From Dulcicalothrix desertica PCC 7102 (lineage in GTDB: Bacteria > Cyanobacteriota > Cyanobacteriia > Cyanobacteriales > Nostocaceae), in assembly GCF_003991905.1 (NCBI RefSeq), contig NZ_RSCL01000040.1, forward strand, positions 1-64,000: 64,000 nucleotides of DNA, written 5' to 3'. The translations under genes were made by a program, and so were the position numbers. Position 1 is the first letter of the stretch; the number at the start of each line of letters is the position of its first letter. Below the pieces are notes generated by a model. That model was not told where the DNA came from. It saw only the letters and a list, made by a program, of their open reading frames with translations, and did no database searches. Positions 1 to 64,000 of this stretch are shown here, in pieces.

Positions 1-1
1 G

Positions 2-70
2 GTTCATGTTGAGCGAGTAGCTAGTAGTAATACTAGTAAAAGTCGAGCATGTTCCAAGCGAAAGCGTTAA
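2..70 (+). CDS. Possible 3' end of an upstream gene (partial)
   Basis: One frame is open from the window edge to a TAA at 68-70 and would encode a Ser/Lys/Arg-rich tail of 22 residues ending in CSKRKR. It ends 71 bases before the AbiEii-like gene on the same strand, where an AbiEi-type antitoxin gene would be expected. The piece is too short to identify, and it may be a chance open frame. Confidence 0.25.
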   Translation, partial: VHVERVASSNTSKSRACSKRKR

Positions 71-141
71 AACATTTTGATGTCAAGTTACACCGTAGAC
101 TTATGCCGAGGTTTACCTAGGTTTTTAGAAGCGGATGAACG

Positions 142-975
142 ATGAATAATATAGAGCAGTTGGTTAAAATTTCCGAAACAACAAATCGTCCTTTAGATGA
201 AGTACTAACATACCACATACTCGAAAGTGTGTTGCGACGAGTATCTAACTCTATATATATAGATGAGTTAGTGTTGCGGGGTGGAATGATGACGCGGTTA
301 TGGGTGCCATTAGGACGGAGAATTGCTGTAGACGTAGATTTTCTAGGTTTATACCCATTCGATATTGGCGAAACAACAGCAAAATTTCAAGATATACTTT
401 CGGCAGATTATGCTGATGGTGTGAAATTCCATTTAGATTCTATACGAACCGAAGGTATTTGGATGGAAACAGAATCACCAGGCGCCCGTATCAACATCGA
501 TGTTAATATAGACCATTACCAGCGTAACATTCAAATCGATATTGGATTTGGTGACCCACTGGCGCCACCTGCTTCATATATAAAATATCCAGCTTTAATA
601 GGTGAAGCAATATCAATACAAACAGCGCGCGCGGAAACAATGGTAGGCTGGAAACTACACGGGTTAGTAGAACTAGGTGCAAAACGCTGGCATCCAAAAA
701 CATTATACGACTTAATGCTATATGCCAAATATCTAAACTTATCGCAACCAGAACTAGCAGAAGCGATAAAAATTGCCTTTAGCAGTCGCAACACACCATT
801 ACAAGAAGTGTGGGAAATTTTAGCGGCGCCTGACTGGTGGCATAATAGTAAAAGCCGCAGTAAATGGAAATGGTACATCCGCAAAATGTCAGCCCAAATC
901 TTTGAAGAAGATTTTGAAACTGTAGTGAATATAGTGACGGGACGTTGGGAAAGTGTTATTAGAGAATTATTGTAA
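142..975 (+). CDS. AbiEii/AbiGii-family nucleotidyltransferase toxin
   Basis: The 277-residue protein has the layout of the AbiEii/AbiGii family (DUF1814): an N-terminal LRGG motif (residues 45-48), a VDVDF metal-binding motif (63-67) typical of minimal nucleotidyltransferases, and a later conserved block (RAETMVGWKL, then KTLYDLMLY) matching the family's R-x-E-T...K...D-L-x-D-L pattern. Members act in the cytoplasm as the toxin half of type IV toxin-antitoxin or abortive-infection pairs, transferring a nucleotide to a target. The partner AbiEi-like transcriptional regulator would be expected just upstream, mostly outside the window. Length is normal and the frame is intact. The family call is firm; a role in phage defence is inference. 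Confidence 0.85.
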   Translation: MNNIEQLVKISETTNRPLDEVLTYHILESVLRRVSNSIYIDELVLRGGMMTRLWVPLGRRIAVDVDFLGLYPFDIGETTAKFQDILSADYADGVKFHLDSIRTEGIWMETESPGARINIDVNIDHYQRNIQIDIGFGDPLAPPASYIKYPALIGEAISIQTARAETMVGWKLHGLVELGAKRWHPKTLYDLMLYAKYLNLSQPELAEAIKIAFSSRNTPLQEVWEILAAPDWWHNSKSRSKWKWYIRKMSAQIFEEDFETVVNIVTGRWESVIRELL

Positions 976-1011
976 ATTCATATTTCGCAACAAAACCATA
1001 ACAAAATTAAT

Positions 1012-1039
1012 GTAGAGACGTTACATGTAACGTCTCTAC
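1012..1039. repeat. 28-bp perfect palindrome, family copy 1
   Basis: Arms GTAGAGACG and CGTCTCTAC flank a self-complementary centre TTACATGTAA. This is the first of six copies in the window (others at 2575, 9395, 9427, 29530 and 50581). It lies 37 bases after the AbiEii-like gene and could form a hairpin in RNA or a cruciform. Confidence 0.9.
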
Positions 1040-1194
1040 TACACGTCATAGGCAATCAATTAAATTTATTGTAATTTTCAGTAGTTGAAAGTTTTACCAA
1101 TCAGTCCTACAGAAACTTATTTGACTATTTTATAAAACTAGAATGTAGGTTGGGTGAAGGCTTTGCGTAACCCAACATATAACGAAATTCTACC

Positions 1195-1746
1195 CTAAGT
1201 GCTAATAATGGCGCCTACAGACACAGCAATATTCGGAAACGCTAAAGGATTAATAGTTCCAGCAGTCAAAGTAAATTTAGAAGTATATTTTTTGTTTTGG
1301 GAATTGCGAAAAACTATAAGTTCTTTGGTTCTAAGGTTAACAACCCAGTATTCACCAATTCCAGCTTCTGCATAAATTTCTGTTTTTATTTCTAAGTCTT
1401 TTTCTAAACTAGTATTTGAATATTCAATTAGCCAAAAAATATTTTCTGGATACGGATGATGTTGTAAATACTGGCGCCCCAAACGCTGAACAATAGAAAT
1501 ATCAGGCTCAGGTTCCGAACCATCAGGAAGAGTAATTGGTTTAGCTGGACGAACTGTGGCAAGTTCCCCTAATAATAGTGTTAGATACTCACCTGCCTCA
1601 GAGCTAAAGTAAGCATGTGGTTCTCCTTCTGGCGCCACCTCAACAATTTCTCCCCTCAATAATTCCACACGCCGATTATCTAAAATACCAGATTCAATCA
1701 TGCGGTGGTACTCGTCTATTGTCCACTTGGCTACAGCTAATGTCAT
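1195..1746 (-). CDS. Uma2 family (DUF820) putative restriction-endonuclease-like protein
   Basis: The 183-residue protein matches the cyanobacterial Uma2 family, which has a PD-(D/E)XK nuclease fold and unknown physiological role. Visible marks are the N-terminal WTIDEYHRMIESGIL block, ELLRGEIVEV, the acidic EPEPDIS motif (catalytic Asp), WLIEYSNTSLEKDLEIK (catalytic E...K region) and EAGIGEYWVVNL. These genes occur in many copies per cyanobacterial genome, and two broken relatives lie in this window (2410-2496 and 63194-63450). Length is typical and the frame intact. Confidence 0.88.
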   Translation of the reverse strand: MTLAVAKWTIDEYHRMIESGILDNRRVELLRGEIVEVAPEGEPHAYFSSEAGEYLTLLLGELATVRPAKPITLPDGSEPEPDISIVQRLGRQYLQHHPYPENIFWLIEYSNTSLEKDLEIKTEIYAEAGIGEYWVVNLRTKELIVFRNSQNKKYTSKFTLTAGTINPLAFPNIAVSVGAIIST

Positions 1747-1860
1747 AACTACAAAGTCCTGATTTTACCTAACGCAAGTCAATACAATAGTAACACCTGA
1801 TTGCTTCATATCGCAATTCGCTCGTCATTCTGGTTCATGTAGTAAGTGCGCGGCTGAAAA

Positions 1861-2049
1861 TCATATAATATTACAAATACGTTTTAATATTTTCATCACA
1901 TCGTATAAAGCATTACCTCTATTACGAATTTCAAAAATATCAGAAAGAGCATATTCAGGAGTTTCTGCTTTTATTAGTTTAATAAACACAAAAGTTCCAC
2001 CTGTGGTAATCATGCCATAACTAGGTTTTTCTGGATTAGGATTACTGTA
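1861..2049 (-). pseudogene. Relic of a type I restriction R-subunit-like (HsdR N-terminal type) protein
   Basis: The minus strand encodes 62 residues, with no start of its own, reading ...PEKPSYGMITTGGTFVFIKL...YALSDIFEIRNRGNALYDVMKILKRI and then a stop. This resembles the C-terminal part of a common cyanobacterial 'restriction endonuclease subunit R'-like family (pattern YGM-T-G-F-FIKL...YALSD...LY-VL-ILKR). A stop codon lies immediately upstream in frame, so only this tail remains. The family assignment is from memory of that pattern. Confidence 0.5.
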
Positions 2050-2295
2050 CTAACTATATACCGTACAAATATACTTTTTTATTTATTTAAATAAAATTTA
2101 TGTAGATGAAGTTTGTTTGCAACGGATGTAACGGATGTTAATCGCGTCGGCTCACGGCATCCTGCCTGACCATTGCACAGGCTATAAGCCTATAGCTACG
2201 TTTATTGCTCGACTTAGGCCTTCTTGGTTCATTGGATACATTAGAACCAATATAGCTTAATATTTGTGCAGAAGTATTTGACCAACGTTATTGGT

Positions 2296-2406
2296 AAATG
2301 TCATGCTGAGGGACGAAGCATCTCTTTATGTAGTTTCAAAACCTAGATTCGACCCTACGGAAAAACTCCGTTTACGTTCCGCCGCGCTCCACTCAGAATG
2401 ACATTT
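2296..2406. mobile_element. 111-bp miniature element with 15-bp terminal inverted repeats
   Basis: The left end AAATGTCATGCTGAG and the right end CTCAGAATGACATTT are inverted copies of each other with one mismatch. The 81-bp interior has no coding sense and includes a Cys/Arg-codon-rich GC patch. The element starts exactly where the neighbouring Uma2 relic loses homology, as expected for an insertion. No target-site duplication could be fixed because the other flank is not recognisable. Confidence 0.6.
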
Positions 2407-2409
2407 TAT

Positions 2410-2496
2410 ACCTGCCTCGACTTTTAAAACATCCTCTAAGTCTTTTTCTAAACTGGTATTTGAATATTCAATTAACCAATAAATATTTTCTGGAGC
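2410..2496 (-). pseudogene. Uma2 family relic
   Basis: The minus strand encodes PENIYWLIEYSNTSLEKDLE followed by a short altered stretch and VEAGI, closely matching residues of the intact Uma2 protein at 1195-1746, so the two derive from a common copy. The homology stops at the edge of the miniature element at 2296-2406. Only about 29 codons remain, without a usable start. Confidence 0.75.
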
Positions 2497-2574
2497 TATG
2501 TTTCCAGAAAAAGCTAAATGTATTATACAGCAGATTTTAGGTATATGAGGTACATACATAATGTTTAAAACGTC

Positions 2575-2602
2575 GTAGAGACGCGATTAATCGCGTCTCT
2601 AC
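2575..2602. repeat. 28-bp perfect palindrome, family copy 2
   Basis: Arms GTAGAGACGCGA and TCGCGTCTCTAC flank the centre TTAA. The outer arms match the other copies; the inner four positions on each side differ from copy 1 yet remain self-complementary. Confidence 0.9.
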
Positions 2603-2673
2603 ATGTACCGCATGAACATGAAATTTGCTGTATCAATGCTTGTTGGCGCCTATTTGAGTTTCCTTCTAATTTA

Positions 2674-2742
2674 CTCTGTGTCCTCTATGTCTCTGTGGTA
2701 AAAATAATTACTTGCACAGCACAGGCGAGACGCCTATGCTAC
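2674..2742. repeat. ~69-bp dispersed repeat, copy 1
   Basis: It comprises CTCTGTG...CTCTGTGGTAAAAAT, a short spacer, then GCACAGGCGAGACGCCTATG and CTAC. Similar units lie at 22473-22543 and 40953-41019. The centre GGCGAGACGCC is a small inverted repeat. It is non-coding in all three places. Confidence 0.85.
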
Positions 2743-2817
2743 GAAATTTATTTAAATGCTCGGCGCCTATAGCAATTTGATAAAAATTGAGTATTATTAC
2801 GTTGTACATTCGCGTTG

Positions 2818-4371
2818 ATGGTGCGTAACAGCACAATAATACGTTTATTATCTATAAAAACAATACAAATGAATTATTCGAGAATATTTACTATTGGAAT
2901 GTTGGTTTCTGCGTCTAGCTTCTTGGCGCCATCTGTTGTAAAGGCAGAACCGAAGATTACTTCTGAACCTTCTACTATATCCATAGCAGAGCAAAAGTGT
3001 TGGTTAGGTCAATTTTTTTGTCCAAAGGTTAGACGGAATTTGTTTTTACGCTCAAATCAAGTTGTTAAGGATGTTAAAATATTAAGCCTGGATTTAAATC
3101 GCTTGGATGGTAATGAGGTATTCCCTGCAAACGCGATTAAAGTCAACCTGAATAATTCTAGTATTAATAGTTTACCTAATAATCAACCTTTACTAACTCC
3201 AATTGAGTTTGATTTGAAAGGTGTGAGAAGCGGTGAGTATAATGGTAATCTATTGGTGATTACTCCTGATAGCGAGTTAGTTATCCCGATAAGTATCAAA
3301 GTCAAAGACTATTGGCTGATGCCATTGTGTGTTCTTTTACTTGGTGTGGGTTTAGGGATTATTATTTCAATGTATCGTAGTGAATGGATGGCACGCGATG
3401 AAGTTGTGGTTCAAGTTGCCCGTCTTCGTAGTAAAGTACGTGTAGATGAAGAATTTAAACAGGATAGCTCTTTTTATAAAAAATTTGAGTCTTATTTAAC
3501 AGCGGTGGAAACTGCCTTAGAAAATAAGCGCTCTAGTGCGGCAATAGAAGCTGCAAATCAAGCGCAAGACCTTTGGGATAAATGGCATCAAGGTAAGCAA
3601 GGTTGGTTAAATTTATTAGATTATGAGTCGAAATTACGTAAAAGGGTAGAAGAAGAAAACCCTCAAAATCAAATTTCTTATTTAGAGCAAGTAACTTGGC
3701 AGCTTGACAGTATAAATAAAGGTAGACCATCACAAGACAGTTCTGGTCAAGTAAGTAAAGCGCTACAAGAAGTGCAAGTACAGCTTAATAATTTCCTTTT
3801 AGCAAAAACTCAATTAGATGAATTTCGTGAGTTAACTAACCAAGTGCCATATGAGGCAAGAGATGAAGAAAAGTATTGGAAACAAGAAGCGTTAACGCTG
3901 CAAAGGCTTTTGTATAACCTTTCTCCCACAGATATAGATTCTTATCATAAATGGCAAGATGATATTAGAACTCGGACAGATGAGATAGTTGAAAATATCC
4001 AGAATTTAAAGAGCAATGCACCACCGAGTAGAACCTTTTTAGGGAATGTATCTTCTTCAATTAAGAATCCAAGTCATGCTGGTTTAGTTGAACCTATTCC
4101 GAATATCAACTTAGATAACGAGATAAATACGTCAAAGCTAGAAAAATTATCTCGTAATCGTTTGCTTATTTTTAATTCCTTAAGTTATGCAATAGCTATT
4201 TTTTTACTTGGTAATGCAGGTTTTACACAATTATACTTGGCAAATGGTACTTTTGGGACTAGAGGAGTTGTAGATTATTTCTCGTTACTCGCGTGGGGTT
4301 TCGGCGCCGAAGCTACGCGCGAGACTGTGGCGCGAGTTTTGCAAGAATGGAAATTGCCAGGGTTAAAGTAG
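2818..4371 (+). CDS. Unknown exported or membrane-anchored coiled-coil protein
   Basis: I do not recognise this 517-residue protein. It has an N-terminal hydrophobic signal segment (IFTIGMLVSASSFLAPSVVKA, counted in two parts), a ~110-residue region likely outside the cytoplasm, a transmembrane helix (MPLCVLLLGVGLGIIISMY, about residues 168-187), a long charged coiled-coil-like region (~195-420) and a second hydrophobic stretch near residue 455. Starts are TTG 2815, ATG 2818 and ATG 2869; the last places the signal peptide at the very N-terminus and is equally plausible. It converges on the large surface-protein gene and shares a hairpin with it at 4372-4389. The function is unknown. Confidence 0.75.
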   Translation: MVRNSTIIRLLSIKTIQMNYSRIFTIGMLVSASSFLAPSVVKAEPKITSEPSTISIAEQKCWLGQFFCPKVRRNLFLRSNQVVKDVKILSLDLNRLDGNEVFPANAIKVNLNNSSINSLPNNQPLLTPIEFDLKGVRSGEYNGNLLVITPDSELVIPISIKVKDYWLMPLCVLLLGVGLGIIISMYRSEWMARDEVVVQVARLRSKVRVDEEFKQDSSFYKKFESYLTAVETALENKRSSAAIEAANQAQDLWDKWHQGKQGWLNLLDYESKLRKRVEEENPQNQISYLEQVTWQLDSINKGRPSQDSSGQVSKALQEVQVQLNNFLLAKTQLDEFRELTNQVPYEARDEEKYWKQEALTLQRLLYNLSPTDIDSYHKWQDDIRTRTDEIVENIQNLKSNAPPSRTFLGNVSSSIKNPSHAGLVEPIPNINLDNEINTSKLEKLSRNRLLIFNSLSYAIAIFLLGNAGFTQLYLANGTFGTRGVVDYFSLLAWGFGAEATRETVARVLQEWKLPGLK

Positions 4372-4397
4372 GGTGGGCTTCGGCCCACCGAATTTTA
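4372..4397 (+). terminator. Intrinsic terminator with TTCG loop
   Basis: A perfect 7-bp stem GGTGGGC/GCCCACC closes a TTCG tetraloop directly after the stop at 4371 and is followed by a T-rich stretch (GAATTTTA). It lies between convergent genes and probably serves mainly the plus-strand gene. Confidence 0.75.
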
Positions 4398-7300
4398 TGG
4401 GCAAGGAGTTGGACGGTTTGTTGTTCCTGGAGTTGAGAAGCTGGCGCCACCATTGCGAGTTGAAAGATTTGCTCTATCTACAACTTCAAGTGTGGAAGCA
4501 TCGTTAGACCTTAAAAGTGCAGGTCTAGGAGATGCACTAATTGTGTTACTGTCAACAGCAGCGCACATTTTAGAAGAGTTGAATGTTTCTAATTGAATCG
4601 CTCTATCACCATTTTCCCCACTGCCGATATTTTGGATAGTGTTGCCAGTGATAGTAACTTTTGTATTGGCTTGGTCTTGAACCTCGAAGTTTATACCATC
4701 ATCCTTGGCAGTATCAATTGTGTTACCTGTGATGTTGAATTCAGTATTACTACTATTGAACTGATTCAATGTAGGAGAAACCGCTGGGTCGGGAAGGAAT
4801 AAGTCAACTTCTATGCCGCTATCACCAACATTGGTAATAGCATTATTATTGATGTTGAATACTCCTTTTGAATCTGCGACAGCACCAATAGAAACTCCTT
4901 CATCAGGAATATTGCTAACTGTGTTACTTGTAATATTAAAGGTCGCGTCTGCAAATTTTCCTAAGTTCAAGTCAATTCCATCGGCGCCACCAACAACGTT
5001 ACCATTATGCTTAATTGTGTTGTTGATTATATTGACTTTTGCAGTTGCTGTTGATTGGCAAGGTTTGTCTTGGTAAATTTGGTCAACATCGCGACACAAG
5101 TTAAATTCAATACCATCAACCCGGTAATCGGTTGCATTGAAGGTTGTCTCGATTATATTGTTGGCAATCGTATAATCTGAGTCACCTTCATAGTTCCAAA
5201 CAAAAATACCGCTTTCCAAATCAGTATCTTCTAATGGGTTGCGAGTATCTACGACTTTGTTGTTGTTGATTTCAACTTTACCTGTGGTGTTTTCTAAATA
5301 AATACCTTCACCTTCTGCATTGGTAACAGTATTTTTGTTTACAGTTGTATTACTGTCAAAATTATCAATCCTAATACCTTGGTATCCGGTATTGCTAACG
5401 TTATTATCTGTTACATTTAGTTCTACGTTAGCTGCATCGCTGTTGTTGGAGGCGCCGATACCATATCCAGTTATATTATTAACTGTGTTACCTGTGATGC
5501 TAATTTTAGAACTAGCGCTGTCAAACAACTGTACATCTATACCATCAGCTTCGGCGCTACCTAAGCCGTATAAATCGCTACCCTGAACGTTATCAATGTT
5601 GTTATTGGCAATATTGATTTGGGTGTTTGTATTGTTGTTAAGCCCAACACTAATACCATCCTCGGTTGTATTGCTGATGATGTTTTCGGTAATGTTAACA
5701 GTTGCAGTTGCTTGGTCAAATGCTCTAAGTTTAATACCTTCTAACGGATTATTGTTGTTAAGAACAATGATGCCATTTTCGGTGATATCTAACTGACTCA
5801 AGTTAGCACTGTCACTTAAGCTAACATCTACACCAATACCAGGGTTGATAATCAAATTTTGAGCAATTTCTGCTGTACCTGTTGTAGTGCCTCCTAACTG
5901 AATACCGATAGAGTTGAAGTTATCGGTAATGAAGTTACCTGTAACTTTGATGTCGGCACTTCCAGTAGTGTTGCTTAGTAAAAGCGCGCTTCCTGCGTTT
6001 TCAGCAATGAGATTGTCGCTGATATCAACGTTACCCGTCACTTCAGATAAGAGTATTGCTTCTCCCTGACCATCAGAATTCGTTCCTGTCAGAGTGGTAC
6101 CGTAGATAAAGTTATTAGCAATTGTAAGGTTACTAACATTTGTACCGCGAATTCCGGCGCCTGTTGCACCACTAATATTATTAGAACCGCTAATTTCGGC
6201 TTTGCCAGTAGTGTTTTCTAAATAGATACCTTCGTATTTGGTATTGCTAACGGTATTTTTGCTAACAGTTATATTCCCGTCAACACCGTCAATTCCAATA
6301 CCTTCATATTCAGTATTGCTAACGGTATTATTAGCGATGTCTAGCTTTTGGTTAGCTGTGTCACTGTTGTCGGAGATGCTGATACCACTTCCAGTTGTGT
6401 TATTAACTGTGTTACCAGTAATGCTAACTTCAGAACTAGCGCTATCAAACACCTGTATATCAATACCGTCAGCAAATTCGGCGCCACCCAAGCCATATGA
6501 GTCGCTACCCTTAACGTTTTCGATTTTGTTATTGGCAATATTGACTTGGGTTTTTGTGTTTTGGTTAAGTTGAACACCAATTGCATCGTTGGTTGTGTTG
6601 CTGATGGTGTTTCCGGTAATGTTAGCTGTTGCGACCGCTTCGTCAAAAGCTCTAAGCTTAATTCCTTCTAATGGGTTATTGCTGTTAGGAGCAGTAATGC
6701 TATTGTTGGCGATATCCAGCTTACTCAAGTTAGCCTTTTCACTTAAGGAAACATCTACACCACTACCAAAGTTGGAAATAGTATTTTTGGCAATTTCTGC
6801 TGTACCTGTGGTGGTTCCTCCTAACTTGATACCAATGGAGTTTAAGTTATCGGTAATGTTGTTACCTGTAACTTTGATGTTGGCATTTCCAAAGGTATTG
6901 CTTAACGAAACCCCACTTCCTGCGTTTTTGGTGATGGTGTTGTTGCTGATATCAACGTTACCTGTTACTTCTGATAAGAGAATTGCTTCTCCTTGAGTAG
7001 GAGATATCGTTCCAGTACCAGTGGTACCTTGGATATTACTATCAGTAATCGTAACGTTATTGAGATTTGTACCTTGTATTCCAGCGCCTGTTGCACCATT
7101 AACATTAAGCTTGTTAATTTCGGCTTTACCAGTGACATCTTGTAAGTCAACACCTGTACCCTTGATATTTTGGATACGGCTGTCGGTAATCTTAATGTTA
7201 TTGACATTTATTCCGCGTACTCCGGCGCCTGCATCCTTAATCTCAAGTCCGCTAATTTCGGCGTTGCCTATGATGTTTCCTAAATAAAGACCATCACTTT

Positions 7301-9344
7301 TTCCATTGGAAACGGTATTTTTGTTAATAGTGATACTACCGTTAAAACTGTCAATTCCAATACCTTCGTATTCAGTATTGCTAACGATATTACCTGTGAT
7401 ATCTAGTTTTAGATTAGCGACATCACCTATGTTTGAGGCGCTGATACCGCGTCCAGTTGTGTTATTGACTGTGTTACCAGTAATGCTAACTCCAGCGTTC
7501 GCACTATCAAACAGTTGTACATCAATACCATCTGCAAATGCGGCGCCACCTAATGTGTATGAGTCGCTACCCTTAACATTTTCAATTTTGTTGTTGGTAA
7601 TATTAACTTGGGTTTTTGTGTTTTGGTTAAGTTGAACACCAATACCATCGTTGGTTGTGTTGCTGATGGCGTTTCCGGTAATGTTAGCTGTTGCAGTTGC
7701 TTTGTCAAAAGCTCTAAATTTAATTCCTTCTAAAGAATTATTACTGTTAGGAGCAGTAATGCTATTGTCGGTGATATTTAACTTGCTTAAGTTGGCGCTG
7801 TCATTTAAGCTAACATCTACACCAATACCAAAGTTTGAAATGGTATTTTTAGCTATTTCTGCTGTACCTGTAGCAGTTCCTCCTAAGTTAATACCGATGG
7901 AGTTTAAGTTATCGGTAATATTGTTACCTGTAACTTTGATGTTGGCATTTCCAGAGTTATTAGTAAGTAAAAGTGCGCTTCCAGTACTTTTACCGATGGT
8001 ATTGTTAATGATATCAACGTTACCTGTTACTTGTGATAGAAGGATTGCTTCTCCCTGAGTGCCTTGAATACGGTTATCCGTGATTGTAACGTTACTGATA
8101 TTTGTACCGCGAACTCCGGCGCCGTTTGCCGCATTAATATCAAATCCGCTGAAAATAGTATTACTGGAAAGAGTTACTATACCTCCAATCTTTGGCACAA
8201 TACGAGAACCAGAGAAAGGTAGCTTGATGTTACCGATTTCTACTGTGTTGATAAATCGTTCAGGAGTGTTAGTAAGAAGTTGTACTCCACTTAGAAGTGT
8301 AAAGCCAGGAATGATGGCTTTTTCATCTCCACGGATATAAACAATAGAATCAGTTTTTGCAGCAGCATCATTAACAGCTTGCTGAATTTTGTCGTAACCG
8401 TAGGGTGACTCAGCAGTACCGTTACTATTGCCAGGAGCAACGTGAACAAAACTCCAAGCTTTGTTAGTTGCGGGGTTGGTAAGTGGGACAGAACTAACTG
8501 TGTTAACTCCAACTACAGGTATAGCTGCTTGACGTTGGACAAACTCACCCATGCGAGCAAAATTGCTGGGTTTATTATCAGTACCTCTTGTGGCGCCACT
8601 TCCTGGGAAACTTAAACCAACGCTGAAAACTGCTCTGGTGTCAAATAAAGAATCATTTTGTAATGAGGCGCCTAAAGATAAGAACTTAGTAGGACGTGCT
8701 TCAACTCTTGCCTTCCAACCAAAAGCTTCTTTATTATCATTTCCTAAATAGTAAATACCTGCATAACCACGCAAATCACCACTGCCAATTTTGGTTAAGC
8801 GGGTACCAACTTCCGCATCAATTCCATGTAAAGCAGCTTCAAATAAATTTGCTTGTTGAATAACAATGTTATTTTGTTTGAAGAAAGGGTCGCCAAAGTA
8901 AAATTGTCCAATTTGGTTACGGGTCTCACCTAAAGGTAAATAACCGTTAATACGTAAATCCCATTTACCTAGGGTTTCAAAACCGATACCAAGTTGTTTA
9001 AAGTAGCTTCTACTTGTATCGCGCGCATCAAAAGAAACATAAGCACCAGTAACTCTGTCATCCTTTTTATCGTAAACACGATATCCAAGTAGTACATTTC
9101 CTCCCATTTGGGAGTCATCATCTAAAAATAATCTTCCCTGAAGGAAAGTAGCATTTTGACCTGGGGTTTGAAATAAAGGAATAAATCCTTCAACGCTACC
9201 ATTCGATTCAACACCTGCACCTTCGCTATTGTAGCGAACCTCAAAATTAGGTGATACTGTGGGCGCCTCTTGAGCTGAAGCTGATGCTCCAAGAGCCACA
9301 ATCCATAACAAGCTTAGATATGCCAGTTGTGTAAATCTATTCAT
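4395..9344 (-). CDS. Giant surface protein: intimin-like N-terminal beta-barrel plus triplicated beta-helix passenger
   Basis: The 1649-residue protein starts with a signal peptide ending ASASA-Q. Residues ~27-255 match the inverse-autotransporter (intimin/invasin, type Ve) barrel pattern: GRLFLDDD, LLGYR, GAYVSFD, QLGIGFETLGKWDLRINGYL, HGIDAEVGTRL, FSVGLSFPG. A linker (FVHVAPGNSNGTAESPYG) leads to about 1250 residues of right-handed parallel beta-helix with N-x-I/V-x-x-T/N rungs such as ITGNTVNNTTG. Three long near-copies of roughly 310-350 residues lie in tandem (DNA 5.25-8.14 kb), each starting near G(V/I)(R/Q)GTN...NVTI...GEAILLS-VTGNVDI. The barrel would sit in the outer membrane, inserted by Omp85 (56441-58885 here), exporting the C-terminal passenger. 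No LysM domain was seen. The many small ORFs on the opposite strand are shadows of the repeats. Confidence 0.8.
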   Translation of the reverse strand: MNRFTQLAYLSLLWIVALGASASAQEAPTVSPNFEVRYNSEGAGVESNGSVEGFIPLFQTPGQNATFLQGRLFLDDDSQMGGNVLLGYRVYDKKDDRVTGAYVSFDARDTSRSYFKQLGIGFETLGKWDLRINGYLPLGETRNQIGQFYFGDPFFKQNNIVIQQANLFEAALHGIDAEVGTRLTKIGSGDLRGYAGIYYLGNDNKEAFGWKARVEARPTKFLSLGASLQNDSLFDTRAVFSVGLSFPGSGATRGTDNKPSNFARMGEFVQRQAAIPVVGVNTVSSVPLTNPATNKAWSFVHVAPGNSNGTAESPYGYDKIQQAVNDAAAKTDSIVYIRGDEKAIIPGFTLLSGVQLLTNTPERFINTVEIGNIKLPFSGSRIVPKIGGIVTLSSNTIFSGFDINAANGAGVRGTNISNVTITDNRIQGTQGEAILLSQVTGNVDIINNTIGKSTGSALLLTNNSGNANIKVTGNNITDNLNSIGINLGGTATGTAEIAKNTISNFGIGVDVSLNDSANLSKLNITDNSITAPNSNNSLEGIKFRAFDKATATANITGNAISNTTNDGIGVQLNQNTKTQVNITNNKIENVKGSDSYTLGGAAFADGIDVQLFDSANAGVSITGNTVNNTTGRGISASNIGDVANLKLDITGNIVSNTEYEGIGIDSFNGSITINKNTVSNGKSDGLYLGNIIGNAEISGLEIKDAGAGVRGINVNNIKITDSRIQNIKGTGVDLQDVTGKAEINKLNVNGATGAGIQGTNLNNVTITDSNIQGTTGTGTISPTQGEAILLSEVTGNVDISNNTITKNAGSGVSLSNTFGNANIKVTGNNITDNLNSIGIKLGGTTTGTAEIAKNTISNFGSGVDVSLSEKANLSKLDIANNSITAPNSNNPLEGIKLRAFDEAVATANITGNTISNTTNDAIGVQLNQNTKTQVNIANNKIENVKGSDSYGLGGAEFADGIDIQVFDSASSEVSITGNTVNNTTGSGISISDNSDTANQKLDIANNTVSNTEYEGIGIDGVDGNITVSKNTVSNTKYEGIYLENTTGKAEISGSNNISGATGAGIRGTNVSNLTIANNFIYGTTLTGTNSDGQGEAILLSEVTGNVDISDNLIAENAGSALLLSNTTGSADIKVTGNFITDNFNSIGIQLGGTTTGTAEIAQNLIINPGIGVDVSLSDSANLSQLDITENGIIVLNNNNPLEGIKLRAFDQATATVNITENIISNTTEDGISVGLNNNTNTQINIANNNIDNVQGSDLYGLGSAEADGIDVQLFDSASSKISITGNTVNNITGYGIGASNNSDAANVELNVTDNNVSNTGYQGIRIDNFDSNTTVNKNTVTNAEGEGIYLENTTGKVEINNNKVVDTRNPLEDTDLESGIFVWNYEGDSDYTIANNIIETTFNATDYRVDGIEFNLCRDVDQIYQDKPCQSTATAKVNIINNTIKHNGNVVGGADGIDLNLGKFADATFNITSNTVSNIPDEGVSIGAVADSKGVFNINNNAITNVGDSGIEVDLFLPDPAVSPTLNQFNSSNTEFNITGNTIDTAKDDGINFEVQDQANTKVTITGNTIQNIGSGENGDRAIQLETFNSSKMCAAVDSNTISASPRPALLRSNDASTLEVVDRANLSTRNGGASFSTPGTTNRPTPCP
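5250..8140 (-). repeat. Three long tandem repeats inside the beta-helix gene
   Basis: The segments encoding GEAILLS(Q/E)VTGNVDI recur near 8010-8056, 6950-6996 and 6017-6070, each followed by the same series of blocks (GTAEIA-N, ANLS-L-I, GI-FRAFD, QVNI-NN-I-NV-GSD, VSITGNTVNN). Spacings are about 1.06 and 0.93 kb. DNA identity is visibly high between the copies, with scattered changes and small indels, so recombination between copies is possible. Confidence 0.85.
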
Positions 9345-9394
9345 GATTGTAAATTAATATTCTTCACCAGTAATAAATGTGGCGCCGTATATAT

Positions 9395-9454
9395 GTAGAG
9401 ACGCGATATATCGCGTCTCCAAATATTACAAGACGCGATATATCGCGTCTCTAC
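9395..9454. repeat. Two adjacent copies of the 28-bp palindrome family (copies 3 and 4)
   Basis: Two units with centre GACGCGATATATCGCGTC lie 10 bases apart between the phoX stop and the start of the giant surface-protein gene. The outer arm of the first (ending CTCC) and the left arm of the second (starting ACAAG) are imperfect, so the pair can also fold as one nested structure. It may end phoX transcription. Confidence 0.85.
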
Positions 9455-9464
9455 AACACAATGT

Positions 9465-11819
9465 TTAGATAAATCTGCCGTTTGAATTTTTGCGACGAAT
9501 GCCAATTACAGATGGACGAGGCGCACCTGTAGATTGTCCTTTACCACCATCAGCAACTGGAATATTGCTAGGCCAACTACTACCACGCTGTACAGTACGA
9601 GTTTGGTTAAACGTTGTACCATTCAAATCAAGCATTTCAACGCTACGACTCAAAACTGTACCATCGTTGATTGGGCAATCTTCACCAGGATGCTGTACAG
9701 CAACAATCAAAGTGTCACCAACAAAAGTTGGACCAGTTATTTCACAACGCACTGGACCATAAGCAAAAGGTATTACTTTTCCTGCGTCAGAACCACTGGT
9801 TGGAATGAAGAATAACCAGTTGTTACCAAATACACCTGTGAAGTTGGAAACGTTACCTTTTGCGGCATGATTGATAGTATTAGGTGTGCCTGCGGCGCCA
9901 ATATTAAAACCGTTATGGGTGCTGGTTGACATATCTGTAACACCCCAGACATTTGCTTGAGAGTCAAATGCCAAGTTATCTACGTTAGCAAAACCGGCGC
10001 CTGTTTTGGAACCAGCTTCTCCACCTTGTGCAAATTTCTGCCACTTGAAGGTTAAACCTGTTCCATCTGCACTATCTTCAATAATCTTGTAAATTCCACC
10101 TGATTGCTGAGTATCGTTAACTGCTTCACTTAACTTAGCAACTTGGAAAATACGAGAGTCTGGATATCCATCACCACCTGGCGCCCCATCGGTATAAGCA
10201 ATAAATACTTCTTTGGTGCGGGGGTGAACTTCGAGGTCTTCTGGACGCGCGGTAGGAGTTCCACCAGCTAAGTTTGCTGCCAAGAACGCATCGCAAAGAA
10301 TGGCGCCTTGAGATGTATAGAAGTTAGATAGCAACTTGCCACGGTAACCAGGTAATGCTGTTGCTTCATTTGCACGAGTACAACCAAATGCACCACCATC
10401 AGTAGTTTGACCTGCAATACCGTTACGTCTTGGTAGTGGTAGCAGACCGTTACGCTGTGCTGAACCCAAAGCTGCAAATTCTACAGAAGATAATTCAGTT
10501 GGTGCGATGGGATTTGTAGGAGTGTTTAAGAGTAAAGGTATCCACTGTCCTGTACCATCTGGATTTAAACGAGCAACATACAATACACCATTTTCAAATA
10601 ACTGACTGTTGTTCTTACTTGTTGGTGAAGCAATTGTACCTGTGCTAACAAACTTCCAGGTATGTCCACCACGTCTGTCATCACCCATGTAAGCAACTAA
10701 TTTCTTACCGTTTTCCGCGCGTATTGCAATGTTTTCATGACGGAAACGACCTAACCAGCTATGTTTCTTTGCACGGAAGCTGGGGTTAGCTGGGTCAATT
10801 TCTACCATCCAGCCATATTTTTCACCAACTAAACCAAAGGTTTTGCCAACAGTAGAATCTGTGTAATCTGTTTGAGTACCATCTGGTTTTAATCCTTCGG
10901 TAACACCAACGAAGAATAGTGAGGCGCCTTGGAAGTTTTCTTCTGCTGTTAGAATGGTTCCCCAAGGAGTTGTGCCACCAGAACAGTTGAAGCCAGTACC
11001 AATAATTCTATTACCTAGCCCATCTGCACTTTTTGAGAAAACATCCGTTGCAGCAGGACCAGTACCCTCTAAATAGTTTTGGTCGCCTTGCTGGTAGCTA
11101 CGACTTCCCCAAGAGGTAATACTTTGATAAGCATCAGTACGCTGACTATTGATTCCTAAACCAGAAAGACCGTGAATGCGGCGATTTTTCGAGTCTTTTA
11201 CTGGTCTGTAACGCTGTTGTGAATTGCGCTTAGAAATCCGAACGATTGAACCACCTAAATTATAGAGGAATTCACCATCTAACTCAATACCTCTAGCTGT
11301 AGGTAGAGAGTATCCAATTACAGGTGTATAAGCATTGGGAAGTGCCTGGACATCAGTAGGTGTTTCTGGCGCCAGACCAGAAAGTGGGAAGCCAACATAT
11401 TCATGGTTCACCCACAAATAACCTTCGTCGTTAGTTCTGCCGATGGGAACAAAGCCTGTATAGTCGCAGTTGTAACCAAAGTAATCTTCGGGGTTTGGAA
11501 ATACTCTATCACCCCAACCGACAATTACGTACCGTTCGTATTCTGGTGGTACAACTACGTCATCTATTACGTTATAGGTAGGTAATTGAACATTAGCAGA
11601 AGCGTTTAGTTGTAGTCCAATTCCTATTCCTGTAGGTAAAAAACTTTTACTTTCGGTATAAACAGGAAGTGGGTGTGGTAAACGCACAGGTGTAAAAGTC
11701 AAAGGTAGTGTAATAGCATCAACCGCACTAAAAACACCACCTAAAACTTGGTCTGCAACTACTGCACCAGCACTTCCAGCAAAAAACATCAGCACCTGTC
11801 TACGACTCAGCTTTGACAT
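9465..11819 (-). CDS. phoX: PhoX-type alkaline phosphatase, Tat-exported
   Basis: The 784-residue protein belongs to the PhoX family (DUF839), Ca/Fe-dependent phosphomonoesterases that release phosphate from organic esters outside the cytoplasmic membrane. It begins with a twin-arginine signal (SRRQVLMFFAGSAGAVVA). Family marks include DEGYLWVNHEYVG, GTILTAEENFQG, GRFRHENIAI, YMGDDRRGGHTWKFVS, RPEDLEVHPRTKEVFIAYTD and a CEITGPTF...VQHPGE end region. The start is supported by an AGGAG ribosome-binding site at 11826-11830. Phosphate-starvation control is expected for this family, but I could not fix a convincing Pho box upstream. Confidence 0.93.
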   Translation of the reverse strand: MSKLSRRQVLMFFAGSAGAVVADQVLGGVFSAVDAITLPLTFTPVRLPHPLPVYTESKSFLPTGIGIGLQLNASANVQLPTYNVIDDVVVPPEYERYVIVGWGDRVFPNPEDYFGYNCDYTGFVPIGRTNDEGYLWVNHEYVGFPLSGLAPETPTDVQALPNAYTPVIGYSLPTARGIELDGEFLYNLGGSIVRISKRNSQQRYRPVKDSKNRRIHGLSGLGINSQRTDAYQSITSWGSRSYQQGDQNYLEGTGPAATDVFSKSADGLGNRIIGTGFNCSGGTTPWGTILTAEENFQGASLFFVGVTEGLKPDGTQTDYTDSTVGKTFGLVGEKYGWMVEIDPANPSFRAKKHSWLGRFRHENIAIRAENGKKLVAYMGDDRRGGHTWKFVSTGTIASPTSKNNSQLFENGVLYVARLNPDGTGQWIPLLLNTPTNPIAPTELSSVEFAALGSAQRNGLLPLPRRNGIAGQTTDGGAFGCTRANEATALPGYRGKLLSNFYTSQGAILCDAFLAANLAGGTPTARPEDLEVHPRTKEVFIAYTDGAPGGDGYPDSRIFQVAKLSEAVNDTQQSGGIYKIIEDSADGTGLTFKWQKFAQGGEAGSKTGAGFANVDNLAFDSQANVWGVTDMSTSTHNGFNIGAAGTPNTINHAAKGNVSNFTGVFGNNWLFFIPTSGSDAGKVIPFAYGPVRCEITGPTFVGDTLIVAVQHPGEDCPINDGTVLSRSVEMLDLNGTTFNQTRTVQRGSSWPSNIPVADGGKGQSTGAPRPSVIGIRRKNSNGRFI

Positions 11820-12391
11820 GAATATCTCCTCTCAAGGGGGCAATTCTTTAGTGTTATTGAAATGATTTCCAAAAACTCGAAAATGCAATTCTTCAGTATT
11901 CTCTGTTTTGTATATTAGAGAACACTTTAAAAAATAATGTGGCTAATATTTAGACTTTACGAATTGTTGTTATCCTATCAAAAATAGGATAAACTCTCAG
12001 GCAACACTGTTGTGAATCTATACCTTAGACGTTAAGGATAAGTAATCAAATATTTAAGCAATTGATTTATTATATTTTTTGTTGAATATAAATTATTAAT
12101 TTAATATTTAGTTTATTTTTGAAAAAACAATAAGTTAAATAAAAGAATCAAACGTATTTTGGAAGACAACATAATTAATTATTTATCCATATAATTTCTA
12201 TGTTTATTGCTTTGATTCCCCCTAACCCCCCGAAATCGTGGGAGGGACAAGAATGAGGTGTCAAAGCCCCTTTTAATTAAAGAGGTTGGATGTTTAAAGC
12301 TTCCGTGTTTAAAGGAGAATAGATGTTTAAAGCCCCCCGAATTCGCGGGGGGTTGGGGGGATTAATATCAGAGTCATTTAATAACTTAGAT
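11820..12391. other. Divergent intergenic region between phoX and the secretion operon
   Basis: This 570-bp, AT-rich stretch separates two divergent units and must contain both promoters. A 7-bp stem TATCCTA/TAGGATA lies at 11970-11990 and a near-palindrome CCTTAGACGTTAAGG around 12022-12037. From 12213 to 12366 there is a C-rich/G-rich dispersed repeat (CCCCCTAACCCCCCG... and CGGGGGGTTGGGGGGATTA). No tRNA or small gene was seen. Confidence 0.6.
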
Positions 12392-12922
12392 ATGATACTT
12401 ATTAAAGCAACCAAAAAATATATTACCTGCTTGTGTAGGTCTTCACCATTCTTACTTACTTGTGCATGTTTTTTCACAATTATTAGCCTTCATAGTCCAG
12501 TGTTATTGTTTTGCCTACTACTTGTAGGTCTAACAACTACATGTATTCAACACTTTGGACAGCGCGCGAAATTATCTTCACGTTGGGTCATCTTACTGCA
12601 AACTCTAGCTGTTGCGCTAATTTTGAGCATATTTTGGCTAGATTGGTTTACAAACCCTGCTGCTGCACAGTTTTTTGGAAAAGCAGAAAACTTTTTTAAA
12701 AATAATTTAACTGATGCATCTCAAACTGGCGCCACTAGTGCTGTAAGTTTAGTATTTAATGTCATCAGAGCGCTTTATTTACTATATATAGCTATATCGC
12801 TCGTTGGTGTAGTTAATGCTGTTCGTAAGGACGAAGACTGGCAAGTAGTTGCTAGAACGCCTTTACTAGTAGTGATTGCCGTTACTGTCGCTGATGTTTT
12901 AACGTCTTTTATTACCGGATAA
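12392..12922 (+). CDS. VirB2-like pilin/membrane subunit of a type IV secretion system
   Basis: From ATG 12392 the product has 176 residues with four hydrophobic stretches: two near the N-terminus (LLTCACFFTIISL, VLLFCLLLVGLTT), one ending in an Ala-rich AQFF site that looks like a signal cleavage, and two C-terminal helices typical of VirB2/TrbC pilins. A longer frame from 12323 exists, but its first codons only translate a dispersed C/G-rich repeat, so I prefer 12392. It is the first gene of an eight-gene operon; the VirB3-like gene begins immediately after its stop. Position in the VirB order supports the call more than sequence does. Confidence 0.6.
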   Translation: MILIKATKKYITCLCRSSPFLLTCACFFTIISLHSPVLLFCLLLVGLTTTCIQHFGQRAKLSSRWVILLQTLAVALILSIFWLDWFTNPAAAQFFGKAENFFKNNLTDASQTGATSAVSLVFNVIRALYLLYIAISLVGVVNAVRKDEDWQVVARTPLLVVIAVTVADVLTSFITG

Positions 12923-13291
12923 ATGGAAGATAAGGAATTTCGACCTGTAAATCAAATATTAGGAACTCAACCATCCCTTGGCCCCATTCCTGCAGACCAA
13001 ATCTTCCCCTGGATAATAATAATTTTACTTTCTTACTTTATTGTTAATGGTTTTTTGGGAGGTTTATTTGCTGATGCATGGCAAAAATGGTTATGGACGG
13101 TGTTAATAGCAGGATGGGGAATGGCGACTTGGTGGATACTGACAGGGGGTAAAAGCTGGCGGTTTTTAAGTAAGTTCATTGGTGTTCCTAACTGGACTAG
13201 GGGTGTCGCTCGTTATCGGAGTTTTCTAGAATTTTATTATGAAAGACAAAATCGGAAAACAAAGCGTAGACATCGCAGGTCGCGAAAGTAG
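12923..13291 (+). CDS. VirB3-like inner-membrane protein of the type IV secretion system
   Basis: The 122-residue protein has two adjacent transmembrane helices (IFPWIIIILLSYFIVNGFLGG and WLWTVLIAGWGMATWWIL, quoted in parts) in the first 80 residues and a basic cytoplasmic tail (RRHRRSRK). This is the usual size and topology for VirB3/TrbD. It starts directly at the preceding stop and overlaps the VirB4-like ATPase gene by 53 bp, suggesting translational coupling. Primary sequence similarity to named VirB3 proteins cannot be judged by eye. Confidence 0.6.
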   Translation: MEDKEFRPVNQILGTQPSLGPIPADQIFPWIIIILLSYFIVNGFLGGLFADAWQKWLWTVLIAGWGMATWWILTGGKSWRFLSKFIGVPNWTRGVARYRSFLEFYYERQNRKTKRRHRRSRK

Positions 13292-15986
13292 ATTAACTCC
13301 TTTTGAAGATGCTTTACATCTTGCCACCATGCTTAAATTCGCGCTTGGTGATAGAGATATTGGCGCCTATCTTTTAAGCAAAGGTAATCAAAAAGATAAA
13401 TTTTGCTTTGTTTTCGGCTTTGAATGTAAAGGCATACATACTACATTAGTAAAAGAGCAAATTGATTCAATTTGTAATAATATTGAAGCTGGTTTAAAAG
13501 ATTTACCTGGTGAAGAACGAATTACTTTTCATCTCAGTTCGTTTGCTTCAGATAAAGCTAGACAAAAAGAATTAGCAGCATTAATTAAAAATACGACTTC
13601 GCCTGAAATACAGTATTTATTGACTTCAGAAAGAGCTAGAATACAAGCGCTTACACAAGATGGTGTACGTAAACCCAAGCAGTTACGTATATATGTAACC
13701 TATACTGTAGAATCTGATAGTGTAGAAGCGAATGATTGGATTGAAAAACTAATCGCTAAAGCCGAATCTTGGTGGTTAACTTTTAAGGGTGATGCAGTTC
13801 AAAGAGAACAAGAACGTATTGAGACGATAATTTCTAATGCTTACCAAGAAGGATTCCGTCGTTGGGAGCAAGTATTATCGAATAAAATGGGTTTGGACGT
13901 TCGAGCGTTAACTGCACAAGAACTTTGGCACGAGTGCTGGAAACGCTTTAATGATACTGTTGCCCCAAATATCCCTCAGTTATTAGTACTAGATGATAAT
14001 GGATTGCGGGAGGAAATTTACTCGGAGTTACCTAGTAGTAAGTTATTACTCGAAAATATTCATAGTACAACACTTTTAACAGAATCTGCTGTACCCGTTG
14101 CAGATAGACAATGGATACATTTAAAAAATAAATATGTCGGTGCAATGACATTTTTAGAAAAACCAGGAGGTTGGCAAAATAAATCATCACAACTTCGGTA
14201 TTTATGGGAATTAATAGCTAGAGACACAGTTGTAGATACTGAAATTTTTTGTCAGTTGGCGCCAGCAAATCCTGCTTTAGTTAAGGCAACTCTTCAACGG
14301 GTATTAAAGCAGTCAAACATGACAGCTAAATTAGCACAGCAAAAAAGCAATACTATTGACGTTGCTGCACAGTTAAAGCTTCAGAAATCAGTTGCAGCAC
14401 AAGAAAAGTTATATGAAGGCGCCGTTCCTATATATACTGGTGTGACAATTTTAGTGCATCGTCCAAGTTTAGAAAAATTAGACGAAGCATGTAGATATAT
14501 TGAAAACTGCTTCCAACGTCCCGCGCGTGTAGTTCGAGAAGTTGAGTATGCATGGAAGATTTGGTTACAAACTTTACCCATTGTCTGGGATGTTTTGCTT
14601 GCTAAACCCTTTAATCGGCGCCAGCTTTATCTTACCAATGAAGTTTGGGGTTTAACACCGCTAGTCACAACTACTTCTGGTAGTGCCAAAGGATTTGAGT
14701 TAATCTCTGATGAAGGTGGTACACCCGTCAATCTTGATTTATTCAACCAGCACAAAAATTTAGCACTGTTCGCAACAACGCGCGCAGGTAAATCGGTTTT
14801 GGTATCTGGTATATTAACTCAAGCATTAGCTCACAATATGCCAGTAGTCGCACTAGATTTTCCTAAACCTGATGGTACATCTACTTTTAGTGACTATACA
14901 GAATTTCTCAAAGGATATGGCGCCTATTTTGATATTTCTAAACAGTCGAATAACTTATTTGAACAACCAGACCTACGTGATTTAAGTAAAGAAGAACAAG
15001 CATCGCGTCTTCAAGATTATGTCGCATTCTTAGAATCAGCGTTGATGACAATGATATTGGGTAACAGCAGCGAAAATCAGTTACTATCGCAAACAGTACG
15101 CTCAATCATTAACTTAGCGCTAGGTACATTCTTTGCTGACGAAGGAATAAAACAACGCTATCAAGCTGCCCTCGTAGCAGGTTTTGGAACTATCGAATGG
15201 CAGAAAACCCCAACATTAAAAGATTTTTTACTGTTTTGCACGCGCGAACATCTCAACTTAAACTCTGTAGGTAAAAGAATTGACGAAGCACTCGAAGTCA
15301 TTGACTTACGTTTACGCTTTTGGTTACAAAGTCGGGTTGGACAAGCAATATCTGCTCCTTCCAGTTTTCCCACTGACGCACAACTCTTAGTTTTTGCACT
15401 GCGAAATCTTTCTGATAGTGAAGATGCTGCACTACTTTCTCTCAGTGCTTACTCTGCTGCACTACGACGTGCTTTGAGTAGTCCTGCTTCTATATTCTTT
15501 ATCGATGAGGCGCCAATTTTGTTTGAGTTCGACCAAATTTCTGACTTAGTAGGAAGGTTATGTGCAAACGGCGCCAAAGCAGGAGTAAGAGTAATTTTAT
15601 CAGCCCAAGACCCTGACACAATAGCTAAATCAAAAGCCGCTACCAAGATTTTACAGAATTTAACAACAAGGTTAATTGGACGAATTCAGCCAGTCGCGGT
15701 AAATAGTTTTGTAGATATTTTAAAGTATCCACAGGAAATCATCGCGCGCAACGCATCAGAAAGTTTCTTCCCACGTAAAGAAGAAATTTATAGTCAATGG
15801 TTGCTTGATGATAACGGTGTTTATACTTTTTGCCGTTACTATCCAGGGTTTGAGCAATTAGCAGTTGTTGCTAATAACCCCAACGAACAAGCCGCACGAA
15901 ATAAATTTATGCAAAAGCACAGTAACAAATACGAAGCGCTTTCACAATTCGCTCGTCAACTCGTTGGCTCAATTCGCAATAGTTAA
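13239..15986 (+). CDS. VirB4-like ATPase of the type IV secretion system
   Basis: The 915-residue protein has the VirB4/TraC plan: a ~480-residue N-terminal region without obvious motifs, then an ATPase with Walker A TTRAGKSVL (about residues 512-520) and Walker B IFFIDEAPILFE (about 750), followed by GAKAGVRVILSAQDPDTIAKS, a typical sensor block of these DNA-translocase-like ATPases. It would power pilus or substrate export at the inner membrane. It overlaps the VirB3-like gene by 53 bp, and the VirB5-like gene follows after 3 bases. This is the best anchored member of the cluster. The frame is intact. Confidence 0.88.
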   Translation: MKDKIGKQSVDIAGRESRLTPFEDALHLATMLKFALGDRDIGAYLLSKGNQKDKFCFVFGFECKGIHTTLVKEQIDSICNNIEAGLKDLPGEERITFHLSSFASDKARQKELAALIKNTTSPEIQYLLTSERARIQALTQDGVRKPKQLRIYVTYTVESDSVEANDWIEKLIAKAESWWLTFKGDAVQREQERIETIISNAYQEGFRRWEQVLSNKMGLDVRALTAQELWHECWKRFNDTVAPNIPQLLVLDDNGLREEIYSELPSSKLLLENIHSTTLLTESAVPVADRQWIHLKNKYVGAMTFLEKPGGWQNKSSQLRYLWELIARDTVVDTEIFCQLAPANPALVKATLQRVLKQSNMTAKLAQQKSNTIDVAAQLKLQKSVAAQEKLYEGAVPIYTGVTILVHRPSLEKLDEACRYIENCFQRPARVVREVEYAWKIWLQTLPIVWDVLLAKPFNRRQLYLTNEVWGLTPLVTTTSGSAKGFELISDEGGTPVNLDLFNQHKNLALFATTRAGKSVLVSGILTQALAHNMPVVALDFPKPDGTSTFSDYTEFLKGYGAYFDISKQSNNLFEQPDLRDLSKEEQASRLQDYVAFLESALMTMILGNSSENQLLSQTVRSIINLALGTFFADEGIKQRYQAALVAGFGTIEWQKTPTLKDFLLFCTREHLNLNSVGKRIDEALEVIDLRLRFWLQSRVGQAISAPSSFPTDAQLLVFALRNLSDSEDAALLSLSAYSAALRRALSSPASIFFIDEAPILFEFDQISDLVGRLCANGAKAGVRVILSAQDPDTIAKSKAATKILQNLTTRLIGRIQPVAVNSFVDILKYPQEIIARNASESFFPRKEEIYSQWLLDDNGVYTFCRYYPGFEQLAVVANNPNEQAARNKFMQKHSNKYEALSQFARQLVGSIRNS

Positions 15987-15989
15987 AAT

Positions 15990-16832
15990 ATGCTTATAAC
16001 TAAACCTTTAAAAATTATCATCGCATCGAGTACACTAACCTGCTTAGTCATATTACCAGCCACAGCAGGATTAGGAAATGTTTGGAGTGACTTTCAATCT
16101 TATAGTAATGATTTGAAAAATTATATTACAAATAATCTATCTGAGCTAAAACCTTATGAAGTTCAGACACAAAGCGCTATAAATAATTCTTCTAGTCCAC
16201 TAACTATAGGTAAAAGTGTCAGAGAACAAATAACTCAATATTCACAGTCAGATAAATTTGATAATAACCCAGCAGTAAATGGTGCTATGGTAAGTAACCA
16301 AATTGGGCGCCAAATGACTTTATCAACAGTCGAAGGTACTTTAGGAAGGAACGGGCAAACACGTATTAAAAACAAATTACAAAATACCGAACAAGTGGTA
16401 AATAATATTGCCTCTATGGCAAATGCTGCTGATACTAATAAAAAGCGTAAGCAAATTGAAATTGAAGCAGTAGTAAGTAGTGCAAATGCTTTAAATAACA
16501 TACCATCTATTGCAGCCAGTGGTAATCCTCTATCATTATTTGGTTCCGTATTAAACAACCAAGCAAAACTTACTCAGCTAACTTGGGAAGGATTAGCAGA
16601 TTTAGAACTACAAAATATCAATATTCAAAAAGAACAATCAAAAATAGGCGCCGAAACACTTGCAACCACTACTCAAATTCATCATGACTTACAGTATACA
16701 AACTTAAACTTAGTAAACATATCACAACAACTAGATGAAACAAATAGAAGTCAAAGAGTAAACACATCCGCAGAAGTCGCACGACTATTACAAGTCACAT
16801 CACAAACCGACTTAATAGGCAGAAAAAACTAA
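15990..16832 (+). CDS. VirB5/TrbJ-like exported protein of the type IV secretion system
   Basis: The 280-residue protein has a signal peptide (IIIASSTLTCLVILPATA-G) and a helical, Gln/Asn-rich mature part with long amphipathic segments, as in VirB5/TrbJ pilus-associated proteins. Its end (ETNRSQRVNTSAEVARLLQVTSQ) is coiled-coil-like. It begins 3 bases after the VirB4-like stop, and the polytopic VirB6-like gene follows 2 bases after its own stop. The call relies on topology and gene order. Confidence 0.6.
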   Translation: MLITKPLKIIIASSTLTCLVILPATAGLGNVWSDFQSYSNDLKNYITNNLSELKPYEVQTQSAINNSSSPLTIGKSVREQITQYSQSDKFDNNPAVNGAMVSNQIGRQMTLSTVEGTLGRNGQTRIKNKLQNTEQVVNNIASMANAADTNKKRKQIEIEAVVSSANALNNIPSIAASGNPLSLFGSVLNNQAKLTQLTWEGLADLELQNINIQKEQSKIGAETLATTTQIHHDLQYTNLNLVNISQQLDETNRSQRVNTSAEVARLLQVTSQTDLIGRKN

Positions 16833-16834
16833 TT

Positions 16835-17881
16835 ATGAATCTGACTTATATAAGCTTTGCTCAATTTGGAAGCACCGATATACTTAGAAACGGCGCCATT
16901 ACAGCACAAAATATTACAACTAGTTGGGACAAACAATGGATAGAAATTCTTCAAACTAACACCAATAATAACTTATATGGGGCAATAACTAAACTGGGAA
17001 TATTTTTTGCCGTTGGCACATTACTAGTCTTTGTCACTCAATGGCTTAAAGATTTATTAGAAAGCGAATACTCACGTCCCTTATCTAATTTAATCATGCC
17101 GTTTGTAGTAGTGTTACTCTTAGCTAACCCTGGTAACGGTACTACATTATCTCATTTAACTTTAGGTTTTAGAAATTTTCTTAATAGCATTAACCAACAA
17201 GTTATTCAAGTCGCAGATAGCAATAAAATATACCAGCAAGCATTAAATATGAGTGTTGCTGAAGAAGTTACTGGCGCCTTATTACGTCCTTGTCAGTCAC
17301 TAATGGGGGAGCAACAAACACAATGTTTAACTAAAGCCAAAGAAAAAATAGATACCCTATGGCAAAACTACCGCGACTTATACGGCGCCCAACCTTGGAT
17401 AAGTAGACTTGAAAGGAAAGTAAATTTAATCGTATACAGTAGCAACGCAGTATCAGAGCTTTCGTTTAACTCTTTGCTGGGTTCAACAGTTCAAACTACC
17501 TTCAAAAATATATTAATCTCGTCACAACTTGCTTTTCACAACTTAATTGAGGCAACCATGCTGTTAGTAGCAGCACTTGGCCCATTGGCTGTAGGATGTT
17601 CTTTGCTTCCTGTAGTCACTAAACCAATTTTTACATGGTTGACAGGTTTTTCGGCAATTGGTATCGCCAAAATATCATTTAATATCATTGCCGTTATTAC
17701 AGCTAGCGTTATTGTCGATGTTTCTTCTCAAAATATTGATGCAGAACTTGATTTAACGTGGTTTTTGATATGTTTGGGAGTTTTGGCGCCAATTTTATCT
17801 TTGACTCTTGCAGCATTTGGAGGTTTTAGTATATTTAATGCGATGAATAATACTAATGTTTGGGTGCGTGGAAGAATATAG
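16835..17881 (+). CDS. VirB6/TrbL-like polytopic membrane protein of the type IV secretion system
   Basis: The 348-residue protein has about six predicted membrane helices: near residues 48-66 (LGIFFAVGTLLVFVTQW), 83-100 (NLIMPFVVVLLLA), 235-255 (MLLVAALGPLAVGCSLL) and three more toward the C-terminus (GIAKISFNIIAVITASVIV, WFLICLGVLAPILSLTL). A large soluble loop between the second and third helices includes two cysteines (PCQSLMGEQQTQC). This matches VirB6/TrbL channel components. It is followed by a 33-base gap carrying a dispersed CGCAAAGACGCAAAGG-type repeat. Confidence 0.65.
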   Translation: MNLTYISFAQFGSTDILRNGAITAQNITTSWDKQWIEILQTNTNNNLYGAITKLGIFFAVGTLLVFVTQWLKDLLESEYSRPLSNLIMPFVVVLLLANPGNGTTLSHLTLGFRNFLNSINQQVIQVADSNKIYQQALNMSVAEEVTGALLRPCQSLMGEQQTQCLTKAKEKIDTLWQNYRDLYGAQPWISRLERKVNLIVYSSNAVSELSFNSLLGSTVQTTFKNILISSQLAFHNLIEATMLLVAALGPLAVGCSLLPVVTKPIFTWLTGFSAIGIAKISFNIIAVITASVIVDVSSQNIDAELDLTWFLICLGVLAPILSLTLAAFGGFSIFNAMNNTNVWVRGRI

Positions 17882-17914
17882 AACCGCAAAGACGCAAAGG
17901 ATGCGAAGAAAGAG

Positions 17915-18730
17915 ATGACAAGATTTTTACCAGAGAAAAAAACGACGGTTAATTTATTAACTGTGTTTGCTTTTGTAACTTTTGGGTTACAAATTTTGGT
18001 ATTATTGGTATTATTGGTACAGGGTTTGACTATTCGTAATTTGAGTAGTAGAAAACCGCCTAATTTCGTCCAGCTTGATAATGCGACTTCAAAAACAAAT
18101 AATTTTGACCAACAACCGGAAGCTATTCGGCAATTTGTCAGTCAAACAATGGCTGGGATGTTCAACTGGACGGGCGCCTTGCCAGCAATTACTATAGAAG
18201 ATGCGACAAATCCGAAACCTGATAAAGGTATATCTATAATTACACCAGAAGGCGCCACAAAAAAAGTGCCTACAACTAGTTGGGTGTCTAGTTTTGCTAT
18301 TGCCGAAGATTTTCGACAGGGTTTTTTAGGACAAATAGCCGAAATGGCGTCAGCAGAGTTGTTCACAAAAAACCTGAATCAAGAAATCACAACTAAATTA
18401 TTAATTCAGCGTGCTTATCCTCCCCAAAAAATAGCTCCCAACCGCTGGAAAGTGGGTTTGGTAGCTAATATAGTTCAAATCAGACGTGCAGACAACAAGA
18501 GAGTACTAATTCCCTTTAACAAAGATTTTTTAGTACGTTCAATAGATTCATTTGAGCATCCTCTAGCAAACACAAATAATATTAGTGATTTGCAAAAAGC
18601 GATATATAACCTGCGGGCACAGAAACTAGAAATATACGAAATCAATAATCTTTGCTTAACCGACGCTTACGATAATCAAAATAGTCAATCTAATCGTTGT
18701 GGAGTTAATTCCAGTAGTTTTATCAGGTAA
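17915..18730 (+). CDS. VirB8-like bitopic protein A of the type IV secretion system
   Basis: The 271-residue protein has a short cytoplasmic N-terminus, one transmembrane helix (LLTVFAFVTFGLQILVLLVL) and a periplasmic domain, the plan of VirB8/TraE proteins with an NTF2-like fold. It is a clear paralogue of the next gene: both carry (F/L)VQL, then P-E-x-I-R-x-F-V-x-x-(T/A)-M-x-x-M-F-x-W, and near the end LQ-AIY-L-x-x-x-x-L-x-IY. A tail with three cysteines follows (LCLTDAYDNQNSQSNRC). The start ATG follows a 33-base repeat-like gap after the VirB6-like gene. Confidence 0.65.
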   Translation: MTRFLPEKKTTVNLLTVFAFVTFGLQILVLLVLLVQGLTIRNLSSRKPPNFVQLDNATSKTNNFDQQPEAIRQFVSQTMAGMFNWTGALPAITIEDATNPKPDKGISIITPEGATKKVPTTSWVSSFAIAEDFRQGFLGQIAEMASAELFTKNLNQEITTKLLIQRAYPPQKIAPNRWKVGLVANIVQIRRADNKRVLIPFNKDFLVRSIDSFEHPLANTNNISDLQKAIYNLRAQKLEIYEINNLCLTDAYDNQNSQSNRCGVNSSSFIR

Positions 18731-18740
18731 TAAATAGATT

Positions 18741-19409
18741 ATGCGCTTAATTCCTCAACCAAGTAACAAACAAAATATTTTTCCTTTATTTGCCATTGCA
18801 ACATTTAGTGTAAGTGCATTAACTTTACTCTTATTGATATTTCATAGTTCCATCTTAAAAACAGTCAGCACCGACTTACCAGCGAGCTTAGTACAACTAA
18901 TAGATGGACGAGCAATTACAGTAAACAGCCAAGAAAATTTAGAACGTCACCCAGAAATAATACGTCGCTTTGTTGCTGAAGCAATGACTTTAATGTTTAC
19001 TTGGTCAAATAAACAGCCAGCGTTAGCTACTTGGCAAGATACATCATCGCTGTTAACAGAAGAGATAAGGCAAACATTTGAATCAGAAATGCAATTTGCT
19101 GGTAATGCAATTAATTTGAGTAATAATACAGAAAGTCTTTTTATAATTAAACAACTTACCCAACCAGAGAAAATCAGCGAAGGTAGATGGCAAATCCAAA
19201 TATCAGCCCATCGTATTTTATCTATAAATAATATTCAACAAGATACAGTACCGTTTATTAAAAGAATCTTAGTAAAAGCTGAAGATATATCATCAATCTC
19301 TCTACCAAAATCACCGACTCCTTTACAATCAGCTATTTATCGTTTAAGTGAAGCGCGACTAAGAATATATAAAGTTTGTGATATAAAAGACCAAAAATGT
19401 ACATTGTAA
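18741..19409 (+). CDS. VirB8-like bitopic protein B of the type IV secretion system
   Basis: The 222-residue protein is the paralogue of the preceding VirB8-like protein, with one N-terminal membrane helix (FPLFAIATFSVSALTLLLLIF) and a periplasmic domain containing the shared HPEIIRRFVAEAMTLMFTW and LQSAIYRLSEARLRIYKV blocks. It ends with two cysteines. It lies 10 bases after its paralogue, and its end overlaps the longest frame of the VirB10-like gene by 13 bp. Two divergent VirB8-type subunits side by side suggest a hetero-oligomeric periplasmic ring, which is inference. Confidence 0.65.
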   Translation: MRLIPQPSNKQNIFPLFAIATFSVSALTLLLLIFHSSILKTVSTDLPASLVQLIDGRAITVNSQENLERHPEIIRRFVAEAMTLMFTWSNKQPALATWQDTSSLLTEEIRQTFESEMQFAGNAINLSNNTESLFIIKQLTQPEKISEGRWQIQISAHRILSINNIQQDTVPFIKRILVKAEDISSISLPKSPTPLQSAIYRLSEARLRIYKVCDIKDQKCTL

Positions 19410-19528
19410 ATAGTTTACTGAGCTTTATTGCCAATAGCATTATCTTTATTTTATTCGTTTGCGTTTTTTATTTTTTTTACGATTCATTGTATCAACATTA
19501 TATATTACAAACAAGCGGTGAAAACGAT

Positions 19529-21145
19529 ATGAAAAAGCCAGACAATAATAATAATTTACAATTAGAAGATTTAGAAGATTTAGAACAGGTACAACAGCAT
19601 CCTTTGCCACCAGCCACACAAACAACTGACTGGGAAAAGCAAATGGCTGACCTAGTTGGTTTTGAAGACACTGATTTACAAAATGAAGAAACAACTAATA
19701 ACGCTTTAGTTATTGCGGATAATAACAAAGAGTTATTACCCCCAGCACCGCAAGAGGTAAAAACTCAGCAGTCTTTAGCGTCAAACCCTTTTGCAAAAGT
19801 AGCTTTTGTCGGCGCCTCTACATTAATAGGAGTCATAATAGCTGGTACATTCCTATCACAAACCATGAATGGAACCAGTAAACCCAAAAAACTTCAACAG
19901 CAACCAATTCAAGCAGCTAATAATCTTAACGAATTAGAAGAAGCGCGACCAGAAGCGCAAATTGAAGAATTAAAAACAAAACTTGCCTTAGCAGAACAAG
20001 CTAATGCAGTTAAAGCAGCACAAAACCAATTAAAAACCTTTTCTCCACCACCTACCACTACCACTCCCACCGCACCTCCAAAAACCATAACGCGCGTAGT
20101 AGTTCAAAAAGTACCAACACCGGCGCCTACCGTATATATACCAAAAATTGTCACCGTCGAGCGAGTCGTTCAACCGAAACAAGTAGTACAATCTAGACCA
20201 GCACCAAATCCACCTCAACCAATAATAACTAGTAGACCAGTTTCACCTCGACCATCAACCCCTTCACAAGTCGCATCTATAAAACCAAACCTTCTAAAAC
20301 CAGTTCTACCAAAATTACAACCAGTTTCTCCTCAAGTAATTGAAGAAATTGCTAGCGCGAAAGAAGGAGTAGACCCTTCAGTATTAAATAGACAAGAAAA
20401 CACACAAGAAAACACACAAGATACTGCGGCAAATCTTCTTCCCACCCCAATTAGTAACCCTACCCTAGTAAATCAACCTACTCAAACAACAGAGCGCAGT
20501 GGAAAAAGCGTTGCAGTTGGAACCAGCGTTAAAGCGGTTTTAGCAACAGCAATATTCGGAGAAACAAACAAAGCAGCAAATGACAACAAAAACGATAGTA
20601 CATTCGTAGTTCGTTTAAAACAACCATTAAAAAATATAGATGGCGCCATCGTGTTGCCAGAAGGTACTGAATTACTAGCGCAAATTCGTAACATATCAGA
20701 TAGTGGAATGTTACAGCTAAATGTAACTTCAGTGATTCGGCAAGAAAACAACAAGTTGACAGAAACTACCTTACCAGAATCTGGCATTAAAATTCGGGCG
20801 CCGAAAGGGAAACCATTAATAGCAAATAAATACCCTGACAGAGGTAGGTCAATAGCGGGAATGGATGCAGGGTTATTTGTACTAGGAGGTATTGCAAAAG
20901 CTGCTGAGTTATCTAACCGTACAGATTCCCAGGTACTGACCACAGTTGGTGGTAATATCGTCACTCAGACTTCAAAACCTAACATATTAACAGGAGTATT
21001 AGAGGGTGGAATGAATTCTGTAGTTCCGCAAATTACCCTTCGTAACCAGCAAGCAATCTCAGAAATGACGGCTCGTGGTAATATTTGGTTCTTGAAAGCT
21101 GGTACTGAGGTTGAAGTGTATATTAATCAACCAATCCAATTCTAA
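19529..21145 (+). CDS. VirB10/TrbI-like core protein of the type IV secretion system
   Basis: From ATG 19529 the product has 538 residues: an acidic cytoplasmic N-terminus, a membrane helix (FAKVAFVGASTLIGVIIAGTF, in parts, near residues 87-109), a coiled coil, a Pro-rich periplasmic linker (~165-290) and a C-terminal TrbI/VirB10 domain with LPEGTELLAQI, VTSVIRQ, GMDAGLFVLGGIAK, and the end block FLKAGTEVEVYINQPIQF. VirB10 spans the envelope and senses ATPase activity. A longer frame from 19397 overlaps the VirB8 gene but would add a second hydrophobic segment; 19529 fits the family topology better. Last gene of the operon. Confidence 0.82.
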   Translation: MKKPDNNNNLQLEDLEDLEQVQQHPLPPATQTTDWEKQMADLVGFEDTDLQNEETTNNALVIADNNKELLPPAPQEVKTQQSLASNPFAKVAFVGASTLIGVIIAGTFLSQTMNGTSKPKKLQQQPIQAANNLNELEEARPEAQIEELKTKLALAEQANAVKAAQNQLKTFSPPPTTTTPTAPPKTITRVVVQKVPTPAPTVYIPKIVTVERVVQPKQVVQSRPAPNPPQPIITSRPVSPRPSTPSQVASIKPNLLKPVLPKLQPVSPQVIEEIASAKEGVDPSVLNRQENTQENTQDTAANLLPTPISNPTLVNQPTQTTERSGKSVAVGTSVKAVLATAIFGETNKAANDNKNDSTFVVRLKQPLKNIDGAIVLPEGTELLAQIRNISDSGMLQLNVTSVIRQENNKLTETTLPESGIKIRAPKGKPLIANKYPDRGRSIAGMDAGLFVLGGIAKAAELSNRTDSQVLTTVGGNIVTQTSKPNILTGVLEGGMNSVVPQITLRNQQAISEMTARGNIWFLKAGTEVEVYINQPIQF

Positions 21146-21234
21146 ATTCACATTCTCCTACGTAGCATATCTGTTTCAGATTTGCAGTGCAATTGATTAT
21201 TTTTACCACAGAGACGCAGAGGGCACAGAGTATC

Positions 21235-21651
21235 TTAGCTTTCTTCTACATTTTCTTGGATGGTTGTAAACTCACTTCTCAAATCATCTTCAGGTGGCCT
21301 TTTCTCAAACTCCTCGTGTGTATATACCCATACCAAATAAACTGTACACTTTTCTTCACAAAGTACATACATTAAACGACCGCATCCTGCTGCACCGTCT
21401 AGCTCAGGGGTTTTAAATTTAATTTTTCTAAATTTAAATTTCGAGTCATAACACCCCTTTGGGAAACTCTCATCTTCTGAAAAAGGATTAGAGCCAGGAT
21501 TTTCACGGAGTTGCTCAATATAGTAATCAACTAACTCCAAAAAAGAACTTCTAGCTCTTTCATTTTTACGATAATGACTTTTAATTACCTTTTTAAGGCT
21601 AGTTTCAAACCTCTTCAAGGGCACTATCTGATAAGCTTCGCAACCACTCAC
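21235..21651 (-). CDS. Candidate RelE/ParE-like toxin of an overlapping gene pair
   Basis: The 138-residue protein has a basic N-terminal helix region (RFETSLKKVIKSHYRKNERARSSFLELV) and a beta-rich end (GRLMYVLCEEKCTVYLVWVY, then THEEFEKRPPEDDL), the shape of RelE/ParE-type mRNA interferase or gyrase-targeting toxins. The start is GTG 21651, supported by a GGAGG ribosome-binding site at about 21658-21662 inside the upstream gene. The two genes overlap by 47 bp on the same strand, as in coupled toxin-antitoxin operons. The fold-level call is by eye only; it could be another small enzyme-like protein. Confidence 0.5.
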   Translation of the reverse strand: MSGCEAYQIVPLKRFETSLKKVIKSHYRKNERARSSFLELVDYYIEQLRENPGSNPFSEDESFPKGCYDSKFKFRKIKFKTPELDGAAGCGRLMYVLCEEKCTVYLVWVYTHEEFEKRPPEDDLRSEFTTIQENVEES

Positions 21652-22087
21652 GAGTTTCCTCCGGCTTCAATGCCTTACCCTGATCTTCTAAGGACAGTTG
21701 TTCTAGAGTATCAGATAAAACGGCTTGATATCCAGGGTCAGTACGCTCAACAGCATCCAAAATATTTTCAACCAGCAGGTCTAATGCTTCAATACAGGAG
21801 TAGAAAGCTTCTTTTTGGTTGGTTACATCTAAAAACAACGTATATGCTGCTATCCGAAGTTTACGTGTTAGGCTAACTATGCCCTTTGGTGGCTCTTCGC
21901 GAAGAATATAAGCTAGTTTTTTTAAACTCTCACGGTCTTCATCAGAAAAATTGTTCCACTCCTGCTTAACTGTATTGGCTACTCTACGTAACCTGGCAGC
22001 TATTTCATCAAATCGTGATGATGGGCTGACCTTTCTTTGCCAGATACTCCGAATCTCGTAAGAATCAATCACAATTGCGGTGGACAC
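21605..22087 (-). CDS. Candidate antitoxin-like helical protein paired with the downstream gene
   Basis: The 160-residue protein (GTG start at 22087) is acidic and almost wholly helical by appearance (FDEIAARLRRVANTVKQEW, LKKLAYILREEPPKG, ALDLLVENILDAVERTD). No DNA-binding motif is obvious. It overlaps the downstream RelE-like gene by 47 bp. I do not recognise a named family. A role as antitoxin is inferred only from gene order, size and overlap. Confidence 0.4.
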   Translation of the reverse strand: MSTAIVIDSYEIRSIWQRKVSPSSRFDEIAARLRRVANTVKQEWNNFSDEDRESLKKLAYILREEPPKGIVSLTRKLRIAAYTLFLDVTNQKEAFYSCIEALDLLVENILDAVERTDPGYQAVLSDTLEQLSLEDQGKALKPEETREWLRSLSDSALEEV

Positions 22088-22472
22088 AGCTTTACTCCCA
22101 GATATGCTCTGCTTTAACGCTTAAATAAAAAACAAATTTTTAAAGATAGACAAAACAGATTTTGAATTACCCTTATTTTACGACACCAGCTTTTTACTGT
22201 CTTCCGCATTAAGGAAATATATTTTACCATTTCTTCACAAGTCTTAGCCTTTGTACCGCAATGCCTGAGTTAGCTGCCCGGTATGGAAACAGGATAATTC
22301 TGTCTTAGTTCATCGATTATAAGCTGAACAGTGCCTAATCTTCTGTGTTTTATGCATCCTAGTATATAACGTGCTTAAAAGCACAGATGATTCAAATTAT
22401 ATACATAGGAAAGATTTATTCGTTATAAGCAAGTTTATCAACGGCGCCTTATGCAGCAGTAAATCAAGCACT

Positions 22473-22543
22473 CCTCTCTATGTTCTCTGTGCCTCTGTGG
22501 TAAAAATATTAACTGCACTGCACAGGCGAGACGCCTATGCTAC
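22473..22543. repeat. ~70-bp dispersed repeat, copy 2
   Basis: It matches the copies at 2674-2742 and 40953-41019: CTCTGTG-CCTCTGTGGTAAAAAT, a short spacer, then CACAGGCGAGACGCCTATGC. The copies differ most in the AT-rich spacer. Confidence 0.85.
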
Positions 22544-22544
22544 A

Positions 22545-22584
22545 AGTCGGCAAAAATTTTGGGGGTGATTAGGAAATCACCCCC
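22545..22584 (-). terminator. Intrinsic terminator of ndhD
   Basis: GGGGGTGATT (22561-22570) and AATCACCCCC pair as a 10-bp stem with an AGGA loop. Read on the minus strand it is followed by CAAAATTTTTGCC, an AT/T run. It lies 57 bases past the ndhD stop. Confidence 0.8.
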
Positions 22585-22640
22585 ACTATGCCATACCTCT
22601 GTGGTTAAACTATTTAGTTGCACTTTCGCTCTCTTTTGAA

Positions 22641-24233
22641 CTAGTCTGCAACATTTTGAGCAATTACAGGCGCCGTAAACACTTGGCTGTACATGCTAGC
22701 GGGTTGTTGTCCGGCAAATACAGGCAGTGCTTCACGCGCGTGTTGAGCAACTTCTACTGTCTTAACATCGTAAGCTTGGGTGACGATTTTTGGATATAAA
22801 CCGATACCGATGATGGGGAGTATTAAACAAGCGGTGATAAACAGTTCGCGAGGTTTGATATCTTCTACAAATTCGTCGAGGTGTAATTCTTCGTTTTTCT
22901 TACCGTAGAACACTTCGCGTAACATTGAGAGTAAGTAGATAGGAGTTAGGATGACACCAACTGCACTTAAGAAGACTACTACAATTTTGAAGCTTGAGCT
23001 ATATACATCGCTGGTGGAGATACCGAGGAATACCATCAACTCTCCGACGAAACCGCTCATACCAGGTAAAGCAAGTGACGCCATTGAACCAGCAGTGAAC
23101 AGTGCGAATGTACGGGGCATTACTTTGCCCATACCGCCCATTTTGTCCATCATCAAGGTGTGAGTACGTTCGTAAGTTACACCAGATAAGAAGAATAATG
23201 CTGCTGCAATTAAACCGTGAGATACCATTTGCAGAACGGCGCCGCTGATACCAACTTCAGTGTAAGAAGCTATACCGATTAATACGAAGCCCATGTGAGC
23301 AACTGAGGAATAAGCCAAGCGACGTTTGAGGTTTGTTTGAGCAAAGGCGCAACATGCTCCGTAAATAATGTTAACTACACCAAGAATTGCGAGTATAGGA
23401 GCAAAGTAAACGTGAGCATTGGGGAGCATTTCCATGTTAAAGCGGATTAAGCCATAACCACCCATCTTTAACAACACACCAGCTAAAACCATTGAACCAG
23501 GTGCAGGCGCCTCACCATGTGCATCAGGAAGCCAAGTGTGGAAAGGGAAGATAGAAAGTTTTACGCCGAAAGCAATTAAGAAACCAGTGTAAAGAGCTAA
23601 CTCTAAAGTGATGGGATATTCCTTCAAACCAAGTTGAACCATGTCGAAGGTTAAGGTATCACCATAAAATGCCATTGCTAAACCAGCTACCAAAATAAAG
23701 ATAGAAGCAGCAGCAGTGTAAATAATAAATTTAGTAGCAGCGTAGCGGCGTTTTGCACCACCCCATATAGAAATCAATAAATATACAGGAACGAGTTCAA
23801 CTTCCCACATCAAGAAGAACAGCAACATATCTTGCGCTGTAAACACCCCGATTTGAGCGCTATACATCAACAGCATCATTGCATAAAACAATCGCGGCTT
23901 GTTAGTAATCTTCCAAGACGCGAAAACAGCAAGTGTATTTATTAAGCCAGTTAACAAAACTAGCGGCATCGAAATTCCATCAACAGCAAGAGACCAATTT
24001 AAGCCAAGTTGGGGAATCCAAGAGTGCTTCTCAACAAGCTGATATCCAGAACTTTGAAAATCGTAATTGTGCCAGAAGGCAGCAATCATTAACGCAAAAT
24101 CAGCAAACGCAACTCCTAAAGTGTACCAGCGAACGGTTTTGCCATCTTTATCAGGGATAAAGGGGATTGCCGCAGCCGCTACTAGCGGTAAGGCAATCAT
24201 GGCACTCAGCCAAGGAAAATCAAAGCTATTCAT
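22641..24233 (-). CDS. ndhD: NAD(P)H-quinone oxidoreductase subunit 4 (NdhD1/D2 type)
   Basis: The 530-residue, ~14-helix protein is the proton-pumping antiporter-like subunit 4 of the thylakoid NDH-1 complex used in respiration and cyclic electron flow. Clear family blocks are [75 protein letters not shown] and [14 protein letters not shown]. The sequence fits the D1/D2 (respiratory) branch rather than the D3/D4 CO2-uptake branch. It appears monocistronic with a strong terminator. Upstream (24284-24299) a GTTTAC-TTTT-GTAAAC inverted repeat could be regulatory. Confidence 0.96.
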
Positions 24234-24529
24234 AACTGATAATCGTTTTGTGTTTTCGACTTGTTTACATTATATTAAGGAATGTTTACTTTTGTAAACG
24301 GCATAAATCCTTATAAAATTCAATCTTAGGCATTTAACACTCGAATATTAGTAGTAAATACCTATTGCCTTTGGTGCAAGTCTATTCTATGCACAAAGAA
24401 ATGTAACGTCAACGGTTAAGACTGACTTATAACTTCTTCATATATATTTACAATCTTCAGCCCAAGGATTCCTGATTTATTTAAAAAAAAAGTTAGGATT
24501 TTAACTCCTAACTCCTAACTCCTAACTAT
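24234..24529. other. Upstream region of ndhD
   Basis: It contains an inverted repeat GTTTAC-TTTT-GTAAAC at 24284-24299, 51 bases upstream of the ndhD start, and, at its other end, the terminator of the 168-residue gene. Nothing coding was seen. Confidence 0.5.
24483..24528 (-). terminator. Heptamer-repeat hairpin acting as terminator
   Basis: TAACTCC heptamers in tandem (24502-24527) face an inverted GTTAGGA (24492-24498). On the minus strand this forms GTTAGGA-loop-TCCTAAC followed by nine T residues (24483-24491), a good intrinsic terminator just past the stop of the 168-residue gene. Confidence 0.75.
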
Positions 24530-25036
24530 TTAAACGATTCGATTTACAATAGTCCACACCTCACCATCCGAACGAACGTATGGGACAGAAATGGTCTTAA
24601 AGCCCGTAATAAAAGGTTTGTAATAAACTTGCCAATAAAGAGGACTAAGTTCATCAGCGCAAGCTTTAAGGTCATGAAGTTCTGCTGCAAGTTCAGCGGC
24701 TATATCATTAATACGTTGGGCATGTATCTTAGCTTTGTTACGGGCAATTTCGAGTTGTTCCTCTTGTAACGCGCGCTGGACTCTGGGTGGAAGTCGCTGT
24801 AATTGACCTTTTCTTTGTCTAAGTTTGGCTTCGAGTGCGGCAATAGCGTCATCAATACCCTTTATTTCGGCAGCAAGTTGAGGGTTTTCTCTTGCCTGTT
24901 GCCGTAACACCTTTACAACATCCTGAAGTGAGTCATCACTCTCACTTAATGTAACGGGAGTTAGCGTCGCGCGTTCTTCACGCAAAGCATCTATCTGTAT
25001 CTGAAGCGCGACAATTTCAGCTTGAAGTTTTTCCAT
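24530..25036 (-). CDS. Unknown coiled-coil protein
   Basis: The 168-residue protein opens with a heptad-like coiled coil (LQAEIVALQIQIDALREER), continues with charged helices containing ELEAKLRQRKGQLQRLPPRVQRA-type sequence, and ends in a small beta-rich piece (YKPFITGFKTISVPYVRSDG). I do not recognise the family. It lies downstream of thrB in the same direction, separated by a 108-bp C/G-rich inverted repeat, and has its own terminator. It is probably cytoplasmic, with no signal or membrane segment. Confidence 0.65.
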   Translation of the reverse strand: MEKLQAEIVALQIQIDALREERATLTPVTLSESDDSLQDVVKVLRQQARENPQLAAEIKGIDDAIAALEAKLRQRKGQLQRLPPRVQRALQEEQLEIARNKAKIHAQRINDIAAELAAELHDLKACADELSPLYWQVYYKPFITGFKTISVPYVRSDGEVWTIVNRIV

Positions 25037-25059
25037 ATGTATATAAGTTATGAGTTTTG

Positions 25060-25167
25060 ATCCCCCCCAACCCCCCTTAATAAGGGGGGGGCGAATGAAT
25101 CTCTTCTTATTAAGGGGCTAAGAATCCGCTCTTGTTCCCCCCTTATCAAGGGGGGCTAGGGGGGATT
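25060..25167. repeat. C-run/G-run inverted dispersed repeat
   Basis: Left half CCCCCCCAACCCCCCTTAA-TAAGGGGGG and right half CCCCCCTTATCAAGGGGGG-CTAGGGGGGATTA face each other. Similar units occur at 12213-12366 and 42162-42240. It directly follows the thrB stop and may form its terminator. Confidence 0.85.
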
Positions 25168-26086
25168 AGTCTTTAATAACCCTGGCGCCATCATTATCAA
25201 TATTTAGCGCACGTACTTGTGCAGCAACACCAATTTCTTTCCAAGCAGTAGCCATAGCAGCCACAACATCAAGAGAGTGAGATGTATCAGTTAGTGCAAG
25301 TAAAGTAGGCCCGGCGCCGCTAATTACCATCCCATAGGCGCCTGCATTGATAGCCGCAGCGCTAACTGCATCATACCCATTAATCAATGATTTCCGATAA
25401 GGCTGATGTAATTTATCTTGCAAAGCCGCTTGTAACCAACTTGTTTTTCCCGTCTCCAACCCACGTAATAACAAACCAAGGTGTGAAATATTAAAAATAG
25501 CATCCGCACGGCTAACTTCAGTAGGTAACACACGTCGCGCTTCTTTGGTCGAAAGCTCAAAATCAGGAATAGCAACAACAGGGACAATACTTTCATGCCA
25601 AGGGATATCACAAATCTCCCAACCGTTTACACCTGTTGCAGCAAGACGACAACCACCAATTAAAGCAGGAACAACATTATCAGGGTGTCCCTCCATAGAT
25701 ATTGCCAAGTCCATCACCTGCGATTGAGTTAAAGGTTCCCCAGCTAAAATATTGGCGCCAACCAATCCACCAACAATAGCAGTAGCAGAACTTCCCAACC
25801 CGCGCGCGAGAGGAACACCCAAACCAATCTCCATCTTTACAGGTGAAGGTGTTTGACCAAGGTGTTCATACAGTTTTACATACGCGCAATAAAGCAGATT
25901 ATCCTTATATATATTGTCCACACGCGCAGCTTCACTTCCAGTAACAATAATTTGCGTCTCACCATCAACCAGAGTTAACTTAAAATTATTGTGTAACGTC
26001 AAAGCGGCGCCGATGCAATCGAACCCTGCACCCAGATTTGCAGTAGTAGCAGGAACAGTGACAGTAACCGAAGAATTAACAGACAT
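25166..26086 (-). CDS. thrB: Homoserine kinase
   Basis: The 306-residue GHMP-family kinase phosphorylates L-homoserine with ATP in threonine synthesis. Marks are the N-terminal VTVPATTANLGAGFDCIGAA, the ATP-binding loop PLARGLGSSATAIVGG, the EGHPDNVVPALIGGC block and the C-terminal GMVISGAGPTLLAL motif. Length is normal and the frame intact. ATG 26086 gives the standard N-terminus. A 160-bp gap separates it from a divergent, frameshifted gene. Confidence 0.96.
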   Translation of the reverse strand: MSVNSSVTVTVPATTANLGAGFDCIGAALTLHNNFKLTLVDGETQIIVTGSEAARVDNIYKDNLLYCAYVKLYEHLGQTPSPVKMEIGLGVPLARGLGSSATAIVGGLVGANILAGEPLTQSQVMDLAISMEGHPDNVVPALIGGCRLAATGVNGWEICDIPWHESIVPVVAIPDFELSTKEARRVLPTEVSRADAIFNISHLGLLLRGLETGKTSWLQAALQDKLHQPYRKSLINGYDAVSAAAINAGAYGMVISGAGPTLLALTDTSHSLDVVAAMATAWKEIGVAAQVRALNIDNDGARVIKD

Positions 26087-26246
26087 TTACAAAAATAACG
26101 TAATCAATCATCCAGCATCCCATGTAATTGACCATTTTTATAATCAAATTCTTGTGGAGCAGGCATACGAACTGCCCATAAAATGAAGCTTAGGTGTCTC
26201 ACCTGACCAACCACACAAGCAAGGCGCCCGGAGCTACACTAAAAAC

Positions 26247-26883
26247 ATGTCATTTCCAAAATACAAACGATTCCCTACATTTTTAATTCTGACAGTACTT
26301 GTAATATGGGTAACAGTACCCGTAAACCAGGCAACCATAGCCCAAACACCGATAAACTTGTATGAAAGGGCTAAATTAGAAGTTTCTAAGATAACAGGTA
26401 TACTGACAGACAAACTTACTATAGTTAAACAAGCTCGTTTAGCTGATACTGGCATTACTAGGTTTAAGCTAAGAGACACCCAAAACAATATTTATGGTAT
26501 ATTCCTTAAATCCAGATGGTAGTAAAACAAGCGAAGAAGCATTAAACCAGGCTATTCAAGCAATCAACAATACAGGTTTTGTAGGTAAACTAGAAGCAGA
26601 ATTAGCTAATCGTATTAATCAAGGAAATAATAAACCAATCAACGTTGTTATTTGGTTGAAAAATAAAAATACCCAAGGTCTAGGTAATTTTAACATCCCT
26701 AGCGGCGCCTTTCTTCAAGAACCGCTCATAAATCTACTTAAAGAAAATAACCAGCAGATTATCCTCCAATCTTCTTATGCTCCGGTAGTAGTAGCAGCAG
26801 TTACCCCTTCTTTTATTATAAAAATAGCCGAACGTTCAGATGTAGAGCGGATTTATCTTGAGCGGCGGAGAGTTCCAAGGTAA
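26247..26883 (+). pseudogene. Frameshifted secreted protein, possibly the propeptide part of a subtilase
   Basis: Two frames join near 26500: the first (from ATG 26247) gives a signal peptide (FLILTVLVIWVTVPVNQATI, cleaved near AQT) and runs to ...NNIYGIF before drifting to a stop at 26522; the second continues with SLNPDGSKTSEEALNQA and ends at 26883. A single-base insertion around 26503-26508 explains both. The end (IKIAERSDVERIYLERRRVP) resembles the inhibitor-I9-type propeptide of S8 peptidases, but no catalytic domain follows. The gene therefore looks doubly broken, unless the frameshift is programmed or a sequencing error. Confidence 0.55.
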
Positions 26884-26910
26884 AAGATATTACGAGGCGC
26901 CTGAAAAAGC

Positions 26911-27066
26911 ATGAAGTTTTTGATTGACGAAGACCTATCACCACCTGTCACACGATACCTAACCCAAAGTTTTGGTGCCAGCATGCCCATCCCACAAAAG
27001 TCTTATCTCCGAACAGCACAACTCAATGCTTTTGAGCTACTGTTACACAGCTTAAATTTGACGTGA
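26911..27066 (+). pseudogene. Truncated DUF5615 PIN-like toxin relic
   Basis: The 51-codon frame begins MKFLIDEDLSPPVTRYLTQS, the typical N-terminus of DUF5615 PIN-like (Mut7-C) proteins with its first acidic residues, and then runs into a fragment of a dispersed repeat (ATGCCCATCCCACAA, near 26983) and unrelated sequence. It resembles the start of the frameshifted toxin gene at 27737, so it is an old second copy. Confidence 0.7.
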
Positions 27067-27081
27067 CATAATTTTTCATGT

Positions 27082-27111
27082 TAAACTATTCCCTAACTGG
27101 GGAATAGTTTA
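27082..27111. promoter_or_regulatory. 12-bp perfect stem hairpin upstream of a DUF433 gene
   Basis: TAAACTATTCCC and GGGAATAGTTTA are perfect inverted copies with a 6-base loop. The structure lies 86 bases upstream of the antitoxin start at 27198. It could be an operator for the antitoxin or a terminator of the relic upstream; no T run follows on the plus strand. Confidence 0.45.
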
Positions 27112-27197
27112 CTATTTTCTAGCATTACTCAAAAATCACGTTGTGATTGTAATTTTATTTACTACTGTTGTATTTCATGATTTGAGAGGCAACAATT

Positions 27198-27752
27198 ATG
27201 CTTATTGAGTCTATTTTTACTCCCTCAGAAGCTGCTGCATTCGTACAATTACCTACAAAACGAGTTTACAAGGAACTAGAATTTAAAGTATTGGCACCAG
27301 TATCTCCACCAGCAAATATTCCTTTTGCTGCATTGATTTATTTGCAAGCTCTTAAAGATGTAAATTTTGAATTCTCTGTTGAAAATAGGGCTATTTTATA
27401 TCAACGTTTAGTTGAAGCATTGGGGTTAAGTTTACCAAGCCTTGGTATCGGGAATTACTTTGAGTTAAAGCTCAACTTGATTAAAACTGAGCTATCAGAA
27501 CTAATTACACGCTTTGAAGCATGGAAAAAACAGTTAATATCTGATCCAAATATTATGGGTGGAGAGACTGTTTTCTCAGGTTCGAGACTTACTGTACGCC
27601 ATGTTGGAGCAATGGTATCTCAAGGTGAGCAAGTATCTATCATCCGCGAAGATTATCCTTACTTATCTGATGAAGATATAGAGTTTGCTCATATTTATTT
27701 CAAAGCATACCCAAACGTAGGGCGCCCAAAAAAGCATGAAGTTCCTGATTGA
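27198..27752 (+). CDS. DUF433-domain antitoxin
   Basis: The 184-residue protein has an N-terminal helical DNA-binding-like part (TPSEAAAFVQLPTKRVYKEL) and a C-terminal DUF433 domain: SDPNIMGGETVFSGSRLTV, GEQVSIIREDYPYLSDEDIE and a final Y-containing helix. DUF433 proteins are known partners of DUF5615 PIN-like toxins. Its end overlaps the toxin start (27737) by 16 bp, as usual for such pairs. A GAGAGG ribosome-binding sequence lies about 8-13 bases before the ATG. Confidence 0.85.
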   Translation: MLIESIFTPSEAAAFVQLPTKRVYKELEFKVLAPVSPPANIPFAALIYLQALKDVNFEFSVENRAILYQRLVEALGLSLPSLGIGNYFELKLNLIKTELSELITRFEAWKKQLISDPNIMGGETVFSGSRLTVRHVGAMVSQGEQVSIIREDYPYLSDEDIEFAHIYFKAYPNVGRPKKHEVPD

Positions 27753-28126
27753 TGAAGACCTATCACCAGCGGTTGCATAAATACCTATGTGAAAATCTTC
27801 TGATTGATGCAGTTGCGGCTAGAGACCGTGGTTTACTTGGTTTCACTGATTACCAAATTCTACAATATGCTTTTGAAGAGGAGCGTATAATTATTACAGC
27901 GAATGTATGTGATTTTGAAAGGTTTGCTCGTAGCTGTGAACTTCATGCTGGTATTGTTTTTATCCGTAATGGTGCATTACTACGTAACGAACAAATAGCT
28001 GTTGTTGAAAAAGCTATCAACGCTATAACTAACGAATTAGAATCTGGACGCGATATGATAAATCGTGTTCTTTATATTGAGTTGGATAATACAATGATTT
28101 TTGAAACTCTACCACCAACACTTTAA
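27737..28126 (+). pseudogene. Frameshifted DUF5615 PIN-like toxin
   Basis: ATG 27737 encodes MKFLIDEDLSPAVA and then a stop; shifting one base at about 27777-27780 restores KYLCENLLIDAVAARDRGLL, ...YAFEEERIIITANVCDFERF and the rest of a normal ~128-residue PIN-like toxin of the DUF5615 family (RNase fold with acidic active site). A one-base insertion (GCATAAATAC where GCTAAATAC is expected) explains it. The intact antitoxin lies immediately upstream. A start at 27749 in the other frame is possible but lacks the active-site N-terminus. Confidence 0.75.
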
Positions 28127-28157
28127 AAATAAAACTTTGCAGATCAAGCTTGGGTCT

Positions 28158-28190
28158 AAAAGGACAGGCAAGGATGCCCGTCCCACAAGA
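28158..28190. repeat. Dispersed GCAAGGATGCCCGTCCCACAAG-type repeat, single arm
   Basis: The stretch GGCAAGGATGCCCGTCCC then ACAAGAG matches arms of the inverted pair at 46445-46539 and the fragment in the toxin relic near 26983-26998. It lies between convergent genes. Confidence 0.7.
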
Positions 28191-28198
28191 GTGATGCT

Positions 28199-29479
28199 TT
28201 ATACAGTGATTGAATCTTCTATGCAGTCGAGTGCATCTCTAATTTCAAGTTTGAGAGAATCTATTTCAGATGCAATTGTGTTGCAACTTTCGCGCAGCTT
28301 GTTGATGTGAGTATTTATGTTGGTTATACGTTTTAGGGTTGTGCGAATACGTAGGATTTGAGCTTCTACAGAGGTTGTATCAATACCCTGTTGAGATGCG
28401 CGCTGTAATTCTAGCTTTTGCTGCACTACTAAAAAACGGATGGCGGTAGGTAATAAATGGTGAGTTGTAGCTACCCAAGAACCCTGACCACAGGCGCCTT
28501 CTCCCCATTCTCCAATTTCTTGGGCTAAACCGTTGCTAGTACGACTGAGAAAAATTGCTGCTGAAGCGTTATGGTAACTCATTGCTTTGGAAAGATGCTC
28601 AGAAATACGCTTACGTCCCCAACCTTCAGATTCTCTATCCCTGACCTCGATAACTATCGAAGTATCTGTTGTTGTTAAAGATTTACTTGAAAATTTAACG
28701 ATAATATCGCCAGGTTTATTATCGGTTGCAACATAACTAATTTCGGCGCCCATCAATTTTGACAAAGCTTGTAATTCCTGTACAACTTCTTCTTCGTAAG
28801 TGGCGCCTTTAAAAGTAGTATTTAACAAAGCTTCAGTTGCAGCATCATGACCCCGAATTTCTTTAGCTAGTTTATCAACTTCATCAGCAAGTGGTTTTAC
28901 AGATTCTGAAACAGCACTTTTTACAGCTTTAGCTAAGGCGCCGTTTTCTGATGTTACATCTACAACAGCAGCAGACAACATTCCTTGGATGGAATCTTTA
29001 CGGCAAGGGTCTAGCAAATTTTTGATTTGTTTAATGGCACTACCAATTACTGAAGATTCTTTAAAAGGGTCGATATCGCGCGCAATCATATTTTTGACAT
29101 CATCAAGCTGACTTTTAATTACAGTCGAAGTGAGTTTGACCTGCGCTTGAATAGGTGCTAAAACTCCATCGTTGGCGCCAATCTTTTTAGTTAACTCAGC
29201 TTCCACAGTTTGAGGTACAACACCAACAACAGCAGCAACATCTGTAAGTAAAGCTTGTATTTGGCGTTTCACAAAGTCTAAATCTTGTGAGTTTTGAGTT
29301 CGTTGTAAACAGTAAGTACCAACTTCAAAGATTCGAGTAATTGCTTGCAGTCGGTCTTCTGGTGCTATTGGTAACAAGTATTCAGCAGCGTCTTTGCTAG
29401 TTATCTCTAAATTTTGAATCGAGACGCTGTTATTCTTGACTTGGATGTTGAAAGACTTTGTACCGTTTGTTAAAACCAT
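28199..29479 (-). CDS. Coiled-coil protein with a RmuC/DUF2130-like nuclease domain
   Basis: The 426-residue protein has a helical N-terminal half (to ~residue 220) and then a domain starting TFKGATYEEEVVQELQ (223-238), with NKPGDIIVKF (Asp 258), SIVIEVRDRE (Glu 278, Arg 280) and WGRKRISEHLSKAMSY. This order (E...D...ExK-like) fits the PD-(D/E)XK fold as seen in RmuC and DUF2130 proteins, which pair a coiled coil with a nuclease domain. The usual Lys of ExK is Arg here. It ends in another coiled coil. It sits in the accessory island. Nuclease activity is inference. Confidence 0.55.
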   Translation of the reverse strand: MVLTNGTKSFNIQVKNNSVSIQNLEITSKDAAEYLLPIAPEDRLQAITRIFEVGTYCLQRTQNSQDLDFVKRQIQALLTDVAAVVGVVPQTVEAELTKKIGANDGVLAPIQAQVKLTSTVIKSQLDDVKNMIARDIDPFKESSVIGSAIKQIKNLLDPCRKDSIQGMLSAAVVDVTSENGALAKAVKSAVSESVKPLADEVDKLAKEIRGHDAATEALLNTTFKGATYEEEVVQELQALSKLMGAEISYVATDNKPGDIIVKFSSKSLTTTDTSIVIEVRDRESEGWGRKRISEHLSKAMSYHNASAAIFLSRTSNGLAQEIGEWGEGACGQGSWVATTHHLLPTAIRFLVVQQKLELQRASQQGIDTTSVEAQILRIRTTLKRITNINTHINKLRESCNTIASEIDSLKLEIRDALDCIEDSITV

Positions 29480-29529
29480 GATTTTAGTTAGAGGTATGAT
29501 GTGAATATTTCAGAAATTGGGTTTGTTGT

Positions 29530-29557
29530 GTAGAGACGCGATATATCGCGTCTCTAC
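29530..29557. repeat. 28-bp perfect palindrome, family copy 5
   Basis: Arms GTAGAGACGCGA and TCGCGTCTCTAC flank TATA; it is identical in core to the pair at 9395-9454. It lies between the stop of the 113-residue gene and the start of the 426-residue gene, both on the minus strand. Confidence 0.9.
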
Positions 29558-29581
29558 ATTTACGGCGCCAATAAAATCGAA

Positions 29582-29923
29582 TTACCGTCCCAGGCGATTT
29601 TTATCAACAAATTGATTGTTAGGATTATTCCACCAAAGCTCTCTTGCCGTTTTCTCTCCCACATAGCAAGCTGGCTCATTTTCACCTGGTCTTACATAAG
29701 CAGACCTTTTACCGCAGATACTGCCTTTATATGCTCTGTCATACGGACATTCGCAATTAGGATTTTGCTTAGTGCTGGGTTGTGTCGCGAATTTCGGCGC
29801 CCGAATACGAGTTGGCTTTATGAGAGTGGTATTACCTCCTGTATATTGGGCATAAGTTGGAGGAACGAATGCAGCAACAGTGAAAGGTAGAATTAAAGCC
29901 GTCTGAAGTAATTTGTTAAGCAT
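29582..29923 (-). CDS. Small secreted cysteine-containing protein
   Basis: The 113-residue protein has a signal peptide (LLQTALILPFTVAAFVPPTYA-Q) and a mature part with four cysteines in CECPYDRAYKGSICGKRSAY and EPACYVG. This Cys pattern (C-P-Y-D...G-x-x-CG-RSAY-RPG...C) is seen in a family of small exported proteins with unknown role in cyanobacteria and proteobacteria. Disulfides in the periplasm are likely. No partner is evident. Confidence 0.65.
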   Translation of the reverse strand: MLNKLLQTALILPFTVAAFVPPTYAQYTGGNTTLIKPTRIRAPKFATQPSTKQNPNCECPYDRAYKGSICGKRSAYVRPGENEPACYVGEKTARELWWNNPNNQFVDKNRLGR

Positions 29924-29981
29924 TGTAGTTTTGTTGTTAACTTGGTTAATAAAGGTAAGGGATACTCACCTTGCATGTACG

Positions 29982-30335
29982 TTATTTCCTTACTCGGTTT
30001 TTAATTTCTTTGTCCCAATAAACTGTCAAAATCTGAGGATTGGGAAGCCCAGATAAACACACAACCCTTAAACCTCTCAAAGTATCCTTATATTGGGAAT
30101 AAGGCGAATTATCCAGGTTGCGGTCATTAAGAGTGAAAAGCTGGGCGCCGTACCGATACTTCTTTTGCCCATATAAAAGAGCAATTTTTATCATCGCTTC
30201 GCTAATTGCCCTTTGTTGCTGGCGCCGTTGTACGTGGGTGCTGTCTTTGTGTTTGGGCGCAATTCTGAGAGTATAAATTTTAGCCTTTTTCTCATCTTTT
30301 TCAAATATCAAGCTTAGGCGTTTTTTGCTATTCAT
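29982..30335 (-). CDS. DUF4258-like small protein
   Basis: The 117-residue protein shows the DUF4258-type layout: THVQRRQQQRAISEAMIKIAL (H...R...QR...I), Y-G, FTLNDRNL, LRGLRVVCL and a final TVYWDKEIKN strand. Such proteins are often single-domain and found beside toxin-antitoxin or mobile genes; their fold is thought to be RelE-like. It is divergent from the HTH-ATPase gene at 30504, sharing a 168-bp intergenic region. Confidence 0.55.
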   Translation of the reverse strand: MNSKKRLSLIFEKDEKKAKIYTLRIAPKHKDSTHVQRRQQQRAISEAMIKIALLYGQKKYRYGAQLFTLNDRNLDNSPYSQYKDTLRGLRVVCLSGLPNPQILTVYWDKEIKNRVRK

Positions 30336-30384
30336 GCAGGTTTGATACCGCTCGATATTTTTAATTTACTGGGAGTAAAGTAGA

Positions 30385-30428
30385 TTTTCCAGACCAGGAT
30401 AGTTCAGATAAACTAGAGAAAACTGAAC
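30385..30428 (+). promoter_or_regulatory. Putative operator shared by HTH-STAND genes, copy 1
   Basis: TTTTCCAGA (30385-30393), GTTCAG (30402-30407) and the inverted CTGAAC (30423-30428) lie 76 bases before the ATG at 30504. The same three elements, with identical 17-base spacing between the first two, precede the gene at 34328. The inverted arms are 21 bases apart (start to start), about two helical turns, as for a dimeric repressor. Confidence 0.55.
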
Positions 30429-30503
30429 CAATCTGACCTTTTCAATTAGGCTCATAACAAGATAAGCTATACGGAAGGAAAAATGTAGCAAACATTACAA
30501 GTA

Positions 30504-31766
30504 ATGCATCAACCTAAATCCAGTACAGTTAAAGTCAGTCCGATGGGACAACAGAAACTTAGAGACGCGAAAAAAGCTCAACGCTCAAATATACATGGCA
30601 CTTTAAAGCGATTGACCTACGAAAAACTTGCTGAAAAAGCTAACGTGTCCTTAAGTACAGTAAAGCGCTTATTTAAAGGAGAGACATTACTAACTGAATA
30701 TGCAGAAGCAATAACTGATGCTTTAGGTGTTAATTTGCAAGATGTTATAGTAGAGGAATCAGCAAATGTGGATTTTCCATATGATGTTGAACGCCCTAGC
30801 CTTGAATCATACTGCTACGAAGCACTTTTTGATTCAGGTTCTCTAGTTCGCATTAAAGCACCTCATGGCATGGGTAAAACTTCATTAATTCAAAAAGTTA
30901 TTTGCAAGTTTCAAAATCATGACTATACTACAGTAATCATAAGCTTCAACGATGCAGAACAAGAAGATTTCTATAGTTTAGAAAATTTTTTACGATGGTT
31001 ATGTCTAATTATTGGTAATGAGTTAAATTTGCAAAATAGGCTAGATGAATTGTGGGATTGTAAAAATAGTAACAAAATTAACTGTACAAGTTACTTTCAA
31101 GATTATTTATTAAATTCAGTTAAAAATCAATTAATTCTGTGTATGGATGACATGGATTTAGTTTTTCAAAATTTGGAAGAATACGAAGACTTTTGTGGAC
31201 TCCTACGTTCCTGGTATAATAAAATGCAGATTCGTTCTGCGTGGAAAAAACTCAAGTTAGTTGTAATACACTCAACTGAAGTGTATATGATAAAAGATAT
31301 TAATCAATCTCCATTTAATGTTGGTATTTCTATAGAGATACCTGAATTGTCTTTACAAGAACTAATTAGTTTAGACAACTTGTATCAGTTAGACCTAGAG
31401 GTATATCAAATAAAACAATTTATGGATATTATTGGAGGACACCCTGAATTAGTCAAACAAGCATTTGTTAAACTTAAACATGACCAAAATATTAGTTTCT
31501 CTTCCATCTTAGAATATGCTCATACCGAGCAAGGTATATATAGAAATCATTTGCGTCAACACTTATTGAATTTAAAAAAACAACCAGAGCTACTTCAAGC
31601 TTTCAAAAATATAGTCATGACAAATAGTTCAGTTTGTTTAGAAGATGAAGTTAAATATAAGTTACTAAGCACAGGACTAGTAGTATTAGATGGAAATAAT
31701 CTAAAAATTCGTTGCAAGTTGTACAGCGAATATTTTCGTAATAAACTAGGAAATGCCAATGAATAA
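30504..31766 (+). CDS. HTH-STAND-type P-loop ATPase, small form
   Basis: The 420-residue protein has an N-terminal helix-turn-helix ([20 protein letters not shown], about residues 33-52), then a P-loop ATPase with Walker [11 protein letters not shown] (~residue 118-127) and Walker [13 protein letters not shown] (~211). A winged-helix-like end follows. The HTH closely resembles that of the NACHT protein at 34328 (VSLST-KR core). It overlaps the next ATPase gene by 14 bp, so the two are probably co-translated. The gene is AT-rich and contains no GGCGCC. It belongs broadly to the AAA_35/STAND group; the function is unknown, with signalling or defence likely. Confidence 0.75.
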
Positions 31767-33399
31767 TGCATCGAAATCAATATATAGAGTTGGAGGGACT
31801 TTACCTGCTAATCATCCTAGTTACGTTATACGGCAGGCAGATTATGAACTGTATAACTTATTGAAGGATGGAGAATTTTGCTACGTTTTAAATTCTCGAC
31901 AAATGGGTAAATCTAGTTTGCAAGTACAAACTCAAAGCACATTAGAAAATGAAGGTATTATTTGTGCGAATATAGATTTACAAGCAATTATTGAAAAGCA
32001 AATTACTTCAGAACAGCTTTATAAAGGTATATTATACGAGCTAGTGGGACAGTTAGACTTAGATGTGCATCTAAACGACTGGTGGCAACAGCATAATCAA
32101 TTATCAGCAATACAAAGATTTAGTTTATTTGTAGAAAAAATATTATTAATTCAAGTTGATAAAAACATTGTTATCTTTATTGATGAGATAGATAAACTTC
32201 TGAGTTTAAATTTTCCATGTGATGATTTTTTAGGAGTAATTCGTAGTTTTTACAATAAAAGCGCTACAAATCCAGACTATAAGCGTTTAAGTTTGTGTTT
32301 ACTGGGAGTAGCAAGACCTTCAGATTTAATACAAGACAAAGAACGTACACCCTTTAACATAGGTAAAGCAATTAATCTAAGTGGATTTCAATTTAAAAAA
32401 TGCGATGCATTGATACAAGGTTTATCTATTATCAGTCAACACCCTGAAACTGTTTTTCAAGAGGTATTAAATTGGACGGGTGGGCAACCTTTTCTGACGC
32501 AGAAACTATGCAACTTAATTTTACAGTCGTCTGAATTAATTCTTACTGGCAATGAAAAAGAAAAAGTTAAACAAATCGTTAAGTCAAGAATACTTGACAA
32601 TTGGGAAAGTCAAGACAATCCTGAACATTTAAAATCTATACGTGACAGAATACTCAATAATAAACGGTATACAGGACGTTTATTAAATTTGTATAATAAT
32701 ATTTTAGATTTTGAAAATAATCAGAAGGGAAAAGTAACAGCTTCTGATAGTTATGAGGTATGGCAATTAAGATTATCAGGTTTAGTCATTAAAGAAAATG
32801 ATAATTTAAGAATATCTAATCAAATATATAAACGTGTTTTTGGCAAATTATGGATTAATAGGGAATTAAATCAGTGGCTCCCTTTTACCGAAAGTTTAAG
32901 GCAATGGGAAACTAACCAAGATAAATCACGATTATTAAAAGGACAGGAATTAAAAGATGCCTTACTATGGGCTACTGACAAGAACCTAAATGACGATGCT
33001 TATAAATTTTTAATTACTAGTCAAGGGTTAGAGAATAAAGAACTTCAAGGTTTGTTAGATTCACAAGAATTAAAATCAAGCTTAACGTATGTAAATCCTG
33101 ACCCTGAAATTTTGAAGAGGGAATTAGAAAAGCAGCAGAATTTATTAGAAGAAGAGAAGGAAAAAAATAATATAGTTCAAAAGCAGATAAAACGAACTAA
33201 ATTTTATTTTAAAATAGCTAAGATTCTAATATGTATATTATTTTTTCCATCTTTACTAGGATTTATAGTAGGATATTCCTACATAAATTCAAATCTCCAT
33301 AAATTTTATCCAAGAGCTATTGAAGCAGAAACACTTAAAAAGAATCAGCCAGGTATAATGCAAGAACCACAACAAAGAGATGATTGTAAATGCCCTTAA
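31753..33399 (+). CDS. AAA_35-type ATPase with C-terminal membrane anchor
   Basis: The 548-residue protein matches the cyanobacterial 'AAA-like' family (AAA_35): [20 protein letters not shown], the Walker [14 protein letters not shown] (~residue 46-58), Walker [15 protein letters not shown] (~139) and the [12 protein letters not shown] block. After a charged coiled coil it has one membrane helix ([20 protein letters not shown], ~488-507) and a short tail. Relatives usually carry this ATPase upstream of effector or sensor domains. The gene starts inside the end of the HTH-ATPase gene. It has no GGCGCC. Likely a membrane-tethered partner of the preceding protein. Confidence 0.75.
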
Positions 33400-33500
33400 T
33401 TTAGGCAAGCAACATACATGTGGTCAAAACATTTTAATGCATGGTGCAGGCGCCACTTTTTCTCACGACTGCCCCAGTCATAAAAAGCATATTTCAATTT

Positions 33501-34175
33501 TTATGACGCTGTCATACACGAAGCTTCGCTGTTTTGCCAAAAATCATCTACTTTCTGCTTCCATAAATCCCAGCTATTAATAACCTGTTCTGGTTCAAAC
33601 CAAGTTACGCTAGCTTCATCGGGAGTAGTGACAATCACCAGCGCGTTCTTTAATTTCAACCCATACTGACGATTAACGGCGCCGCAGTAAGCAGCTAGCT
33701 GTAAAGGCTCATCGTACAATGGCTTTAGACGTTCGGCTGACTTAAACTCAATCACACTAGGTATACCAAGAAAGTTGGCAACGCAATCAGCCCTGCCAGC
33801 ATATCCTAAATAATAGTGAAACAAGTTTCCTTCAACCAGCCTGATATTATCGATATTATCTAGTATTGGCAACAATTTTTCCCAATAAGGTCTGACCAAG
33901 TTAGGGCAGGAATAAGGCTGACCTAGAAGGTGCTTTGAAACTAGTTCGTGGATAATAGTTCCGCGTTCCTTGGATGCTTTTATTATTCGGTCGGCTTCAG
34001 TAGAGCCAACTTTTTCACGCCAGCGAACCAATTGCGCTTTCTGTAGTGGAGATTTGGTAGCTTGCAAAATGCTCGTTACACCTGGAAGACGAACACCGCG
34101 ATTATCTACAAGGTATCCAATACCATTTTCCCAGGAGGGTTTGCCATGATAGTAAGGAAGAAGTTTAGTTTCCAT
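33501..34175 (-). CDS. PD-(D/E)XK nuclease, MGME1/Cas4/RecB-like
   Basis: From ATG 34175 the product has 224 residues with all core motifs of RecB-type single-strand exonucleases: RGTIIHE (His 76), VEGNLF (Glu 116), GRADCV (Asp 130), VIEFKSAE (Glu 143, Lys 145) and EPLQLAAYCGA (Gln 159), plus PGVTSIL and KERGT blocks seen in MGME1-like proteins. A longer frame starts with GTG at 34223 but would run through the putative operator at 34224-34268 region's edge and lacks support. It is divergent from the NACHT gene. No Cys cluster, so it is not a typical Cas4. Confidence 0.82.
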   Translation of the reverse strand: METKLLPYYHGKPSWENGIGYLVDNRGVRLPGVTSILQATKSPLQKAQLVRWREKVGSTEADRIIKASKERGTIIHELVSKHLLGQPYSCPNLVRPYWEKLLPILDNIDNIRLVEGNLFHYYLGYAGRADCVANFLGIPSVIEFKSAERLKPLYDEPLQLAAYCGAVNRQYGLKLKNALVIVTTPDEASVTWFEPEQVINSWDLWKQKVDDFWQNSEASCMTAS

Positions 34176-34223
34176 ATAAATACGTTGGGGTGAATAATTA
34201 CAGAATATTTTGGTAGCCAGCAC

Positions 34224-34268
34224 TTTTCCAGAGCAGTTCGGTTCAGCTCAGTCCTAAATGAACTGAAC
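34224..34268 (+). promoter_or_regulatory. Putative operator shared by HTH-STAND genes, copy 2
   Basis: TTTTCCAGA (34224-34232), GTTCAG (34241-34246) and inverted CTGAAC (34263-34268) lie 60 bases before the NACHT gene ATG and 49 bases upstream of the divergent nuclease ATG. The first spacing (17 bases) is identical to that at 30385-30407; the arm spacing is 22 instead of 21. It may control both divergent genes. Confidence 0.55.
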
Positions 34269-34327
34269 TTTTTAAGTAACAGTAAGTTAGCTATGCTGTG
34301 TTTAGTCGTTAAAAAATCCCCTCAGCA

Positions 34328-37300
34328 ATGGCTAAACCTAATCAATCCGCTAAACCCCGTGGTGTTGCAGCAACTTCGGGAGGAATTAAGAAAATTAAAC
34401 AAAGGATTGCTGAACTAGAGAAACAAGAAATTCACAAATTAAATAGAAAGATTTGGACACAAGATTATATTGTAGAGCGCACTGGTGTATCATTAAGTAC
34501 ATATAAGCGTTTTTTGTCAGGAAAGCCTGTAGAACCTGATTTTATTACTTGGATAACTCAAATATTTGGTTTAGAACCGCTAGATGTCGTTTCTTCAGAT
34601 GAGTGGAACCAAGCAATAGTAAATTTACAACCAAAGCAGAGCAAAGATATTGACTGGCGCCTGGTTTGTAGTAAAATGCTGGAAAAACAGCAAGAAACCC
34701 AAAGACTCAGAAGAAAAGCAACTGAGATGGGGTTTGAATTAAATATATATGCCCGTCTGGGTTTGGTAGAACGAAAACAACAGCAACGTCGTGCAGGAAA
34801 TATTGAACCAAAGCAGTTAAATCAACTACAACCAGAAGTCATTGCCAAAATCTATCAACATGATGAATTTCTCCAAAGGTTTACAGAGCAAAACCAAGGT
34901 TGTAAAAATAGACATACTGCAATCATTGGAGAAGCAGGAGCAGGAAAAACCACTTTATTAAGTAAAATTGCATCTTATATTCAAAAAAACACAGAAAATT
35001 TATTTGTCTTTATCTCTTTGTCCAACTTAGAAGGACGAAGCTTACAAAATTACCTTATTAAACAGTGGCTTCCTGAAGCTATGGGGGTAAGCTACCCTGA
35101 ACTTGATGTTACGCCAGAAATAGAAAAAAAATTTATAAAGCGCTTTCGTCAAGGTAGTGTGCGGCTGCTATTAGATGGCGTAGATGAAATGCAAAATACT
35201 ACACCTTTACATTCGATTCAATCTCAATTAAAAGATTGCCTAAATCAGATAAGGGTCGTATTAACCTGCCGCAATAATGTTTGGGATGCAAGTGTTAATA
35301 ATGAAATTACGGGGTTTGATACATTCAAAGCCCAGGAATTTGAATCAGAGCAAGTTAATGAATTTATCGAAAACTGGTTTGATGGCGCCAATGATAAACA
35401 ACAAGGCGATTTACTAAAAGCTAAATTGCAAGAACCAGGAAGAGAAAGAATCCGGGACTTAGTAAGAAACCCTCTTCGCTTATCACTACTGTGCCAAACC
35501 TTTGATGTTAATAAAGGCAGCTTCCCAGAAACTAAAGCTGCTCTGTATAAACGGTTTATTTTGTATCTTCAGGAGTGGAAGCAACATTTTTATTCTGTAG
35601 ATTGGGAAATTCAAAAAAAATTACATAAAGCATTGGGCAAATTAGCATTGGCAGGAATTAATAGCGATACTAAATTTATATTTAGAGAAAGCGTGGCACG
35701 TCAAGAAATGGGCAATAGCCTATTTGAGTTAGCTCGTGATGTTATTTGGTTACATCAAGTACACAGAGATATACAAACCGATGAGCCTGTTTTTGCATTC
35801 TTTCATCCTAATTTTCAAGAATATTTTGCAGCTTTAGCAATCGATGATTGGGATTATTTTCTTAAGCATGTTCCGCTTAATCCAGAACAAGGCACTTATC
35901 GAATTTTTGAGCATCAATGGAAAGAAGTAGTTCTATTATGGCTTGGAAGAGATAATATCGCAGAGGCTAAAAAAGCAGAGTTTCTCTCAAGCTTATGCGA
36001 ATTTGAAGACAAATGCGGAGGTTTTTATAAATGTCAAGCTTTCTTTTTAGCTGTTGCTGCAATTGCTGAATTTAAAACTTTTCCGTGGAGCGATAGTATA
36101 ATAGAGCAATTAGTAAAGTTTGGTGTTAGTGAAGCTTATAGATATCTTAATCCAATTCCTTTAGAAGCAAGAAATTTAATAATACAAACTAATCAACAAA
36201 AGATAACTCAAGCTTTAGTTAATTTAATTAAAAAATGTCAAGACGAAAATATTATATTACTAGCGATAAAAGAGTTAATTAAAATTGAGCAAACAAATCA
36301 AATTATCAAACCAATTTTAAATCAGTTAATAGAGAAGACTAAAGATGAGTATAATTATTTAATGTTTGTATGGAACTTAGGTAAAATAGATAAAAATAAA
36401 CAGATATATATAAAATTGTTAGCAGAATTCATTCAAAAATCTAAAAATGAAGAAAACCTATGGCTTGCAGCACATGCTTTAAGCCAATTAGAAATAGAAA
36501 ATTTAATAGCTATCAACACTTTGCAAGATTTAGCAGAAAACTCACAAAATCAAAAAGTTTGCAAACATTGTATATATACTTTAGTAGGTATTGCTAAATT
36601 TAATCCAGAGGCTATTATTGCTTTAGGTTTGATTATTGAAAGTACACAAAATGTAAATGTTATTAAGCTAGCTATTTATTCATTAAATGATGTTGCTAAA
36701 CATAATTCAGATGTCATTTATATTATAGTAGAAATAATTAACAATGTCACTAATACAGACATCGCTACGCAATTAATACTTGTGTTACGAAAAATAGCTC
36801 AATATAATGTAAACGCTATAATTGAATTAGGTAGATTAAGTTTTGAAAATAATAATCAAGAAATTCAATTACATGCAATGTGTCATTTAACAGAGCTATC
36901 AATACTTAATCCTTCGGCTAGTTGCATATTTAAACTAATTTTGAACAAATTAAAATTAGAAAATTATGAACAGTATACAATCATGTTATACTGGATTAAT
37001 ATAATTGTTAAAGATTATGATGTTCTCTTAAATAAAGCATTAAAATCTAAAAAATATGAAAATTATCAATTTTCTGAAAAAGATTTAGAATTTTTACGGT
37101 TATATGCTGGTGAAGATAATAAAAAAATTGTTTCTAATTATTCTCGACAAATTCAAAATCCTTTAAATAATGATGATATTATTCAAACAGCAGTGTTTAT
37201 ATTAAGCGACAAAGGGATAGGAGATTACCAAGCTTGTACAACTTTATTGAAATTAATAGATAAATCTCAAAGCCAAGAAACTCGTTCAATCGCAATATAT

Positions 37301-37921
37301 TCTTTGAAAAGCATCTTAACACAAGATTTAATTCTGAAAATTCTTACTGAGTTTAAAATTAAATTATCTAGTGAAATTTTTGAAACAGACTTTGAATTAT
37401 ATCATGAGTTTTATCAGTTGGCATGGTACTGTGCTAGAAATATAGCTTATCCAGATTTTTTTAAAGCTTGGCACTATGAATCTTCTCTAATTCAAAGTTT
37501 CAAAAGTCAATTTACAAATATTCGCTTACAATTGAAAGCTATGGAAAAAACATTTCCTATTCTTATTAACGCTTATGCACTAGAAAATGAAACTGATACA
37601 AGTGCTATATCTCAAGAAATATGCAACCAAATCTATCTCGAAGCTTTATCTGATGTAGAACCGCTAGAAGTGAACAATGCTCCTCAACTAAAGCGTCTTA
37701 TCCTTAGATTTAAAAACCAACTGAAGACGCAAAAATTAGCTATTATTATTGAAAATTGCCAGCCAAGTCAAGAACTGATAGCTTTTTGCCGCAAAATTAC
37801 TGATGTAGTGAGTATTGCTTGGATAACTGACGAACCTCTAGAAGCACCCTTGCGAGGATTCCCACCTAATCAGCCAAATTTACTCAATGCAATTCAAAGC
37901 TGGATTAACGAAATAGAGTAA
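34328..37921 (+). CDS. HTH-NACHT NTPase with helical-repeat C-terminus (NLR-like)
   Basis: The 1197-residue protein has an N-terminal HTH (YIVERTGVSLSTYKRFLSG, ~residues 48-66), a NACHT NTPase with Walker A IIGEAGAGKTTLLSK (~199-213), Walker B VRLLLDGVDEM (~279) and LTCRNNVWD, the NACHT-associated FFHPNFQEYFAA block (~495), then a long region of HEAT-like helical repeats (~600-900) and a small alpha/beta end (KLAIIIENCQ...VVSIAWITDEP). Bacterial NACHT proteins include known antiphage effectors; the terminal alpha/beta piece resembles domains described at NACHT C-termini. It is divergent from a PD-(D/E)XK nuclease and shares an upstream element with the gene at 30504. Its second half lacks GGCGCC. 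Confidence 0.85.
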   Translation: MAKPNQSAKPRGVAATSGGIKKIKQRIAELEKQEIHKLNRKIWTQDYIVERTGVSLSTYKRFLSGKPVEPDFITWITQIFGLEPLDVVSSDEWNQAIVNLQPKQSKDIDWRLVCSKMLEKQQETQRLRRKATEMGFELNIYARLGLVERKQQQRRAGNIEPKQLNQLQPEVIAKIYQHDEFLQRFTEQNQGCKNRHTAIIGEAGAGKTTLLSKIASYIQKNTENLFVFISLSNLEGRSLQNYLIKQWLPEAMGVSYPELDVTPEIEKKFIKRFRQGSVRLLLDGVDEMQNTTPLHSIQSQLKDCLNQIRVVLTCRNNVWDASVNNEITGFDTFKAQEFESEQVNEFIENWFDGANDKQQGDLLKAKLQEPGRERIRDLVRNPLRLSLLCQTFDVNKGSFPETKAALYKRFILYLQEWKQHFYSVDWEIQKKLHKALGKLALAGINSDTKFIFRESVARQEMGNSLFELARDVIWLHQVHRDIQTDEPVFAFFHPNFQEYFAALAIDDWDYFLKHVPLNPEQGTYRIFEHQWKEVVLLWLGRDNIAEAKKAEFLSSLCEFEDKCGGFYKCQAFFLAVAAIAEFKTFPWSDSIIEQLVKFGVSEAYRYLNPIPLEARNLIIQTNQQKITQALVNLIKKCQDENIILLAIKELIKIEQTNQIIKPILNQLIEKTKDEYNYLMFVWNLGKIDKNKQIYIKLLAEFIQKSKNEENLWLAAHALSQLEIENLIAINTLQDLAENSQNQKVCKHCIYTLVGIAKFNPEAIIALGLIIESTQNVNVIKLAIYSLNDVAKHNSDVIYIIVEIINNVTNTDIATQLILVLRKIAQYNVNAIIELGRLSFENNNQEIQLHAMCHLTELSILNPSASCIFKLILNKLKLENYEQYTIMLYWINIIVKDYDVLLNKALKSKKYENYQFSEKDLEFLRLYAGEDNKKIVSNYSRQIQNPLNNDDIIQTAVFILSDKGIGDYQACTTLLKLIDKSQSQETRSIAIYSLKSILTQDLILKILTEFKIKLSSEIFETDFELYHEFYQLAWYCARNIAYPDFFKAWHYESSLIQSFKSQFTNIRLQLKAMEKTFPILINAYALENETDTSAISQEICNQIYLEALSDVEPLEVNNAPQLKRLILRFKNQLKTQKLAIIIENCQPSQELIAFCRKITDVVSIAWITDEPLEAPLRGFPPNQPNLLNAIQSWINEIE

Positions 37922-37988
37922 CAAACCAAAAATGCAAACTCCACGAAGTAATATCTATGTTGGAGTTTGTACTAAACATGCAATGTCC

Positions 37989-38513
37989 TCACCCAAGCGC
38001 GAAATCATTGGGATTAAGTGTTAGTAGTCTATCTACATTACCCTTAAGCGCAGCTTGGGCGATTAATGCATCATAAATTCCTCCACCAGGAAGATTCAAG
38101 CCGAGCATTCTGGTTATAGTTGCTTCATAATCTTCGGCGCCAAGAAATACTTTTTCAAATCTTTGGAGGTTTTCATTAATTAAGCGTTGGGCAACCATTG
38201 GACTTATTCGAGGAGTGCGTGGAAGCCGTGTAAGTATAGCATAAAGTTCAGCTAGAGTGTGAGTTGAAACAACACCTTGTATTTCTTCTGAGGCAGCACG
38301 CTGTAGCCAAGGTAGGCTGTCTAAATATCTAGGATGGTCTTCAAGAAGCGTAGCTTATATCTTGCAGCATTCAAGGGCAAGCTCAAAGAAACCGGGCATA
38401 TGAACGACAAACCAAGGGTTTCTAGTAAAATCTTTCTCAAGAAGCCCGGTTTCTCGGACTGGTGCAAGATGTAAGGTAGCAACTAGAATTGATGTGTCAA
38501 ATAATATTTTCAC
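37989..38513 (-). pseudogene. VapC-type PIN toxin split by a miniature element
   Basis: The start GTG at 38513 overlaps the antitoxin stop (GTGA) and encodes KILFDTSILVAT; then a 121-bp element plus a 5-bp duplication intervenes, and the same frame resumes with LLEDHPRYLDSLPWLQRAA, STHTLAELYAILTRL, GGGIYDALIAQAAL and a LLTLNPNDF end. Removing 126 bp leaves 132 codons, the normal VapC size, with the PIN acidic residues in place (D in FDTS, E in LAEL, D in YDAL, N/D in NPNDF). The insertion is in frame but brings one TAA, so full-length toxin cannot be made without readthrough. Confidence 0.85.
38350..38480. mobile_element. 121-bp miniature inverted-repeat element with 5-bp target duplication
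   Basis: The element spans 38355-38475, with ends TTATATCTTGCAGC and GGTGCAAGATGTAAG, inverted copies with two mismatches. It is flanked by the direct repeat GTAGC (38350-38354 and 38476-38480). Inside are GAAACCGGGC and GCCCGGTTTCTC, core pieces of a dispersed repeat also present at 51847-51887. It has no coding capacity of its own. Confidence 0.85.
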
Positions 38514-38749
38514 TCTGGTATAAATTGATTTATTCTTTCTTCACGTAAGTCATTAATTACTGCCTCATAGTCTACATTATTTTGAGCCGCTTTTACTACT
38601 AAAACTTTACCAACATATTTAACAGGGCAGTGTTCTTCAACTAAACCCCGTAAGGCTGTTTCAATTACTTCATCAATATTATTAAATTTTCCTGTTTCGA
38701 GTAGGACTTGAATCATCCCTTCTTGCTCAGGTGTTAATGTTATGCTCAT
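38510..38749 (-). CDS. VapB/ParD-like antitoxin
   Basis: The 79-residue protein has a ParD/CopG-like N-terminal part (ITLTPEQEGMIQVLLETGKF, then IDEVIETALRGL) and an acidic tail. It overlaps the VapC gene start by 4 bases (GTGA), the classical coupled arrangement. With its toxin gene broken it may now be an orphan. The start ATG 38749 gives the normal length. Confidence 0.8.
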   Translation of the reverse strand: MSITLTPEQEGMIQVLLETGKFNNIDEVIETALRGLVEEHCPVKYVGKVLVVKAAQNNVDYEAVINDLREERINQFIPE

Positions 38750-38995
38750 GACTATATTAATATCCTCATTAATATCCTCTGGTAATCTGCTTTTATAATA
38801 AAGCTTTACTGCAATCTCGACATCATACTCTGAAGAAGCAGTATAAGTAAATCGGCACCTATCCTGTTAATATTTAGTATAACTGGTCGTGCTTATTAAC
38901 CCAATTGCTTGCAGATACTTTACAACTCTCTCGTACTCAAGTTCGTTTATACTCTATAATGCTAAGAATTTATGCTTCTTTTATAGTAACTATTT

Positions 38996-39250
38996 TTACA
39001 TTCTTGTCTTGACTAGCATATTAATCAATTTCTCCACACTAAATAGATCAATCTCGCCATTCATCAAATTATTTATTTGTCGCTGCGTCTCACCTAACAA
39101 GGCAGCTGCCTGTTCAGTAGTTAAGCCTTGGTTTAGAATATATCGGCGCAGTTTTATCATGAGGTCAGCGCGCGCTTTTAAATCTGCTGCCTCCTCGGCG
39201 CCAAAACCTAAATCCTCAAAAACATTGTCGCCACCTTGAGTCATTGTCAT
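38996..39250 (-). CDS. XRE-family HTH protein (HigA/HTH_37-like)
   Basis: The 84-residue protein contains an Xre-type helix-turn-helix (LTTEQAAALLGETQRQINNL, about residues 43-62) followed by a FSVEKLINMLVK helix, as in antitoxins of HigA type (COG5606). It probably binds its own promoter. It lies 28 bases after the 126-residue frame on the same strand; a HigB-like toxin was not found next to it. Confidence 0.8.
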   Translation of the reverse strand: MTMTQGGDNVFEDLGFGAEEAADLKARADLMIKLRRYILNQGLTTEQAAALLGETQRQINNLMNGEIDLFSVEKLINMLVKTRM

Positions 39251-39278
39251 TGCTTTACCCTCTATTATATGTGGTAAA

Positions 39279-39548
39279 TTATTTCCGATATGATGAGTAA
39301 CCGAAGCGGCGAATAGTTCGAGAACCTATTCGCACAAACCAAATTTGTGGATCTGGGTACTTAGCCCTAAGACGGTTTGAAGCGATAATTTCATTAGTAT
39401 CCATTTCCCAAGCACCTGTATCGATATAAATTGCAACAATCTTACCTCGGTTAGAAGCTTCAACTTGTGGTTTGATATTAGTCTCGTAAATTTCGTCACC
39501 ACGGCGAGCAAAATCTTCAAAGCTATATCTCGGTTGTCGTGCTGTCAT
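39279..39548 (-). CDS. Small unknown protein, DUF5678-like
   Basis: From ATG 39548 the product has 89 residues: YSFEDFARRGDEIYETNIKP, then GKIVAIYIDTGAWEMDTNEI and IWFVRIGSRTIRRFG. This resembles short cyanobacterial proteins with a G-K-x-V-A-I-D...A-x-x-L pattern, often next to toxin-like genes. A longer frame from 39659 adds an unlikely N-terminus. It may form an operon with the Xre-type gene downstream. The function is unknown. Confidence 0.55.
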   Translation of the reverse strand: MTARQPRYSFEDFARRGDEIYETNIKPQVEASNRGKIVAIYIDTGAWEMDTNEIIASNRLRAKYPDPQIWFVRIGSRTIRRFGYSSYRK

Positions 39549-39659
39549 TTTCTTAAATCTTAATTTTATAAACAGTAGATATAAATTTAAATCTATTTTA
39601 TCACTGTGTGTAAATTTAATTGATGATTTTGGTTTCGTAACCACGTCTACAATTTGCAC

Positions 39660-40137
39660 TTGGAAGTAAATAGTGCGTTAACTTCATCAACTGTTACGTT
39701 TTGTTTCAGCTTTTCGTCTTGGAATAGAACAGTTAAAGTTCCAATTTAGGTATCTAAAAGTTGGGCGCCTTAAAAAAGCATAAAGCATATAGACAGCTTT
39801 CGATGGGGAAGGCGCCATTAATGCAAACGGCGCCACTATAAAGTAAGTGGTAGGATGCATGGTATAAATAACTCACTCAAACACAAGCTTTTGATAAATC
39901 AGGGCGCCTCTAAACGCTGACAATAACTGGGGGTTGTAATGGGTAAATTGATTGCACCAGCAGAAGTACGAGCTAAACACCTTGAAAATCTTAGAAAAAC
40001 TCGCGCTCTCCATAGCTCAGGCAAACGAGATGATGGATAAATTAATAGTACATCTCGATGCTCAAATTGCAGCCCAACCGCAACGAACAAAGCATTTTAA
40101 GGCTAATTGAATTAATTAAGGTAGAAAAAGACTTACT
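39660..40137. other. Gene-poor stretch
   Basis: The 480-bp stretch contains four GGCGCC sites within 140 bp (39766-39907) and two tiny overlapping plus-strand frames (from 39938 and 40029), neither recognisable. No RNA gene was seen. It is probably eroded coding sequence. Confidence 0.5.
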
Positions 40138-40626
40138 CTAAAAACCAGAGTATACTAAATTTTCTTTCTGACAACGGATTTCAAAAGCTAATAGTTTGTC
40201 GGTTTCTGCATCAACTACTTTTTTTGCTCTTGCGTCTCGCTTACAATAAGCTCTCCCAAAATCTGCTCCCTTTGGTAAATTTACCTCTACTTCCCAAATT
40301 TGACGATTCCCATCAATATCGTGAAAATTGCCATTAGTCCCTTTTTGGTAATCTTTCCAAGCTTTGCGTTCAGCTTTAATAAGTGTGGCGCCATCTTTTA
40401 GCTTACCAATTGCGACTTCTTTAGAAATCAGTTTGCTTTCCGGGACTCTACTGTTATCTTTATAAGTAGGTTTTTTCGGTGGTTTAACTTGATTTTGATT
40501 ATTTGGATTAATTTTATTTTGAGAAGTTATTTTTGCATTACCAGACTGATTGCGCGTTTGTGCGTAAGCCGAACTTGCACCAATTGTCAAACTGATAATG
40601 GTGGCAAAAATGATTATTTTTTTCAT
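40138..40626 (-). CDS. Unknown exported protein
   Basis: From ATG 40626 the product has 162 residues with a clear signal peptide (KKIIIFATIISLTIGASSAYA-Q), an Asn/Gln-rich linker, and a small domain (SKEVAIGKLKDGATLIKAER, RQIWEVEVNLPKGADFGRAY, ETDKLLAFEIRC) whose helix-strand pattern weakly recalls PepSY domains. Two cysteines could bond. The longer frame from 40683 lacks a signal at its start, so I chose 40626. Confidence 0.6.
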   Translation of the reverse strand: MKKIIIFATIISLTIGASSAYAQTRNQSGNAKITSQNKINPNNQNQVKPPKKPTYKDNSRVPESKLISKEVAIGKLKDGATLIKAERKAWKDYQKGTNGNFHDIDGNRQIWEVEVNLPKGADFGRAYCKRDARAKKVVDAETDKLLAFEIRCQKENLVYSGF

Positions 40627-40754
40627 AGTAGTCGAAGTGTATAGTTGGTTGCTCAATTTACAAAGTTCAGTAATAATAAGCATTACTGAATCTTTGGACT
40701 AGCATCGGGATATAAATTCTCCAAATCTTTACATACACTGTGTTTTGGCAACCC

Positions 40755-40916
40755 ATGAATTTCACAATAGAGACAGAGCGTGAATAAAACGGACTTTGGA
40801 TAGCTGAGGTAATAGAACTACCAGGTGTACTAGTTTACGGACAAACACACTTTGAAGCAGTAGCAAAAGTCCAAGCTTTAGCTTTGCACGTGGTCGCAGA
40901 TAGATTAGAACAATAA
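40755..40916 (+). pseudogene. HicB-like antitoxin with an in-frame stop
   Basis: The 54-codon reading frame gives MNFTIETERE, a TAA stop, then NGLWIAEVIELPGVLVYGQT and HFEAVAKVQALALHVVADRL. The second part is a typical HicB N-terminal domain (G-x-W-x-A-E-V-x-E-L-P-G-V-x-V-Y-G-x-T-x-x-E-A). One stop at codon 11 breaks it. No HicA partner was seen. Confidence 0.75.
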
Positions 40917-40952
40917 GAAGTAACGCCAGATTTAATTAGCATCTCATTCTTG

Positions 40953-41019
40953 CTCTCTGTGTACTCTGGGTCTCTGTGGTAAAAAATACATCACTGCACA
41001 GGCGGGACGCCTATGCTAC
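40953..41019. repeat. ~67-bp dispersed repeat, copy 3
   Basis: It carries CTCTGTG...TCTCTGTGGTAAAAAA, then CACTGCACAGGCGGGACGCC and TATGCTAC. Relative to the copies at 2674 and 22473 the centre reads GGCGGGACGCC instead of GGCGAGACGCC. Confidence 0.85.
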
Positions 41020-41050
41020 AACGTCATAAGTCATAAATTCCTAAAATCAA

Positions 41051-42151
41051 ATGTCCGAATTTTTATCTCGCAGACAATTTTTCAATTCCACAAAAACAGC
41101 TTTAGTTGGTTTCTCTAGCTTTACTTTGGCTAGTTTACTTCGTAATAATTCGCTGTCAGCAGCAGACAAAGTTATAAAAAATCTCGAAGCGCAAGTTCCT
41201 GTTTTGATGCGAAAATCTTTGATACCTGGTCTTTCTGTTGTGGTGATAAGAAACGGTGAAGTTTTCTGGAGTCGAGGTTTTGGTGTTACTAATCAAGTTA
41301 ATAAAAAACCTGTTAATAATGACACTATATTTGCTGCTGCTTCGTTGAGTAAACCTTTTGTTGGTTACGCTGCTCTAAAAATGATTGAGCGAGGTCAGCT
41401 TGAGTTAGATAAACCTTTATCTGACTATACTGCTAAACCTTATATTTCTGACCCACGTTTAAAATTAATCACTCTACGAAGAGTTTTATCTCATACTACT
41501 GGTTTTCCTAATTGGAGTGGTGATGCTCCTTTACGCATTTTAAGGGCGCCTGGTAGCAAATTTGTTTACTCTGGAGAAGGTTTTCTATATTTACAACACG
41601 TAATTGAAGAAATTACCCAAATACCTTTAGCCCAATATTTACAGCAAAATTTCTTAGACCCTTTAGGAATGAAGAGTAGTAGCTTTATTTGGCAACCTGC
41701 TTATAATACACTTGCTTCTGATGGACACGACCGCCAAGCAAAGCCCAAACCAATGCGTAAACCTCGACAAGCAAGTGCAGCAGGTAGTTTACGCACTACT
41801 GCAACTGATTACGCTAAGTTTATTATTGCCATGATGGCACCGGGAAAAGTTGATAGTCCAAAACTTAGTGAAGCTAGTTTGAAAAATATGCTCACTCCCC
41901 AAATTAAGATTAATCAGAAACTCGATTGGGGTTTGGGTTGGGGATTAGAAAAAGCTTCTAATGGAAATTTCTTTTGGCATTGGGGCGACCTTGTGACGTT
42001 CAAAAGTATTATTATTGCATCTTTTGATTTAGGCGCCGGAATTGTTATGCTAACTAATAGCGAAAACGGTTTAAAGATTAGTAGAAATGTTGTCCAGCAA
42101 GCAATTGGTGGACAACATCCTGCTTTTGATTTTTGGATGATTGAGTATTAG
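41051..42151 (+). CDS. Serine hydrolase of the beta-lactamase/penicillin-binding (class C-like) family
   Basis: The 366-residue protein has a twin-arginine-like signal (LSRRQFFNSTKTALVG) and a class C beta-lactamase-type fold: S-x-x-K in AAASLSKPFVGYAAL (~residue 96-99), a tyrosine motif YSGEGFLYLQHV (~176) and HWGDLVTFKS (~312-321), where H-x-G replaces K-T-G. Family members are peptidases or esterases outside the cytoplasm; the substrate is unknown. GRGFGVTNQVNKKPV and LSHTTGFPNWSG are also typical. The frame is intact. Confidence 0.85.
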   Translation: MSEFLSRRQFFNSTKTALVGFSSFTLASLLRNNSLSAADKVIKNLEAQVPVLMRKSLIPGLSVVVIRNGEVFWSRGFGVTNQVNKKPVNNDTIFAAASLSKPFVGYAALKMIERGQLELDKPLSDYTAKPYISDPRLKLITLRRVLSHTTGFPNWSGDAPLRILRAPGSKFVYSGEGFLYLQHVIEEITQIPLAQYLQQNFLDPLGMKSSSFIWQPAYNTLASDGHDRQAKPKPMRKPRQASAAGSLRTTATDYAKFIIAMMAPGKVDSPKLSEASLKNMLTPQIKINQKLDWGLGWGLEKASNGNFFWHWGDLVTFKSIIIASFDLGAGIVMLTNSENGLKISRNVVQQAIGGQHPAFDFWMIEY

Positions 42152-42161
42152 GTTAAGAAAT

Positions 42162-42240
42162 TAATCCCCCCAACCCCCCTTAGTAAGGGGGGCTAAAAGG
42201 ACTCTTCTCCCCCCCTTAGTAAGGGGGGTTAGGGGGGATT
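42162..42240. repeat. C-run/G-run inverted dispersed repeat between convergent genes
   Basis: The left half (AATCCCCCCAACCCCCCTTA, then GTAAGGGGGG) and the right half (CCCCCCCTTAGTAAGGGGGG, then TTAGGGGGGATT) are near-perfect inverted copies of ~31 bp. It fills the gap between convergent genes and probably terminates both. Confidence 0.85.
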
Positions 42241-42245
42241 TTCAA

Positions 42246-43445
42246 CTATCTACTAGCAACCTTTTTGGCTGCGGCTAACATTAAATTTGATTCATTTACA
42301 CCAAATTTATAGCCAATGCCAAAATTCAAAGGTTCAATGCTGTTATTCGATTGGTAAATTTTTCTCAAGTCAGCTTGATAGCTATTACTGAATAAACCGA
42401 TGGGACGACTGTAAGAACCATAAAATTTTAAGTTCCATTGCGATGAAGCAAATGACCTGAGTGGCATTCCAGAGTCATCTTGGAGTAAGTAATTACTATC
42501 AGCTAATATCAAGTTTTTAATTTCTGAGAAGCTTTCATTGTGCATCAAATATGAAGCAGCTTTGAGGTAAGTGACTTTATTGTCTAACTGGTTTACAAAT
42601 TTAACAAACTCCGGTCGTTTCTTTAATCCATCATTCGATAAATCTGTAGAAAAGTAGTATAAATCACGAGCTTCAGTTTCACCTTCGGGAATAAAAGCAA
42701 TTTTTACCCCTGACACCATCCCCTTTGCAAATTGTTGAACTTTGCCGTCTTTATCTAAACCTATATATTGGACATTCTGGATACGATTATTAGTACGCGC
42801 GAGAAAAACGTATAAAATTGGTAGAACTCCTTGTTTTTCCAAGTCTACCTTCATATCGTTAGTACGGAAAAAGCTAAATTGCAAGATTGCATATAGCGAA
42901 CTTCTTGCTTCCTGTAGCTTTGTGTTCTTCTGACTCTCGTTCAAACTGGTAAAATCAGGCACATTACCCACTGGTTCTAAACCAGCTAAGACAAATTGTT
43001 TTGCTTTAGGAAATAGAGAATAGGAGTATAAAAAATCAGGCCCGCTAAAAGGATATAAAATTGTTGGAGAAGTTGCATTAACATTTTGTAGCTCTTTTTT
43101 CGTCCAATCTCTAACCTTAGTTAATTGCTGTGCATCTAATTTTGACCAAGAGTTTTGATAAAATTTTTGATGGCTTTGCCAACTATTACTTTTTTGCAAT
43201 GCAGCTAGTTTACTTCCCGCATCTACATTAATTCCAGCTAGGGTTTTTGCTGTATCTGTTAAAAGCTCTGATTTAGATTTATCAACTTCTTTTTTAGGTT
43301 CTTTGTTGTCTTTAATCGCTAATTGCTGGTCTGATTGCCGTGCTTCATTATTACCACCTGTATTTTGGCAGGCACTAGAGCAGAAAAGTAAAGCGGTGAA
43401 TGCTATACAAGCCGGAAAACATGAATAATATTTCTTATTGTTCAT
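42246..43445 (-). CDS. Unknown lipoprotein
   Basis: The 399-residue protein has a lipoprotein signal (FTALLFCSSAC with Cys about residue 26) and a Lys/Glu/Asn-rich linker, then a globular part with PTILYPFSGPDFLYSYSLFP, GLEPVGNVPDF, FFRTNDMKVDLEKQGVLPIL and KAASYLMHNESFSEIK. I have seen this pattern in conserved bacterial hypothetical lipoproteins but no function is assigned. It would be anchored in a membrane facing the periplasm. It converges on the serine hydrolase gene. Confidence 0.65.
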   Translation of the reverse strand: MNNKKYYSCFPACIAFTALLFCSSACQNTGGNNEARQSDQQLAIKDNKEPKKEVDKSKSELLTDTAKTLAGINVDAGSKLAALQKSNSWQSHQKFYQNSWSKLDAQQLTKVRDWTKKELQNVNATSPTILYPFSGPDFLYSYSLFPKAKQFVLAGLEPVGNVPDFTSLNESQKNTKLQEARSSLYAILQFSFFRTNDMKVDLEKQGVLPILYVFLARTNNRIQNVQYIGLDKDGKVQQFAKGMVSGVKIAFIPEGETEARDLYYFSTDLSNDGLKKRPEFVKFVNQLDNKVTYLKAASYLMHNESFSEIKNLILADSNYLLQDDSGMPLRSFASSQWNLKFYGSYSRPIGLFSNSYQADLRKIYQSNNSIEPLNFGIGYKFGVNESNLMLAAAKKVASR

Positions 43446-43503
43446 AGTTGTAAATAGTTGATAATTTCGTATGGTGGCTTAAGCCACCGTACATATTGGT
43501 GAG

Positions 43504-44823
43504 TTAAGATGCTTTGAGTTGTTTTCTGGCAACTAGTAAATAAACAACGGCGCCAATGAATAATGTGCCAATACCCGCTAGTGACTCAACAGGTTTATTC
43601 ATCAGAATAAAAGCTAATATCCACACACTGATAAGCAAAAATATGATTGGTGTGATGGGATAACCCCAGGTTTGATAGGGACGAGGTGCATCGGGATATC
43701 TCAAGCGGTATACAAAAACACCTAAAACTGTGATAAATGATGACAAATTTAGAGTAAAGCCAAGGTAGGTAATTACTGCCTCAAAGCTAGAAGTAATCAG
43801 TAATACAATGACAATCGATAATTGCAGAAGAATCGCATAGAAAGGTGTTCCCTGAGAATTCTTTTTCGCAAGTACTTTAAATACAGGTATATCTTCTCCA
43901 ATGATTTGGGTTACTCTGGGCCCAGCCAAAACCATCGAACTAATCGAAGAAATTAGACCAAAGGAAATCAACAACCCCATTAATTTAGCTCCGGATGAAC
44001 CGAAGATTTGATTGGCAGCAATGTAACCCACTTCAAGTTGACCCGCTAGTTCACTAATTGGTGTGGTGCGAAGGAAAGTCAAGTTGAGCAGTAAATATAA
44101 CCCCATCACAATCAAGGTTCCGATGATTAAAGAGCGAGGTAAGTTCTTTTCTGGCTTTTCAACTTCGCTCGCTAGGTATACTGCAGCATTCCAACCTGAG
44201 TATGAATAGGTGACATAGACAAGAGATACAGCAAAGGGTGAACTGAATATCAGGTTGAAGTCTGTACCAGATGGTAAGAATGTTAGTTCTTGAGGTTGGG
44301 TGAAAAATAAACCACAGCCAATCACCACCACAATCAACATCACTTTCAGAATCGTGGATACCTGCTGAAAGTAACTGCCAAATTTGACAGTGGTGGTATG
44401 AATCAGCGACACACCAACCACAACCAACAACGCGATTACTTTTGGAGGCGCCATTGGAAATACACTGTTAAAATATGCTCCCAACGCCATACCCGAAGCA
44501 GCTATGGGTGCGGCAAAACCCACAGTCACCGATATCCACCCCGACAAAAAACCAACAATGGGATGATAAATACGAGATAAGTAATAATACTCACCTCCCG
44601 ACCTTGGCATCGCTGCACCTAACTCTCCATAAGCTAAGGCGCCGCAAATCGAAAAGACTCCACCTACTATCCACAAAAATAGAAGAGCGAAACCTGATTT
44701 AATACCTTCTAATTGAAAGCCCAAACTAGTAAATACACCGATGCCAATCATGTTAGCTACAACTATACATATGGCTGTAAATAAGTTAATACTCTTAGAG
44801 TGTTGCTGTTGATCTAAAGACAT
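43504..44823 (-). CDS. APC-family amino-acid permease
   Basis: The 439-residue protein has about 12 membrane helices. The first helix contains the APC signature for the substrate carboxylate/amino site (VANMIGIGVFTSLGF), followed by GALAYGELGAAMPRSGGEYY in the second and third, both diagnostic of the amino acid-polyamine-organocation superfamily (LAT/APA branch). Substrate cannot be told from sequence. It lies in the inner membrane. No operon partner. Confidence 0.88.
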   Translation of the reverse strand: MSLDQQQHSKSINLFTAICIVVANMIGIGVFTSLGFQLEGIKSGFALLFLWIVGGVFSICGALAYGELGAAMPRSGGEYYYLSRIYHPIVGFLSGWISVTVGFAAPIAASGMALGAYFNSVFPMAPPKVIALLVVVGVSLIHTTTVKFGSYFQQVSTILKVMLIVVVIGCGLFFTQPQELTFLPSGTDFNLIFSSPFAVSLVYVTYSYSGWNAAVYLASEVEKPEKNLPRSLIIGTLIVMGLYLLLNLTFLRTTPISELAGQLEVGYIAANQIFGSSGAKLMGLLISFGLISSISSMVLAGPRVTQIIGEDIPVFKVLAKKNSQGTPFYAILLQLSIVIVLLITSSFEAVITYLGFTLNLSSFITVLGVFVYRLRYPDAPRPYQTWGYPITPIIFLLISVWILAFILMNKPVESLAGIGTLFIGAVVYLLVARKQLKAS

Positions 44824-45303
44824 TCAATTAACCTAAGTGTTAACACTGAATATAAATATAAATTTAGTAGTTTTTCGTACTAATCCTCCTTTGTTCTGTT
44901 GTATTCCATAAAAAAGCAATATGCCAAGTGTCATGCATAGACTTAATACCCAAGGCGCCAAGTCAATACTGCTCGGTTAAGGATTTTTTGCAATGATTAC
45001 CGACATGCAGAAACCGAATTAATACGGTCTCTACAAGGTTTTGGGTTTATAGAATTTTCTTAACCGAGCAGTATTGGGCACCAAGTGATATTAAGATTAT
45101 TGTCGTAATCGTAGAATTTTTATCACAAAACGCGCGATTTAGCTATGACTATTTTTTAGGTTGTTGCTGTTTACATGCGCGTTTTTTATCTATAAACCAA
45201 TCTTTTTAATATCAAATTTTTGCAATCAGCTTAAGTCCTCATTTTATAGTTTTATATGGCTGAAGTGATAATATGATTTTATAAAATACTGGGTGATTTT
45301 CGT
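44824..45303. other. Intergenic stretch with an inserted miniature element
   Basis: Between two divergent genes, this 480-bp stretch contains a 113-bp element (44964-45076). The remaining AT-rich parts (44824-44953 and 45087-45303) must hold both promoters; no clear motif was fixed. Confidence 0.6.
44954..45086. mobile_element. 113-bp miniature element with 18-bp perfect inverted ends and ~10-bp target duplication
   Basis: The element 44964-45076 ends in CAATACTGCTCGGTTAAG and its exact inverted copy. It is flanked by GGCGCCAAGT on the left (44954-44963) and GGCACCAAGT on the right (45077-45086), a direct repeat with one change. A 10-bp duplication would fit an IS4-type transposase acting in trans; that is inference. 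No coding sequence inside. Confidence 0.85.
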
Positions 45304-46428
45304 ATGGTACAGCTTTCTCCAATATATATAAACAAAGAAAAAACCAAGAGTAGAATTTATTATTACGATGCGATTAAAGCTTTGGCTATTTACTTGGTTT
45401 GTATATATCATTACAACAATCTTAATACCAATATTCTCGACAATCCTAATTTTGGAGTTTATATAAATTACTTTTTTTATGGCATCTCAAGCATTGCAGT
45501 TCCATTATTTTTTATGGTAAATGGGGCTTTGTTATTGAATAAGTCATACAATCTTAGAAGCCATCTTAAAAAAGTACTTTATCTATATATTTTGGTTTCT
45601 GTGTGGAGTTTTATTTACTCAGTAATATTTATTCCCATTGAAGGAGTTTCATATTCTATAAAAGAGTTCTTGATGGCATGGTTTTTTCTGAAAGAAGGAA
45701 CAAGTGAGCATTTATGGTTTTTAAAAGCATTAATATCGGTATATTTGCTATTTCCATTTATCAAGGAATTTTATGATGTTCCAGGACGTAAGCTTCTAAA
45801 ATTATTTTGCTGTATCGTTTTTGTTTTTTCTTTCGGTAACTTATTTTTGATTAACTTGTTAAACTCAGCAAAATTTGTTTTTGGTTCTAATTATCTTAAT
45901 GACAATTCTTTTGATTTCTTTCCTATGGTAAATCCATTTGGAAACTACAGCTATACTTTGTTTTATTTTATTGTTGGCGCCGTTCTTAGTGAAAAAATTA
46001 AAAGCAACAAAATCAATGTGTCAACCAAAGTGCTAGTCACATCTTTTTTCACTGCTTTATTTGCGTTATTTCTGTACGGCGTTTTAATGACTGTTTCATC
46101 CAATACTTTTTATGACACTGTGTGGAATGGCTACTACTCCATAATGACGCTAATCATGTCAGCTTCGACTTTTGTGTTTTTTTCTAAGCTCACTTATGCA
46201 AATGACAAGGTTAATAACTGTTTGACAATAATTGGTGCTAGTACGCTCGGTATATATCTTGTTCATAGATTTGTAGGCGCCGTAACTATTCCATATTTCC
46301 GTGGTTTAATTTTATCCAACGGTTTAGTGTTAAATATTATTTATGGTTTGTTGTTGGTGCTTGGTTCGTTATTGATTGTGCTTTTGCTTAAAAAGTTACC
46401 TCTTCTGAGAAAAATAGTAAATATTTAA
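45304..46428 (+). CDS. Acyltransferase-3 family membrane protein
   Basis: The 374-residue protein has about ten membrane helices and the acyltransferase-3 signature near the N-terminus (YYDAIKALAIYLVCIYHYNN, with the conserved D/R-like and His residues), followed by FFMVNGALLL and LWFLKALISVYLLFPFIKEF. Such proteins O-acetylate sugars of surface polysaccharides or related glycans. AT-rich compared with its neighbours, which may indicate acquisition. It is a single gene followed by an inverted dispersed repeat. Confidence 0.88.
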   Translation: MVQLSPIYINKEKTKSRIYYYDAIKALAIYLVCIYHYNNLNTNILDNPNFGVYINYFFYGISSIAVPLFFMVNGALLLNKSYNLRSHLKKVLYLYILVSVWSFIYSVIFIPIEGVSYSIKEFLMAWFFLKEGTSEHLWFLKALISVYLLFPFIKEFYDVPGRKLLKLFCCIVFVFSFGNLFLINLLNSAKFVFGSNYLNDNSFDFFPMVNPFGNYSYTLFYFIVGAVLSEKIKSNKINVSTKVLVTSFFTALFALFLYGVLMTVSSNTFYDTVWNGYYSIMTLIMSASTFVFFSKLTYANDKVNNCLTIIGASTLGIYLVHRFVGAVTIPYFRGLILSNGLVLNIIYGLLLVLGSLLIVLLLKKLPLLRKIVNI

Positions 46429-46720
46429 GTCACATCTTGTGGGATGAAGTCGCATCTTGTGGGATGGGCATCCTTGCCCGTCTCTTTAATCAACAATCTT
46501 GTAAGGCGGGCAGGGATGCCCGCTCCACAAGACAAGATGAACAATTATATTTTTTGTAAGTGAAGCGTAGGCGACTTGATTAACTGTTAAGAAATGCTAA
46601 ATTAAGTTTATGAACGCAAAAAATATGGACTAGGAGTTAATGCCTCCTAGTCCTTTTAAAAAAGCGGGTCAACCGCTACCAATGTAGGTTAACCCGTGCA
46701 GCTTTGGGAACGCGCAGAAA
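46429..46720. other. Intergenic stretch with inverted dispersed repeat and hairpins
   Basis: It has an inverted repeat unit at 46445-46539 (CATCTTGTGGGATGGGCATC facing GGGATGCCCGCTCCACAAG, with partial copies at 28158 and 26983), a terminator at 46615-46657, and a further stem (GGGTCAACC/GGTTAACCC, 46665-46698). No gene was seen. Confidence 0.7.
46615..46657 (-). terminator. Intrinsic terminator of the ycf35-like gene
   Basis: The stem GGACTAGGAG/CTCCTAGTCC (46627-46636 with 46644-46653) has a 7-base loop. On the minus strand it is followed by ATATTTTTTGC; on the plus strand by TTTT, so it could work both ways. Confidence 0.8.
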
Positions 46721-46723
46721 TGC

Positions 46724-47074
46724 TTATTGCAATACCAACTTAACGTTAGCGTTTTGCAAACCGCGTTGCTTAACTTCTGATAATGTTTTGTTTACAGCGT
46801 ACTTTTGGTTAATCGAGTTGATTAATTCGGTTTGGTTGTGCTTTTTAGCAACGCCCCAAAGGTCTGCAATCAAGTCGAAGGAACCATCGCTGTTGCGTGA
46901 CCAACCTAAGTCATATTCGCCTTCGAGAACAGCAACGATATCAGAGCGAACGCGCTGACCGTTGTAACCACGAACATCTGCTTCGGTTTTAACGGAAATA
47001 CCTAGGTCACGCAGTGATGCTTTGAGGATTTCTGCGTCGGTGATTTTGGTGCGGAGTGTGCTAAAATGAGACAT
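46724..47074 (-). CDS. ycf35: Ycf35-like protein (DUF1257)
   Basis: From ATG 47074 the product has 116 residues: SHFSTLRTKITDAEILKASL, VRSDIVAVLEGEYDLGWSRN, GSFDLIADLWGV and LQNANVKLVLQ, typical of DUF1257 proteins, which include the plastid Ycf35. The function is unknown; they are often near ycf46-like ATPase genes, as here (130 bases). A GGAGG site at 47080-47086 supports this start over the longer frame from 47089. Confidence 0.88.
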   Translation of the reverse strand: MSHFSTLRTKITDAEILKASLRDLGISVKTEADVRGYNGQRVRSDIVAVLEGEYDLGWSRNSDGSFDLIADLWGVAKKHNQTELINSINQKYAVNKTLSEVKQRGLQNANVKLVLQ

Positions 47075-47218
47075 TTGGGTTTCCTCCAAAGAGAAGATAG
47101 ATAATTTAAGACGTTTCTATCGTTCGTCGCAGCTTAAATGTATTAAGTTGCGGCTTTTTTCGTTCGGCGCTAGCTTTTGAGACTAGCCTTTCCCCCTGTG
47201 GTAGCAGAGGAAAGCTTT

Positions 47219-48730
47219 TTAGAACTCCATTCGCTGATATTCAGCTACGGAGGACGCTGCGGGTCGCGCACGCTGTCTTGCCCAGTCTCGCAGGGCTGTT
47301 ACCTGCTCTTGCATCGTTCGAGACAATGGCAATGTGGCTTTTAGTGCAGCAATAATATCTAGTTGTGTGAACTCGCGGTCTTGGGCGAATGCTTCGTACA
47401 TCGCTGCGACTAACGCTTGTTCAATTTCTGCTCCCGAAAATCCATCGGACATCTTCGCCAGTTGTTGTAGGTCGAAGCGGGATATGTCTGTCCGGCGTTT
47501 CGTTAGGTGAATTCTGTATATATCTTGACGTTCTTCGGGTGTAGGTAAGTCTACGAAGAATATTTCGTCAAAGCGACCTTTCCGCAAAAACTCTCCTGGT
47601 AATCTTTCAACTCGGTTGGCTGTTGCCATCACGAATACTGGAGATTTTTTCTCTTGCATCCAGGTTAAGAATGAACCGAAGATTCGACTCGATGTTCCAC
47701 CATCGGAGTCACCGGAACCCGAACTGCCTGCAAACGATTTATCCAACTCATCGATAAACAATATCGCTGGAGAAATTGATTCGGCTGTTTTTAATGCGTT
47801 CCGTAAGTTAGCCTCTGAACGACCAACCATTGAACCATCGTACACTCTTCCCATATCTAAGCGTAACAGTGGCAGACCCCACAACCGAGAAGTTGTTTTG
47901 GCTATTAACGATTTACCACACCCAGGAACACCTAGTATTAACATCCCTTTTGGTTGGGGTAGTCCATACTCTCTGGCTCTTTCGGTAAATGCGTTCGAGC
48001 GCTGTGTTAACCACTTCTTCAGTTCTTCTAACCCACCTACCGCTTCAATGGTTTCATCTTCTTCGATGTACTCTAGAATTCCATTGCGGCGGATTAACTG
48101 TTTTTTCTCAGATAAAACTATGTCTACTTCATCTTCCGTCAGGCGCCCCGTAGTTACCTGTGCCTTACGGTAGACTTTTTCAGCTTCGTCTTTTGTTAAA
48201 CCTAAAGCTGCTCGTAAAAGCTTCTCTCTTGCTTCAGTTGTTAAACGACGACCGCGATTTTGATCTATATGATATGTTAAAACTTTATTTAATTCACCCA
48301 TATCTGGGAGTTGGAAGTCAAGAACTACTACTTCTTTCTCCAACTCGATGGGCACTTGCTGCATCGGCGACATTAATATAATATTTTTGTTAGTACCTTT
48401 GAAGGATGCTATGGCATCGCGCAAAGACCTGGTTGTCGCAGGTGCATCAATAAATGGATGTAAATCTTTAAGTATAAATATAGCAGGTTCTTTCTGGCGA
48501 ATTATCCACTCAATCGCCGCTTCGGGTGAAACGGTATTGTGCTGGGTTACGTTTCTTGGCTGACCGTACTCAACTATTCCGTGAGTTACTGTCCACACAT
48601 ATACCCGCCGTTGCGGCTTCGAGGACTGGGCAATTGCAGAAATTGATAGCTCTGCTCGCTCTTCCTCTGAGGTCACAAGATATATTAGGGGGTACTGAGC
48701 CTGAATTAGAATGTTTAGCTCTTCTTTCAT
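47219..48730 (-). CDS. ycf46: Ycf46-like AAA ATPase
   Basis: The 503-residue protein has an N-terminal regulatory part (LNILIQAQYPLIYLVTSEEE, AIFILKDLHPF) and a C-terminal AAA domain: Walker A GVPGCGKSLIAKT (~residue 266-278), Walker B AILFIDELDKSF (~322), a Ser/Gly-rich insert and the second-region arginines in PGEFLRKGRFDEIF. It is the Ycf46 family of cyanobacteria and red-type plastids; reported roles concern photosynthesis and inorganic carbon regulation, which I recall only generally. It precedes the ycf35-like gene on the same strand. Confidence 0.9.
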   Translation of the reverse strand: MKEELNILIQAQYPLIYLVTSEEERAELSISAIAQSSKPQRRVYVWTVTHGIVEYGQPRNVTQHNTVSPEAAIEWIIRQKEPAIFILKDLHPFIDAPATTRSLRDAIASFKGTNKNIILMSPMQQVPIELEKEVVVLDFQLPDMGELNKVLTYHIDQNRGRRLTTEAREKLLRAALGLTKDEAEKVYRKAQVTTGRLTEDEVDIVLSEKKQLIRRNGILEYIEEDETIEAVGGLEELKKWLTQRSNAFTERAREYGLPQPKGMLILGVPGCGKSLIAKTTSRLWGLPLLRLDMGRVYDGSMVGRSEANLRNALKTAESISPAILFIDELDKSFAGSSGSGDSDGGTSSRIFGSFLTWMQEKKSPVFVMATANRVERLPGEFLRKGRFDEIFFVDLPTPEERQDIYRIHLTKRRTDISRFDLQQLAKMSDGFSGAEIEQALVAAMYEAFAQDREFTQLDIIAALKATLPLSRTMQEQVTALRDWARQRARPAASSVAEYQRMEF

Positions 48731-48818
48731 ACATCGACCTTCTTGAGACCTGGACTGAGACTTTAGAACACCGCGTGTACTTTACTTTTGGCGCCGGAAC
48801 GAACTAAGCGTTTGTCAC

Positions 48819-49160
48819 CTACTTCAAACAAGGAACTAATTCCTCTCCCTTTGAAGATTCCTCTTCCTCATCGATTTCCTCTAAAGTGAGATGCTCGATA
48901 AGTCCTGGCTGGTTTCCCAGTGACACCAGTTCTCCGTCACGTATTACGAGCGAACTGTCGCAACTTGGACATGAGTAAACTCGATGTGTTCTTCCGTATG
49001 ATGATTCGATTTCGTCAATTAACTCCGAATTTTTTAGGTAGAAAACTAACGCTCTCTCCGCAAGTTCGGACATCGGCTCAGAATCAACTGCCGCACGGAT
49101 TTTTAATCTCCTATGCAGTTCTGGCGATAAATATAGCGTAACCTTTTGCTTAGCTTGCAT
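48819..49160 (-). CDS. Ribbon-helix-helix protein with a possible zinc ribbon
   Basis: The 113-residue protein begins with a ribbon-helix-helix domain (KVTLYLSPELHRRLKIRAAV, then SELAERALVFYL) and follows with SCPSCDSSLVIRDGELVSLG, one C-x-x-C pair, and an acidic tail. It could bind DNA as a dimer. It is upstream of the ycf46-like gene on the same strand, 88 bases away, and may be a regulator of it. No partner toxin is nearby. Confidence 0.7.
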   Translation of the reverse strand: MQAKQKVTLYLSPELHRRLKIRAAVDSEPMSELAERALVFYLKNSELIDEIESSYGRTHRVYSCPSCDSSLVIRDGELVSLGNQPGLIEHLTLEEIDEEEESSKGEELVPCLK

Positions 49161-49354
49161 ATAACTTGTTAACGGTCTTACCCGGGTATGTATTTCAAGT
49201 TATCGCTTTGTTTCCCAGTTGTCAATATGCTAAAACGTTTTGACGGCAATTTCGTAATATTTCTTTACAATTCGAGGCAGTTAACATCGTAATCTGTCAC
49301 AAAAATGGAATATAGGGGCCACAAAGGGTGATAGATTAAGCTATCAGCGAGTAA

Positions 49355-50518
<1,164 letters not shown>

Positions 50519-50580
50519 CACTGGGCAAAGGGTAAAAGCTTATTCCTGCTTTACTCTAACCCCTCTTTTTATCTTTTTGT

Positions 50581-50608
50581 GTAGAGACGTGATTCATCAC
50601 GTCTCTAC
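50581..50608. repeat. 28-bp perfect palindrome, family copy 6
   Basis: Arms GTAGAGACGTGA and TCACGTCTCTAC flank TTCA/TGAA-like centre bases. It differs from other copies at inner positions on both arms in a matching way. It lies between sqdB and sqdX. Confidence 0.9.
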
Positions 50609-50702
50609 TAACGAAAATTTTAAATAAATGTTTATTTAGTTCTAGATGCAGCAATTGTAGAAAAATTAGAATTATCTAAACCAATCGACAAACGACTCAT
50701 TT

Positions 50703-51839
50703 ATGAAAATAGCCCTGTTCACGGAAACCTTTTTGCCCAAGGTCGATGGCATTGTGACGCGCTTAAGTCATACCGTTGACCATTTGCAACGTAATGGTGA
50801 CCAAGTATTGGTTGTTTGTCCTGAAGGTGGAATGACCGAATATAAAGGAGCGCAAATTTATGGTGTCTCCGGTTTTCCCCTACCTTTGTATCCTGAACTC
50901 AAAATGGCATTGCCGCGTCCCGCGATTGGTGAAGCTGTTGATAATTTTCGACCTGATATAATCCACGTTGTTAACCCGGCAGTTTTGGGAATATCTGGGA
51001 TATTTCATAGCAAAATCAATGATATTCCACTCGTTGCCTCTTACCACACTCATTTACCGCAATACCTTCAACATTATGGTTTGGGGATGCTCGAAGGGTT
51101 ATTGTGGGAATTGTTAAAGGTAGCACATAACCAAGCAGCTTTAAATTTGTGTACTTCAACCGCAATGTGTGACGAGCTTACTGGGCATGGTATCGAACGG
51201 GTAGATTTGTGGCAAAGGGGTGTTGATACTGAGACATTTCACCCAATTCGAGCTAGTCAGGTTGTGCGCGCGCATCTATCACAAAATTCTCCTGAAAGTC
51301 CATTATTACTTTATGTCGGGCGCCTGTCAGCAGAAAAAGAAATCGAGCGGATAAAACCAATATTAGAAGCTATACCAAATGCACGGTTGGCTTTAGTAGG
51401 GGATGGACCACACCGTCAAGCTTTAGAAAAACACTTTGCTGGTACGAATACATTTTTTGTAGGCTATTTAACAGGGGTAGAATTAGGTAGTGCATTTGCT
51501 AGTGCTGATGCGTTTATTTTTCCATCACGTACCGAAACTCTAGGTTTAGTACTACTCGAAGCAATGGCCGCTGGGTGTCCTGTAGTTGCCGCACGCTCTG
51601 GTGGTATTCCTGATATTGTTACTGATGGAGTTAATGGTTATTTATTTGACCCTAATACCTCCGATGCAGGCGCCATTGCCGCAACAATGAGATTACTATC
51701 CCAGAAACACGAACGTGAGACGATTCGTCAAAATGCTCGCAGTGAAGCCGAAAAATGGGGATGGGCAGCAGCAACAAGCCAATTACAGTCATATTACCGA
51801 AAAGTCGTTTATTCGGTAAAACAGAAAGTTGTGGCTTAA
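50703..51839 (+). CDS. sqdX: Sulfoquinovosyltransferase
   Basis: The 378-residue GT4-family glycosyltransferase transfers sulfoquinovose from its UDP form to diacylglycerol, completing SQDG. Marks are the N-terminal FTETFLPKVDGIVTRLSHTV, VASYHTHLPQYL, the donor-site blocks LLYVGRLSAEKEIE, ARLALVGDGPHR, FIFPSRTETLGLVLLEAMAA and GCPVVAARSGGIPDIV. It lies 184 bases after sqdB with a palindromic repeat between, so the pair may or may not be one transcript. A strong GAAACCCGG-type hairpin follows. Confidence 0.96.
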   Translation: MKIALFTETFLPKVDGIVTRLSHTVDHLQRNGDQVLVVCPEGGMTEYKGAQIYGVSGFPLPLYPELKMALPRPAIGEAVDNFRPDIIHVVNPAVLGISGIFHSKINDIPLVASYHTHLPQYLQHYGLGMLEGLLWELLKVAHNQAALNLCTSTAMCDELTGHGIERVDLWQRGVDTETFHPIRASQVVRAHLSQNSPESPLLLYVGRLSAEKEIERIKPILEAIPNARLALVGDGPHRQALEKHFAGTNTFFVGYLTGVELGSAFASADAFIFPSRTETLGLVLLEAMAAGCPVVAARSGGIPDIVTDGVNGYLFDPNTSDAGAIAATMRLLSQKHERETIRQNARSEAEKWGWAAATSQLQSYYRKVVYSVKQKVVA

Positions 51840-51844
51840 CTTGC

Positions 51845-51889
51845 CAGTAAGAAACCCGGTTTCTTTGTTGAGAAACCGGGTTTCTAAGA
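51845..51889 (+). terminator. Hairpin of dispersed GAAACCCGGTTTC repeats after sqdX
   Basis: AGAAACCCGG-TTTCT and AGAAACCGGG-TTTCT units form a long stem around TTTGTTG, directly after the sqdX stop. The same core sits in the miniature element within vapC (38355-38475). No long T run follows, so termination is inference. Confidence 0.6.
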
Positions 51890-52111
51890 TGCAAAAACAC
51901 AGATGGAAAGATTTGCAGAAATCCATCTGTGTTTGTTTACGTACTAAAATATCATTAGTACTTATAAATTAATTAAATTAATTAACTAAATTATCCGTAT
52001 CAGTATATATTGCAATAAATGGAGAAAAATCTAATACTTAAATTTGTTATTTAAAATCTAACCTCTAAAATCTAAAGCTAGAAATATAAACTTCTTTCAT
52101 CACACACTCCC

Positions 52112-54787
52112 ATGACACTTCCCAGTCCCGGTAGCGTCTTGGCTACTTTAACTGAACTGACGCAGGTAAACCGCACTCACGCCCTTTTACGTCGCGTTAA
52201 AGACCTGTCAGTCACTGAATTCGTTTGTTTGCTTGACTTTATCACCGCCGAATTTCAACAATTTCTGCGCGCGATAGAGTTAATTAACAATGAAGCTCTA
52301 GAAACAATGCTAGAGAGGGTTTTAGAAGCCATAACCCTCAAAATCGGTCAAATTCTTCAAGCCCAACATACCACCATCTTTCTAGTTGATTACGATAAAA
52401 ATCAATTATGGACGAAAATAGTACAGGAAAACGTCCATAAACCAATAGAAATTAGGACTCCTATCACCGTTGGTATTCCTGGACATGTAGCTAGTACGGG
52501 TCAATACTTAAATATTTCTGATATTTCAAGTCACCCTCTATTTAGTCCCGAATTAGAAAAACAAATGGGCTACAAAATCAAAAATATTTTGTGTATGCCC
52601 GTAATTAGCAGCAAAAATCAGACTGTTGCAGTTGTGCAACTGGCAAATAAAGCAGGTGATACGCCGTTTGACCAGGAAGACGAACGACGGTTTCGTGACT
52701 TTGCTGAGTCCATAGGCATTATTTTGGAAAGCTGTCAGTCTTTTTATGTTGCCGCACGTAACCAACGTGGCGCCACAGCTTTACTACGCGCAACTCAAAC
52801 TTTAGGGCAAAGTTTAGATTTAGAAGCAACTTTGCAAATAGTGATGGAACAAGCGCGTATCCTCATGCAAGCTGACCGCAGTACGTTGTTTCTACACCGC
52901 AAAGAAATGAATGAACTGTGGACGAAAGTCGCAGCAGCAGATGAGGAAACAATGATGGAAATCAGAATTCCCTCAAATCGTGGAATTGTGGGATATGTTG
53001 CATCAACTGGTGACGCTCTAAATATTCCTGATGCCTATAAAGACCCCCGTTTTGACCCTACTACCGACAGAAAAACAGGTTACATGACGCGGAATATTCT
53101 CTGTTTACCTGTATTTAATTCCGCAAACGAGTTAATTGGGGTTACGCAGTTAATCAATAAGCAACAAGGCAGCTTTACTGCTTCAGATGAAGAATTTATG
53201 CGCGCTTTTAATATCCAAGCGGGTATCGCACTGGAAAACGCGCGTTTGTTTGAAAATGTATTGCTTGAAAAACAGTATCAAAAAGATATTTTACAAAGTC
53301 TTTCTGACGCCGTTATTTCAACTGATATGGAAGGACGAATTGTTACAATTAACGATGCAGCCCTAGGGTTACTTGGATGTCCTCTAAGTGATGCTTATAG
53401 TAAATATAATAAACCCTTATGGGAACAGAACCTAATTGGGCGCCTAGTTTGGGATGTAGTACCAATTGACAATTTACAAATGCGACTCCAAGACAGCTTA
53501 ACGTTAGGAGCTAGGCATTATGTACCCGAACAAAATTTAACAGTAGGAATTTATACATATACTCAAATTCAGCCAGAAAATAGCTTTACAGACCAAACAA
53601 CTTCTTCAAAGGCGCCGGGTAAAATACCTACATCTCGTGCAAAAGCTGCAACTACAGAAGATACAACAGATGTATTACCTAATTCGAGTTCAATACAATG
53701 CTCAATACTAGCGATACGCGACCGTAACAATCAAGATATATTTATTCCTTGGAATCATCCCTTAACTCCACAGTCAGAATTACTACAAGCTTCGCAGATT
53801 GAAGCTATTGAGCGCAGCATGAATTTAACCGTAAACCCCTTGACAAATCCTGAAGGAGGTGTACGTGGTGGACTTGTAGTTCTAGAGGATATCAGTCGCG
53901 AGAAGCGGATGAAAACCACTATGTATAGATATTTAACGCCTCATGTTGCAGAACAAGTCATGGCGTTAGGCGAAGATGCATTAATGGTAGGTGAGCGTAA
54001 AGAAGTTACTATTTTATTTTCTGATATCAGAGGATACACCACACTTACAGAAAATCTTGGCGCCGCTGAAGTAGTTTCGCTGCTCAACCAATATTTTGGA
54101 ACAATGGTTGAAGCAGTATTTAATCACGAAGGAACCTTAGATAAATTTATTGGTGATGCGTTAATGGCAGTTTTCGGCGCCCCATTACCATTAAATGAGA
54201 ATCATGCATGGAAAGCAGTACAAGCAGCCTTAGAAATGCGATGCCGACTGGAAGAATTCAACCAGCGTCGAATTATACAAGAACAACCAATAATACATAT
54301 AGGTATAGGTATTAGTTCAGGCGAAGTTGTTTCAGGTAATATCGGCTCACACAAACGCATGGACTACACAGTTATTGGCGACGGAGTAAATTTAAGCTCT
54401 CGATTAGAAACAGTAACAAAAGAATACGGTTGCGACATTGTATTAAGCGAATTTACGTATCAACTTTGTAGCGAACGAATTTGGGTACGTCAACTCGATA
54501 AAATCCGTGTCAAAGGAAAACACCAAGCCGTTAATATATACGAACTAATTGGCGACCGTAGCACACCACTAGATGATAAAACCCAAGAATTTTTATCACA
54601 CTATCATGCAGGACGTTCCGCGTATATATCACGTAACTTTCGAGACGCAGTTATTTGCTTTGAAGCAGCCAAACAACTCAGACCTTTCGACCATACCACA
54701 GACGTTCATCTCGAACGCGCCCGCAATTACCTAAATCAACCCCCATCCAGTTCATGGGACGGAGTATGGACAATGAGTACTAAGTAA
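52112..54787 (+). CDS. cyaB: Adenylate cyclase with tandem GAF domains (CyaB type)
   Basis: The 891-residue protein has two GAF domains (~residues 64-210 and 228-385), each with cyclic-nucleotide-binding NKFDE-like residues (NKAGDTPFDQEDE; NKQQGSFTASDEE), a PAS domain (~395-500, VISTDMEGRIVTINDAALGL), a variable insert, and a class III cyclase (~630-815) with metal Asp residues in FSDIRGYTTLTE and FIGDALMAVFGAP and DYTVIGDGVNLSSRLE. A TPR-like end follows. It resembles the Anabaena CyaB1/CyaB2 pair, in which cAMP binds the GAF tandem and activates the enzyme. Which of the two it equals is not clear. Confidence 0.92.
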   Translation: MTLPSPGSVLATLTELTQVNRTHALLRRVKDLSVTEFVCLLDFITAEFQQFLRAIELINNEALETMLERVLEAITLKIGQILQAQHTTIFLVDYDKNQLWTKIVQENVHKPIEIRTPITVGIPGHVASTGQYLNISDISSHPLFSPELEKQMGYKIKNILCMPVISSKNQTVAVVQLANKAGDTPFDQEDERRFRDFAESIGIILESCQSFYVAARNQRGATALLRATQTLGQSLDLEATLQIVMEQARILMQADRSTLFLHRKEMNELWTKVAAADEETMMEIRIPSNRGIVGYVASTGDALNIPDAYKDPRFDPTTDRKTGYMTRNILCLPVFNSANELIGVTQLINKQQGSFTASDEEFMRAFNIQAGIALENARLFENVLLEKQYQKDILQSLSDAVISTDMEGRIVTINDAALGLLGCPLSDAYSKYNKPLWEQNLIGRLVWDVVPIDNLQMRLQDSLTLGARHYVPEQNLTVGIYTYTQIQPENSFTDQTTSSKAPGKIPTSRAKAATTEDTTDVLPNSSSIQCSILAIRDRNNQDIFIPWNHPLTPQSELLQASQIEAIERSMNLTVNPLTNPEGGVRGGLVVLEDISREKRMKTTMYRYLTPHVAEQVMALGEDALMVGERKEVTILFSDIRGYTTLTENLGAAEVVSLLNQYFGTMVEAVFNHEGTLDKFIGDALMAVFGAPLPLNENHAWKAVQAALEMRCRLEEFNQRRIIQEQPIIHIGIGISSGEVVSGNIGSHKRMDYTVIGDGVNLSSRLETVTKEYGCDIVLSEFTYQLCSERIWVRQLDKIRVKGKHQAVNIYELIGDRSTPLDDKTQEFLSHYHAGRSAYISRNFRDAVICFEAAKQLRPFDHTTDVHLERARNYLNQPPSSSWDGVWTMSTK

Positions 54788-54788
54788 T

Positions 54789-54860
54789 GAGTGCTGAGTA
54801 ATGAGTGCTGAGTAATGAGTTCTAACTTTTAACTTCCACTCAGCACTCAGCACTCAGCAC
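54789..54860. terminator. Heptamer-repeat hairpin between convergent genes
   Basis: GTGCTGAGTAATGA repeats on the left face ACTCAGC/CAGCACT heptamers on the right; the two sets are complementary and can form a long stem between the cyclase gene and the convergent 88-residue gene. TTTTAAC follows on the right, and a T-rich run on the left strand. Confidence 0.75.
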
Positions 54861-54862
54861 TT

Positions 54863-55129
54863 TTAACTTTCTTCTGTGTTGCCAAAAGGATTCTCACCAA
54901 TATGTAACTCTTTCTTCGCTCGTTTTAACTGCTTCCACAGTGCCTTAACTTGCTCATACGCATCTTCGGGAGATATTTTACCAGAAGTTTCCAAGCTGCA
55001 AATAAAGCTAATTTTCTGTGCGAACTCTTGCAAGTTAGCATTAAATACCAAGTTTTCTGGTTTTACTTGACCATAGTAACGACTGCGAGGGTAAAGAAAA
55101 TCGTCTTTGTTCACTTGTGCTGTCTCCAT
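54863..55129 (-). CDS. Small conserved cyanobacterial protein of unknown function
   Basis: The 88-residue protein contains NKDDFLYPRSRYYGQVKPEN, LVFNANLQEFAQKISFICSL and ISPEDAYEQVKALWKQLK. I recall this as a conserved small cyanobacterial family (possibly DUF7219) without known role. It is soluble and mostly helical. The ATG 55129 start is preceded by no strong ribosome-binding site. It stands alone. Confidence 0.7.
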   Translation of the reverse strand: METAQVNKDDFLYPRSRYYGQVKPENLVFNANLQEFAQKISFICSLETSGKISPEDAYEQVKALWKQLKRAKKELHIGENPFGNTEES

Positions 55130-55535
55130 TTGAAAAACCCTGTATTTATATAATGTGGGAAAGTTGAGTGTAGCTATAATGCCACTAGATGCATTTTTAT
55201 GCTTATTAATAATCTTTCTTATATAAAATTAATATTAATTATCACTATGCCGTAATTAGTTTAAGTAATAAGTATCAATAATTACTATTTAAAGTGTTAC
55301 ATTTCTGTCTTGACATCCGCGAATCAACTGATTTTATAAATTACACAAATACTTTTTAATCGCAACATACTTAGGTACAATAGCTACAAAGTAGAAAAGT
55401 TACTATTTGGTTATTTCCAGATACTAGGGGTAAGTGAGGCGCCGGAATAGGAATTTTTAACGCGCGTTTGGGACAACTAAAGATAAAATGGTTGAGCATC
55501 AAAGCGTCGAACGCCCAGATATCTAATTTTCTATC
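55130..55535. other. Divergent intergenic region upstream of purC
   Basis: It is AT-rich up to 55430 and then contains one GGCGCC and a CGCGCG. It should hold two promoters. No repeat or RNA gene was recognised. Confidence 0.5.
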
Positions 55536-56276
55536 ATGCCTGTTCACACTAAGTTATACGAAGGCAAAGCCAAAATTATCTACTCTACGGAAGAACCTGA
55601 TATTTTGCTTGCCGACTACAAAGACGATGCCACCGCCTTTAACGCTCAGAAGCGTGGTAGCATTCTTAACAAGGGAGTCATCAATTGTACCATCTCTAGT
55701 AAGCTTTTTCAAGAACTAGAAGCGTTGGGTATTAAAACCCATTACATTGATACTCCGACGCCGAACCAAATGCGGGTTAAGGCAGTAAAAATTATTCCAC
55801 TAGAAGTTGTAGTACGAAATATTGCCGCAGGCAGCTTATGCCAACAAACAGGATTAGCGCTAGGAACAGTGCTATCTAAACCTTTGGTGGAATTTTATTA
55901 TAAAAATGACCAACTAGGAGACCCACTTTTAACACGCGAGCGCTTATTATTACTTGAACTAGCCACTGTGGAACAAGTAGAGCAAGTAACTCATCTAGCA
56001 TTAAACATCAATCAGTTTTTACGTGACTTTTGGGTGCGCTGCGATATAACCTTAGTTGACTTTAAACTGGAGTTTGGTTTGGACTCACAACAGCAAATTC
56101 TGCTGGCAGACGAAATTAGTCCCGATACATGTCGTTTGTGGGATACCTCACAACAAACTGACCCCGACCGTCGAGTTCTTGACAAAGACCGCTTTCGTCG
56201 AGATATGGGAAATGTAGAAAATGCTTATCAGGAGGTTCTAAATCGCGTATTAAAGGCAGTGGAAACCAAAAATTAA
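55536..56276 (+). CDS. purC: SAICAR synthase (phosphoribosylaminoimidazole-succinocarboxamide synthase)
   Basis: The 246-residue enzyme joins aspartate to CAIR with ATP in purine synthesis. Marks are YEGKAKIIYSTEEPDILLAD, YKDDATAFNAQKRG, IIPLEVVVRNIAAGSLCQQT and ILLADEISPDTCRLWD, all diagnostic of the family. Length is standard, start ATG 55536. It lies upstream of the omp85-lpx cluster with a 164-base gap, an arrangement common in cyanobacteria. Confidence 0.97.
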   Translation: MPVHTKLYEGKAKIIYSTEEPDILLADYKDDATAFNAQKRGSILNKGVINCTISSKLFQELEALGIKTHYIDTPTPNQMRVKAVKIIPLEVVVRNIAAGSLCQQTGLALGTVLSKPLVEFYYKNDQLGDPLLTRERLLLLELATVEQVEQVTHLALNINQFLRDFWVRCDITLVDFKLEFGLDSQQQILLADEISPDTCRLWDTSQQTDPDRRVLDKDRFRRDMGNVENAYQEVLNRVLKAVETKN

Positions 56277-56440
56277 TCTATTTGAGCTTATTACTCGTTC
56301 TTTTATAGTTTCGGTTATCCTTTGTAGTTGCTAGCCTTGACTATTAGCCGTTAACTAGTAAACATTAGCTGATGACTAACGTCAAAAACGCGAATCGCTT
56401 ACTATTAACTACCGACATTAACTACTTTTTTTGATGGTGT

Positions 56441-58885
56441 GTGGACGTGAAGAGGAAACTAGATAAAATGCGCTTATCTCCCGTTTTGGTGACTGTGGTG
56501 GCAATTACCGCACCACTAGCCAGTTCGATTGCAAATGCACAAACTCCGCAGCAAAAGTTAGTACAAAAATTAATACAAAGTAGCAATAAGACCAATGAAG
56601 TTGCTACCTTAGCTCCGACTGTTAATAATGGGCATCAAGTAGTTGCAGTTTTTCCAGCAGCATCTGAAGCTTTAAAAACAATACCTGCGAGTGCCAAACC
56701 AAATACTGTGGCGCCAAATGGTAGTCAAATAAAACTTTCTCCAACGAGTCAAGTTCCAACTCCACTACCTAACCCCCTTCAACAGCAACCAATTCAACAG
56801 CAACCAATTCAACAGCAACCAAACCAAATACCTAATACGGTTCCAAACCAGCAAACACCGCTACCACCGATAGTGCCAGAAACACCATCGCAGCAACAAG
56901 TTCCTCAACAAGTTCCTCAACAAGTTCCGCAACAAGTTCCTCAACAGGTTCCTCAACAGGTTCCTCAACAGGTTCCGGCGCCAGAAAATCCTTCAACGCC
57001 TCAATTTAACCTGCCTCCGCAAAATCAACCGGGTCAAACACCTGCCCCAACAGAACCGCGCGTTTTAGTATCAGAGGTGTCAGTTAGACCTCAAAGCGGA
57101 CAATTGGCGCCTGAGCTAGAAAAAGAAGTGTATCGTGTAATTAGGACACAAGCAGGACGTACCACAACACGCTCACAATTACAAGAAGACATTAACTCGA
57201 TTTTTGCAACTGGCTTCTTCTCAAACGTACAAGCATTACCAGAAGACACACCACTAGGTGTGCGCGTTAGCTTTGTTGTTCAACAAAACCCAGTCTTGAC
57301 AAAAGTTCAACTTCAAGCTAATCCAGGTACAAATGTAGCCTCAGTTTTACCACCAGCAGCGGTAGATGAAATATTTAAAGAACAATACGGCAGAATTCTT
57401 AACCTACGTGATTTACAAGAAGGAATTAAAGCATTAACCAAACGCTATCAAGACCAAGGTTTTGTACTGGCAAACATTATCGGCGCCCCTCAAGTAGCAG
57501 AAAATGGTGTAGTGACGTTACAAGTAGCAGAAGGGGTTGTTGAAAACATTCGCGTTAGATTCCGTAATAAAGACGGTCAAGAAACCAACGAAAAAGGTGA
57601 ACCAATTCGTGGTAGTACACAGACGTATATTGTGACGCGGGAGTTAGAATTAAAACCTGGCACAATCTTTAACCGCAACATAGTTCAAAGAGATTTGCAG
57701 CGCGTATTTGGATTAGGGTTATTTGAAGACGTTAACGTATCGCTTGACCCAGGCAGTGACCCAAGTAAAGTTGATGTAGTCGTTAACGTTGTAGAGCGCA
57801 ATAGCGGTTCAATCGCAGCAGGTGCAGGTATAAGTTCTGCCAGTGGTTTGTTTGGTACCATCAGTTACCAACAGCAAAACCTCAACGGTAGAAACCAGAA
57901 ATTAGGCGCCGAATTACAGCTTTCCACACGTGATTTATTATTTGATGTTCGGTTTACCGACCCTTGGATAGCCGGAGACCCGTACAGAACCTCATATACA
58001 ATCAATGCGTTTAGACGACAGTCGATATCACTTCTTTTTGAAGGCAAAGACGATAACATTGAAACATTTGACCCAAATAATCCAACCGAAGAGGGAGACC
58101 GTCCGCGCGTCTTTAGAACCGGGGGTGGTGTTACATTTACTCGTCCTTTATCCGCAAATCCATTTAGGGCAGCTGAATGGGTAGCTTCTGCAGGTTTACA
58201 ATACCAACGAGTTTCGACGAGAGATTTTGACCAAGACGTAAGAAGATTTGGGAGAGTAAATTTAGACCCAAATCGTCAAGTTGAACTTACCGCATCAGGT
58301 ACTGGCGAAGACGATTTATTATTTTTACAACTAGGCGCCTCGCGCGACAAACGTAATAATCCTCTACAACCAACAAGTGGCTCATTATTGCGTTTTGGTG
58401 TAGATCAATCTGTACCAGTAGGACTAGGTAACATTTTCTTAACCCGTTTACGTGGTAGCTACAGCTATTACATTCCAGTTAGCTTTACTAATTTTACTAA
58501 AGGGCCTCAAGCTTTAGCCTTCAACTTCCAAGGAGGAACCATCCTAGGAGACTTGCCACCTTACGAAGCATTCTCATTAGGTGGTAGTAACTCAGTTCGG
58601 GGTTACGAAGAAGGACAACTAGGTAGTGGTCGCAGTTACGTACAGGCATCTGTCGAATATCGCTTCCCAGTATTCTCAGTAGTAAGCGGCGCCTTATTCT
58701 TCGATGTAGGTAGTGATTTAGGCACCAGTACGCGACCAGCCGAAGTATTAAACAAAAACGGTACAGGGTACGGCTACGGTCTAGGTGTGCGCGTCCAATC
58801 ACCATTAGGACCCATCCGTATCGACTACGGTATCAATGACGATGGTGATAGCCGTATCAACTTTGGAATCGGGGAAAGATTTTAA
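56441..58885 (+). CDS. bamA: Omp85/BamA outer-membrane assembly protein
   Basis: The 814-residue protein inserts beta-barrel proteins into the outer membrane. It has a signal peptide (LSPVLVTVVAITAPLASSIA, then NA-QTP), a long Pro/Gln-rich region (~90-200) with tandem QQVP and PIQQQ repeats, three POTRA domains (~205-440, e.g. LVSEVSVRP, GFFSNVQALPED, ELELKPGTIFNRNIVQRDLQ) and a C-terminal barrel with SLGGSNSVRGYEEGQLGSGR (the VRGY motif, loop 6) and a final F. GTG 56441 and ATG 56468 are both possible starts. It heads the lipid A gene cluster. The Pro/Gln-rich region is typical of cyanobacterial Omp85. Confidence 0.95.
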   Translation: MDVKRKLDKMRLSPVLVTVVAITAPLASSIANAQTPQQKLVQKLIQSSNKTNEVATLAPTVNNGHQVVAVFPAASEALKTIPASAKPNTVAPNGSQIKLSPTSQVPTPLPNPLQQQPIQQQPIQQQPNQIPNTVPNQQTPLPPIVPETPSQQQVPQQVPQQVPQQVPQQVPQQVPQQVPAPENPSTPQFNLPPQNQPGQTPAPTEPRVLVSEVSVRPQSGQLAPELEKEVYRVIRTQAGRTTTRSQLQEDINSIFATGFFSNVQALPEDTPLGVRVSFVVQQNPVLTKVQLQANPGTNVASVLPPAAVDEIFKEQYGRILNLRDLQEGIKALTKRYQDQGFVLANIIGAPQVAENGVVTLQVAEGVVENIRVRFRNKDGQETNEKGEPIRGSTQTYIVTRELELKPGTIFNRNIVQRDLQRVFGLGLFEDVNVSLDPGSDPSKVDVVVNVVERNSGSIAAGAGISSASGLFGTISYQQQNLNGRNQKLGAELQLSTRDLLFDVRFTDPWIAGDPYRTSYTINAFRRQSISLLFEGKDDNIETFDPNNPTEEGDRPRVFRTGGGVTFTRPLSANPFRAAEWVASAGLQYQRVSTRDFDQDVRRFGRVNLDPNRQVELTASGTGEDDLLFLQLGASRDKRNNPLQPTSGSLLRFGVDQSVPVGLGNIFLTRLRGSYSYYIPVSFTNFTKGPQALAFNFQGGTILGDLPPYEAFSLGGSNSVRGYEEGQLGSGRSYVQASVEYRFPVFSVVSGALFFDVGSDLGTSTRPAEVLNKNGTGYGYGLGVRVQSPLGPIRIDYGINDDGDSRINFGIGERF
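56780..56980 (+). repeat. In-gene tandem repeats coding QQVP and QQQPI
   Basis: A 12-base unit (CAACAAGTTCCT type) is repeated about seven times (56894-56977), and before it a 15-base unit (CAACAGCAACCAATT) about three times (56780-56822). Third-base variation is small, suggesting slippage. Confidence 0.85.
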
Positions 58886-58889
58886 TTAA

Positions 58890-58956
58890 AAGTTAGGAAT
58901 TAGGAATTAGGAATTATAACTCCTAACTCCTAACTCCTAACTCCTAACTTTTTAAC
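58890..58956 (+). terminator. Heptamer-repeat hairpin after bamA
   Basis: Three TTAGGAA-type heptamers face four TCCTAAC heptamers, forming a stem starting AGTTAGGA and ending TCCTAACTTTTTAA. The T run and location 5 bases after the bamA stop make it a likely terminator or attenuator before lpxC. Confidence 0.75.
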
Positions 58957-59114
58957 TTCTGTTAGTTAGTTGACTTGTCAAATAGTTGTATTTACTTAAT
59001 ACTTTTTTGATAAGTCTTTTTCTAGTTAAAAATCCGGAGTCAAAAGTTTACTGTATGAATATTGACTTTTGATGACGTTTAACGACGTTATTACCATACC
59101 CTTGACCCAAGCGA

Positions 59115-59957
59115 ATGCAACAACATACTTTAGCCGCAGAAATCTTCCAAACAGGAGTGGGGCTGCACAGTGGTGTTACCACACATGTAACCATCAAAAG
59201 CGCGGCGCCTGGAAGTGGACGCTACTTTGTTAGAGTGGATTTACCAGAATCCCCAATAATTCCCGCACAAGTAGCAGCAGTAAACCATACTGTACTTTCA
59301 ACTCAACTAGGTAAAAACGAAATTCACATCCGTACCGTCGAGCATATATTAGCTGCTTTGGCTGGTTGTGGTGTTGATAACGCGCGTATCGAAATTGATG
59401 GACCAGAAGTCCCACTTCTTGACGGATCAGCTTTGGTGTGGGCAGAAAGCATTGGGAAGGTAGGTTTATTAGCACAATCATCTCCTTCAAAAGAAACGAT
59501 TGTTATCAATGAACCAATTTGGGTAAAACACGAAGATGCTTTCGTTTGTGCGATGCCAGCACCAGAAACGAGGTTTACATACGGTATTGATTTTGACTTA
59601 CCTGCAATTGGTAATCAATGGTACAGTTGGACAATGCCCACATCAGAAGATTATTCTGATAAAAGTTTCGTAACAGAAATAGCGCCAGCTCGTACATTTG
59701 GACTGTTAGACCAAATTGAGTACTTACAAAAGTCTGGATTAATTAAGGGTGGAAACTTGGAGAATGCACTAGTTTGTGGACCAGAGGGTTGGTTAAATCC
59801 GCCATTGAGGTTTCCAAACGAGCCAGTTCGTCATAAAATCTTGGACTTAGTGGGAGATTTAAGTTTGCTTGGAAAATTTCCGCAAGCTCACTTCTTGGCA
59901 TACAAAGCTAGCCACCAGTTACATGTTCAATTAGCTCAAAAAATTTTGGATTTATGA
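59115..59957 (+). CDS. lpxC: UDP-3-O-acyl-N-acetylglucosamine deacetylase
   Basis: The 280-residue zinc enzyme performs the committed step of lipid A synthesis. Marks are [40 protein letters not shown] (zinc His), [30 protein letters not shown] and [17 protein letters not shown] (zinc H-x-x-x-D). Length is slightly short but normal for cyanobacteria. It lies 229 bases after bamA and 92 before fabZ on the same strand. Confidence 0.96.
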
Positions 59958-60049
59958 TTTGTCTGCGACAATAAATAGATTTTAAATTAATGCTACAGTT
60001 TATAATCTTTTTGAATCAAAAATCCAAAATCCAAAATTAACAGAGTGCC

Positions 60050-60580
60050 ATGTCAATCGTCACCGAACCCAAAACTACCGATGTAACCTCTCCTGGGTCA
60101 TCTGAACCCGCATCAGAGAGCGCTTCTACACAACAATCTGAAACTAAAAAAGTTTTCAGCATTGAAGAAATACAAAAAATATTACCCCACCGTTATCCTT
60201 TTGCTTTAGTAGATAAAATCATTGATTTTGTACCAGGTAAAAGTGCCGTTGGTGTTAAAAATGTTACTGTCAACGAGCCACAGTTTCAAGGACATTTTCC
60301 TGGGCGCCCAATAATGCCAGGAGTGTTAATAGTTGAAGCTATGGCACAAGTGGGAGGTGTCGTAATGACACAAGTGCCAGAGTTAGAAGGTGGACTTTTC
60401 TTATTTGCTGGTATAGATAAAGTGCGTTTTCGCCGTCAGGTAGTACCAGGAGACCAGTTAGTAATGACTGTGGAACTGTTATGGGTGAAACAGCGTCGTT
60501 TCGGTAAAATGCAAGCTCGTGCCGAAGTAGACGGTCAACTCGCATGTGAAGGCGAACTTATGTTTTCACTCGTTACCTGA
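60050..60580 (+). CDS. fabZ: 3-hydroxyacyl-ACP dehydratase
   Basis: The 176-residue hot-dog-fold enzyme dehydrates 3-hydroxyacyl-ACP in fatty acid synthesis and draws on the same substrate as LpxA. Marks are [17 protein letters not shown], then [20 protein letters not shown] with the catalytic His and Glu. The first ~40 residues (Ser/Thr/Glu-rich) are an extension not needed for the fold. It lies between lpxC and lpxA, the usual place. Confidence 0.97.
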
Positions 60581-60789
60581 TGCCTTTAATCAGGAATGTG
60601 GGTACGTTAACAATCGTGCCCTTATTCACCAAAAAGGATACCAGAAAATTAGTTATTTACAACTTATATTGTAAAATCTGTTAAATTTCGATAACTTTCG
60701 CCCTCACACACACGCTTGTTGGTAACCCGACACCTTCGGCTACGGATTAATCAAATAGTCAGCACGCTTACTGTTCTGGAGATGCACCC

Positions 60790-61608
60790 TTGAAGACGCT
60801 CATTCATCCTACCGCTGTAATACATCCAAATGCGGAACTTCACTCTACAGTGCAAGTCGGTGCCTATGCTGTGATTGGAGGGCATGTGAAAGTAGGTCCC
60901 GAAACCGTAATCGGCGCCCACGTGGTGCTAGACGGGTTCACAGAAATAGGGGCACGAAATCAAATATTCCCTGGCGCAGTTATAGGTACAGAACCACAAG
61001 ATTTAAAATACGACGGCGAGCTAAGTTGGGTTAAAATCGGCGACGATAACCTAATTCGCGAGTATGTAACAATCAACCGCGCCACAGGTGCAGGAGAAGC
61101 CACACTTGTGGGTAATAGAAACCTACTCATGGCATATGTCCACGTAGGTCATAATTGTGTAATTGAAGACTCTGTAATTATTGCTAACTCGGTTGCCCTA
61201 GCGGGTCACGTATACATTGAATCACGCGCCAGACTCAGTGGAGTACTGGGAGTGCATCAATTTGTACATATTGGCAGACACGCAATGGTAGGAGGAATGA
61301 CACGTATCGACAGAGACGCACCACCATACATGACCATCGAAGGAAATCCAGCAAGAGTTCGAGCCATGAACTTGATTGGACTCAAACGCGCAGGTTTCAT
61401 ACCCGAAGAATTACAAAACCTCAAAAAAGCTTTCCGTATTTTATATCGCTCACAGCTAACATTTAAAGACGCTTTAGATGAAATTGAAATGCTAGGAGAC
61501 ACCGAGCATTTACTACATCTACGTCGCTTTTTACTGCTATCACAAATGCCAGGAAGACGCGGATTAATACCCGGTAAAGGCAAAGCTGCACTTAAAGACG
61601 ATGAATAA
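60790..61608 (+). CDS. lpxA: UDP-N-acetylglucosamine acyltransferase
   Basis: The 272-residue left-handed beta-helix enzyme starts lipid A synthesis by acylating UDP-GlcNAc. Hexapeptide repeats are visible (VIHPNAELHSTVQVGAYAVI), with the catalytic His region in AYVHVGHNCVIEDSVIIAN and the conserved GVLGVHQFVHIGRHAMVGG. The start codon is TTG at 60790 (MKTLIHPTAVIHP), because the nearby ATG at 60782 runs into a stop after three codons. Same strand as fabZ and lpxB. Confidence 0.96.
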   Translation: MKTLIHPTAVIHPNAELHSTVQVGAYAVIGGHVKVGPETVIGAHVVLDGFTEIGARNQIFPGAVIGTEPQDLKYDGELSWVKIGDDNLIREYVTINRATGAGEATLVGNRNLLMAYVHVGHNCVIEDSVIIANSVALAGHVYIESRARLSGVLGVHQFVHIGRHAMVGGMTRIDRDAPPYMTIEGNPARVRAMNLIGLKRAGFIPEELQNLKKAFRILYRSQLTFKDALDEIEMLGDTEHLLHLRRFLLLSQMPGRRGLIPGKGKAALKDDE

Positions 61609-61798
61609 AAAGTTAGGAGTTGAGAGTTAGGAGTTAGAAGTTAAGAGTTAGGAGTTAAGAGTGATAAATTTAGTATTTCGGTTTAAACTTTAAACTTTTA
61701 ACTTTTGTTCTTGTAAACAACTATGTCAATTTTCTTAATTTCTACTTCTTAGCTCCTAACTCCTCACTCCTCACTCCTCACTCCTAACTTTATTTAAC
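61609..61798. repeat. Opposed heptamer-repeat arrays between lpxA and lpxB
   Basis: AGTTAGG/GAGTTAG-type heptamers (61610-61660) and CTCCTAA/CTCCTCA-type heptamers (61747-61792) lie in inverted orientation around ~85 bases, able to form a long stem with an AT-rich loop. It directly precedes the lpxB start. Confidence 0.8.
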
Positions 61799-62971
61799 AT
61801 GCGAATATTTATAAGTACAGGTGATGTATCAGGAGACTTACAAGGTTCCTTACTTGTTCGTGCATTACTACATCAAGCATCCTTATCTGGATTAAAACTA
61901 GAAATAGTGGCATTAGGCGGAGAAAAAATGAAATCTGCTGGCGCCACTATAATAGGTAACACAGAAAAAATTTCATCGTTTGGATTATTAGAAGCTTTAC
62001 CTTATCTGTTGCCCACACTAAAAATTCAACGTCAAGCAATTACCTATCTAAAGCAAAACCCACCAGACTTGGTAGTACTTATCGACTACATGGGACCAAA
62101 TCTAGCAATAGGTAAATATGTAAGGCGCCATTTACCAAACGTCAAAATAGTATATTACATAGCCCCCCAAGTTTGGGTTTCTACACTAACAGCCAAAGAC
62201 ACTAAACGGATTATAGACGTTAGTGACAAGCTTTTAGCGATATTTCCAAATGAAGCCAAATATTTTGAACAACATGCAGCAAATGTGACATGGGTAGGAC
62301 ACCCATTATTAGATAGAGTCAAAGAATTTCCTTCTCGACAAACAGCACGTGCCAATTTACACATAGCAGATAACATGACTGCAATTGCACTAGTACCAGC
62401 ATCACGTCCGCAAGAATTGAAGTACGTACTACCTGTAATGTTTCAAGCTGCCCAAGCATTACAAGAAAAATTAGAGCAAGTACATTTTTGGATTCCGCTT
62501 TCTTTAGATATCTATAAAGATAAAATCGAAACAGCAATACAAGAATATGGACTAAAAGCGACCATAGTATCAGGTCAGCAAAAAGAAGTACTTGCAGCAG
62601 CAGATTTAGCAATTAGCAAATCAGGTACAGTTAATTTAGAGTTGGGACTTTTGAAAGTTCCACAAGTAGTACTATATCGTCTCAGTCCCTTTACCTACTG
62701 GGTTGGCACAAAAATACTAAAAGTCACTTTTGACTACGCTTCACCAGTTAACTTAGTAGCAATGAAAGAAATAGTGCCAGAATTTATTCAAGAACGTGCA
62801 ACAAAAGAAAACCTGGTTCAGGCAGCAATGGAACTACTATTAAATCCTGAACGTAAAAAGCTTCTTCAAACAGACTACGAGCAAATGCGCGTAAGTTTAG
62901 GTGAAGTTGGAGTATGTAACAAAGCAGCCAATGAAATTTTACAATTGTTATGTCATGCTGAGGTACGTTAA
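61799..62971 (+). CDS. lpxB: Lipid-A-disaccharide synthase
   Basis: The 390-residue GT19 glycosyltransferase condenses UDP-diacylglucosamine with lipid X. Marks are the N-terminal IFISTGDVSGDLQGSLLVRA, VLIDYMGPNLAIGKYVRR, KIVYYIAPQVWVS, VTWVGHPLLDRVK and SGTVNLELGLLKVPQVVLYR. The ATG 61799 follows the heptamer array directly. The last residues (LCHAEVR) are encoded by sequence resembling the end of the miniature element at 2296 (TGTCATGCTGAGG), so the C-terminus may have been changed by an insertion. Confidence 0.96.
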   Translation: MRIFISTGDVSGDLQGSLLVRALLHQASLSGLKLEIVALGGEKMKSAGATIIGNTEKISSFGLLEALPYLLPTLKIQRQAITYLKQNPPDLVVLIDYMGPNLAIGKYVRRHLPNVKIVYYIAPQVWVSTLTAKDTKRIIDVSDKLLAIFPNEAKYFEQHAANVTWVGHPLLDRVKEFPSRQTARANLHIADNMTAIALVPASRPQELKYVLPVMFQAAQALQEKLEQVHFWIPLSLDIYKDKIETAIQEYGLKATIVSGQQKEVLAAADLAISKSGTVNLELGLLKVPQVVLYRLSPFTYWVGTKILKVTFDYASPVNLVAMKEIVPEFIQERATKENLVQAAMELLLNPERKKLLQTDYEQMRVSLGEVGVCNKAANEILQLLCHAEVR

Positions 62972-63528
62972 CGCAGTTTTCCCGCTTTCGCGCGCATCTA
63001 ATTGTCATGCTTTCGCATAGAATTAATTAGGTTTAGTTCACTCCATTTGTAATCAATTCAAATTATAGTATCTTTAATTACGCAAATATTACATTTATAG
63101 TATTTATATTGAGAAAGAGACGTATTTTTACTTTCAATACTTGTATTATTTTATACCCAAAATCAAATAAATCCTCGTAGAAACTAAACATGTTTAGTCT
63201 CTAACACATAGATAATCAATTGGGGATAATACCAGGCAAATTATTCGGTCGATACCTTGAGATTGCAGGTAAGCAATCAACCTCTCCTTTTGCTGACGTT
63301 CCTTTCTAAGATTTCACGCAAAGCACCAGTCAATAACGGCTGACCTGTATTTTCCACCGGGTCGTCCTCTAACCAAAAATCATCAGGTAACGCTTCCCAA
63401 GATATTACCATGCCTTTTTGAGATTTTGGTTCACTAAGTTGGGTTGCCATTTTTTACCCCATGTTCCGTTTGATTTATCTATATTCTAAATGAAATACTA
63501 AACTGAATCAGAAGACAACTTTTTTTTT
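62972..63528. other. Intergenic stretch with a Uma2 relic
   Basis: It contains 62972-63190 with no recognised feature and the minus-strand Uma2 relic at 63194-63450. The last 78 bases precede the rhomboid-type gene and end in an eight-T run just before its ATG. Confidence 0.55.
63194..63450 (-). pseudogene. Frameshifted Uma2 N-terminal relic
   Basis: ATG 63450 encodes MATQLSEPKSQKGMVISWEA and LPDDFWLEDDPVENTGQPLL, a typical Uma2 N-terminus, and stops at 63277; a one-base shift near 63298 continues as ERQQKERLIAYLQSQGIDRI to a stop at 63194. No catalytic region follows. So it is both frameshifted and truncated. Confidence 0.7.
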
Positions 63529-64000
63529 ATGGATATTAACCGTTTACTGATTTGGACAGTTTCTGCATCATGCATTTTGCAAATCATTTATGCAATTCGC
63601 AGTTCAAAGAGACTGATTACGGGTTGGGTTGTAGTTTCAGGGTTTGTTTTAGCTGTCACGGGAGCATTGTATTACTTTACTCCAACTATGGCAGGCTTAG
63701 TTGGTGGAAGCTTATGGCTTATACTAATAGTCACTCCTATCATTGCACTTAGAAATGTCAACCGACTATTAGCTCAACAAAAATTTAAACAAGCTCGAAA
63801 ACTTTCCATTCTCGCGCGACTACTACATCCTTTAGATGGCATAAAAGAGCAACCAGAATTAATTAAGGGATTAGAGCTAGCTCAAAAGGGTTTTATTGAT
63901 GAAGCTACTGTTATTTTTCAATGTTACCAATCATCCACAACACCAATTGGCAGGTCTGCTGCAATTACTTTATATCAAATTAATTCTCGTTGGTTACAAT
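63529..64000 (+). CDS. Rhomboid-family membrane protein, N-terminal part (runs off the window)
   Basis: The frame from ATG 63529 is open to the window end: 157 residues with three hydrophobic segments (LLIWTVSASCILQIIYAI, ITGWVVVSGFVLAVTGALYY, GLVGGSLWLILIVTPIIAL) and a soluble, TPR-like stretch (KFKQARKLSILARLLHPLDG, GLELAQKGFIDEATVIFQCY). I recognise this as the N-terminal extension typical of a cyanobacterial rhomboid intramembrane protease family; the catalytic part would lie beyond the window. Confidence 0.6.
   Translation, partial: MDINRLLIWTVSASCILQIIYAIRSSKRLITGWVVVSGFVLAVTGALYYFTPTMAGLVGGSLWLILIVTPIIALRNVNRLLAQQKFKQARKLSILARLLHPLDGIKEQPELIKGLELAQKGFIDEATVIFQCYQSSTTPIGRSAAITLYQINSRWLQ

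Follow-up and report, generated by a model that had tools for sequence, protein, structure and literature searches.

The window analysed here (the whole stretch of 64,000 nucleotides from Dulcicalothrix desertica PCC 7102) contains two modules in which a gene for an HTH-STAND protein lies back to back with a second gene, and the space between them holds a three-part element that looks like an operator. The features are as follows.

29982..30335, minus strand: DUF4258 protein P0004, 117 aa (26.2 bits, cut-off 25), the divergent partner in module 1
30385..30428, plus strand: candidate operator 1, TTTTCCAGA-N8-GTTCAG (30402)-N15-CTGAAC (30423), from exact pattern search and spacing grammar
30389..30396, plus strand: CCAGACCA box within operator 1; its start precedes that of GTTCAG by 13 bp
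30433..30438, plus strand: third half-site of operator 1, CTGACC, 10 bp past CTGAAC, from the 9-10 bp tandem spacing
30504..31766, plus strand: HTH-AAA_35 STAND protein P0001, 420 aa, putative regulator 1 (AAA_35, 1.7e-111; HTH_3, 6e-6)
30645..30671, plus strand: recognition-helix stretch VSLSTVKRL of P0001, specificity residue Ser51 (position counted by eye)
31753..33399, plus strand: second AAA_35 protein, 548 aa, overlapping the end of the P0001 gene
33501..34175, minus strand: MGME1-like/phage-type exonuclease P0003 (phrog_298, 8e-40; MGME1, 2e-15), the divergent partner in module 2
34224..34268, plus strand: candidate operator 2, TTTTCCAGA-N8-GTTCAG (34241)-N16-CTGAAC (34263), from exact pattern search
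34228..34235, plus strand: CCAGAGCA box of operator 2
34328..37921, plus strand: HTH-NACHT STAND protein P0002, 1197 aa, putative regulator 2 (NACHT, 3.4e-13; NCAB1, 2.4e-31)
34487..34513, plus strand: recognition-helix stretch VSLSTYKRF of P0002, with Ser57 as residue 2 of the predicted helix 56-63

Both P0001 (through AAA_35, which we take to be a STAND-type domain) and P0002 (through NACHT, 50.2 bits at a cut-off of 26.7) qualify as STAND-type P-loop NTPases. In P0001 the HTH_3 match (26.6 bits, cut-off 23) places the HTH in the same chain as the STAND domain. P0002 gave no Pfam HTH match at 0.01, yet it shares the HTH family, and its predicted model shows HTH helices with XRE-like folds. 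The folds nearest to the modelled HTH include phage repressors, SinR, HipB and CapH, and by sequence the HipB antitoxin was among the nearest solved relatives (E 0.01). The C-terminal regions of P0002 are NCC-H and NCAB1, with a HEAT_2 match as well. The N-terminal core VSLST-KR, which the preliminary description had assigned to both proteins, was indeed found as VSLSTVKR in P0001 and VSLSTYKR in P0002, in HTH regions that are identical at 16 of 48 positions. The second AAA_35 gene probably shares the P0001 transcript. The open reading frame of P0003 extends to a GTG start at 34223 (33501-34223); comparison with relatives suggests that the true start is probably 34175. PADLOC returned weak matches alone (mad8 at 3e-7 for P0002, Cas4 at 5e-5 for P0003), and the NCBIfam search gave nothing decisive.

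We observed that the element is exact at both loci: GTTCAG starts 17 bp after TTTTCCAGA, and the inverted CTGAAC starts 21 bp (operator 1) or 22 bp (operator 2) after the GTTCAG start, as had been described. When the window was shuffled 100 times with its dinucleotide content kept, the full pattern never arose. When the whole genome (G000; 11,419,637 bases in 109 contigs) was searched for the spaced motif, there were two forward matches, none on the reverse strand and none for the backwards control. The two copies stand before the two HTH-STAND genes, and the full motif has no unrelated matches in this genome. A relaxed search for TTTTCCAGA-N8-GTTCAG (up to two mismatches) matched at 44 places (27 for the control); among the 30 of these 44 that were inspected, only the two window places had CTGAAC (up to one mismatch) 14-18 bp on. 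For CCAGASCA-N5-GTTCAG, at the same tolerance, the genome and the control gave 57 places each; among the 30 of 57 inspected, the third part was present at the two window places and at L360 (one mismatch). We therefore saw no good third copy, either as a full motif or among the relaxed places inspected, and a genome-wide regulon was rejected. Neither intergenic region showed a convincing sigma-70 promoter: region 1 gave no consensus match, and region 2 gave one where 0.4 would be expected.

The element was also followed outside this genome. Seven other exact TTTTCCAGA-N8-GTTCAG places occur in 120 genomes; none has an exact CTGAAC arm, and L004 alone has one with a single mismatch. Searching 84,980 species with the motif as the starting point gave 37 matches. 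The five in cyanobacteria all lie upstream of coding starts with the 16-bp spacing, and the next gene is an HTH-STAND in four of them, the fifth (L214) being cut off and near-identical to L226. By comparison, 31 of the 32 non-cyanobacterial matches fall inside open reading frames of more than 150 aa. Two matches were on viral contigs, but a regular expression found an HTH candidate in neither, and viral spread was rejected. In a set of 78 upstream regions (the window's two included, five duplicate loci removed beforehand), 23 carried the template, against a shuffle mean of 2.55 and a maximum of 8, and in 20 of these 23 it lay at -84..-102. The same element precedes the Ser-class relatives L155, L252, L154, L158 and L173, and the CCAGACCA box is common to part of the relatives. 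Judged from these sequences, the element is real and specific. Most related loci have no strict template (55 of the 78, and 114 of 144 in a second set from which identical 70-aa N-termini were dropped), because half-sites vary with the HTH class, or because the operator is missing, has been displaced or has diverged.

The half-sites follow a fixed spacing. In 120 related loci (rows with an HMM score below 40 dropped, here as in the inverted-pair counts below) we counted 154 half-sites, against a mean of 32.9 and a maximum of 52. Tandem half-sites 9-10 bp apart occurred 17 times, against 0.07, and inverted ones 21-23 bp apart 21 times, against 0.03. The reverse half-sites are those closer to the STAND gene; relative to its start, most of them stand at -81..-65. 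In locus L040 the tandem half-sites of operator 1 stand at -81 and -71.

The letters of the operator track one residue (d) of the recognition helix: Ser goes with CTGAAC, and Asp with CTGCAC or CTGCCC. In a sample that includes close relatives, and with rows scoring below 30 dropped, 35 loci were concordant, two discordant (L198 and L201) and 29 uninformative, and none of 20,000 permutations was as good. For four of the 12 concordant Ser loci (L158, L172, L173 and L187) the letter came from stray GGTCAG-type sites and not from the operator; three of these four have GTTCAG/CTGAAC farther upstream. Inverted pairs were seen in eight of 20 Ser rows (two being the window's), every one of them GTTCAG/CTGAAC, and in seven of 41 Asp rows, where the reverse arm has a C in every one. 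No half-site was found at -140..-40 in the Ser rows L149, L255, L272, L296 and L154, the operator of L154 being displaced. On the tree there are at least four Ser/Asp switches, two of them forced by well-supported branches; in a tree-based test the independent pairs were nearly always concordant, in numbers too few for significance.

The HTH and the operator also change together. Between window module 2 and G006 the exonuclease is 84% identical and the NACHT parts 71-80%, while the HTH core matches at 11 of 54 positions and the operator is different. Further pairs in which both differ, hand-picked at one extreme of a list (with proteins below 280 aa and rows scoring below 40 dropped), are L191/L190, L153/L163, L156/L161 and L269/L184, among others. 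Eight pairs were compared in all, and in seven of them the flanks on both sides are 72-97% identical while HTH and operator differ. Related cyanobacteria appear to have exchanged HTH and operator together. We found no account of such an exchange in STAND loci in the open-licence PMC literature, and the Ser/Asp rule, the pairing with effectors and the exchange of an HTH-operator cassette seem to be new.

Each HTH-STAND gene of the window is divergent from a toxin- or nuclease-like gene, as had been noted: the DUF4258 gene in module 1 and the phage-type exonuclease gene in module 2. DUF4258 is listed with RelE/ParE-superfamily toxin families, its target given as unknown in the part of that source drawn on here (PMC11980606). 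A sequence search of solved structures with the DUF4258 protein found nothing. In the relatives, too, the divergent neighbour frequently resembles an effector (DUF4258, nucleases, PLD, Gp49, small membrane proteins), and sometimes the partner is absent or of unassigned function, so that partner control is read from position only. Among control loci (300 bp scanned from the match start, L097 and L098 from inside the gene), the strict template occurred at one of 14 DUF4258 and two of 30 exonuclease loci, and all three face an HTH-STAND. At loci without this type of HTH-STAND it was found at none of nine and none of 26, respectively. As a control this is weak, since four of five DUF4258 and two of four exonuclease loci with this type of HTH-STAND also had no strict template; three of those four DUF4258 loci have GGAAGATA-type inverted repeats instead.

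Together, these observations suggest, at a probability of about 0.7, that every HTH-STAND protein works as a transcription switch, regulating itself through an operator in the divergent promoter region of its own gene. The N-terminal HTH, probably of the Cro/CI type, would bind this operator, in which a forward half-site is joined by one or two reverse ones (21-23 bp inverted, 9-10 bp tandem). The STAND gene lies on one side of the operator and a divergent gene, in many cases effector-like, on the other. As the operator lies between both genes, HTH binding could set both. When the STAND or another sensor part meets its signal, DNA binding would be altered, and with it the expression of the effector. 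We infer that the HTH binds directly, that the partner gene is controlled, that the proteins respond to a signal and that they serve in defence or cell death. That a toxic partner is repressed at rest is a guess, and activation, the mode of XssQ, would fit equally well. The recognition code, the spacing grammar and the joint change lend good support to the earlier suggestion that the regulator is the HTH of the ATPases themselves, and neither of the two outcomes named in advance as refuting it, many unrelated matches or a lack of conservation before orthologues, was seen. The idea of a common regulator for a set of conflict genes is supported in a narrow sense only, the two window promoters being the whole set seen in this genome. 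In the relatives the operator letters agree with the HTH of the same module, so as a general rule self-regulation looks more likely than a regulon. Both window modules have one specificity, so each may bind the operator of the other, and the two may cross-talk.

Of the other explanations, the one that survives best, although we consider it unlikely, is plain autoregulation, where the HTH sets the level of the STAND protein only and the divergent gene is a bystander or an effector acting through protein contact. The position of the reverse half-sites nearer to the STAND gene and the wide variety of partner families are in its favour. However, the operator lies between divergent genes at a fairly constant spacing, with the partner start at -167 in five loci of the DUF4258 cluster (close relatives among them; rows with less than 400 bp upstream or a score below 40 dropped), and partner and STAND remain paired while the intervening HTH and operator differ.

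Somewhat less probable still is a toxin-antitoxin-like module, in which the HTH-STAND neutralises the partner at the protein level and, as many antitoxins do, represses the locus too, and in which STAND activation frees the toxin. Type II modules typically form an operon, but the genes are divergent in both window modules, and only module 1 has a partner from a toxin family. The relationship to HipB speaks for this explanation, as do the type II toxin families DUF4258 and Gp49 among the partners (families as given in the portion of PMC11980606 used here); other partners are nucleases, PLD-like proteins and small membrane-like proteins, which speak against it.

It is improbable that an unrelated host factor binds the inverted repeat and that HTH and operator correlate through co-inheritance of whole loci. 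The independent Ser/Asp switches are few and close relatives are in the sample, which would suit this explanation, but HTH and operator differ together between conserved flanks, and the letters track the recognition-helix residue across distant families, such as those of P0001 (AAA_35) and P0002 (NACHT), with their 16 identical positions out of 48 in the HTH. An RNA element (leader hairpin or attenuator) in place of a DNA operator is the weakest candidate, hardly credible and not supported: an RNA stem could likewise account for the compensatory changes in the arms (GTT/AAC to GTG/CAC), and the folding of operator 2 is moderately good (z -1.77, equalled by 11 of 200 shuffles), but operator 1 folds at shuffle level (z -0.47), no Rfam family was found at the gathering threshold, and the 9-10 bp tandem half-sites and the tracking of the HTH residue would be left unexplained.

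An HTH-STAND transcription activator is already known. XssQ of Synechocystis PCC 6803, whose HTH is N-terminal, was shown by EMSA to bind specific DNA; acting with a two-component pair, it activates exopolysaccharide genes through AAGTTXXAC (PMC8205485). The window proteins are likewise cyanobacterial STAND proteins with an N-terminal HTH, and their DNA binding is predicted; unlike XssQ, as far as the cited portion describes it, they face effector-like genes and have CAG/CTG-core inverted half-sites at their own promoter region. The bNACHT antiphage proteins have an N-terminal PD-(D/E)XK DNase effector, or none readily discernible, in the section of PMC12169576 drawn on. P0002 resembles them in its central NACHT and C-terminal sensor-like region, but its N-terminus is an HTH in place of a fused effector, and the nuclease is a separate divergent gene. 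XRE/Cro-CI regulators of defence loci, such as HipB, CapH and CdxB (which represses the CARD-NLR-like lysis system lypABC; PMC13236601, in part), appear to share their kind of HTH with the window proteins; in what these sources relate they are separate small proteins, whereas the window HTH is fused to a sensor ATPase. In the TRADD-N and related counter-invader systems, modular conflict proteins as are those described here, an 'ECF-like HTH' was taken as a sign of a transcriptional response (PMC8195603); the part of that account cited here does not describe an operator, a recognition code or an HTH-operator exchange. Domain scans, one of which covered eight of 10 proteins, showed that the related HTH protein L199 is fused to TRADD-like_N and that a CyanoTRADDas_TM protein faces L207.

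More tentatively, at somewhat less than even odds, these loci could form a transcription-coupled branch of bacterial NLR-like immunity, in which a plug-in HTH replaces the effector domain in NACHT, AAA_35, iSTAND, TIR and TRADD-like proteins and sensing leads to expression of a toxic gene encoded back to back. HTH and operator would then be a specificity cassette whose exchange prevents cross-firing between the modules of one cell (orthogonal wiring), and the window's two modules of one specificity would be a wired pair. Gene switching is thereby a possible mode of action for NLR-like proteins that have no enzymatic N-terminus. The Ser/Asp rule would make the choice of operator, and the cross-talking modules of a genome, predictable from sequence alone, and a paired change of HTH and operator that keeps sensor and effector looks like evolutionary rewiring or insulation of immune-like circuits.

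We confirmed an exact match to the three-part element (GTTCAG-N15/16-CTGAAC, preceded by a first part) at both places where the preliminary description had reported it, each between an HTH-STAND gene and a divergent gene. These putative operators, 1 and 2, belong to two modules:

29982-30335, minus strand: DUF4258 gene, module 1
30504-31766, plus strand: HTH-AAA_35 gene, module 1; operator 1 lies between it and the DUF4258 gene
31753-33399, plus strand: second AAA_35 protein, module 1, 3' of HTH-AAA_35 and overlapping its end
33501-34175 (ORF to 34223), minus strand: MGME1-like exonuclease, module 2
34328-37921, plus strand: HTH-NACHT with NCC-H and NCAB1 regions, module 2; operator 2 lies between it and the exonuclease

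The AAA_35 pair (30504-31766 and 31753-33399) is probably one transcript. By eye, the second protein has a hydrophobic segment close to its C-terminus. Adjoining the modules, a 426-aa protein (28199-29479, minus strand) weakly matches the plant disease-resistance domain RPW8, scoring 24.7 bits where the cut-off is 30.4.

The two window HTHs share VSLST-KR, as had been claimed. Their overall identity is only 16/48 residues; a recent duplication of the HTH therefore does not account for the operator they have in common. When the 11.4-Mb genome was searched for the spaced motif, as the preliminary description had proposed, the full form occurred only twice (backwards control, 0). Two relaxed two-part forms matched 44 places (control, 27) and 57 places (control, 57). 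Among those inspected (30/44 and 30/57), a good third part (CTGAAC) was present at the two window places only; locus L360 had a third part with 1 mismatch, over and above 2 mismatches in the relaxed two-part form. The inverted template lay within 250 bp before 2 of the genome's 24 HTH-family matches, namely the two window genes.

We also examined upstream regions of this HTH family's genes (83, or 78 after removal of 5 duplicates), a sample in which both window regions, along with some close relatives, are counted. The template NNNCAG-N14..18-CTGnnn, with >=2/3 arm letters matching, occurred in 23/78, as against a mean of 2.55 and a maximum of 8 in 100 shuffles, and 20 of these 23 matches sit 84-102 bp ahead of the start codon. 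With the third letter free, it was present in 30/144 of the full set of unique HTH N-termini. Across 120 loci, half-sites (G[GT]NCAG or CTGN[AC]C) numbered 154 at -140 to -40 (shuffles 32.9, maximum 52), and 75 loci carried them (shuffles 28.3, maximum 44). Their spacing was regular: 9-10 bp between same-direction half-sites 17 times (0.07 in shuffles, maximum 1), and 21-23 bp from forward to reverse 21 times (0.03, maximum 1). Operator 1 fits both spacings (GTTCAG, CTGAAC 21 bp later, CTGACC 10 bp beyond), and operator 2 fits the inverted one (22 bp). Four genes with the Ser-class HTH (L154, L158, L172, L173) have the operator displaced to -260 to -281, because a repeat-rich stretch (by eye) of GTCCACTTAAGTGGAC-type inverted repeats intervenes before the HTH-STAND start.

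A scan of 84,980 species for CCAGASCA-N5-GTKCAG-N15..17-CTGMAC matched 37 stretches. Going by record titles, five were cyanobacterial (Microcoleus, Tychonema, Lyngbya, Dolichospermum, Nostoc). The spacing was 16 in each, and four of them lay outside every ORF >150 aa; at the remaining one, Nostoc locus L234, the motif falls ahead of the first ATG of the HTH-STAND, whose reading frame continues open through it. HTH-STAND was the next downstream gene in 4/5, about 95-290 bp on; the fifth sequence (L214, near-identical to L226) ends too early to show it. These four genes (L154, L155, L252, L170/L228) were already known from the protein search, so the scan confirms specificity and adds no independent cases. 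The remaining matches fall within an ORF >150 aa on one strand in 31/32 cases, as chance would give. Seven of the 32 (L230, L231, L238, L242, L243, L246, L247) trace to a single conserved, homologous coding region of several Enterobacterales, Pantoea and its relatives, a chance match repeated through homology and a warning for hit counts.

The strongest evidence is the joint change of HTH and putative operator seen in sequence comparisons. Window module 2 and its counterpart in G006, a genome of the same genus, share 84% identity in the exonuclease, 42/62 residues in the linker and 71-80% identity in the NACHT parts. In the HTH core (residues 36-92) they share 11/54 residues, and the operator reads GGGCAG..CTGCC in G006 and GTTCAG..CTGAAC in the window. 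Among 84 proteins, 189 pairs were >=55% identical after the HTH (medians: 63% after, 47% within).

Identical residues in eight pairs chosen by hand from the extreme end of the 189-pair list
L191/L190: HTH 11/57; later part 137/145; partner nuclease 210/230; operators unrelated by eye
L153/L163: HTH 23/60; later part 145/150; partner 83/93; L163's own operator at -222, beyond the compared stretch
L156/L161: HTH 25/56; later part 136/148; partner 67/76
L269/L184: HTH 17/54; later part 132/142
L165/L169: HTH 28/60; later part 142/150
L257/L252: HTH 13/57; later part 106/145; partner 84/117
L095/L094 (window pair): HTH 13/58; later part 114/144; partner 188/227
L271/L255: HTH 18/60; later part 127/148; partner not comparable (18/84)

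A divergent ORF of >=75 aa started within 400 bp at 90/120 loci, called mechanically, so that some will be spurious. Sixty-eight start 90-280 bp off; 54 of them are <=130 aa, and a simple hydropathy rule picks out a membrane-like segment in 27 of the 54. The partners include a 12-member BLAST cluster centred on the window's DUF4258 protein (recognised by Pfam; L257's had no match at 0.01), an exonuclease cluster of 4, and PLD-like (L177, L309), PDDEXK_1 (L191), Gp49 (L181) and CyanoTRADDas_TM (L207) proteins. L193's partner matched DUF2726 below threshold, and the small membrane-like partners of L078, L270 and L159 had no Pfam match. This HTH occurs fused to NACHT and AAA_35 in the window and, among eight further proteins scanned, to iSTAND (inactive STAND, L196), TIR_2 (L286), TRADD-like_N plus DUF1822 (L199) and a phycobilisome-like domain (PF00502; L207 in the window's genome, and L292); L293 had no domain match. 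Such a pigment-protein fold within a conflict-type regulator is odd; L207 (G000:C65:7019-9900) faces a two-transmembrane CyanoTRADDas_TM protein.

At L096 and L099, exonuclease relatives face STAND-like proteins with a different N-terminal HTH, which we take to be VMAP-like; several GTAGG-type direct repeats, seen by eye in these intergenic regions, are maybe another HTH-operator class. The same-genus locus L125 (G003:C1, around 9591487) has a DUF4258 gene 88% identical to the window's, with no HTH-STAND or operator template seen beside it and an exonuclease remnant about 5 kb away; it is maybe a decayed island. A 36-kb stretch of one genome (G135:C1:5325417-5361213; L272, L284, L296) carries >=5 genes or gene fragments of the HTH family, an array of such modules.

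HTH-STAND regulators are already known, and the cyanobacterial XssQ can bind DNA and activate (PMC8205485); so are bNACHT defence (PMC12169576) and XRE repressors of defence loci (PMC13236601). Our searches of open-licence PMC papers turned up no description of divergons that pair an HTH-STAND with an effector and combine a recognition code with cassette exchange.

Most likely, the HTH would bind its own putative operator between the two divergent genes. Comparison shows the HTH-operator pairing at the level of sequence; binding itself, partner control, the signal and the biological role are what we infer. The HTH would occupy this site between the STAND and partner genes, the sensor part, once triggered, would alter its DNA binding, and expression of effector and sensor would change as a result, through either repression or activation. 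With both window proteins in the Ser class, modules 1 and 2 would be expected to cross-regulate each other if binding is real. The simplest reading of the joint change is that HTH and operator are exchanged together as a cassette, flanked by a conserved effector gene on one side and a conserved sensor on the other.
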